Positions 1 through 34,044 of a DNA stretch of 34,044 nucleotides are shown piece by piece. The stretch is from NCBI GenBank assembly GCA_027365345.1, contig DAHXNO010000092.1, forward strand, positions 1 through 34,044, in the 5' to 3' direction. This stretch comes from Granulicella sp. (lineage in GTDB: Bacteria; Acidobacteriota; Terriglobia; Terriglobales; Acidobacteriaceae). Numbering within the stretch: the first letter of the stretch is position 1; each line of letters opens with the position of its first letter. The position numbers and the translations under genes are program-made. Under the pieces are notes generated by a model. That model had not been told where the DNA came from. It saw only the letters and a program-made list of their open reading frames with translations, and ran no database searches.

Positions 1-87
1 TCCTGGCCGCATATCACCCGCCGTCGCCAACCCGGCTTTCAATTCCTCTGCCTTCTGCTCAAGTTGCTCAACGGTTTCCTTCTGCAT
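1..87 (-). CDS. Small protein, 5' end only (possible DUF6788-like)
   Basis: Partial gene that starts with ATG at 87 and runs off the left edge; 29 codons are visible. The peptide is a charged, probably helical stretch (VEQLEQKAEELKAGL) ending in GDMRPG. A helix followed by GD-hydrophobic-RPG is how I remember the start of DUF6788-type proteins, which continue into a Cys motif, but that part lies outside the window. A Shine-Dalgarno-like AGGTGAG sits just upstream on the minus strand and supports this start. A 12-bp palindrome lies immediately upstream. The gene start is fairly secure; the family name is a guess. Confidence 0.55.
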   Translation of the reverse strand, partial: MQKETVEQLEQKAEELKAGLATAGDMRPG

Positions 88-96
88 CGGCTCACC

Positions 97-129
97 TCTA
101 TCTGACAGCTTATATAACTGTCAGATAGA
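97..129. promoter_or_regulatory. Palindromic operator-like inverted repeat
   Basis: Perfect 12-bp inverted repeat (TCTATCTGACAG at 97-108, CTGTCAGATAGA at 118-129) around a 9-bp AT-rich centre containing TATATA. It lies 10 bp before the start codon of the minus-strand gene at 87 and contains a possible -10 element. The size, symmetry and position fit a binding site for a dimeric repressor (TetR-like spacing), perhaps autoregulating that gene. The regulator itself is not visible. Confidence 0.55.
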
Positions 130-183
130 GATGCAAATTCAACATAGTTCCTCCTTCCCACTTTCCTGACCTGCGCCCAGAGG

Positions 184-1497
184 CTAGCTGACGACCGCGC
201 GCAGCGCGGCGCGGGCGGCTTGCAGGATGAGATCCACCTCGCGGTCGCCGTGCGCGGCGCTGACAAACGCCGCCTCATACTGGCTGGGAGGCAGCCAGAC
301 GCCGTGCTTCAACATGGCGCGGTGGAAGCGAGCGAAGGCCGCCGTATCTGACATGGAGGCCGAAGCGAAGTCTTGCACTGGGTTGGGGGTGAAGAACCAG
401 GTGAACATGCTGCCGACGCGGTTGGAGGTGAGCGCGATGCCGTGATCGGCCGCCAGCAGAGCGACGCCATTCTGGATGGCTGCGGTGGTGTTGTCGAGCT
501 GCTGGTAGAGTTGGTTACCGGCATGGAGCAGAGCGGAGAGCATGGCGATGCCGGCGGCCATAGCCAGGGGATTGCCGCTGAGGGTGCCGGCCTGGTAGAC
601 GGGCCCCTGGGGGGCGAGGAAGTCCATGATCTCCGCGCGACCGCCGAGTACACCGACGGGCAGGCCGCCGCCGACGATCTTGCCCAGCGTGGTGAGGTCC
701 GGCGGGCCGCCGAGCTCGGCTGCGTAAAGCTCCTGGGCTCCTCCGGCTGCCAGGCGGAAGCCGACCATGACCTCATCGAATATGAGCAGGGCTCCGTGTT
801 GGCGGGTGAGTTGGCGGAGGCCGGCGAGGTAGCCGGGCTGGGGAGGGATGACGCCGGCGTTGCCGACGACAGGCTCCAGGATGACTGCGGCGATCTGCTC
901 GGGATGCAAGGCAAAGGCCGCTTCGACGGCGGGGAGATCGTTGTAGGGCAGAGCGAGGGTATGCATGACGGTCTGTTCTGGAACTCCAGCGGAGCCGGGA
1001 AGGCCAAAGGTGGCGACGCCGCTGCCGGCCTTGACCAGAAGGGCATCCGCGTGGCCGTGATAGCAACCTTCAAACTTGATGAGGAAGGGGCGTCCGGTAA
1101 AGCCGCGAGCCAGCCGGATGGCGGACATGCAGGCCTCTGTGCCGGAGCTGACGAAGCGCATCTTCTGGATGGAGGGATAACAGCGCTGCACCAGCTCCGC
1201 CAGATCTGCCTCTGCGGCGGTGCTGGCCCCGAAGGAGGGGCTGCGACCGGCAGCTTCACGAATGGCCTGCACGACGGGCGGATAGGCGTGGCCCAGCAGC
1301 ATCGGTCCCCAGGAGCCGAAGAGATCGACGTAACGGTTGCCGTCAGCGTCCAGCAGGTAAGCGCCTTCCGCCTGGGCGACAAAGGGCGGATGCCCGCCCA
1401 CAGCGCGAAAGGCGCGCACGGGCGAGTCCACGCCGCCGGGTAAAAACTGTTCTGCGCGGGCTTGCAGTTGTGCCGAACGATCCCATGAGATGGCCAT
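184..1497 (-). CDS. hemL: Glutamate-1-semialdehyde 2,1-aminomutase
   Basis: PLP-dependent class III aminotransferase-fold enzyme that converts glutamate-1-semialdehyde to 5-aminolevulinate, the committed precursor of haem in the C5 pathway; cytosolic. The N-terminus has the family pattern [13 protein letters not shown], followed by [17 protein letters not shown], a GCYHGHAD segment, an [10 protein letters not shown] segment (the Asp that contacts the PLP ring nitrogen) and [14 protein letters not shown] with the Schiff-base lysine. At 437 residues it has the normal length. The ATG at 1497 (MAISWDRS) is chosen because homologous sequence begins there; the frame stays open upstream to about 1854, but that extension is low-complexity. 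No Shine-Dalgarno is seen; TATACT lies 7 bp before the ATG. Divergent from purM. Confidence 0.95.
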
Positions 1498-1510
1498 AAA
1501 ACACAGTATA
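1497..1510 (-). promoter_or_regulatory. Possible -10 element close to the hemL start
   Basis: On the minus strand TATACT is followed by seven bases and then the hemL ATG, so transcription would start at or next to the start codon and the message would be leaderless. No convincing -35 hexamer is found at 16-18 bp and there is no Shine-Dalgarno sequence. Low confidence. Confidence 0.25.
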
Positions 1511-1627
1511 AAAGGGGTTTGACGGAGGGGTGCGGCGGCGGGGAAGGCTGCGGACGCGGAGCTGGGTGCGGGAGGAGCGAGCCGATGGGGAGAAGTGAGG
1601 CGAGACGGGCTGCGCGGGTAGGTATGA

Positions 1628-2872
1628 ATGACGGCGCAGGAGTCCACAAGAGCGGCTGATAAACTTGAGTTCTGCATCCTTATCCAGCCAATGAAGGTGG
1701 CCTCTGTGGCAAAGTCAGACTCCAGCAAGGACGAGCCCGCTCTTGGGGAGCTGGGCGCTGTGCATGAGGTTCGCAAGCCAGGCGAGGCGCGGGACACGGA
1801 AACGGCGGTTGCCGGAGGGCGGAAGACCAGCCGGGGCAGAGCGGCGCTGCCCAAGGATCATGACACAGCCCCGACCGACCGCCACGCACTAGCCTACGAG
1901 CGTATTACAGGCCTGGCGCGCCGCACCTTCAACAGGAATGTGCTCAGCGAGATTGGAGGCTTTTCCGGACTGTTTGCCGTGGATGGCGAGCGCTTCCCTG
2001 ACCCGGTGATGGTGGCTGCCACCAACGGCGTTGGCGGCAAGTTGGAGCTGGCCATCCAGCTCGGCCTGCACTCCAGCATCGGCGTAGACCTGGTGAACCA
2101 CTGCGTGAACGACATCGCCATCCAGGGCGCGACGCCTCTCTTCTTCATGGATTACTTTGCCACCGGGCTACTGGATCCGAATGTAGTACAGCAGGTGACC
2201 AGCGGGCTGGTGGATGCCTGCAAGGCCAACGGCTGCGCCCTGCTGGGCGGAGAGACGGCGGAGGCTCCATGGCTTTATCGCGAAGGAACCTACGAGTTGG
2301 CCGGGTTTTTGACCGGCGCAGTGAGCCGCTCCCGCCTGCTGACCGGCGATGCCATCCGCGAGGGCGATTGCCTGCTCGGCTTGGCCTCCAACGGACTACA
2401 CACCACAGGCTACGCTTCCGCACTGAAGTTATTGCTAGAGACTGCGGGGTACCGGCCGGACCAGTACGTCAACGAGATTGGCGACAAGGTGGGTGCGGCG
2501 ATGATGCGTCCGCATCGCAGCTACCTGGCTCCAATTCGGAAGTTGGTGGAGGCGGAGGTCGCTAGCGGCTTTGCTCACATCACCGGTGGAGGACTGACCG
2601 AGAGCCTTCCTCGCATCCTTCCGCGAGGAGTTTCGGGGCAGATTGACCTCTCAGCCTGGGAAGTCCCCCCACTGTTTGCCCATCTGCGGCATTTGGGCGG
2701 CCTGGAGATGGATGAGATGTTGCGCACCTACAATATGGGCATCGGCTTGGTGGCCGTAGTACCGCCCGACCGGCTGAAGAAGGCGCAGCAGACGCTGAAA
2801 CGCATGAATGAGCGCTGGATGGTGCTGGGCCGGGTGATCCGCAAAGCTCCGCAGCGGGTGGTCTACGATTAG
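1628..2872 (+). CDS. purM: Phosphoribosylformylglycinamidine cyclo-ligase (AIR synthetase) homologue
   Basis: PurM catalyses ATP-dependent ring closure of FGAM to AIR in purine synthesis. Recognised by the block [18 protein letters not shown], then [60 protein letters not shown] and TYNMGIG near the C-terminus. Two features are unusual. The nucleotide-binding motif normally written DGVGTKL reads NGVGGKL, and the usual N-terminal YxDAGV segment is absent, replaced by about 85 low-complexity residues. The start is therefore uncertain: ATG 1628 has a weak GGTAGGT upstream, and ATG 1691 is the alternative. The stop overlaps the stop of the convergent protease gene by 3 bp. It could be the sole PurM of the organism or a diverged paralogue. 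Confidence 0.85.
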
Positions 2873-3936
2873 CGCGCTTGGGTGGCCATGCCGGCGAACT
2901 GCGTGCGGTAGACGATGACGCCCAGAATAAGCACCAGCGCCTGGAAGTAGAAGAAGGTCCGGGTGCTCGGTTTCTCTGGTTGGTCGTTGGTGAGGCAGCG
3001 CCAGCCCATACCCAAGGCCACAATCAGGAAGATCCAGAGCGTAGAGGCGCCGAAGAGGTTGCCGTTGGAGATCGACAGAGCGAAGAGCACCAGGCAGGTG
3101 ATGGCGATCAGGCCGCGCTGCAAGCGGGAGAGGGCAAAGGTGGCCTGGGCGCCGTCCAGCCCTAGCACCGGCAACAGATTGAGGAAGTTGACCCAGGCGC
3201 CCACGTACACCAGCACCATAAAGATAGGCAAGTGGGTGACTAGGAACAGACCATAACACGCTACAGCCGCCAGCAGACCGTAGAGTGGGCCAGCCAGAGA
3301 GATCGACGCCAGGTCTTCCAAAGACACGCCCTGCGAGTACCACCGGACGTAGGCACCCATCATGGGAATAAAGACCGGCAGCTCTGCCCGGAGACCGCGC
3401 CGCTTGACAGCGACGAAGTGGCCCATCTCATGGATGAAGAGGCAGAGAAGAAAGCCAGCGGCGAACTGCCAGCCGAAAAGCGCCCAGTAGATGCCAAAGA
3501 ACGCCAGGAAGCTCAGCAGAAACTTGAGCTTGAAGAGGAGGAAGATCGCAGACTTGATCTTCATAAGAAACAGAGCCACGGGAGCCAGCGGCCCCAGCCG
3601 CTTGGTCCACTTGGCCTTGGTGTCCTGCTCCGCCTGGATGCGCGCATCCAGGCGGGCGATGTGCTGGCGCAGGCTCTGGGACTGTTGCGCATCCTCCGGC
3701 AGCCAGGCCAGAGCTGAGGTCCAACGCTCCCGCGCCTGCGCCCACTTCTGGTCCTGCTCCAACTGCTGGGCCTGGTTGGCGATCTGATTCAAATGCGCTC
3801 CGTAGGTCAGCGTATGGCACTCCGGACAGGCTAAGGAACCCTCCGGCAGCCAGTGGCCGCACGAGGGACAGTTGTGAATCACCGCTGGCGGCGCGATTTC
3901 GGGCGGGAATACGGCGGCTTGGGAAGAAGGAGACAC
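2869..3936 (-). CDS. Zinc-ribbon site-2 (M50-like) membrane metalloprotease
   Basis: Predicted integral-membrane zinc protease of the site-2/M50 class, which cleaves membrane-embedded substrates. From the GTG start at 3936 the order is: a zinc ribbon with Cys 23, 26, 37 and 40; a Gln/Glu-rich helical stretch resembling a TPR or coiled coil (about residues 50-110); then hydrophobic segments. The active-site motif HEMGH lies at 169-173, and a distal LGLDGAQA motif supplies the third metal ligand, as in LDG motifs of the family. Several further membrane spans follow. The frame is open to an ATG at 4032, but the GTG at 3936 has AGAGG upstream and removes a basic, Cys-rich segment unlike the rest. 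Substrate unknown. Convergent with purM. Confidence 0.82.
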   Translation of the reverse strand: MSPSSQAAVFPPEIAPPAVIHNCPSCGHWLPEGSLACPECHTLTYGAHLNQIANQAQQLEQDQKWAQARERWTSALAWLPEDAQQSQSLRQHIARLDARIQAEQDTKAKWTKRLGPLAPVALFLMKIKSAIFLLFKLKFLLSFLAFFGIYWALFGWQFAAGFLLCLFIHEMGHFVAVKRRGLRAELPVFIPMMGAYVRWYSQGVSLEDLASISLAGPLYGLLAAVACYGLFLVTHLPIFMVLVYVGAWVNFLNLLPVLGLDGAQATFALSRLQRGLIAITCLVLFALSISNGNLFGASTLWIFLIVALGMGWRCLTNDQPEKPSTRTFFYFQALVLILGVIVYRTQFAGMATQAR

Positions 3937-4392
3937 AGCACCTCTATTGTAAATAGGACGCTCTGGCGTGCTGTCCAGGCTCAAGCAAGCGCAGCCGCCG
4001 CGCGACCTGCCGAGGCATCGGCGCAACGCCACGGCGGTGGTTCACTCTGGTCTGCGCCCAACCGGCACTCTCCTGTCCGCACGCCTCGTTGCAGCCTCCG
4101 CAGGCCGACAGAGCTACGCGGATAGGAAGGATGCGAAGCTGAGTCTGAATTCACCTGGAGAACTCACCTGGAGGACGCATCCGCAAGGCGCGCGCGAGCG
4201 AGGTGGGCGGAGATGCTCCCGGCGCTTCAACCATCCCGGCCGGACTCTTCAACTAATCCTCGAACAGGCTATTTACTACTATGATACGTCTATACTCGAA
4301 GGGTGGATCAAGAGGGGTGAATCAGGGGCGGAACCGGACTTAGCAATGGCTGATCCTGATCTGAGATCCTATAGTTAGTACTTCAGAAGAAA
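3937..4392. other. Intergenic region between protease and MerR gene
   Basis: About 450 bp between divergent genes with no convincing coding sequence on either strand. It holds a short tandem motif (CACCTGGAG occurs twice near 4150-4175), a TATACT at 4291-4296 and an AT-rich stretch before the MerR gene, which probably carries that gene's promoter. No -35 of good quality was found. Confidence 0.4.
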
Positions 4393-5121
4393 GTGAGCTC
4401 TCATCATCCAATCCGAAAGGTTGTAACCGCTGCCGCGCCGGTGATCCCGGACAAGCTCTACTTCCGGATCGGCGACGTGGCGAAGCTCTGCGGGGTTCCG
4501 GCCTACGTGCTGCGCTTCTGGGAGACGGAGTTTCCGCAGCTCAAGCCGAACAAAGGCGGGACCGGACAGCGGCTGTATCGCAGACGCGATGTGGAGATCG
4601 CGCTGCGCATCAAGTGCCTGCTGTACGACCAGGGCTACACGATCGCGGGGGCTCGCCAGGCCTTTGCCGCCGACGCCAAGACCACAGACGCCAAGGCGAA
4701 AGATGCCGCCGAGGCCGCGGCGCAGGCGATGCCGACGGCGGACCAATCTCTGCACAAAGCCGGCGCCGAAGTTCGCACCAGCGGCGCGGCGGATGGCAAT
4801 GAACTGGGCTGGGCCGGGCCCGATCGTAGTCGCTCGGCAGATCGCGACCAGAGCCTGCCGGCAGCACCCGAGGAGGGGCAGCGGCTGACGCAGATGCTGG
4901 CCCTGCGCGATGAACTGCGCGAGCTGGCCAACCAATTGGCGCAACCGGTTGGGACCGTGGAGACCACGCCAGGTGAGGCTGCAGGGGCCGCTCTGGCTCA
5001 GGCCGGCGTAACCGCAGCCAAGCCGAGGGCGATCCGTCCCCGGCTGGTTTTGGAGCCCAAGCCAGACGCGAAGTTTGGCGCCCGCCATACCGAGCAGGGA
5101 GACCTGTTCTCCTCGGAATGA
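4393..5121 (+). CDS. MerR family transcriptional regulator
   Basis: DNA-binding regulator. Residues about 20-90 form a MerR winged helix-turn-helix: [20 protein letters not shown], then [10 protein letters not shown], a wing with [10 protein letters not shown], and a helix with [19 protein letters not shown]. The remaining roughly 150 residues are Ala/Glu/Asp-rich and low-complexity and contain a predicted helix around [12 protein letters not shown], perhaps a dimerisation helix. No metal-binding cysteines or effector domain are visible. The start is GTG at 4393 with a weak AGAAG upstream. It is followed by murJ in the same direction; I recall MerR genes of this type near housekeeping genes in deltaproteobacteria and acidobacteria, but the target is unknown. 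Confidence 0.88.
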
Positions 5122-5313
5122 ACTTGGCGACGAGATGAAATACTGTTGTTGGAGCCTCTGCTGTCCCGCCTGCCAAGCCAGGCCCGAGCCGGAGAAGAGG
5201 ACTTATCTCCAATATCCAAGATCTGCATTGCCCAAGATCTCAAAGATGTCCAAGACCATCTCCGCCTCTATGTCCAACAGCAGCTTCACCATCACCGGCC
5301 AGCCCACTCCGCA

Positions 5314-6930
5314 ATGACCGACCAGCCGACCTCGACGCCCGCGCCAGGCGTGCGCAAGACCCATACCGCGGGCTCGGCGGCCATGCTGCTGATGCTGAGT
5401 TCCTTCGGCTCCGGCCTCCTTGCCCTAGTGCGGATCAAATACGTGAATTATCTGTTCGGCGCTGGCGCAGCGCAGGATGCCTATCGGGCCGCCTTCAAAC
5501 TCCCGGACCTGCTGAGTTACTTTCTCACCGGCGGCGCAGTGGCCATCTCTCTCATCACGATCCTGAACCGCTACCGTGAGCGGGGTGACGAAGAGGGCGC
5601 AGATCACGCCCTCAGCGTGGTGCTGACTACGATGAGCCTGGTGCTGGCGGCCGGCGTGCTGCTCTGTGAAGTGTTTGCGCCGTGGTATGTGCGGCTGGCT
5701 AATGCCGGCTTCCGCACCGACCCGCTGCGGGCTCACCTGTGCACCTCGCTGACGCGCATCATCCTGCCCGCGCAGCTCTTCTTCTTTGTCGGCTCCTGCA
5801 TGAGTTCGCGGCTGCAGGTGCGCAAGATCTTCATCTACCAGGCGGCGGCGCCCTTGGTCTACAACGCGGGCATCATTCTGGGCGCGGTGCTGCTGCATCG
5901 CCGGATTGGCGTCTATTCGCTGGCGGTGGGAGTGCTTGCCGGCGTCGCCTGCGGATCCTTGCTGCTGAACTCGGTGGGCGCCTTGCGCACGGGGCTGCGC
6001 TTTCGGCCAGTGGTTGGCTTCCGCGACCCCGCCTTCCTGGAGTGGTTCCGGCTGACCCTGCCGCTGATGATTGGGGTTTCCCTGGTGATGTTCGACGGCT
6101 TCTTTTTGAACTACTTCGCCTCCATCGACAGGGGCGGCATCACCTTGATCGGCAACGCCAAGGACCTGTTCAATGCGCCGTTCAACGTGATTGGCCCGGC
6201 GGCGGGAGCGGCGTCTTTGCCCTTCTTCGCCGCGCTGTTCCAGCAGAAGCGAGCCTACGACTTCTCCACGTCGGTGGGCCGCTCAGTCTCGCGCCTGTTC
6301 GCGGTCGGCATGCTGGTTTCAGCGTGGATGATCGCGCTGGCGCCGTGGCTGCTGAATCTGTTCAAGGGCGGAAAGTTCAGCCGAGCCGATGTTTTGAGCG
6401 TTACGGAGCTATTCCAGATCTTCTCCATCACGCTGGCGATCTGGGCCGTGCAGGGCATCTACGCGCGCGCCTTTTATGCGGCCAGCGATACAACAACACC
6501 GGCCGTAACCGGGACCTTGATCACGATTCTCTCCATCCCAATGTACTGGGCGCTGTTCCACGGCTTGGGCCTGACGGGGCTGGCGATCGCCTCTGATCTG
6601 GGCATGCTGGTCCAGACGGCCACGCTGGCCGTGCTGCTGCATCGCAAGCGGCTGGTGAGCCTGCAGCACCTGGAGTTCGGTGAACTGGGACGGGCGCTGG
6701 CGGCGGCCCTGGCGGCCTTTGCCGCCGCCTTTGGCTGCGCCCATGGCTTGGCGAGGTTGCTAGCGCATCCACGGCCCGGCGTGGCCGTGGGCTGGGAGAG
6801 CCATGGGGCGGCTCTGCTCATCATTGCCGCCAGCAGCGTAGCCTGGGCGTTGGCTGCCTTGCCCACGCTGCTGGTAACGCGCTCCAAGCTGCCCACGCAG
6901 TTGCTGCGCCTGCGGGCGGCCCGGAGTTGA
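5314..6930 (+). CDS. murJ: Lipid II flippase MurJ (MviN family)
   Basis: Inner-membrane MOP-superfamily transporter that flips lipid II across the cytoplasmic membrane for peptidoglycan assembly. The 538-residue protein has the usual length and about 14 hydrophobic segments. Family blocks are visible: an N-terminal stretch with GLLALVRIKYVNYLFGAG and AYRAAFKLPDLL, then YFLTGGAVAISL, a central region with LPFFAAL, and ARAFYAASDTTTP near transmembrane segment 10. The start at ATG 5314 is chosen because hydrophobic homologous sequence follows directly; the frame is open to a TTG at 5146. It lacks a clear Shine-Dalgarno sequence and its ATG overlaps the stop of a small upstream reading frame (5135-5317), so coupling is possible. 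Confidence 0.94.
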   Translation: MTDQPTSTPAPGVRKTHTAGSAAMLLMLSSFGSGLLALVRIKYVNYLFGAGAAQDAYRAAFKLPDLLSYFLTGGAVAISLITILNRYRERGDEEGADHALSVVLTTMSLVLAAGVLLCEVFAPWYVRLANAGFRTDPLRAHLCTSLTRIILPAQLFFFVGSCMSSRLQVRKIFIYQAAAPLVYNAGIILGAVLLHRRIGVYSLAVGVLAGVACGSLLLNSVGALRTGLRFRPVVGFRDPAFLEWFRLTLPLMIGVSLVMFDGFFLNYFASIDRGGITLIGNAKDLFNAPFNVIGPAAGAASLPFFAALFQQKRAYDFSTSVGRSVSRLFAVGMLVSAWMIALAPWLLNLFKGGKFSRADVLSVTELFQIFSITLAIWAVQGIYARAFYAASDTTTPAVTGTLITILSIPMYWALFHGLGLTGLAIASDLGMLVQTATLAVLLHRKRLVSLQHLEFGELGRALAAALAAFAAAFGCAHGLARLLAHPRPGVAVGWESHGAALLIIAASSVAWALAALPTLLVTRSKLPTQLLRLRAARS

Positions 6931-7046
6931 GCGCCGACGGCGGAGCGCTGGCAAAGGAAAGCCTCTTATCCCAGCATCCGCACCCTTCAACCCGTAATTT
7001 GCGCCACTCGCTGCCTGGCCCTGGGCCTGCGCGCAGCATGTGCGGG

Positions 7047-7052
7047 TAGAAT
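7047..7052 (+). promoter_or_regulatory. metK: Candidate metK -10 element
   Basis: TAGAAT at 7047-7052 would place the transcription start near 7059, giving a 190-base untranslated leader for metK. No good -35 hexamer is seen 16-18 bp upstream, so this is tentative. Confidence 0.3.
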
Positions 7053-7053
7053 A

Positions 7054-7249
7054 GGAGGGTTCCTCCGATGCGATCTACGTCGTTTGCGGGGGAACGACCG
7101 GAGACCATTGCTACCACCGCCCCTGGTGTTTTCCAGGGATTTTTCCCGTGGCGCGGACGGCGGCAGCCATAGGACCGGTCGTCGGGCGCTTCGGGTCCAT
7201 CTGCGATATCGGGGCGTGTCCGGCTATCTGAGCTAAGGAGCTTTCCGCT
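7054..7249 (+). promoter_or_regulatory. Structured metK 5' leader, possible regulatory RNA
   Basis: The leader contains GTCGTT (7079-7084) pairing with AACGAC (7093-7098), stacked directly on CTCCG (7063-7067) pairing with CGGAG (7099-7103), with an 11-base bulge on the 5' side. The 8-base loop is G-rich (GGGGG at 7088-7092) and can pair with CCCC at 7120-7123, which is part of the 5' arm of the following terminator hairpin. This arrangement could allow attenuation of metK. The sequence does not match the SAM-I aptamer pattern I know, and I do not recognise another SAM riboswitch in it. Pairings are seen in the sequence; the function is inferred. Confidence 0.4.
7121..7144 (+). terminator. 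Terminator-like hairpin inside the metK leader
   Basis: CCCTGG (7121-7126) pairs with CCAGGG (7133-7138) across a 6-base loop, followed by ATTTTT. It lies about 105 bp upstream of the metK start, so it is either a leader attenuator or the end of the murJ transcript. Confidence 0.55.
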
Positions 7250-8422
7250 TTGTCTACTACAACCGATCGTTTTCTCTTCACCAGTGAGTCTGTCACCGAA
7301 GGTCACCCCGACAAGATCGCCGACCAGATCTCCGACGCCATTCTCGACGCCTGCCTGGCCGAGGATCCATATAGCCGCGTCGCCTGCGAGACCCTTACCT
7401 GTACCGGCCTGATTGTGGTGGCTGGCGAGATTACCACGAAAACATACGTCGACTTCCAAACGCTGGTGCGCGAGACAGTCCGCGAGATCGGCTACGATGA
7501 CGCGCTGAAGGGCTTTGACTGTAACACCTGCGGGGTCATCTCCACCATCAACCGCCAGTCTCCGGACATCGCGCAGGGCGTGGACACGGGAGGAGCCGGC
7601 GACCAGGGCATGATGTTCGGCTATGCCACCAACGAGACGCCGGAGCTGATGCCGACGCCGATCTCACTGGCCCATCGCCTGGCCGAGAAGCTCACCGAAG
7701 TGCGCAAATCCGGCAAGATGCCCTACCTTCGGCCTGACGGCAAGAGCCAGGTGACCGTGGAGTATGACGCCAACTACAAGCCGGTGCGCGTGGATGCGGT
7801 GGTCATCTCTACCCAGCACGCGGAAGAGGTGGGCAATGATCAACTCCGCGCCGACATTCTGCAGCATGTGATTCAGGCTGTGATTCCAGCCCGCCTGCTG
7901 GATGCCGACACCAAGTACCACATCAACCCGACCGGACGCTTTGTGATCGGGGGCCCGATGGGCGATACCGGCCTGACCGGACGCAAGATCATTGTGGACA
8001 CTTATGGAGGTATGGGCCGGCATGGCGGCGGCGCCTTCTCTGGCAAGGACGCCACCAAGGTGGATCGCAGCGCTGCGTACATGGCTCGCTATATCGCCAA
8101 GAACATCGTGGCCGCCGACTTGGCAGACCGGGTCGAGGTTCAGCTTGCCTACGCCATCGGCGTGGCCAATCCGGTGAGCATCCGCATCGACACCTTCGGC
8201 ACCGGCAAGCTCTCTGAGGCTTTGCTGATTGACTTGGTTCGCGAAAACTTCAACCTGACGCCCAAGGGCATCATCGAGAGCCTGAATCTGCGCCGTCCGA
8301 TCTTCAAGCAGACCGCGGCCTACGGACACTTTGGCCGCAGTGGCGAGGCGTTTACCTGGGAGGCGACCGACAAGGTAGCCGCTCTGAAGGCCGGCGCCAG
8401 CGCGGAGCTGGCAGCGAAGTAG
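7250..8422 (+). CDS. metK: S-adenosylmethionine synthetase
   Basis: Makes S-adenosylmethionine from methionine and ATP; cytosolic tetramer with Mg and K ions. Motifs in order: [20 protein letters not shown] (the His and following Asp/Lys contact ATP), the signature [12 protein letters not shown] around residue 118, [20 protein letters not shown], and the P-loop-like signature [19 protein letters not shown] near residue 260. At 390 residues it has the standard length. The start codon is TTG at 7250; a strong AAGGAG at 7235-7240 with nine bases of spacing supports it, and no ATG gives a better N-terminus. It is preceded by a long structured leader and followed by a strong terminator. Confidence 0.97.
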
Positions 8423-8447
8423 CCAGTCAGTTACAAGGGGTTATGCG

Positions 8448-8478
8448 AACAGGGCGAGCCGAAGTGGCTCGCCCTGTT
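8448..8478 (+). terminator. Rho-independent terminator of metK
   Basis: Perfect 13-bp stem: AACAGGGCGAGCC (8448-8460), loop GAAGT, GGCTCGCCCTGTT (8466-8478), followed by a short T run. It lies 26 bp after the metK stop. The core is almost identical to the hairpin after thiC at 9368-9394. Confidence 0.8.
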
Positions 8479-8553
8479 TGCGTGTGACGGCGGTGTGAGG
8501 AAGCAGCCGGGCAGAATTGCGTGGGCCGGGGCTGCGACCGGTGAAGACGTGCA

Positions 8554-8583
8554 GGGCCTGCCGCCCGTTTTGGCGGCAGGCCC
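8554..8583 (-). terminator. GC-rich hairpin after the TonB-domain gene
   Basis: Perfect 12-bp inverted repeat GGGCCTGCCGCC (8554-8565) and GGCGGCAGGCCC (8572-8583) with a 6-base loop. It is 28 bp beyond the stop of the minus-strand gene at 8612. The minus-strand side lacks a T run, so it may act as an RNA end-stabilising or Rho-assisted structure. Confidence 0.5.
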
Positions 8584-8611
8584 AGAAGGAGCGTACTGGC
8601 TATGCCACCGT

Positions 8612-9001
8612 TCAGTGGGTGACGGTGACCTCAAGGTTCATGTCCGACGCAGTGGGTTGGTTATCCACTTTGCCGGGGCTGAAACGCATCCGGCTGACGG
8701 TCTCAACCACACGGCGGTCCACAAACGGGCTAAACGGCTTCACGACACGGATGTTCTCCGGTTGTCCCTTGGCGTTGACGGTCAGAGCGACCCCAACCTT
8801 GGCGCCCTCGGGGAGTATCTGGAGGAGCGATCTCTCTGGCAGAGAAAGCACGGGGGCTTCGAGCAGCGCCGGAGGGGTCGTTCCGGTGCTCACGCGAATC
8901 GGGGTTGGGGTGGTGGCGCCGTCGGCTGGAGAGCTGGCTTTCGCCGCCGCGGATAACGTCAGCATGGAGAGTACAAGACTGGCTGTAAAAATACGGCTCA
9001 T
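8612..9001 (-). CDS. Exported TonB C-terminal domain protein
   Basis: A 129-residue protein with a signal peptide (MSRIFTASLVLSMLTLSAAAKA, hydrophobic core and AxA-type cleavage) followed by a Pro/Thr-rich linker and a TonB-C type domain: VGVALTVNAKGQPENIRVVK, then FVDRRVVETVSRMRFSPGK, ending in LEVTVTH. That layout (beta strand, GxPxxIxVxxP-like turn, helix with WRFxPa-like end) matches periplasmic energy-transducer TonB-C domains. There is no N-terminal transmembrane anchor beyond the signal peptide, so it is probably a free periplasmic protein and not a full TonB. The start is supported by AGGAGG eight bases upstream and by a good promoter at 9038-9066. Precise role unknown. Confidence 0.8.
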   Translation of the reverse strand: MSRIFTASLVLSMLTLSAAAKASSPADGATTPTPIRVSTGTTPPALLEAPVLSLPERSLLQILPEGAKVGVALTVNAKGQPENIRVVKPFSPFVDRRVVETVSRMRFSPGKVDNQPTASDMNLEVTVTH

Positions 9002-9037
9002 TTGAAACCTCCTAGGCGACGATAGTCACCTTCACCA

Positions 9038-9066
9038 TTCTTATCCTCAAATGATACGATTGTCAA
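9038..9066 (-). promoter_or_regulatory. Sigma-70-like promoter of the TonB-domain gene
   Basis: On the minus strand TTGACA (9061-9066) is followed by 17 bp and TAAGAA (9038-9043). Transcription would start near 9031, giving a leader of about 30 bases with AGGAGG at 9008-9013. It is embedded in an AT-rich stretch that contrasts with its surroundings. Confidence 0.7.
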
Positions 9067-9367
9067 TATAAAAATGTAAGCCGATGATTTTGCATATTTT
9101 ATTTTTTCCGCAAGAGCCGATTTTTTATGAGGCATGCAAAACTTCGCTGTTTGCGATTCTCTGCCGACTGGGCCGGGGTCGGTGGTTTGAGGCCGGGATT
9201 TGGGCGCAGCCCTGGAGCATCCTGAGTTTGAGTTGGGAGCGTGAGGCGGGCGTCGGCGGGCCGGAGGAGCGGCGCGGAGGGAGGGTCTCGGGACGGTGTG
9301 GGTGCCGGGCTGTAGAGGTCGTTCAAGAGCGAATGGTTTTAGGCAGGAGGTAGCGAGGGCACGCAAG
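9067..9367. other. Non-coding region between TonB-domain gene and thiC
   Basis: About 300 bp without a credible gene. The first 70 bp are AT-rich with runs of T (9100-9130); the rest is GC-rich and shows nothing recognisable. Confidence 0.4.
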
Positions 9368-9394
9368 AAGGGCGAGCCGAAGCGGCTCGCCCTT
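9368..9394 (-). terminator. Terminator hairpin of thiC
   Basis: Perfect 11-bp stem: AAGGGCGAGCC (9368-9378), loop GAAGC, GGCTCGCCCTT (9384-9394), 30 bp beyond the thiC stop on the minus strand. Same core as the metK terminator at 8448-8478, differing at one loop base and at the outermost pairs. Confidence 0.7.
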
Positions 9395-9423
9395 GGTTGC
9401 GTGAGATGGCTTGTTTTGATGGT

Positions 9424-11334
<1,911 letters not shown>

Positions 11335-11361
11335 GCGGAAGACAAGCAGGCTGCGCCTGAA

Positions 11362-11440
11362 ACCTTCCCACGCCGGCACGATCCGGATCGGGTTCAAAGG
11401 GTATCTCTCAGCCGTACACGCGGTAGGGCACCCCTGGTTC
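11362..11440 (-). ncRNA. TPP riboswitch (THI element)
   Basis: Read on the minus strand the region begins with CAGGGGTGCC, continues with ACGGCTGAGAGATACCC, and later has TGAACCCGATCCGGATCG followed by TGCCGGCGTGGGAAGG. These are the conserved blocks of the thiamine pyrophosphate aptamer: GGGGTGCC, CTGAGA, and the GATCTGGATAATGCCAGCG-like and GGGAA segments. It is placed between a promoter at 11450-11478 and thiC, and binding of TPP should reduce ThiC synthesis. Confidence 0.95.
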
Positions 11441-11449
11441 ACTGTTGCG

Positions 11450-11478
11450 ATTACAGCATGATTTGGCGTCGGCGGCAA
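11450..11478 (-). promoter_or_regulatory. Promoter of the thiC riboswitch transcript
   Basis: On the minus strand TTGCCG (11473-11478) is followed by exactly 17 bp and TGTAAT (11450-11455). Transcription would begin near 11443, immediately before the TPP aptamer, which supports the call. Confidence 0.55.
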
Positions 11479-11540
11479 GGTTACAGGTGTTGCAGTTGGG
11501 GCGGATCCCGCTCAAGCGGACAGCCGGGCGAGGGGGAGAA

Positions 11541-13031
11541 TTACTCGGCTTGCGTGGCGGTGGGCGTGGCGGCGTTGTGGGCCGCGGCAGCGGTGGGGGC
11601 GGGGCTGGGGGCACGTTCTCCTGCTGACAGGGTGGTCCAGGGGCCGGCCTTCATGTCATGCAGGATGGGCTTCTCCCAGTCGAACTGGGGATGGGCCTTG
11701 AAGAAGGGAGCGGCGAGGAAATCTTCTCCGCAAGGATGGCCGGCGCGACCGATGAAGGTCATGCGGGCGGCCAGGTCCGAGTCGGTGACCTTGCCGGTGA
11801 CGGAGCCGCCAGGGTTGAAGGGCGGAGCGTCCCAGACGGGTTCGCCGCGGGCGGAGGTCTCCTCATGTCCGCAAAGGCTTCTGACGCCGGGGTTGATGCG
11901 GTTTTCAAATACGTCCAGATGGTCAGAGAGGTAGGCCTGAGCCAAGGTGGTATCGAGCTTGCCGTAGTACTGCTTCATGAACTGCAGCGCCCGTTTGTGG
12001 CGCGCATTCATGGAGCTTTGCGGGTCATTGGGATTGAAGCCGGGAGTATCGTCGCGAATGACGAGCGGATTCTGGGCGAAGTTGGTGCTGACGAAGAAGC
12101 CATCCTTTTTGACCGTGAGCGGCGTGTGGTGCAGGCCCAGTTCCAGGTAGGCGATCTCGCCGGTCTTGCGGTCTCCGATGAGCCAGGTGTTGGCGTAACC
12201 GCCGTTATTGCCCTTGCGCATGATGGCGGCGTACTGCGGGATGGAACTGGCGTACTGCATGGCCTTGCGCGAACGATCGAACTCAGCGATTCCGTGCACG
12301 TTGAAACCTTTGGCCATGGGCAGGGTGGTCTCTGTAATCATGAGCCCGGAGGAGTTGATGCCGAAGTCGTCTTCGCTGGTGATCATCCCGGGGCTGCCAT
12401 CCATGAAGATGCGATAGCCGTGCTGGGGCACGATGTCAAAGGCGACGGTCCAGCGCTCGCCCTCCGCGTAGGGTGACCAGTTGCTGTGAGCGATGACGAT
12501 CTTTCCGTCCCGGGTGGCGGAGCCGGTGGCGATAAAGGCGCTGCACTTGCCGGGCGCCACGGCGGCGCGGGGGACGGGCTTGCCCTCTTTGGCGTCGACC
12601 ATGGGCAGGTAGTAGCCGGTGAGTTCCTGATCGCCATTGAGTGCCACCACATCCCACAGATCGAGCTTTGAACCCTGGGCTTTGAGCCCTGCGGCGATCC
12701 CTTTGAGTTCCTGCTGGTACTCCAGATCGAGGTTTGGCCAAAGGACATTCTTGGCAGCCTGGCGGAAGAACTGCCAGGGCCTCTTATCGAGGTGGACAGC
12801 TTCGACGGCATAGACGTGGACATTGTCTTCGATCTCCCGCGCAAGCAGGTATCCGTGCTGAAAGCCGATCTGCGCAGGCGTTCCCTGCAAGTGGACGTAG
12901 GTCCAGCCGTCTTGATGAAACTTGTAGGCTCCTTGCAGGCGCGCGTCCGGGGCAGGAGACGGCGTGGTGGGCGTAGCTGCTGTGGCGGCGAGCGGGGAGA
13001 GCGCAAAGAAGAGCACGGCGGCGAGACGCAT
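11541..13031 (-). CDS. Secreted C45-type autoproteolytic hydrolase (phospholipase B-like)
   Basis: A 496-residue protein with an N-terminal signal peptide (MRLAAVLFFALSPLAATAA) and an N-terminal-nucleophile hydrolase fold of the C45 acyltransferase/phospholipase B-like group. Members mature by self-cleavage before a Cys that then acts as nucleophile. Here APGKCSAFIATGSATRDGK places the candidate nucleophile at Cys163, followed by IVIAHSNWSPY. Further family-like stretches are GFQHGYLLA near residue 57, SPGMITSEDDFGINSSGL and GIAEFDRSRKAMQYA. The C-terminus ends in an Ala/Pro/Thr-rich tail, possibly disordered. The substrate (amide, beta-lactam, lipid) cannot be read from sequence. The start is supported by GGAG before ATG 13031. 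It lies upstream of thiC on the same strand but thiC has its own promoter. Confidence 0.82.
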   Translation of the reverse strand: MRLAAVLFFALSPLAATAATPTTPSPAPDARLQGAYKFHQDGWTYVHLQGTPAQIGFQHGYLLAREIEDNVHVYAVEAVHLDKRPWQFFRQAAKNVLWPNLDLEYQQELKGIAAGLKAQGSKLDLWDVVALNGDQELTGYYLPMVDAKEGKPVPRAAVAPGKCSAFIATGSATRDGKIVIAHSNWSPYAEGERWTVAFDIVPQHGYRIFMDGSPGMITSEDDFGINSSGLMITETTLPMAKGFNVHGIAEFDRSRKAMQYASSIPQYAAIMRKGNNGGYANTWLIGDRKTGEIAYLELGLHHTPLTVKKDGFFVSTNFAQNPLVIRDDTPGFNPNDPQSSMNARHKRALQFMKQYYGKLDTTLAQAYLSDHLDVFENRINPGVRSLCGHEETSARGEPVWDAPPFNPGGSVTGKVTDSDLAARMTFIGRAGHPCGEDFLAAPFFKAHPQFDWEKPILHDMKAGPWTTLSAGERAPSPAPTAAAAHNAATPTATQAE

Positions 13032-13365
13032 ATCGGTTGCTCCGGATGATGGATTGGCGCGGACGAGGCGGCGAGTTCCATCAGGTTAGCACCCTTGGCA
13101 CAGGTGACGGTGAAGACTGCGAAGAGATTTGGAGTCCTCGGAAGCGGGCCGAGGCGGACGGCTGCAATGCGTTGGCTCTATGCGGTATGGTTGCGAAAGG
13201 GATGGGGAGGCGTCCCGATGGGGGTTGCCACGCGCCGTGGGCGGAGTGGCGGCACGTGGCGCAGCGGAGTTTGAGGGTGGGCTTGCCGGAGAGTGTGGGC
13301 TTCATGGGCGGTTGTTCTGGATGGCTCCGGCCGGGGCACGCGGCCTCGGCTAAAATTATGCTTCT
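13032..13365. other. Divergent promoter region, hydrolase / CLC channel
   Basis: 334 bp between divergent genes, no credible gene. TAAAAT at 13351-13356 ends nine bases before the CLC start codon and could be its -10 element, which would make that message nearly leaderless; no Shine-Dalgarno is present there. Nothing else is recognised. Confidence 0.4.
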
Positions 13366-14724
13366 ATGCAGAGATCCGTCGTCGGGAACAGCGAGGCAAT
13401 CCCCACCACACTGGCGAGCCCCGGGGCGATGCGATTCTGGCTGGCGGTGTGTCTGGTTGGGGTTACCACAGGTTTGGGCGCCGCTGCCCTGACGCGACTG
13501 CTGGAGGTGGTGCAGAGCCTGGTATGGCATGGTTCCGGGACAAACATACTGGCGGCGGCGCGTGCGGCCGCTGCGCCGCGGCACATTGTGGTTCTGCTTG
13601 CCGCTGCGGTCCTGATCGGGGTTGGGCAACTTGTTCTGAGACGACTCTCCAGCGGTAACGGCATCGATACGACTGCGGCGATCTGGTTCCACGCCGGCCG
13701 GATGCCGACCTGGCGGACGCTTGGCAGTGCGGTGCTCTCCATCTTTGCTGTAGCGATGGGCGCATCCATGGGGCGCGAGGGCGCGCCCAAGCAGGCAGGA
13801 GCGGTTTTTGCGAATCTTTTCTCTGATACGGGAAGGCTCTCCGATGAGCAGCGGCAGCTTCTGGTGGCCTGCGGCGCCGGCGCAGGGATGGGAGCGGCTT
13901 ATGGGGTTCCGTTGGGCGGCGCTGTTTTTGCGCTGGAAGTGATGCGTGGAAAACTCGCGTTGCGCTATGTTTTGCCGGCGCTGCTGGCTTCGCTGATTGC
14001 GACCGGAGTTTCATGGCTGGCTTTGCCGAATGCACCGACTTACGTGATTCCCTCGTTTCCGGTTTCGGCCTCGGTGCTGGTGTGGGCGGTTGTGGCAGCG
14101 CCGATCTTCGCATTCGCTTCCATCGTTTATATCCGGCTGATTCGTTGGGCAGATAAGGGCAAGCCGAGCGGATGGCAGCGATTTATCGCCCCTGCGGTTG
14201 TGCTCGGGTTGCTGGGGGTGGTCTCCATCCAATATCCGGAGTTGCTGGGCAACGGCAAGGATCTTTCGCAACTGCTCTTTGCCAGCCCGGTGGGACTGGG
14301 GCTGGTGATGGCGCTGCTGGTGCTGAAGCCGTTGGCCACGGTGATGTGCATGCGCAGCGGCGTGCCGGGGGGCTTATTCACGCCATCCCTGACCTTTGGG
14401 GCGCTGCTGGGCGCCGCGGTGGGCCATGCGTGGCTTGCATTGTGGCCGGGCGCGCCTGTGGGGTTGTTCGCACTGCTGGGCGCCGGGGCCGTTCTGTCAG
14501 CCACCACACAGGGGCCTATCTCGGCTGTGGTGCTGGTTGTAGAGCTTACCGGCAGGGACAGATCCTTTATTTTGCCGCTGCTGCTGATTGCTACCCTCTC
14601 AGCACTGATTGCGCGTTCGGTTGAACCTCGCTCGATTTACGATGCGCGCCTGAGCGACGAAGAGATAGCGTCAAGACAAAAGATGCGCGAGCAGGAATTG
14701 AACCCTTTGCTACTTCCTACATGA
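13366..14724 (+). CDS. CLC family chloride channel/transporter
   Basis: Membrane protein of 452 residues with about 11 hydrophobic segments and the CLC selectivity-filter motifs: MGASMGREGAP with the gating glutamate at Glu138, and GVPGGLFTPSLTFGALLG, the GxFxP motif, in the second half. The first motif (GSGIP in the E. coli exchanger) is not conserved here; the matching region reads SSGNGID. The second motif has GREGAP instead of GREGP. There is no cytosolic CBS domain pair, so it is the short prokaryotic form. Whether it is a proton-coupled exchanger or a channel cannot be decided; the proton-side glutamate was not located. ATG 13366 has no Shine-Dalgarno. Confidence 0.9.
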   Translation: MQRSVVGNSEAIPTTLASPGAMRFWLAVCLVGVTTGLGAAALTRLLEVVQSLVWHGSGTNILAAARAAAAPRHIVVLLAAAVLIGVGQLVLRRLSSGNGIDTTAAIWFHAGRMPTWRTLGSAVLSIFAVAMGASMGREGAPKQAGAVFANLFSDTGRLSDEQRQLLVACGAGAGMGAAYGVPLGGAVFALEVMRGKLALRYVLPALLASLIATGVSWLALPNAPTYVIPSFPVSASVLVWAVVAAPIFAFASIVYIRLIRWADKGKPSGWQRFIAPAVVLGLLGVVSIQYPELLGNGKDLSQLLFASPVGLGLVMALLVLKPLATVMCMRSGVPGGLFTPSLTFGALLGAAVGHAWLALWPGAPVGLFALLGAGAVLSATTQGPISAVVLVVELTGRDRSFILPLLLIATLSALIARSVEPRSIYDARLSDEEIASRQKMREQELNPLLLPT

Positions 14725-14795
14725 GATTGATTTGATTTAGCTGGATCAGTAAAGTTGGCCCCATTGTTACGCCTGTCTGGTGGGCGCGGCCTGCT

Positions 14796-15081
14796 TCAGG
14801 CCTGCTTCAAATGGGGGAGCAGGCCAACTTGAATTTGCTTGCGCTGCTTTATCTGCCACAGGGGGTGCGGGGCCTGCATTCCGAGCCAGACTTCGGGCGT
14901 GGACGCGCCAAGAGCGCGGACAAGTGACACGCCCATCTCTGGCGACACGGCGGCTTTGCGGTTCAGGACGCGCTATAGCGTGACCTGGCCTGCGCCCAGG
15001 TGCTGCGCGAGCCAGAAACCTGGGCTCGCCCAAATCTTCCCGGATCGCCAAGCCGGAAGGTGGGGGATTGTGAGCACGCAT
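14796..15081 (-). pseudogene. Decayed HigA-like antitoxin gene
   Basis: The reading frame starting at 15081 gives NPPPSGLAIREDLGEP, which matches the start of HigA-type addiction antitoxins (NPPHPGxxLRExxxEP). The homology then shifts frame: QHLGAGQVTL, an in-frame TAG, RVLNRKAAVSPEMGVSLVRA, LGASTPEVWLGMQ and HPLWQ follow in another frame and match the rest of a HigA helix-turn-helix (normally RxLNGxRxISPEMALRLxxALGxSPExWLNLQ). Thus there is at least one frameshift and one nonsense codon. No HigB toxin is present: the outer-membrane protein gene begins 38 bp away. Homology is judged from memory of the family. Confidence 0.65.
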
Positions 15082-15119
15082 GATGCTCTGCTCTTTCAGC
15101 AGCGCATCTCCGAGGCGGA

Positions 15120-15821
15120 TCAGAACTGGAAGAAGATGCCGATCATGGGTTCGGCGCTGTGAGTGAAGGCGTTCGTCGAGTGGAAGGCAGTGGCGACGTC
15201 AGGAGCTTTGTAAAGATTGCCGCGGTATTGCAGGCGAAGGCCAAGATGCGGAAGGACGGTCCAATCGAGGCCGGCTCCATAGACAAAGACGCCCTGCATC
15301 GATGTTCTGGTAGATGCAGTGGTTGTGGTGGCGGTAGAGAGAGCAGGACAGGCCGTTGTGCACACAGGGCTGGTGATGGTAGTGATTGTGCCGGCGCTGG
15401 GCACGGTGAGCAGCAGGCCCCCGCCGGCCAGAACGAAGGGCCGGAGGGTTGCTACCTTGAGCGAGGCCAGCCAATCGCCCGTAATCTCATGGGCATTGGC
15501 TGAGATTGCGGCAGTGGAGGTGGAACTGGAGCAATCAAAAACCGGGCAGCCGGGGGTGTAAGGGGAGAGATTGGAGAGCCCCTGGTTGGCGCGATTGTAT
15601 GCGTAGGTGACTTCAAAGCCGACGAGGGGATTGGTGATGTGGCGAAGCTCAAAGAGGCCGCCAGCAGCGTTGGCCGGACTCTGTTGGGTGTTGTTGCCTG
15701 AGGTGGACCCCTGGAATGCGCCGTAAAGGCTGGCGGCTACGGTGGTCTGCGCGGGTGTAGCGGAGCTGCAAACGGAAAGCCCTGCCAAGACGAGCGCGAT
15801 TTTGATCCATGCAACTTTCAT
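15120..15821 (-). CDS. Small outer-membrane beta-barrel protein
   Basis: A 233-residue exported protein. Residues 1-24 form a signal peptide (KIALVLAGLSVCSSATPAQ). The mature part alternates polar and hydrophobic residues in strand-like stretches (GLFELRHITNPLVGFEVTYA, LRPFVLAGGGLLLTV, GLDWTVLPHLGLRLQYRG) and ends in IGIFFQF; a terminal Phe after alternating hydrophobics is typical for barrels inserted by the BAM machinery. A central Thr/Ser/Ala-rich segment with four Cys may be an external loop. It resembles the OmpA-like/opacity-type beta-barrel domain proteins common in acidobacteria. No clear Shine-Dalgarno at ATG 15821. Function unknown. Confidence 0.75.
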   Translation of the reverse strand: MKVAWIKIALVLAGLSVCSSATPAQTTVAASLYGAFQGSTSGNNTQQSPANAAGGLFELRHITNPLVGFEVTYAYNRANQGLSNLSPYTPGCPVFDCSSSTSTAAISANAHEITGDWLASLKVATLRPFVLAGGGLLLTVPSAGTITTITSPVCTTACPALSTATTTTASTRTSMQGVFVYGAGLDWTVLPHLGLRLQYRGNLYKAPDVATAFHSTNAFTHSAEPMIGIFFQF

Positions 15822-16892
15822 CCGGGCCGCCTGCGATGCTTGAGTGATGGGCCGATAGGAGTTGTCCTCCGCCTGGGTGCGGCTTGAGGTTCAGTGTATC
15901 GCTGCGAGGGCAGCACGTACGGCGCTTCCACGTGCTACAGCTCTTTTGCTGCTGTAGCTGGATGCTGGAGATGACTGTGTGGCGGCGAAGCGGTGAGCAT
16001 GCGAGGGCTGGGCGATGTTCCCGGCGACGACGATATTCGGCATGACGCCTTGCGTCAGCGGCAGTACAATTAGCTCGAACCCGGACTTAAAAGAGGAGGT
16101 TGTTCCAGCTCGAACGGCTTTAGTTTCGAGGATGGCAGATTTCCGGTGGCTGGGTTTCAGTGGCTGGGTCCGACCGGTTGGCCTGGGTGCTCCGCGGAGT
16201 GGACATGAGATGGGTCCGCGTCCTGGCCTTGGGCGTTGACTTGCACACGCGTCCGCAGGAAGCAGATTGCAGAACTGCTCATCTGCTTATCTGCAATAAA
16301 AAATTGGGATTGGACGCGGGAAGATCGGTTCGAGATGCTGGTGACAGGAGAGGCTGCACGGCAGGAGGACCATGGGTGTGGAAGAGAGAGGCTGAGCGAC
16401 TGCCTAGCGGATCCGGTCTGTTTTCGCCTGGCGAGCAGCAGACCTTGGTGGTTCCGTTGCTGTTGTTCGGTCGGCTTGTCTCTCCTGTGTTTCCGCGTGT
16501 GGGTACAACCGTCTGGACTCCGTACACAGCGCCCGCTGCCCCCCCCGGGCGCAGGGGCGACGCGGAGGTGGCTGTGGCCCGTTGTTGGAGGGTGGATGAC
16601 CGCATGAGAGGAGTCCAGCATTTGCCTGCGATCCATTCTGCGCGGGTTGGATCTGCCAAGCGCGCCGCATTGGTCGGGCGGATTCTGACGGATCTGTTGG
16701 GCCTGATCGGCTCCGTTGAGCCAGTTCCGTTGACCGCAGCAGCGTTCTGGAGTGGGTACGAGTGAGATCTTTGGGGCAGAGCGCGCTACGACTGCGCCCG
16801 GGGCGAAGGAGAAGATAGAGGGTTGCGTGCGGGCGTTTACCCGAGTTGCCGGTGGCTTGCACGCGGGTTGGAGCTGGAAGAGGAGGAATCGC
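15822..16892. other. Long region without a convincing gene
   Basis: About 1.07 kb between the divergent barrel-protein and oxidase genes. Open frames here (for example plus 16160-16765) show no recognisable domain and atypical composition. Visible items: two overlapping inverted repeats at 15912-15958, an AGAGGAGG at 16090-16097 not followed by a useful start codon, an AT-rich patch around 16290-16310, and a purine-rich leader just before 16893. It probably holds the promoters of both flanking genes and perhaps decayed coding DNA. Confidence 0.4.
15912..15958. repeat. Two mutually exclusive inverted repeats
   Basis: AGCACGT (15912-15918) pairs with ACGTGCT (15930-15936), and GCTACAGC (15934-15941) pairs with GCTGTAGC (15951-15958). 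The stems share bases 15934-15936, so both cannot be complete at once. They lie about 90-140 bp upstream of the barrel-protein gene, in its leader or promoter. Confidence 0.4.
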
Positions 16893-18470
16893 ATGAATTA
16901 TCCCGTTTGGGACGTCAGCTTTGGCGCCGGTCTGCTGATCGCCATGGTGGCTACGCTGCATGTGTTTGTCTCTCACTTTGCGGTGGGTGGCGGGTTGTTT
17001 CTGGTATTGACGGAGCACCGCGCACGGCGCAGGGGCGACACCGAGCTCCTTGCCTGGCTGAAGCGCCACACGCGGTTTTTTGTGCTGGTGACGGTGGTGT
17101 TTGGCGCGATCAGTGGGGTGGGCATCTGGTTCACGATTGGGCTGATCAGCCCGACGGCGACCAGCGATCTGATCCATATCTTCGTCTGGGGCTGGGCGAT
17201 TGAGTGGATCTTCTTCTGCCTGGAGATCGCCTCTGCGCTGCTCTATTACTACGGCTGGGACAAGCTGAGCCCCGCCCGCCATATGGAGTTCGGCTGGATT
17301 TATTTCATCAGCTCCTATCTGAGCCTGGTGATCATCAATGGCATTATCACCTTTATGCTGACCTCTGGCGCGTGGCCGGAGAACCACAACTTCTGGAGGG
17401 GATTTTTCAATCCCACCTATCTTCCTTCGCTGGTGTTCCGCACGGCGATCTGCCTGGCGCTGGCCGGGGTGTATGCGCTGATCACGGCCAGCGTGCAGAA
17501 AGACAAGGCGCTGCGAGCGCGCATTGTGCGCTGGAGCGCGCTGTGGACCATCCCCTCGCTTGCCGTGCTGCCGGCGTGCGGCTGGTGGTATATCCGTTCC
17601 ATTCCTCCTTACGTGTGGCAGAACGCCCGGGGCATGATGCCCACGGCGAGCCGTTTCGCCGGGTTTGCCTGGGTGCTGCTGATTGTGGTGTTTGTGCTGG
17701 CGCTGCTCACGCTGGTGCGGCCGGCGAAGATTCACCTGGCCTTTAGCCTGCTGGTGGCCGTGGTCGCCTTTGGCGCGATGGCCTCCTTCGAGTTTGTGCG
17801 AGAGTCCATCCGGCTGCCCTATGTGATCTCCAACTACCTGTACGCCAACTCACTCTACGCGGCGACGATACCGGGGGATGGCGGCTTCAGCCTGGCTGAG
17901 GTGCAGGCGGCGGGGATTCTGCCCAGTGCGAAGTGGGTGAGCATCCACAGCATAACGCCGACGAACCAGCTTGCGGCCGGGCAACAGATCTTCCGCGTCT
18001 CCTGCGAGAGCTGCCATACGGAGAACTCCTACCGCGGACTCGCCCCGGCCATTGTGCAGCACCAGTGGGATCTTGCGAAGATCACGGTGTTGATTGGTGG
18101 TATTAATTTTATGCACAACGGCGTGATGCCGCCCTTCGCCGGGAGCAGCGAGGAGAGGGCCGCGCTGGCCGCTTACCTGCACTCCCTGGCTCCGGTGTCA
18201 ACGCAGGCTACGGAATCGATCACCGATGGCAAGGCGGTGTTTCAGCATAACTGCATGATGTGCCACGAGGTGAGCGCTACCGACCCGCTGTTTGTGAATC
18301 TGGACAAAGATCCGAAGACCGCGGCCGATTCGCTGAAGGATCTTACCACGATCTTTCCGCTTATGCCCGACCTGAAGCTCACCGCGGAGCAGCGCACCAA
18401 CCTGGTTGGGTGGATCAACACCCAGCGCCGCGGGATGAACTTCTCCGCTGCCGCGCAAGGAGGCAATTAA
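16893..18470 (+). CDS. Cytochrome bd-like oxidase subunit I with two c-type haem motifs
   Basis: A 525-residue membrane protein. Residues 1-340 hold about nine hydrophobic segments; the N-terminal part has the CydA-like layout with conserved histidines (TLHVFVSHFAVGGGLFL, then KRHTRFFVLVTVVFG, IFVWGWAIEWIFFCLEIAS). The C-terminal part is a cytochrome c region with two haem-c sites, CESCH at 371-375 and CMMCH at 454-458. I recall that such fusions are known in the bd oxygen-reductase superfamily (the OR-C group), which lack the usual quinol site and may take electrons from haem c. Electron donor and reaction are inferred. The start at ATG 16893 has AGGAGG six bases upstream. One base separates its stop from the next start. 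Confidence 0.78.
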   Translation: MNYPVWDVSFGAGLLIAMVATLHVFVSHFAVGGGLFLVLTEHRARRRGDTELLAWLKRHTRFFVLVTVVFGAISGVGIWFTIGLISPTATSDLIHIFVWGWAIEWIFFCLEIASALLYYYGWDKLSPARHMEFGWIYFISSYLSLVIINGIITFMLTSGAWPENHNFWRGFFNPTYLPSLVFRTAICLALAGVYALITASVQKDKALRARIVRWSALWTIPSLAVLPACGWWYIRSIPPYVWQNARGMMPTASRFAGFAWVLLIVVFVLALLTLVRPAKIHLAFSLLVAVVAFGAMASFEFVRESIRLPYVISNYLYANSLYAATIPGDGGFSLAEVQAAGILPSAKWVSIHSITPTNQLAAGQQIFRVSCESCHTENSYRGLAPAIVQHQWDLAKITVLIGGINFMHNGVMPPFAGSSEERAALAAYLHSLAPVSTQATESITDGKAVFQHNCMMCHEVSATDPLFVNLDKDPKTAADSLKDLTTIFPLMPDLKLTAEQRTNLVGWINTQRRGMNFSAAAQGGN

Positions 18471-18471
18471 G

Positions 18472-19620
18472 ATGTTGCAGACCAATCTGGTTCCCAGTCT
18501 GGATCCGAATCCGCTACCCGCGCCCTACTGGCTGCTGAAGGCGCTGCTGATCGCGACCTTCACGTTCCACATCGTGGCGATGAATCTGATGCTTGGCGGC
18601 GGGGTGGTGGCGCTGCTGACCCGCTGGCGAGCGAAGGACCGCGAGGTGAGCAAGCGGATGTTCCATGACATTGCGAAGAAGATTCCGATTCTGCTGCCGG
18701 CCACGATCAGTCTGGGCATTGCGCCGCTGCTGTTTGTGCAGGTGCTGTACGGGCAGTTCTTTTACACCTCCTCTATCCTGATGGCGTGGCCGTGGTTCCT
18801 GGTTCTGGTGCTGCTGACGGTTGCGTACTACGGGTTCTACTACGTCTCCTACGAGAGCGGCCAAGACACGCGCCGGGCGGGCGCGGTGATGTACCTGAGC
18901 GTGCTGCTGGTGTTCCTGATCGGCTTTCTGTTCACGAACAACATCACCCTGAGCCAGACGCCGGCCCGCTGGGGCGCAAAGTACTTTGCGAGCGCCGGCG
19001 GATGGCATCTGAATCTCTCTGAGCCCACGCTGATCCCGCGCTATCTGCACTTTTTTGTCGCCGCGGTGGCCGTGGGCGGGCTGTTGCTGGTGTTTATGGC
19101 CTGGGCGAACTGGAAGCGCGATCGAGTTTACGCCGGCCAACTGCTCTCCTTTGGGGGAAAGACCTTTCTGTACGCCACGATGACCCAGTTTGTGGTGGGC
19201 ATCGTGTTTCTGTTCACGCTGCCGCTGGATAAGCGCATGTTGTTTATGGGCTCCGATCCGGTGGCTACAGGTCTGTTTCTGGTGGGCGTCGTGGGCGGGC
19301 TTGCCTCCATCTTCCTGATGTCGCATGCGGTGCAGCAGGAGAATATTCGTCTGGCCGGCATTGGGGTTCCGGCCATCACGGCCTGCGTGATCGTGGCCAT
19401 GAGCATCATGCGCGACATCCTCCGCGACGCCTACCTGAAGCCCTACTACGACCCCAGCAAGATACCCGTGCAGACGCAGACCTCTGTGCTGGCTCTGTTT
19501 CTAGGCCTGTTTGTCTGCGGCGTTGTGGTGTGGGTTGTGATGCTGTGGCGCTACGGCATGTTTGACGGCAAGGCGGCAGCCGCGCCGAAGAGTCCGGCCG
19601 GCGGCGCGCAGCCTGAGTAG
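18472..19620 (+). CDS. Cytochrome bd-like oxidase, second membrane subunit
   Basis: A 382-residue protein with roughly nine hydrophobic segments, translated from ATG 18472 one base after the preceding stop, with AAGGAGG at 18457-18463. This spacing indicates a two-gene operon and equimolar partners. Its first helices (LLIATFTFHIVAMNLMLGGG) resemble the first helix of the partner, including a His and a Gly-rich turn, so the two proteins look like distant relatives, as CydA and CydA-like subunits can be. It has no CxxCH motif and ends in an Ala/Pro-rich tail. No assembly gene (cydC, cydD, cydX) is visible nearby. Role: membrane partner in the oxidase; it is not a recognisable CydB. Confidence 0.7.
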   Translation: MLQTNLVPSLDPNPLPAPYWLLKALLIATFTFHIVAMNLMLGGGVVALLTRWRAKDREVSKRMFHDIAKKIPILLPATISLGIAPLLFVQVLYGQFFYTSSILMAWPWFLVLVLLTVAYYGFYYVSYESGQDTRRAGAVMYLSVLLVFLIGFLFTNNITLSQTPARWGAKYFASAGGWHLNLSEPTLIPRYLHFFVAAVAVGGLLLVFMAWANWKRDRVYAGQLLSFGGKTFLYATMTQFVVGIVFLFTLPLDKRMLFMGSDPVATGLFLVGVVGGLASIFLMSHAVQQENIRLAGIGVPAITACVIVAMSIMRDILRDAYLKPYYDPSKIPVQTQTSVLALFLGLFVCGVVVWVVMLWRYGMFDGKAAAAPKSPAGGAQPE

Positions 19621-19858
19621 CAAGCCGACGACTGCCGGACTGCGGGCTTTTGCGTTGCTGCGGGCTTTTGCGGCTCAGCCCTGGGGAGTGGAAAGGTTCG
19701 ATGGGGGGTGGTTCAGGTCCGTGGGAGAGCACGCTGGGATGGATGCTCCTGCGGAAGACGCCTGGGTGTACGGGCAGTGGAGGGAGGAGCCGCAGCCCTG
19801 TTTTCCGCGACAGTCCCAGTTCCGACGCAATTGCCGGAGTGCAAACAGCCGCCAACGG

Positions 19859-20746
19859 ATGGACGATGGGGAGATGACGGATACTGGTAAGGAGCAAGAC
19901 AGGCTTGCGCCCATGGTAGCGATGCGAGACGAGAAGACGAGAGGCGAGCGCGGCTTCAAGCGGGTGCTGGGAGTGACCCCCGCAGCGTTTGCCCGGGAGC
20001 AGCGCAGGGAACGGTTCCGCAGCGGGGTTCGAAGGCCCAGGATGACGGTGACCGAGGCGGTGTACGAGGCCGGTTTTGGCTCGCCGAGCCGGCTGTATGA
20101 GGGAGTGGGAGCGTCGCTGGGCATGTCGCCGAGCGCGATGAAGGCGGGCGGCGCGGGCGAGACGATTCATTACAGCACCACGGAGAGTCCGCTGGGGCGG
20201 TTGCTGGTTGCGGCTACGGCGCGTGGGCTGTGCGCGGTGCTGTTTGCGGAGGGCGCGGAGGGCGGCGCGGGTGGGATGGGATCGCCGGACGCTGAGCTGA
20301 TCTTCGAGCTGCGGCAGCGCTTTCCGCAGGCTGCGCTGCGCGCGGCCACGGCCGGGGGCGAGGCGCTGCCTGGTGAGGCGGTGCAGTGGGTGCTCTCACA
20401 TTTGAGCGAACATCCCTCCGCCAGTGCGCTTCCCTTCCACATTCGCGCTACGGCGTTTCAGCAGCGTGTCTGGCAGGCGTTGATGCGAATTCCACGGGGA
20501 GAGACCCGGACCTACGCTGAGATTGCCGCGACGATTGGGTCGCCGCGGTCCGTCCGCGCGGTGGGCGCTGCCTGCGGAGCGAATCCGCTGGCGGTGGTGA
20601 TTCCCTGCCATCGAGTGGTTGGGGCGAAGGGAGGGCTCACTGGCTATCGCTGGGGCGTGGAGCGGAAGAAGCGGCTGCTGGAGCTGGAAGCAGAGGCCGG
20701 CAAGTTGGCGGTTGCAGTCGGCGCGCCGGTTCTGCCGTCCAGGTAG
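19859..20746 (+). CDS. Ada-like methylated-DNA--protein-cysteine methyltransferase lacking the N-terminal domain
   Basis: DNA repair protein that removes methyl groups from O6-methylguanine by transfer to its own Cys. From about residue 40 it shows the second half of an AraC-type helix-turn-helix (FKRVLGVTPAAFAREQRRER, MTVTEAVYEAGFGSPSRLYE, LGMSPSAMKAGG), then the Ada linker (IHYSTTESPLGRLLVAAT) and the transferase domain with AFQQRVWQAL, IPRGETRTYAEIA, RAVGAACGANPLAV and the acceptor motif PCHRV at Cys250. The methylphosphotriester-sensing domain with four zinc cysteines that precedes this in Ada is absent, and the upstream 240 bp does not encode it in any frame. The start is uncertain (ATG 19859, 19874 or 19913; none with a good Shine-Dalgarno). 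Likely still active in repair, unlikely to sense methylation like Ada. Confidence 0.82.
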   Translation: MDDGEMTDTGKEQDRLAPMVAMRDEKTRGERGFKRVLGVTPAAFAREQRRERFRSGVRRPRMTVTEAVYEAGFGSPSRLYEGVGASLGMSPSAMKAGGAGETIHYSTTESPLGRLLVAATARGLCAVLFAEGAEGGAGGMGSPDAELIFELRQRFPQAALRAATAGGEALPGEAVQWVLSHLSEHPSASALPFHIRATAFQQRVWQALMRIPRGETRTYAEIAATIGSPRSVRAVGAACGANPLAVVIPCHRVVGAKGGLTGYRWGVERKKRLLELEAEAGKLAVAVGAPVLPSR

Positions 20747-21347
20747 AATCTGGCGGCGCCTGGGCGGGTGACGTACCCCAGATGGTCTTGCGTAGCGGCA
20801 TGGAAGGGGTTCTTCCTCAGAACACCGGTCTGGGCGCTGTAGCTCGAAGCATGGATCTGCACCGTAGTGACGACCTGACAGGGATTCCCGACGAGCGATT
20901 AAAGCAGGCGTTGCCCGTTGATGCCTATGGATGAGGTGGATGTCCGGGAGCATGGCAACGGGGCAAGTTCTCGGCTGAACAGTCGGTGAGCAAAATTGCA
21001 CAGCTTTTCTTCCACGGCAAAAATATGGTTGGTGATGAAACACACCGCAACGGCGGCGGCAGTGATGCCGGATTATCCGGCGGTATTCGCCGGAGGCACA
21101 ACGCCCTCCACACTGCCGCCACGCCATCTGACGGGCTCCATGACCAAGAGCTCCGCAACATGCTTTGAGTGTGCAGGCCTCTCGATTCCTTGCCAAGCGC
21201 AACCTCCTGTGTACAGAAGAGAACGGCCCAAGTTGCGAGGGGTTTGGAATGCTTCGATCTATTCGTGAGGGAGGTCGTCAGGGAAGGTTTTGTGAAGCTA
21301 TCGGTTCCAGGCAAGTGATATCGGTTTGCTCCCAGCAGGTACATTCG
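20747..21347. other. Intergenic region, about 600 bp, no gene recognised
   Basis: No reading frame in this stretch shows family resemblance or natural composition. It holds a small hairpin (GCCGGA-TTA-TCCGGC at 21067-21081) and no clear promoter for the receiver gene that follows. It may contain eroded coding DNA from an earlier insertion. Confidence 0.35.
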
Positions 21348-21860
21348 ATGAGAAAAAGGCCGTCAAGGACAGTTCTGTTGATCGAGGATGATCCCGAAGA
21401 GGCGCGCACGATTCGCGCGATGCTTAACGATAGAAGAGAATCCGCTTTTGCATTAACCCCGGTGGCGAGTCTGACGGACGCGGAAGCCTATTTCGCAGAG
21501 CACTTCGTCGACATTGTTCTGCTCGATCTGGGACTGTTCGAGCTTTATGGGCCGGAGGCGGTGGGGTGGGCGCGCAGAAGGGCTCCTGAAGCCTCCTTTG
21601 TGCTGCTGGCCAGGCAAGACGATGAGCCGAAGGCAATCCAAGCCCTCCGCGAGGGAGCGCAAGACTGTCTCCTCAAGGAACAGATGGAACCACTTCGACT
21701 GATGGGCTTTCTGGAGCATGCGATGGAGCGCAGATTGGCTCGTGGACATGGAGGACCGCCAGGGGCACACACGTCATCCGCTGGAGCGTCACCCCAAATC
21801 AAGATTTGCGCTCGCCGCGCCGCTGAAACCGAGGCACGCCAAAAATGCAGCCAGCGCTGA
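21348..21860 (+). CDS. Orphan single-domain response regulator (receiver)
   Basis: A 170-residue protein whose first 125 residues form a CheY-like receiver: acidic pair at Glu13/Asp14/Asp15 (VLLIEDDPEE), candidate phosphoacceptor Asp60 (IVLLDLGLFE) and the conserved Lys110 (GAQDCLLKEQ). The Thr/Ser normally found at the end of strand 4 is not conserved (FVLLARQDDE), so the phosphorylation switch may be altered. The C-terminal 40 residues are low-complexity, with no output domain. No histidine kinase is adjacent. The ATG 21348 has only AGGT upstream. The 3' end overlaps the next open frame by over 100 bp, which may mean that one of the two is wrong or that a frameshift split a longer protein. 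Confidence 0.75.
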   Translation: MRKRPSRTVLLIEDDPEEARTIRAMLNDRRESAFALTPVASLTDAEAYFAEHFVDIVLLDLGLFELYGPEAVGWARRRAPEASFVLLARQDDEPKAIQALREGAQDCLLKEQMEPLRLMGFLEHAMERRLARGHGGPPGAHTSSAGASPQIKICARRAAETEARQKCSQR

Positions 21861-22365
21861 ACTGCGGGATTCGATTGCCAAGATCAGCGCTGAGAACAGG
21901 ATGCTCTTGAGCGACGCTATTGGAGTTTTCGCAGTGCACCATCAGCGAGATGGATTCGTCGAATTCGATAGCATCTCCGAACTCCAGGCCGTAGACCGAT
22001 ACATTGAATTCCTGCGCAGTCTGGGCTTCGAAAAACGAGAACTGGAACTTGTGTCAGGCGATACCGCCGCCAATTCGCAATACGGGCGACAGTGGCGTCG
22101 TCGCCTTTCGGAAACTTACCTTCGCATTCGCCGGTGTCCGGCGGGGCGTAATTATGGCCCGAAGACCTCCCTCTGGGTGCGGCCGGAGGCGAAGGTGCCC
22201 TATCAGCGCAAGACCGGCGCAGCCGGCTTCCGATTCATGATGGCGATGGCCTTCATCATCTTCGACGCGATACCGGCGGATGCAACCCCGGCGTTGCCTG
22301 CGCCGACGGCTGAAATTTGTTCGGGCGGTCGAAACTCGATCCAAAGTCGGATTTCGACTGACTGA
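21748..22365 (+). CDS. Hypothetical protein
   Basis: A frame of about 205 residues overlapping the end of the receiver gene by 113 bp in another frame. The middle part (about residues 30-110) looks like real protein, with a helical stretch ELRDSIAKISAENRMLL followed by mixed alpha/beta sequence (HHQRDGFVEFDSISELQAVD). The last 60 residues are Ala/Pro-rich and less convincing, so the gene may be truncated by the mobile-element debris that begins downstream. I recognise no family. It might be the frame-shifted continuation of the receiver protein. Confidence 0.4.
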   Translation: MEDRQGHTRHPLERHPKSRFALAAPLKPRHAKNAASAELRDSIAKISAENRMLLSDAIGVFAVHHQRDGFVEFDSISELQAVDRYIEFLRSLGFEKRELELVSGDTAANSQYGRQWRRRLSETYLRIRRCPAGRNYGPKTSLWVRPEAKVPYQRKTGAAGFRFMMAMAFIIFDAIPADATPALPAPTAEICSGGRNSIQSRISTD

Positions 22366-22381
22366 CCAGGACCTCCCTTTG

Positions 22382-22413
22382 CCACAGTGGCGGCGGCGCG
22401 TCCGCCACTGTGG
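22382..22413. repeat. Perfect 12-bp inverted repeat
   Basis: CCACAGTGGCGG (22382-22393) and CCGCCACTGTGG (22402-22413) with an 8-bp spacer. It lies in DNA that follows the broken transposase, close to the sequence GAAATTGACCACC (22461-22473), which reminds me of IS21-type element ends. It could be an element end, a recombination site or a terminator. Confidence 0.45.
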
Positions 22414-22542
22414 ACGCTGGTGCCATCACAAAACGCCTGCCAATGTGGACAGCTTTTGGCAGAAATTGACCACCGACTGCTAAACTCCGGTTTTTCCTTG
22501 ACTTCGGAGGAGCGTAGCCCCGGACCTCCGCGTCCTAAACCA

Positions 22543-23030
22543 TCGGTGAGTCTGGTGACCAGACGGGCATGCCCGCCCAGACGCTTTTTATGCCGCTCCG
22601 TCACGGCCTCAGCCAGGCCCATGCCCATGCGATACAGCGTGCGCCGACCTACGGCGTTTTCAAACCGGCTCAGTGTCGATTGCGAAGCCAGATCAGGGCC
22701 TGTAACTGGATCACGATCCAGAAGCATTTTATGGATGGGGTCCTTGCTCAGCCGCGCCGCATCGTTGGCGTCCTCGTATCCGCAGGCCAAGCCATAAATG
22801 CGCTGCTTGAGAATTTCGTCCATGGTGTGCTCCACCTTGCCCGCTTGGCGACGGTCTTGACAGCACCCTGTCAATCCTTCAATTAAGCCATCGCCGTAGC
22901 GACGGTTGCTCGCTTCCAAGAAGATCGCGCCACCGTCGCTTGAGCCTTGCGTCTGGTCAAAGACTGCCGTCACGGGACGCTTGGCAAGATCGCCAAACAA
23001 CAAACACTCTGTGGGTCTAGAATTACACAA
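22543..23030 (-). pseudogene. IS1380-family transposase, 5' half only
   Basis: The minus-strand frame opens with TTG at 23030 and shows the IS1380 start: PTECLLFGDLAKRPVTAVFD, then SSDGGAIFLEASNRRYGDGL, DEILKQRIYGLACGYEDAND, a DPIHKMLLDRDP stretch and STLSRFENAVGRR. Homology ends around 22543-22556 at HARLVT, where complete transposases continue into the catalytic Asp region (IDLDPTDDPT). The rest of the frame, to 22203, is unrelated sequence. At roughly 160 residues of an expected 430 or so, it cannot be functional. It has its own extended -10 promoter at 23074-23082. It marks the left flank of the CRISPR locus. Confidence 0.8.
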
Positions 23031-23252
23031 GCGCGAGCCCTTTCCTGCTGCTATGTTGTTGATTTATAACCACATTATAGCACAGATCGGGTTCTCGGCC
23101 TTACTCTTCATGCATAATCAAGGTTAGCAAACCGGGCCCCATAACGACGCCCCGTCCGCGTTAATGCTCGTGGATTGTGCATAATTTAGGTACAATGAGC
23201 GTTTCCGGGGGAAAATCACGCCCGCACTCTCTGAAAGAAAGAGAAAAAATCC
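23031..23252. other. Region between transposase fragment and csb1
   Basis: 222 bp, more AT-rich than its surroundings, containing outward promoter signals for both flanking genes and probably the end of the insertion element. TACAAT at 23191-23196 could be a -10 for the cas operon, but no good -35 is visible. Just before csb1 the purine-rich AGAAAGAGAAAA serves as a weak ribosome binding site. Confidence 0.4.
23074..23082 (-). promoter_or_regulatory. Extended -10 promoter of the transposase fragment
   Basis: On the minus strand TGCTATAAT is a perfect extended -10 element (TGn plus TATAAT), 44 bp before the TTG start of the transposase fragment. No -35 is needed for such promoters, and none is clear. 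Confidence 0.5.
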
Positions 23253-24476
23253 ATGAATGCTGCCGCGCTGACCAAAATGGTTGCGGAAGATGCCGCGTTG
23301 CGCCGCCGCCAACGCTTGCAACCGGTGGGCGGCAAGGGGGACAAGATTTTCCCACCTACCTATCCAGGCGAGGGCCGGAACAATCCTCCTCCGCGCCATG
23401 TCTTTGAGCGCCGCCGGTTGGGTGACAAGGAAATATGGTGTGTGCTGGTTGATAGTGTGCAGTCCCAAGCCAACCGGCTTGAAGAGAGCCTGCTCGGAAT
23501 TATTCGGGAAAAGTCTGTTTGCATTCCACACGTGGTGGTGGATTTCAGCGGAAAGGGCCTCGACGGCATCAGCACCATCACCTCGCTCGAAGCTCCGCAC
23601 CGCGTGTATGACGCGATTTTCCGCGACAGCCTTCTGGATGGACAGCCCTTTATGAAAAGCACTCTGGGCGAGCGCCTAGCAAAAGCTAGCAATGCCGATG
23701 CCTCGGCGTTGCTGGAGATTTCGCCCACGGCGCTACTCTTCGGTTCCTGGTACTCCACGGGAGGAGGCGGTGGACTCGGGGCGAAGTTCGCTCGTTGCCT
23801 GGTTGCCGAGATTGTCGCTGCGGATGTACCGGTCGACTTAATTGACCAGAGAAATGGTGAAGTTGAATCGCGCACCGCTGGACGACGCACTGGCAGCCGC
23901 ATCGATCCTCTTGGTGTACTGAGTAAAGTAGAAGTCTACAAAGGTGACAATGGAGAATGGGATGTAACTGAGGCGGGAGCCGGCCCAAAGGCGAAGAGGG
24001 TACGGCCTTCGGAGATTAACCACGGCAACATTGCACCGTCCGTCCAGCCGCTCGGAATCACCTGCGACTACCTCGAACACATGTTCGTGCTGAGCTTTGC
24101 TGCCCTACGCCGACTGCGCTTCGGATCACGTGAAAAGGATGCGGCAGGGCGAGCCTTGCTTGCGGCACTCGGACTGATGGCTATGGCGGAACAGGACGCG
24201 CAGGGGTACGCGCTTCGTTCGCGGTGCGACCTCGTCTGCGATGGAAAGGCCCCTCTGGAACTGGTTCACTCAGATGGGACTTCTGCGAATATCTCCATCG
24301 ACGTTGCGGAAGTGCGCAACCTTTACCGCGCCACCTTTACTGCCGCAAAAGATTCAGGATTCAAGTTTCAGGAAGCACCCCTTTCGCTCACGCCTCAGAA
24401 CAAGCTGGTGGAGATTGTGCGTCAGAGCCAGAATCTGGCCCTTACTGGTAAGGGTGAAGGTACCGAAGAAGTGTAG
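23253..24476 (+). CDS. csb1: Type I-G CRISPR Cas7 backbone protein Csb1
   Basis: A 407-residue RAMP protein of the GSU0053/Csb1 family. In type I-G complexes several copies form the crRNA-binding backbone of Cascade. Recognised by IFPPTYPGEG near the start, a strand with WCVLVDSVQSQANRLEE, TSLEAPHRVYDAIFRDS, the glycine-rich SPTALLFGSWYSTGGGGGLG followed by AKFARCLVAEIV, and the late region with LRSRCDLVCDGKAPLEL. ATG 23253 starts the homologous region. It is first in the cas operon; csb2 follows after 11 bp. Codon usage is less GC-biased than in the housekeeping genes to the left, consistent with transfer. Confidence 0.94.
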   Translation: MNAAALTKMVAEDAALRRRQRLQPVGGKGDKIFPPTYPGEGRNNPPPRHVFERRRLGDKEIWCVLVDSVQSQANRLEESLLGIIREKSVCIPHVVVDFSGKGLDGISTITSLEAPHRVYDAIFRDSLLDGQPFMKSTLGERLAKASNADASALLEISPTALLFGSWYSTGGGGGLGAKFARCLVAEIVAADVPVDLIDQRNGEVESRTAGRRTGSRIDPLGVLSKVEVYKGDNGEWDVTEAGAGPKAKRVRPSEINHGNIAPSVQPLGITCDYLEHMFVLSFAALRRLRFGSREKDAAGRALLAALGLMAMAEQDAQGYALRSRCDLVCDGKAPLELVHSDGTSANISIDVAEVRNLYRATFTAAKDSGFKFQEAPLSLTPQNKLVEIVRQSQNLALTGKGEGTEEV

Positions 24477-24487
24477 GGGCGTAAACA

Positions 24488-25927
24488 ATGACCCTGGTTC
24501 TGGAGATCGAGTACCTGACTGATGTTGTCTTCGCAGCCCGCGGCCCGGAGAGCAATGTCCCCGATTGGCCCCCGCAGCCGGACCGCATCTTTTCCGCACT
24601 TGTGGCAACGTGGGGAGCGCGGGGAGGTAATAATTCCGAAGCAGAGGCGCTGAAGTGGTTAGAGCAGCAATCTGTGCCAAGAATTGCCGCGTCGCGAGCG
24701 GAGCCTCGTACCGCTCCCGTGAGTTTCGTGCCGCCCAATGACAAAGCCATACTGCCCCATCTACGCGGACGTCAACCTAGGCGCTTTCCTGCCTCCCGAC
24801 CTGATGCCCCAGTCGTATTTCTGTATTGGGAGGGTATCGCTCCGGTGCCGCGCGTGTTTGAAGCTCTGAGTGTCCTGGCGACCGACACATCGTATGTGGG
24901 ACACTCCGCAAGCCTGACCCGCTGTCGCTTCCTATGCTCGGAAGCGCCTCCACCAGCACAATCGCTGTTGCCAAAAAGGAGAATCTACGGTGGAAGGTTC
25001 GATGAACTACGCGAGAGTTACAAACGATTCGTCCAATCAGGCGGTAAAAACGGCCGCCCTCTTCTGGGAGAGCAGGTTGTGACCGCCGTACGTTCCACAA
25101 GCGAAGCGGCCTATAGCTGCTTTGATTCGAAATGGCTGGTAATGGAGCATACGGACGGTGAAATACCCGATGTGCGCGCCACAGCCTTGATTGCCAAGGA
25201 AATTCGAGACGCTCTTCTCTCCGGCTACAGGCAGTGCGGTATGGGAGACCGTATTCCTGCTGTCGTCAGCGGGCATAATCCAGATGGTAGTCCGACGCGG
25301 GAAGCGCACCTAGCAATTGTGCCCTTAACCTTTGCGGGCTTCCGCTATGGGGATGGGCATTTGCTAGGCTTTGCCCTGGTACCGCCGCGAGATAGAGGTC
25401 TCCTGGAGGATGGAGATTTTCTGCGAGCGATGATCAAAATCGCACCGGTTTCCAAGCAGACGGATCGGAGAGCGATTCGCCTGTTCGATTCCAGTCTTGA
25501 GTTGTCTCCCACCTTTGAATCGGATAAGCGATCTTTGGACTCAGCCCTCTACACGAATCCTTCCATGGTATTCGCAACCGTAACCCCCATCGTGCTCGAT
25601 CGCCACCTTAAGGAAAGAGGGACCAAGAGACAGGAAGAGGTCATCGAACAAATCAAGTCCGCTTGTGCCAACGCCGGGTTTCCTGAACCGGATGCGGTTG
25701 TTCCCGACAAGCATTCGGCTATCGAGGGCGCGATCTCGGCGCAGCCCTCGGGCAACGCGCCGGACTGGATGCGCTGGCGGCTGCCCTCCTCGCTGAACAA
25801 CCGCTTTCTGACGCATGCAGTCATTCGCTTTCTCGCGCCGGTGAAAGGGCCGGTGATCCTGGGGGCGGGGCGGTTTGTGGGCTTGGGACTTTGCCGTCCT
25901 ATTGTAGATGCGGAGGACATGGCATGA
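24488..25927 (+). CDS. csb2: Type I-G CRISPR protein Csb2 (Cas5-Cas6 fusion)
   Basis: A 479-residue protein of the GSU0054/Csb2 family. In type I-G it processes pre-crRNA and stays on the crRNA 3' end; it combines Cas5-like and Cas6-like parts. The N-terminal Cas5-like part shows DWPPQPDRIFSALVATWG; the middle has SYVGHSASLTRCRF. The C-terminal Cas6-like part includes SGHNPDGSPTREAHLAIVPL and FRYGDGHLLGFALVPPR, whose His and Arg residues are candidates for RNA cleavage. The ATG at 24488 is preceded by AGGGG. Its TGA overlaps the cas3 ATG as ATGA. The array repeats carry a strong palindrome, a fitting substrate for its cleavage. Confidence 0.93.
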   Translation: MTLVLEIEYLTDVVFAARGPESNVPDWPPQPDRIFSALVATWGARGGNNSEAEALKWLEQQSVPRIAASRAEPRTAPVSFVPPNDKAILPHLRGRQPRRFPASRPDAPVVFLYWEGIAPVPRVFEALSVLATDTSYVGHSASLTRCRFLCSEAPPPAQSLLPKRRIYGGRFDELRESYKRFVQSGGKNGRPLLGEQVVTAVRSTSEAAYSCFDSKWLVMEHTDGEIPDVRATALIAKEIRDALLSGYRQCGMGDRIPAVVSGHNPDGSPTREAHLAIVPLTFAGFRYGDGHLLGFALVPPRDRGLLEDGDFLRAMIKIAPVSKQTDRRAIRLFDSSLELSPTFESDKRSLDSALYTNPSMVFATVTPIVLDRHLKERGTKRQEEVIEQIKSACANAGFPEPDAVVPDKHSAIEGAISAQPSGNAPDWMRWRLPSSLNNRFLTHAVIRFLAPVKGPVILGAGRFVGLGLCRPIVDAEDMA

Positions 25928-28926
25928 CTCGGGAATTGTGCGGAGAAAATTTTGCTGCGTTCTTCGAAGAGATTCATGGGTATCCACCCTTTCCCTGGCA
26001 GACGCGCCTCGCCCGAAAGTTGACCGATGAAGGCACCTGGCCCGCAGTGTTGGACCTGCCTACCGGCTCCGGCAAAACAGCGGCTTTGGATATAGCCGTA
26101 TTTCATCTTGCATTGGAAGCGGTGCGCGGGCTAGCGCGAAAGGCGCCGGTACGCATTGCCCTGGTGGTGGATCGAAGGCTCGTCGTGGACGATGCGTTTG
26201 AGCGGGCTAAAAAAATCGCGGCCGCGCTTACCAATCCCAAAGGGCCAGTCACCACCAGGGTTGCACGAAACCTCAGATTACTTGCAGGGCAGGCCGCCGA
26301 ACCTTTGCTCGCTCGCCGCCTACGCGGCGGTATTCCGCGAGAAGACGATTGGGCGCGCACACCATCCCAGCCCACGATTCTATGTTCGACCGTCGACCAA
26401 GTCGGTTCGCGTCTGTTGTTTCGCGGCTATGGGGTTTCCGACAGCATGAAGCCCGTCCACGCCGGGCTGTTTGGTTCCGATTGCCTGATCCTTCTCGATG
26501 AGGCACATCTTTCCGAGCCGTTCCGGCAAACGCTCGACTGGGTGCAGACCTACAGAGGTGAGTCCTGGCGCGAAAGTAAGGACGCCACTCCGTGGGGATT
26601 GTCGCTGCTCACCGCGACTCCAGGCGAGGAGGCGCCTGGGCGCTTCCGTCTTGCAAACGAAGATTACGCCAACCCCGTTCTTGGCCGACGCTGGAACTGT
26701 TCAAAGTCGGCACGACTGATTGAGTCGGGCAAAGCCAGGCAGAACAACGATACAGCAGACGACGAAGCGGACGAACCGAATAATATCTTGGAAAAGCAGT
26801 GCATCGATGAGTTTGTGAAGCAGGCAGAAAAAGGACTCGAAGTCCTCAAAAAGAGAAGTCTCAATCATCCGCCGGCCCTGGCCGTTGTGGTGAACCGCGT
26901 CGCGCGTGCGCGCGCTATCTTCGAGGAGCTTAGCAAAAGATCGGGTGCGGATGAGGTCGAATCCATCCTGATGATTGGTCCCTCGCGCTCGATCGAGCGT
27001 GAGGCGATTGCCAGGAGTCTCGATCCTATCAAGACAGGCAAAAACCGCGATCTCGGAAAACCGCTGCTGATCGTGTCTACCCAGTGTATTGAAGCAGGCG
27101 TGGATATCGATTTGGATGGCCTTATCACGGAAGTGGCGCCTCTCGATTCACTTCGCCAGCGCTTTGGACGGCTTAATCGCGAAGGACGCGAAATTGTTTC
27201 TTACGCCGCCATCGTCGGCAGCGGAGGCGAAGTGTATGCCAAAGACCCAGTCTATGGCGAGGCGATCGTCAATACATGGAAGTATCTGGCCGAGCATCCC
27301 GATAAGGCCGAGGACAAGAAAAAGAAACAACCGGCCGAGATTGACTTCGGCCTGGCCGCTTTTTCGAAACGCACTATTGATCCGGATTTACTTGCCCCCA
27401 AGGCAGATGCGCCCGTGCTGCTGCCCGCGCATCTCGATCTGCTGAGCCAGACCTCGCCCATTCCCACAGCCGACCCCGAAGTAGCACTCTACCTGCATGG
27501 GCCTGGCCGTACCGCCGATTCGGTTGCTGTCGTCTGGCGGAGCGATGTTGCCCCGGCATTTTCAGAAGGCACATTCCAGCTTATGTTGCTTGTGCCGCCG
27601 CGTGCTGCTGAGGCCATTGAGCTTCCCGTCTGGGTTGTACGCCGCTGGTTAACGGAAGAACGCCCTGAAATGGCTGGCCTGGCTGACGTTCCCGTCCTTG
27701 AGCCGAAGCCGGTAGAGAAAGAAAGTCCATGCAGAAGCAAACAGGAACGAAGAGTCTTCCGCTGGACCGGCGAAGAGGATAGCTCCGCATGGATTTCTCC
27801 CAAAGGAATTCGCCCCGGTGATACGGTCGTTGCCCCGGCAGCTTATGGGGGCGTCGACAGATACGGCTGGAACCCCGATGATCGAGAGCCCGCCGAAGAC
27901 GTTGCTACTCTAGCTGCTGAACCTTATGAAGGGCGCAAGTTCGCAGTACGTGTTGCCCCAGGACTGCTGAACTTTGCCGACGATGACTCAGCACTCGCAC
28001 GGGCTATCGCCGCTGCAGACACCCGGCAATGGAAGGATCTCCGCGAAGCGGTGCTGAGTATTAAGCTGCCACCGAAGATTGCCGAGAATTTGAAAAAACT
28101 GGATAAAGCTAAAGGTACCAGGAACAATGTCGATACATATACGGAGATTTACGGCCGTAAAGATGATTGTCCACGCGGCATTGTCTTCTTTGCTCCCCGG
28201 GGAATCGATAACAAACAGAATGAAAACGACTCGCTCAACTCAACCGAGGATGACATTGCCGGGTCGCTATCCAGCTCCCCGGTGCCGCTCCAGCAACACT
28301 GCATCTGCGTAGAGAAGATGGCAGAAAAACTTTCTCGGCTAGCGGGTCTCTCAGAGGATCGGATAAAGGACGTGAAGCTGGCGGGATATTTGCATGATGC
28401 AGGCAAGGCTGATGCACGTTTTCAAGCATGGCTAGCCAATGGCGATCCGCTGGGTCCAGACCCCGATCGCCCCGATGAGGTTCTGGCGAAATCGGCGCGG
28501 CGTCTGCCTCGCAATGCCAGAGAACGTTCCGGCTTGCCCGCAAACTGGCGGCATGAGGCCCTGTCTGTGCGGCTAGCTCCTCATATGCCTTGCTTTGTTG
28601 ATGGAGCGAAAGACCCCGAATTGGTCCTGTGGCTGGTGGGTACTCATCATGGTTATGGCCGTCCATTCTTTCCTCATGCCGACCCGGAAGACGCGCAAAC
28701 CCGCAACCATCTCCCCAATGTGCTTGGCATTCCGCAAATACTTCCGCCGGGGTACGGCCCCCAGTCACTTGCCTTTGACTGGAACGGACTAGATTGGCCC
28801 AGCCTGTATGAACGTCTCAAGGCCCGCTATGGAGTTTGGGAACTCGCTCGTATGGAAGCTGTCCTACGCCTGGCCGATCACCGCGCTTCGGAACAGGCAG
28901 AACAGGAAGAAAGGATCGCTTCATGA
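25924..28926 (+). CDS. cas3: Cas3 helicase-nuclease, type I-G arrangement (C-terminal HD)
   Basis: A 1000-residue helicase-nuclease that unwinds and degrades target DNA after Cascade binding. The helicase comes first: Walker A LPTGSGKT (GSGKT at 48-52), DEAH box at 192-195, SLLTATPGEE (motif III-like), STQCIEAGVDIDLDGLIT and motif VI QRFGRLNREGR. The HD nuclease lies at the C-terminus: AGYLHDAGKADARFQ with His824-Asp825, and a later GTHHGYGRPFF pair of histidines. An HD domain after the helicase is typical of types I-G/I-U and opposite to most Cas3 proteins. The ATG at 25924 overlaps the csb2 stop and is preferred over the in-frame ATG 25891. Its own TGA overlaps the next ATG. Confidence 0.97.
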   Translation: MTRELCGENFAAFFEEIHGYPPFPWQTRLARKLTDEGTWPAVLDLPTGSGKTAALDIAVFHLALEAVRGLARKAPVRIALVVDRRLVVDDAFERAKKIAAALTNPKGPVTTRVARNLRLLAGQAAEPLLARRLRGGIPREDDWARTPSQPTILCSTVDQVGSRLLFRGYGVSDSMKPVHAGLFGSDCLILLDEAHLSEPFRQTLDWVQTYRGESWRESKDATPWGLSLLTATPGEEAPGRFRLANEDYANPVLGRRWNCSKSARLIESGKARQNNDTADDEADEPNNILEKQCIDEFVKQAEKGLEVLKKRSLNHPPALAVVVNRVARARAIFEELSKRSGADEVESILMIGPSRSIEREAIARSLDPIKTGKNRDLGKPLLIVSTQCIEAGVDIDLDGLITEVAPLDSLRQRFGRLNREGREIVSYAAIVGSGGEVYAKDPVYGEAIVNTWKYLAEHPDKAEDKKKKQPAEIDFGLAAFSKRTIDPDLLAPKADAPVLLPAHLDLLSQTSPIPTADPEVALYLHGPGRTADSVAVVWRSDVAPAFSEGTFQLMLLVPPRAAEAIELPVWVVRRWLTEERPEMAGLADVPVLEPKPVEKESPCRSKQERRVFRWTGEEDSSAWISPKGIRPGDTVVAPAAYGGVDRYGWNPDDREPAEDVATLAAEPYEGRKFAVRVAPGLLNFADDDSALARAIAAADTRQWKDLREAVLSIKLPPKIAENLKKLDKAKGTRNNVDTYTEIYGRKDDCPRGIVFFAPRGIDNKQNENDSLNSTEDDIAGSLSSSPVPLQQHCICVEKMAEKLSRLAGLSEDRIKDVKLAGYLHDAGKADARFQAWLANGDPLGPDPDRPDEVLAKSARRLPRNARERSGLPANWRHEALSVRLAPHMPCFVDGAKDPELVLWLVGTHHGYGRPFFPHADPEDAQTRNHLPNVLGIPQILPPGYGPQSLAFDWNGLDWPSLYERLKARYGVWELARMEAVLRLADHRASEQAEQEERIAS

Positions 28927-29927
28927 GCGAACCCCTGGGTCGCCATCGCCTCACCGGACTCGAGCCGGACAACCTGCTCGCCTTTCTGGCCCTTCTCGGG
29001 CTGCTGCGGTCATTAGAAGCAGCACCTGAAGGTAAGAAACTTTTCCCTCGCGCCTGCTGGAAATTCGACGATCCACCTCTGCGTCCAGTGCTTTGTTTCA
29101 AGACTCCGACAACTCGTGAAGATGTGGCTGAGATTGCTGCCCAGGGACTTGCTTCTCTGGCAGTCAGCCATGATTTTGGAGAACGGAACCAGAACGATTT
29201 GAATTATCCGCGCAAAGAAGCTCACGCAATGATGGAGGAAGCAGCCAGGGCTGCCACGGTTTCCAACCGGATTCGGGCCGACCTGTTGGCATCGCTCATG
29301 AATGACGCGGCCACCAAAGAAGCTAAGGATCCCGATGCAGCGCCCATAGCGCCCACGCCGTTGTGCCTCTTGTTTGGCCAGGGGCATCAGCATTTTCTGG
29401 ATCGGTTCAGGAATGTTTCTTCAGAGCCGGCCCCTCCACCGCGCAGAAAAGGAAAGGCTGCCGTAACTCTTTCCGCCGCAGAGTGCCTCTCTGAAGCACT
29501 GTTTGCCCCGTGGCATCGCGCGGACCCAACTTTTTCTTTTCGCTGGGACCCGGAGGAAGACGTGCGCTACGCACTGATGGCCGGCGATCCCGCCGCCCCA
29601 ACCTACAAACTTGGTACCCAACACGGCGCGAACCGCCTCGCATCCGTGGGCCTCGCGGCGCTCACATTGGTTCCGGAAACGCGGGCGGGACGGATACGAC
29701 CTTTTATTCTTGGAGGCTCTTTCAGTCAAGATGGATTTTCTTTCGCTTGGCCCATCTGGAAGGAACCTGCAACGCTTTCAGCCATTCGAGCCATGCTTGG
29801 CCATCCTGACCTGCGCAAGATGAACGGATTGGCCCATCTGGGTGTGGATCGCGTCCTGACAGCTAATCGAATCTCAGTGGGCAAGTTCATGAACTTCACG
29901 AGAGCGAAATTAAGAAATGAGACATAG
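28923..29927 (+). CDS. Type I-G Cas8g/Csx17-like large-subunit protein, short form
   Basis: A 334-residue protein in the position of the type I-G large subunit (Cas8g), which I recall bridging the complex and recruiting Cas3. The N-terminus RHRLTGLEPDNLLAFLALLG matches the Csx17 pattern of L-x-G, then PL-x-x-YL-x-ALG. Later, ADPTFSFRWDPEEDVRYALM and TQHGANRLASVGLAAL fit the same family. It is about half the size of the long Csx17 proteins I know, so it may be a short subfamily (sometimes annotated as a Cas3-extension family protein). Start ATG 28923 overlaps the cas3 stop; the frame also opens at 28836 but inside cas3. No small subunit gene is present. Family membership is recognised by eye only. 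Confidence 0.72.
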   Translation: MSEPLGRHRLTGLEPDNLLAFLALLGLLRSLEAAPEGKKLFPRACWKFDDPPLRPVLCFKTPTTREDVAEIAAQGLASLAVSHDFGERNQNDLNYPRKEAHAMMEEAARAATVSNRIRADLLASLMNDAATKEAKDPDAAPIAPTPLCLLFGQGHQHFLDRFRNVSSEPAPPPRRKGKAAVTLSAAECLSEALFAPWHRADPTFSFRWDPEEDVRYALMAGDPAAPTYKLGTQHGANRLASVGLAALTLVPETRAGRIRPFILGGSFSQDGFSFAWPIWKEPATLSAIRAMLGHPDLRKMNGLAHLGVDRVLTANRISVGKFMNFTRAKLRNET

Positions 29928-29981
29928 CTTATATGTGACGTGGCCATTTGCCAAACCACCTGAGCAAGGAGTTATTGTGCC

Positions 29982-30272
29982 ATGCGCAGTTCTTACCTGG
30001 TCTGTTACGACATTTCGGATGATAAGCGATTGCGGCAGGTCTTCAAGCTGATGCGTGGGTTCGGAGACCATCTTCAGTTCTCTGTGTTTGAATGCCAACT
30101 CACGGCATCCGATCTGGTACGTTGCCGCGAAGCCTTGCGCAAGATCATTCACCACAATGAAGACCAAGTTCTCTTTGTCAACCTCGGGCCTTCAGAAGGA
30201 CGCGGGGACCGAGTTATCACCGCTTTGGGAAAAGCGTACACAAATCTGGATAGTCCCTGCATCGTCGTCTGA
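29982..30272 (+). CDS. cas2: CRISPR adaptation protein Cas2
   Basis: A 96-residue ferredoxin-fold protein that joins Cas1 in the spacer-integration complex. The first strand YLVCYDISDDKRLRQVFKLM carries the conserved Asp (YDI) of the family, followed by FGDHLQFSVFECQL, the usual second core strand, and VLFVNLGPSEGRG. Its length is standard. It starts 54 bp after the Cas8g-like gene and precedes the cas4-cas1 fusion by 29 bp. Confidence 0.96.
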   Translation: MRSSYLVCYDISDDKRLRQVFKLMRGFGDHLQFSVFECQLTASDLVRCREALRKIIHHNEDQVLFVNLGPSEGRGDRVITALGKAYTNLDSPCIVV

Positions 30273-30301
30273 TTTGTATTGCTGCCGAAAGGAGTTCTTC
30301 T

Positions 30302-32134
30302 GTGTCCGCTGAGGCTCAACGTATCCAACCCGTTCGCGTGGATGAGGACATGGTCCATCATCTGAAGCTGAAATTGCCCGACCTTTTGCCTGCCCGCATG
30401 TTGAATGAGTTCGTTTACTGCCCAAGGCTTTTCTTCTACGAATGGGTAGAGGGAGTTTTCGAGAGCAGTTCCGATACGTTGGATGGCCAAGCCAAACACA
30501 CACGGGTCGATTCCGGTCCCAGCGCCATGCCCTTGGCTGAAGACATGAATAGCGACGGCATCCACTCGCGCTCGGTCACTCTATCGAGCGAGCGTGTCGG
30601 CCTGACTGCCAAACTTGACCTTATCGAGAGCGATGCAAACGCAGAGAATGAAAAGTCTGTGCGTCCGGTGGATTACAAACGCGGCAAACCGCGCGATGTC
30701 GATGGAGTGCCAACTCCCTGGCCGTCGGACCGCGTTCAGATTGCGGCGCAAGCTCTCGTGCTGCGCGACAACGGGTATTCCTGCGAGGAAGGCACCCTTT
30801 ACTATGCCGCTACCAAGCAGCGTGTGAGGATCATAATTGACGACTCACTCATCGCCGAAACTGAAGAACTTATTGCACAAGCGCGAAAGGCGGCAGTGAG
30901 TGACCAGATTCCTGAACCTCTCGTAGATAGCCCTAAATGTCCACGTTGTTCTCTGGTCGGAATCTGCCTCCCCGACGAGACCAACGCGCTGCGGGCGCGA
31001 GCACTGAGATTTGAAGAACGCTGCCCGGTACAGTTTTCTCTCTTTGAAACCGTTGAAGAAGCAGCGGACGCGGAAGTACGCCAATTGGTGGCTGCGCGCG
31101 ACGATCTCAGGCCTCTATATCTGAACTCCCAGGGATTCCGGGTGGGGAAATCGGGCCAGGTGATTCAAGTAAAAGATGGCGACAGCCTCAAGCAGGAAGT
31201 GCGCCTCGGCGAAGTGTCTCAGATCAACCTATTCGGGAACGTGCAGCTTTCGACACAAGCTATCCAGTCGTTTTGCTCAGCAGAGGTTCCGGTTTGTTAC
31301 TTTTCGCAAGGAGGCTGGTTCTATGGCATCACAAACGGGCTCAATGCAAAAAATGTGTTTCTGCGCCATCGCCAGTTCATCTCTGCGGGATATGAACCTA
31401 CGGCGCTGAGCATTGCGCGAAAGCTCACTGTGGGAAAGATCCGCAACCAGCGTACCCTTTTGCAACGCAACCACATTGAAGCACCAGAAACGGCCTTGCG
31501 CCAGTTGAAGTTGCTAGCTGAAAAGGCCGAGTGTGCGTCGGCAATCGAATCATTGCTGGGAATTGAAGGCTCTGCTGCGCGGGTCTACTTTAGCGAGTTC
31601 GCCGGAATGCTGAAAGCTGGCGAAGGTAGCGACAACGCACACCGCGGCGCACCAACAGAGTTCTCTTTCGACTTCACCCAACGGAACAGGCGTCCACCGC
31701 GCGACCCGGTGAATACGTTGTTATCGCTGGCATACAGCATGCTGGTAAAAGACCTGACGATTACATGCTATTCGCTGGGGTTCGATCCATACTGGGGCTT
31801 CTATCATCAACCGCGTTTTGGGCGCCCGGCGCTGGCGCTCGATCTAATGGAGCCCTTTAGACCGCTGATCGCCGACTCGGTGGTATTAACGGCGATCAAT
31901 ACGGGCATGGTGACAACTGCGGACTTTATTCAGTCCGGGCCGTCTGTCGCACTGAAACCAAATGGCCGCAAAGGCTTCTTCCGCGCCTACGAATTGCGCA
32001 TGGACACACTTGTGACGCATCCAATGTTCGATTATCGTGTCAGCTATCGTCGATTGTTGGAAATTCAAGCGCGCCTCTTAGCCCGTTTCCTGAACGGTGA
32101 GATCGATGACTACCCGGTATTCGTCACTCGCTGA
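30302..32134 (+). CDS. cas4-cas1: Cas4-Cas1 fusion protein
   Basis: A 610-residue fusion of a Cas4 nuclease (residues 1 to about 260) and the Cas1 integrase (about 270 to 610). Cas4 part: LNEFVYCPRLFF with cluster Cys40, the nuclease motif VDYKRGK (Asp124, Lys126), and CPRCSLVGIC with Cys214, 217 and 223; these four Cys bind the Fe-S cluster. Cas1 part: begins PLYLNSQGF, with Glu423 in GIEGSAARVYFSE, His503 in GFYHQPRFGRP and Glu518 in DLMEPFRP as metal ligands. The fusion trims and integrates prespacers and is a usual companion of type I-G systems. The GTG start at 30302 is supported by AAAGGAG at 30288-30294. Confidence 0.97.
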   Translation: MSAEAQRIQPVRVDEDMVHHLKLKLPDLLPARMLNEFVYCPRLFFYEWVEGVFESSSDTLDGQAKHTRVDSGPSAMPLAEDMNSDGIHSRSVTLSSERVGLTAKLDLIESDANAENEKSVRPVDYKRGKPRDVDGVPTPWPSDRVQIAAQALVLRDNGYSCEEGTLYYAATKQRVRIIIDDSLIAETEELIAQARKAAVSDQIPEPLVDSPKCPRCSLVGICLPDETNALRARALRFEERCPVQFSLFETVEEAADAEVRQLVAARDDLRPLYLNSQGFRVGKSGQVIQVKDGDSLKQEVRLGEVSQINLFGNVQLSTQAIQSFCSAEVPVCYFSQGGWFYGITNGLNAKNVFLRHRQFISAGYEPTALSIARKLTVGKIRNQRTLLQRNHIEAPETALRQLKLLAEKAECASAIESLLGIEGSAARVYFSEFAGMLKAGEGSDNAHRGAPTEFSFDFTQRNRRPPRDPVNTLLSLAYSMLVKDLTITCYSLGFDPYWGFYHQPRFGRPALALDLMEPFRPLIADSVVLTAINTGMVTTADFIQSGPSVALKPNGRKGFFRAYELRMDTLVTHPMFDYRVSYRRLLEIQARLLARFLNGEIDDYPVFVTR

Positions 32135-32317
32135 CGTTGCAGCGAGTGGCCAGGTGATGCACCAAATCCGGCAGCCGCTCGCAACCTGCAATTTGAACAA
32201 GGAGAAGGACTTGAACCGCTCACCTATGGACTGCTATGCTTCGAATTGGCCATTGGATGGCAGCCTCTCGCAAAACATGGCGAAACTGCCTGAAAATAGG
32301 CCGGTTATATGGGCGGC
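32135..32317 (+). promoter_or_regulatory. CRISPR leader with candidate promoter
   Basis: 183 bp between the cas4-cas1 stop and the first repeat. It contains TTGAAC (32211-32216), an 18-bp gap and TATGCT (32235-32240) preceded by TGC, a plausible sigma-70 promoter that would transcribe the array from near 32247. The cas genes and the leader sit at the same end, as expected for new spacers entering at repeat 1. Confidence 0.55.
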
Positions 32318-33577
32318 CTTTCCGCGGTGAATTCACCGCGGCCTCATTAAAGCCCTTTGCGCGTCAACACGGCGGACCTCGCTCTGGCCCTTTCCGCGGT
32401 GAATTCACCGCGGCCTCATTAAAGCTCACCGGCATTATCGTCGCCCTCTACATCGGCGCTACCTTTCCGCGGTGAATTCACCGCGGCCTCATTAAAGCTA
32501 GGTGAAGTTGGCTTGAGAACCCCCGGTCGAGTCTCTTTCCGCGGTGAATTCACCGCGGCCTCATTAAAGCCAGATCAACTGCATGAAGCCGCCAACTGGG
32601 CTGATGCCCTTTCCGCGGTGAATTCACCGCGGCCTCATTAAAGCATCGAGATGGGGGACGAATAGGCAGACTCGCCTGTCCTTTCCGCGGTGAATTCACC
32701 GCGGCCTCATTAAAGCGGCAGAAGTCGCGATAGTGGGAGCAGATGATCCATTGCTTTCCGCGGTGAATTCACCGCGGCCTCATTAAAGCTCTCTCTACGG
32801 GGACAGCGTGGGGGACGAGCTATCCTTTCCGCGGTGAATTCACCGCGGCCTCATTAAAGCGTGGGGGGATGTTCCAGCATTGATGCCGACAACTCTCTTT
32901 CCGCGGTGAATTCACCGCGGCCTCATTAAAGCTAACCACGCTTGCCAAAGATCTGATCTCTACCAACACCTTTCCGCGGTGAATTCACCGCGGCCTCATT
33001 AAAGCTTGCCAGTCGGCGCGAACTTCTCGACCGCGAAGTATCTTTCCGCGGTGAATTCACCGCGGCCTCATTAAAGCTCCTCTGTGCTGGTGAAGCTTAT
33101 CCACTTGCGGGTCCTTTCCGCGGTGAATTCACCGCGGCCTCATTAAAGCGCGTACGCAATCTGGAACTCCTGATTCTCAGTGAGTCCTTTCCGCGGTGAA
33201 TTCACCGCGGCCTCATTAAAGCACGACGAGCCACACGGCTGTTCTCCTGGTCTCCAACTTTCCGCGGTGAATTCACCGCGGCCTCATTAAAGCGACGGTA
33301 TCGAGGGGATAGCCTTCTCGGGGGGTGACTTTCCGCGGTGAATTCACCGCGGCCTCATTAAAGCATCCCCCAGACCTGGCCGGCGGCTCCGCTGGTGCTC
33401 TTTCCGCGGTGAATTCACCGCGGCCTCATTAAAGCTTGTCAAACGTCAGCGTCATCGGATAGGCGTCTTCCTTTCCGCGGTGAATTCACCGCGGCCTCAT
33501 TAAAGCGGGCCTCAAGTGGTGCAGGTGACCTCGGTCGGGGACTTTCCGCGGTGAATTCACCGCGGCCTCATTAAAGC
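32318..33577 (+). CRISPR. CRISPR array, 18 repeats of 36 bp, 17 complete spacers
   Basis: All 18 repeats are identical over 36 bp; they begin CTTTCCGCGG, end GGCCTCATTAAAGC and contain the perfect palindrome CCGCGGTGAATTCACCGCGG. Repeat starts: 32318, 32390, 32463, 32535, 32609, 32681, 32754, 32825, 32897, 32970, 33042, 33114, 33187, 33258, 33329, 33400, 33471, 33542. The 17 spacers are 35-38 bp and all different. The array reads on the plus strand, from the cas operon. The repeat end and the cas genes fit type I-G. The last repeat (33542-33577) is not degenerate. It is followed by 35-50 bp of unique sequence and then by an insertion element, so the array may be truncated or continue beyond it. 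Confidence 0.99.
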
Positions 33578-33753
33578 GATTACCGCCCTCAGATAGGTCT
33601 TCTTCTACCTGAATAATGCACGGGAGCCATTTGGCAACCCCTGAGAATCCTGTTTTACAACAGTAGGGACGCGAAGTTCGCAGCTTCGCGAACCGGTTCT
33701 CAGGAGTCACCCAAATGGTGAACGATGCAAAATAGAGTACGCGTTCGAGGCGC
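33578..33753. other. Array end / left side of insertion element
   Basis: After the last repeat come about 50 bp of unique sequence, which could be an eighteenth spacer or its remnant. An imperfect inverted repeat follows: CCATTTGG (33627-33634) and CTGAGAA (33641-33647) pair with TTCTCAG (33697-33703) and CCAAATGG (33711-33718). It encloses a second hairpin (CGCGAAG 33670-33676 with CTTCGCG 33684-33690). A transposase gene starts at 33754. The nested hairpins look like an element-end or leader structure. No clean target duplication can be checked because the other end is outside the window. Confidence 0.5.
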
Positions 33754-34044
33754 GTGAATCAAGCGGTTCACGCAGATATTCCGGAGCCTAATAAAATCGG
33801 GGCTTTGACGCCCTATGACTTCCAGGCGCACAACCTGACCGCCTACGGCGGGCTGCTTCCGGTGGCGACCTTGCTGGACAAGCTCGGGTTCCAGCAACTG
33901 ATCGAGGACAACCTCACCATCCAGCGGCGGACGCGCGCCATGCCGGTTTACCAGTTCATCCTGGGGATGATTCTGGCCTGCTACGTGGGCTTCTCGCGGC
34001 TGCATCATCTTCGTTTTCTCAAACGCGAGCCGATGCTGACCGGC
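33754..34044 (+). CDS. IS1380-family transposase, 5' end only
   Basis: Frame open from GTG 33754 to the right edge, 97 codons. The peptide shows LTPYDFQAHNLTAYGGLLPV, ATLLDKLGFQQLIEDNLTI, MPVYQFILGMILACYVGFSR and LHHLRFLKREPM, the N-terminal pattern of an IS1380-group DDE transposase (helical segment before the first catalytic Asp). It is only distantly similar to the fragment at 22543-23030, so it is a different element of the same family. No ATG is available; GTG is chosen as the first start after an in-frame TAG at 33733, with GAGG just upstream. Whether it is intact cannot be known from this window. Confidence 0.75.
   Translation, partial: MNQAVHADIPEPNKIGALTPYDFQAHNLTAYGGLLPVATLLDKLGFQQLIEDNLTIQRRTRAMPVYQFILGMILACYVGFSRLHHLRFLKREPMLTG

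Follow-up and report, generated by a model that had tools for sequence, protein, structure and literature searches.

A putative haem c-fused member of the cytochrome bd superfamily encoded with a second CydA paralogue in Granulicella

The window analysed here, a stretch of 34,044 bp of Granulicella sp. DNA (GCA_027365345.1, contig DAHXNO010000092.1), carries two adjoining genes, termed A and B (Table 1). The stop codon of A and the start codon of B had been described in the initial annotation as one base apart, and this is the case, with the TAA of A at 18468-18470 and the ATG of B at 18472. An AGGAGG sequence precedes gene A at 16881-16886 and gene B has a similar one. In related loci without linked bc-type genes (bc-free loci), B also adjoins A. 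Exceptions are L099 and also L005, L019, L021 and L028, in which the contig stops directly after A. Besides A-B, the host genome encodes a canonical CydA and two oxidases of the haem-copper type. It also has three loci for cytochrome b in which CxxCH occurs in the same frame or in a neighbouring one. A is missing from the one same-genus genome sampled.

Table 1. Positions of the A and B genes and of their main features in the window
Feature	Position	Strand	Basis
Gene A (P0001), CydA-like membrane subunit with two fused cytochrome c domains, 525 aa	16893..18470	+	reading frame, Pfam, conservation, model
CydA core of A, 8 helices, residues 1-321	16893..17855	+	predicted model
A H23, counterpart of E. 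coli CydA H19 (high-spin haem ligand)	16959..16961	+	58/58; hhalign
A E104 and E111, counterparts of E. coli CydA E99 and E107	17202..17225	+	58/58 each; hhalign
A E304 and R307 in RE-x-x-R-x-P	17802..17813	+	58/58 each; alignment to 5doq_A
Cytochrome c domain 1 of A, residues 358-434	17964..18194	+	Pfam; model fold
CxxCH of haem c 1 (CESCH), residues 371-375	18003..18017	+	
Cytochrome c domain 2 of A, about residues 437-515	18201..18437	+	second Pfam stretch; model helices
CxxCH of haem c 2 (CMMCH), residues 454-458	18252..18266	+	
Shine-Dalgarno-like AGGAGG of gene B, within 3' end of gene A	18458..18463	+	
Gene B, 9-helix CydA paralogue (CydA'-like), 382 aa	18472..19620	+	A-B hhalign, CydA profile, fold
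B H33, aligned with CydA H19	18568..18570	+	68/68 B rows
B H193, aligned with CydA H186 (haem b558 ligand)	19048..19050	+	modest profile alignment, E 2.1e-5
B M310 and D315; D315 aligns with A E304 (CydA E445)	19399..19416	+	A-B alignment

A Crp/Fnr-type palindrome, TGTGA-N6-TCACA, is found at -117 to -137 of A in six distinct loci of 26 relatives scanned. It is exact in L003 and L006 and has one mismatch in L008, L009, L014 (same as L089) and L021; L012 displays a one-mismatch palindrome at -284. Elsewhere in these loci, 4 of 882 tiles of 300 bases have a match with 0 or 1 mismatch. In the 300 bases upstream of A in the window the best match has four mismatches, and the palindrome is therefore not counted as evidence. 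Searches for Fnr and NsrR-like patterns found nothing.

The initial annotation read the first protein as a CydA-like part joined to two CxxCH motifs, and both parts are recognized by Pfam. Cyt_bd_oxida_I (PF01654) matches residues 15-199 with a score above the cut-off (E 1.1e-8), and the cytochrome c family PF13442 matches two stretches (E 5e-18). A profile of 28 canonical CydA sequences aligns with residues 9-179 (hhalign, E 2.1e-11). The three best fold matches of the predicted model are CydA chains (Z 31.9-32.3, rmsd 2.8-3.2, 309-313 aligned), with residues 8-321 matching 7oy2_C at Z 32.3 (rmsd 3.2, 313 aligned); the models of A and B are single chains without haems. The oxygen site is represented as well. 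In addition to the residues in Table 1, the counterpart of E. coli CydA H126 is kept according to the profile alignment, and the RE-x-x-R-x-P sequence aligns with AE-x-x-R-Q-P in CydA (E. coli E445/R448). MNYPVWD, H23, E104, E111, E304, R307 and C371/C374/H375 are invariant in 58 of 58 A proteins, window included (58 of 63 A rows, with L027, L057, L060, L061 and L062 left out as fragments or frameshifted), and because of this identity the architecture of A is more than chance. A larger set comprises 79 of 92 A rows, without the re-fetched duplicates L077 and L083, the OR-N-like L104-L106, and L016, L019, L021, L027, L057, L060, L061 and L062; here one two-CxxCH row deviates at each of H23, E104 and E111. 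Sequence, fold and high-spin haem site thus place A in the bd superfamily, and the loss of haem-ligand histidines that the initial annotation had named as contrary evidence did not occur at the high-spin ligand positions.

Elements associated with quinol are missing from A. Canonical CydA has a long periplasmic Q loop (K252/E257) between helices 6 and 7; in the model of A the corresponding linker comprises only residues 236-250, and a Q loop is absent. The haem b558 histidine (CydA H186) is also missing: the position, aligned via A-B and B-CydA alignments, is F182 in A, and it is a hydrophobic or small residue, never His, in the 23 sequences printed. The adjoining R183 is invariant in 79 rows. 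Helix 7, the region of the CydA haem b558 ligand M393, has no confident sequence alignment. With a periplasmic N-terminus, Lys and Arg residues number 15 on the inside against 6 on the outside, a count that takes in only the first 30 tail residues, and the eight helices would then bring the haem c tail outside.

Domain 1 of this tail displays a cytochrome c6 fold in the model (9krd_D: Z 8.1, rmsd 2.3, 75 aligned). The second iron ligand of haem c 1 is likely M412, kept in 78 of 79 A rows, and that of haem c 2 is likely M491, found in 30/30 two-CxxCH rows. All 79 A rows retained have the first CxxCH, proteins without it having already been set apart as OR-N-like, and the domain 2 region is without CxxCH in the 40 bc-linked A rows. 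A chance origin of the second CxxCH motif was rejected, since Pfam finds two cytochrome c stretches. It is also contradicted by the same alignment place of the motif in 30/30 two-CxxCH rows, rows that were grouped by having two motifs.

Gene B had been described as encoding a related membrane protein that is not a typical CydB, and the alignments and fold agree. Pfam finds no family below E 0.5, but hhalign relates B to A as a paralogue (E 1.2e-9), and B aligns with modest strength to the CydA profile (probability 77, E 2.1e-5). It does not align with E. coli CydB as a single sequence (E 0.23 over 33 columns); CydA as a single sequence also gives only E 0.62. The best ten fold matches of the B model (one chain per entry) are all CydA chains, with 7ose_A at the top (Z 31.3, rmsd 3.5, 344 aligned). 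Assignment of B as CydB was rejected on the basis of the profile alignment and these fold matches, and A and B form a CydAA'-type pair of CydA paralogues. A Q loop is not predicted in the B model either, where the helix 6-7 stretch is about 250-262. Conservation was counted in 68 B rows, those of 300 aa or less being excluded. M310 is present in 37/37 bc-free rows vs 13/31 bc-linked rows.

Relatives were found mostly in Acidobacteria and other phyla, with Planctomycetes among the carriers. In a tree, 25 haem-c-fused proteins lie on one side of a branch (99/98) and 27 canonical CydA and four OR-N-like proteins lie apart, the latter on their own branch (97/96). The fold of A is that of CydA and does not place it in an unrelated cytochrome family, the other outcome that would have spoken against the initial annotation. 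The tree sample comprises 25 of 80 A rows; the canonical L126 was lost (no core match) and the OR-N-like L133 was not extracted. The label OR-N-like denotes resemblance, that is, length, the lack of CxxCH and likeness to the published description (L104-L106).

A sister group comprises 46 loci (44 without re-fetches), in which a mono-haem A is accompanied by genes for a Rieske protein and a cytochrome b, on the same strand in every one of the 46. No separate cytochrome c gene is found between these bc-linked genes, and for this reason the fused haem c may stand in for cytochrome c1. A literature search found no published account of such a bc-bd gene cluster in the portions of text available, where PMC7618691, PMC13053071 and PMC10715153 had no bearing on it, and absence from print is not claimed. 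A second contrast concerns B. Histidine at the haem b558 position (H193) is present in 37/37 bc-free loci, which include two pairs with identical A (L014/L089 and L026/L090), vs 2/31 bc-linked loci (L034, which is from Geothrix, and L057). This pattern suggests a low-spin haem b in the B protein of the stand-alone form, but a single branch separates all bc-linked forms from the rest (SH-aLRT 94; quick tree, long branches), so that the pattern represents about one evolutionary contrast. In the quick tree the two-haem state takes four changes, at least two of them by starred branches, which implies that two haems were gained or lost more than once. A damaged or incomplete bc-linked form was rejected as an explanation of the window pair, as no bc gene turned up in the 34 kb of the window; the pair also lies inside a 26-row branch consisting entirely of two-haem forms. 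Both the bc-linked sister group and the H193 contrast go beyond the initial annotation.

Murali, Gennis and Hemp reportedly defined the OR-C family in 2021 as CydA with a fused haem c. A has this fusion and lies apart from both qOR and OR-N proteins, the latter labelled here by resemblance. A-B is most likely part of this haem-c-fused portion of the bd superfamily, reducing O2 with electrons from cytochrome c. OR-C stands beside qOR and OR-N in papers citing Murali, Gennis and Hemp (2021), as far as their accessible text goes (PMC10839748). The kind of enzyme has been seen before. Chimaeras of cydA and a c-type cytochrome without adjoining cydB were noted in delta-proteobacteria, but were discarded from the analysis (Degli Esposti et al., 2015; PMC5322542), in line with the earlier remark that such fusions are poorly characterised. 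Its workings are hardly tested. The relevant section of that paper names no partner, ligands or neighbours for the chimaeras, whereas here the CydA-like partner B is identified.

The OR-N type CydAA' of nitrite oxidisers is described, in the sections consulted, as two CydA paralogues that have no Q loop and are thought to use cytochrome c (PMC10839748, PMC12342949, PMC3578206), features that A-B shares, the cytochrome c use being presumed. However, the bd-like proteins of nitrite oxidisers are reported in the same sections to have no haem c and about 14 helices (PMC3578206), whereas A has two CxxCH motifs and 8 membrane helices. The OR-N-like proteins in the present set, so labelled by resemblance, also differ from A: they are 545-569 aa (trimmed), have no CxxCH and form a separate branch. 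With canonical CydAB of E. coli, A shares the subunit I fold and the high-spin haem site, but the haem c tail replaces the ninth helix, and three qOR characters, i.e., the Q loop, the H186 ligand in A and a CydB subunit, are not found in A-B. To our knowledge, the solved bd oxidases among the fold matches are all quinol oxidases. Two haem c domains in one chain also feed the oxidase in CcoP of the cbb3 oxidases; A resembles CcoP in this respect, but its core is bd-type and not haem-copper, and its match to TIGR00782 is weak (33 bits vs a cut-off of 180).

These properties make it probable that A-B is a two-subunit O2 reductase of the bd superfamily, formed by two CydA paralogues without CydB and fed via haem c. 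We infer the haem content, the electron donor, the order of the haems and O2 as substrate. The membrane core of A would hold both high-spin haems of the oxygen site, and its two C-terminal haem c domains would face the periplasm. The donor to these might be a periplasmic c-type cytochrome or the c-type part of a cellular bc-type complex; this is a guess, as no bc gene was found in the window and none of the genes noted next to the A-B pair is a dedicated cytochrome c gene. Electrons would move between the two haems c before they reach the membrane haems, possibly via a low-spin haem b on B (H193), and O2 would be reduced to water with protons taken from the cytoplasm via an E104/E111 path. That haem c and not quinol supplies the electrons, as initially proposed, is supported on two grounds: A lacks both a Q loop and the b558 histidine, and the sister group encodes a mono-haem A with a bc-type module for quinol oxidation.

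The same features bear on whether A-B might instead be a quinol:O2 oxidase, with a quinol site unlike the Q loop (e.g., in B near H193) and with the haems c as side relays or electron stores. Haem b558 is the quinol-side haem in canonical bd enzymes, and a histidine at its position in B of the bc-free forms would fit such a site. On the other hand, neither A nor B has a Q loop, the first CxxCH is never lost among the A rows retained (proteins lacking it having been set apart earlier), and the sister group carries its own bc module; a quinol oxidase is unlikely. The conserved residues of A would also fit other high-spin-haem chemistry, such as reduction of NO or peroxide with electrons from cytochrome c, i.e., a detoxification role for the same architecture. 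In the text available, canonical bd enzymes are said to share in NO detoxification, and a title among the references reports catalase activity (PMC10839748). The cell owns other oxidases, and the Crp/Fnr-type palindrome of six relatives, absent in the window, would fit a stress or oxygen signal. Yet the O2-site counterparts are conserved, and the frames scanned in the window include none named as NO-related, which makes this role improbable; nothing observed favours the other substrate that the initial annotation had allowed for. A function resembling alternative complex III, or a reverse role, where A-B would transfer electrons from quinol to cytochrome c without oxygen chemistry, has been discussed for the bd-like proteins of nitrite oxidisers in the portion of text seen (PMC3578206). 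Both models do match alternative complex III chain 8k9e_C (A: Z 18.0, rmsd 3.7, 266 aligned; B: Z 19.9, rmsd 3.5, 291 aligned), but they score far higher against CydA (A, Z 30.0-32.3; B, Z 27.6-31.3), and counterparts of the high-spin haem ligands are kept, which an enzyme that only relays electrons could do without. Such a role is very improbable.

The haem-c-fused bd oxidases might tentatively be seen as having two wirings. One would be a bc-bd complex in which the fused haem c acts as c1, with electrons passing from quinol to Rieske protein, haem c and oxygen site. The other, represented by the window, would be a stand-alone cytochrome c:O2 oxidase in which B carries a low-spin haem b that was lost in the bc-bd wiring, and in which more donors could be used thanks to the extra haem c. 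If bc and bd are coupled, more energy would be expected to be conserved per electron than by bd quinol oxidases. A bd enzyme that is fed by cytochrome c or joined to bc would alter the energy yield possible for a copper-free oxidase of the bd fold, and this would bear on how Acidobacteria, Planctomycetes and other carriers of these genes respire.

The initial annotation had described a two-gene cytochrome bd-like oxidase with two fused c-haem motifs, and its main interpretation holds. The stop of A, the gene for the CydA-like protein with a fused haem c tail, and the start of B, that of its CydA-like partner, are one base apart, as first noted. An AGGAGG motif precedes each start, and the copy for B lies within the 3′ end of A. 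Protein A displays its CxxCH motifs where they had been placed, at residues 371-375 and 454-458. Residues 15-199 form a CydA stretch (Pfam, E 1.1e-8) and two stretches match cytochrome c domains (Pfam, E 5e-18). For B, no Pfam family is found below E 0.5.

Positions of the gene pair and of other features in the window
Feature	Coordinates	Strand	Description
Gene A	16893-18470	+	525-residue protein
Gene B	18472-19620	+	382-residue protein
Ada-like frame	19562-20746		One open frame with AraC-type helix-turn-helix and O6-methylguanine DNA methyltransferase domain
CRISPR-Cas genes	23253-32134		GSU0053 and GSU0054 family proteins, Cas3, Cas4-Cas1 fusion

AlphaFold models, with 40 A proteins and 37 B proteins in the input alignments, reach a mean pLDDT of 86.2 and 90.4, respectively. 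In the A model, eight long helices precede the haem c tail. Residues 8-321 superpose on CydA chain 7oy2_C (Z 32.3, rmsd 3.2, 313 aligned), with which 7ose_A and 6rx4_A tie as best CydA match, and residues 356-434 on cytochrome c6 9krd_D (Z 8.1, rmsd 2.3, 75 aligned). The best 20 Foldseek matches of A are bd oxidase chains throughout, led by subunit I. The B model has nine long helices, and its best ten fold matches, with one chain listed per entry, are subunit I (CydA) chains only (7ose_A: Z 31.3, rmsd 3.5, 344 aligned). In Foldseek, CydA chains take ranks 1-4 for B and second-subunit chains appear from rank 5. Profile comparison (hhalign probability 96, E 1.2e-9) indicates that A and B are paralogues, in agreement with the earlier view of B as a related membrane protein and not a typical CydB. 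Alternative complex III subunits also match both models, at Z 17-20, far under the CydA scores. Across alternative complex III and polysulfide reductase, the membrane subunits that resemble the two models score Z 15-20.

The N-terminus of CydA is periplasmic. With this orientation assumed, the loops of A carry 15 lysines and arginines inside and 6 outside, and those of B 18 and 10. Given eight helices and a periplasmic N-terminus, the haem c tail of A would therefore be periplasmic. The periplasm is the site of c-type haem attachment, and donors are also found there.

Haem ligands and the quinol loop had been proposed as checks. When A is aligned to 28 sequences of canonical CydA, the quinol oxidase subunit I (E 2.1e-11 across residues 9-179), H23, E104, E111 and H130 fall on E. 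coli CydA H19, E99, E107 and H126. In a profile match to 5doq_A, through a segment that is weak alone, E304, R307 and P309 fall on the glutamate, arginine and proline of the motif AE-VGRQPW, which holds E445 and R448 in E. coli CydA. These E. coli residues are established haem ligands, and counterparts of all six are present in A. H23, E104, E111, E304 and R307 are identical in 58/58 A proteins. In a wider set of 79, E304 and R307 are kept in every row, and one two-CxxCH row deviates at each of H23, E104 and E111. In the model a 15-residue linker (236-250) stands in place of the Q loop. At the b558-histidine position A has F182; the residue there is hydrophobic or small across the 23 rows inspected, and the adjacent R183 is invariant.

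A phylogeny had also been proposed. A tree of the N-terminal core sets each of three groups on one side of a branch: the 25 haem-c-fused proteins (support 99/98), the 27 canonical CydA (100/98) and the 4 OR-N-like proteins (97/96), which are CydA-related, without CxxCH, and labelled by resemblance. The fused proteins stand apart. The deeper branching order is unsure because long branches meet, as the program warned. A quick tree of 80 A proteins places the window in a 26-member branch (SH-aLRT 100) made up of two-haem proteins, whose sources are Acidobacteria, KSB1, Calditrichota and Ignavibacteriales.

When 92 loci were surveyed with HMMs of A, of B and of the cytochrome b and Rieske proteins encoded nearby, bc-linked pairs separated from stand-alone (bc-free) ones. 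Cytochrome b adjoins A in 46 loci, and Rieske is present as well in 43 of them; within each locus these genes share a strand. L077 and L083, counted among the 46, duplicate L087 and L088, and the A proteins of L085 and L034 are identical. The genes most often run B-Rieske-cytochrome b-A (28 loci), and A-B is located behind the bc genes in six. PF00033 and PF00355 were confirmed in representative loci. The quinol-site motif PEWY is the first match in 44/46 cytochrome b frames; L031 has PEWY further along and L052 reads PEWL. Of the 43 Rieske frames, 41 contain both cluster motifs.

In the bc-linked loci, no distinct cytochrome c gene was observed between the genes for B, Rieske, cytochrome b and A. 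Other CxxCH frames lie within 3 kb in 8/46 loci, and a 274-aa CxxCH-bearing frame is found downstream of A in L083/L088, which are one locus. A more distant cytochrome c gene is possible because several bc-linked loci, L077-L085 among them, have less than 3 kb of flank. Bc-linked A has one CxxCH in all 40 rows kept, aligned to the first in the window, with a gap at the second; among the bc-free A rows, 30 have two motifs, 6 have one and 3 have three. By hand count, at least 3 kb without bc genes flanks the pair on each side in 20 bc-free loci, the window among them; L014 and L089, both in this set, share the same A protein. The search for cytochrome b has sufficient reach: when related query proteins were run by blastp, none of the three distant cytochrome b loci in the window's own genome was missed.

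This draft genome (4.2 Mb, 208 contigs; the window is contig C102) also encodes canonical CydA and two haem-copper oxidases, a third match having stops and being sub-cut-off. Its three cytochrome b loci come with Rieske-like and CxxCH-bearing frames. Possible c-type donors are not lacking in the host.

The two forms differ in B. H193 of B falls on E. coli CydA H186, the b558 ligand, in a modest profile alignment (probability 77, E 2.1e-5). A histidine occupies this position in 37/37 bc-free but only 2/31 bc-linked B proteins (L034, from Geothrix, and L057). M310 shows a similar trend (37/37 and 13/31), and H33, aligned to CydA H19, is present in 68/68 rows. In our reading, the stand-alone form may carry a low-spin haem b in B that the bc-linked form has mostly lost. 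Because the bc-free/bc-linked split sits on a single branch (SH-aLRT 94), the pattern represents one contrast, not many.

A scan of genome contigs for relatives of A gave 62 loci, the closest in records named Acidobacteriaceae. The A profile matches 85/297 Acidobacteriota genomes at E 1e-10 or better. By hand count of these, the match is strong in 65 (E 1e-40 or better) and weak in the other 20, most of the latter through open frames of OR-N-like kind. Presence in the window's family is patchy, since three listed genomes match (the window's own, G007 and G171) and the same-genus G130 and at least 19 same-family genomes have no profile match. A Pfam CydA search matched 34/60 genomes, and canonical and fused forms coexist in several.

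Variants were also observed. The A proteins of L093, L094 and L095 bear three CxxCH motifs. A B-type protein (L100:3606-4925) has its own CxxCH close to the C-terminus; haem c can therefore be attached to either subunit. Acidobacteriota also have OR-N-like proteins that lack CxxCH and measure 658-670 aa (L104, L106, L134), and CxxCH-bearing frames adjoin the gene in L104 and L106. Six relatives (L003, L006, L008, L009, L014, L021) have a Crp/Fnr-type palindrome, TGTGA-N6-TCACA, between -117 and -137 relative to A, exact in two and with one mismatch in four; none is found upstream of the window's own A.

The qOR, OR-C and OR-N types were reportedly defined by Murali et al. in 2021. OR-N is considered to use cytochrome c, with experimental confirmation still lacking (PMC10839748). 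Another study notes cydA fused to multiple c-type cytochromes, with no associated cydB, in more than 50 delta-proteobacterial genomes, and these fusions were discarded there (Degli Esposti et al., 2015; PMC5322542). The A-B pair belongs to a known but little-tested kind. Of greatest interest are the sister group linked to bc genes and the pattern at H193, which render the question of the electron donor testable.
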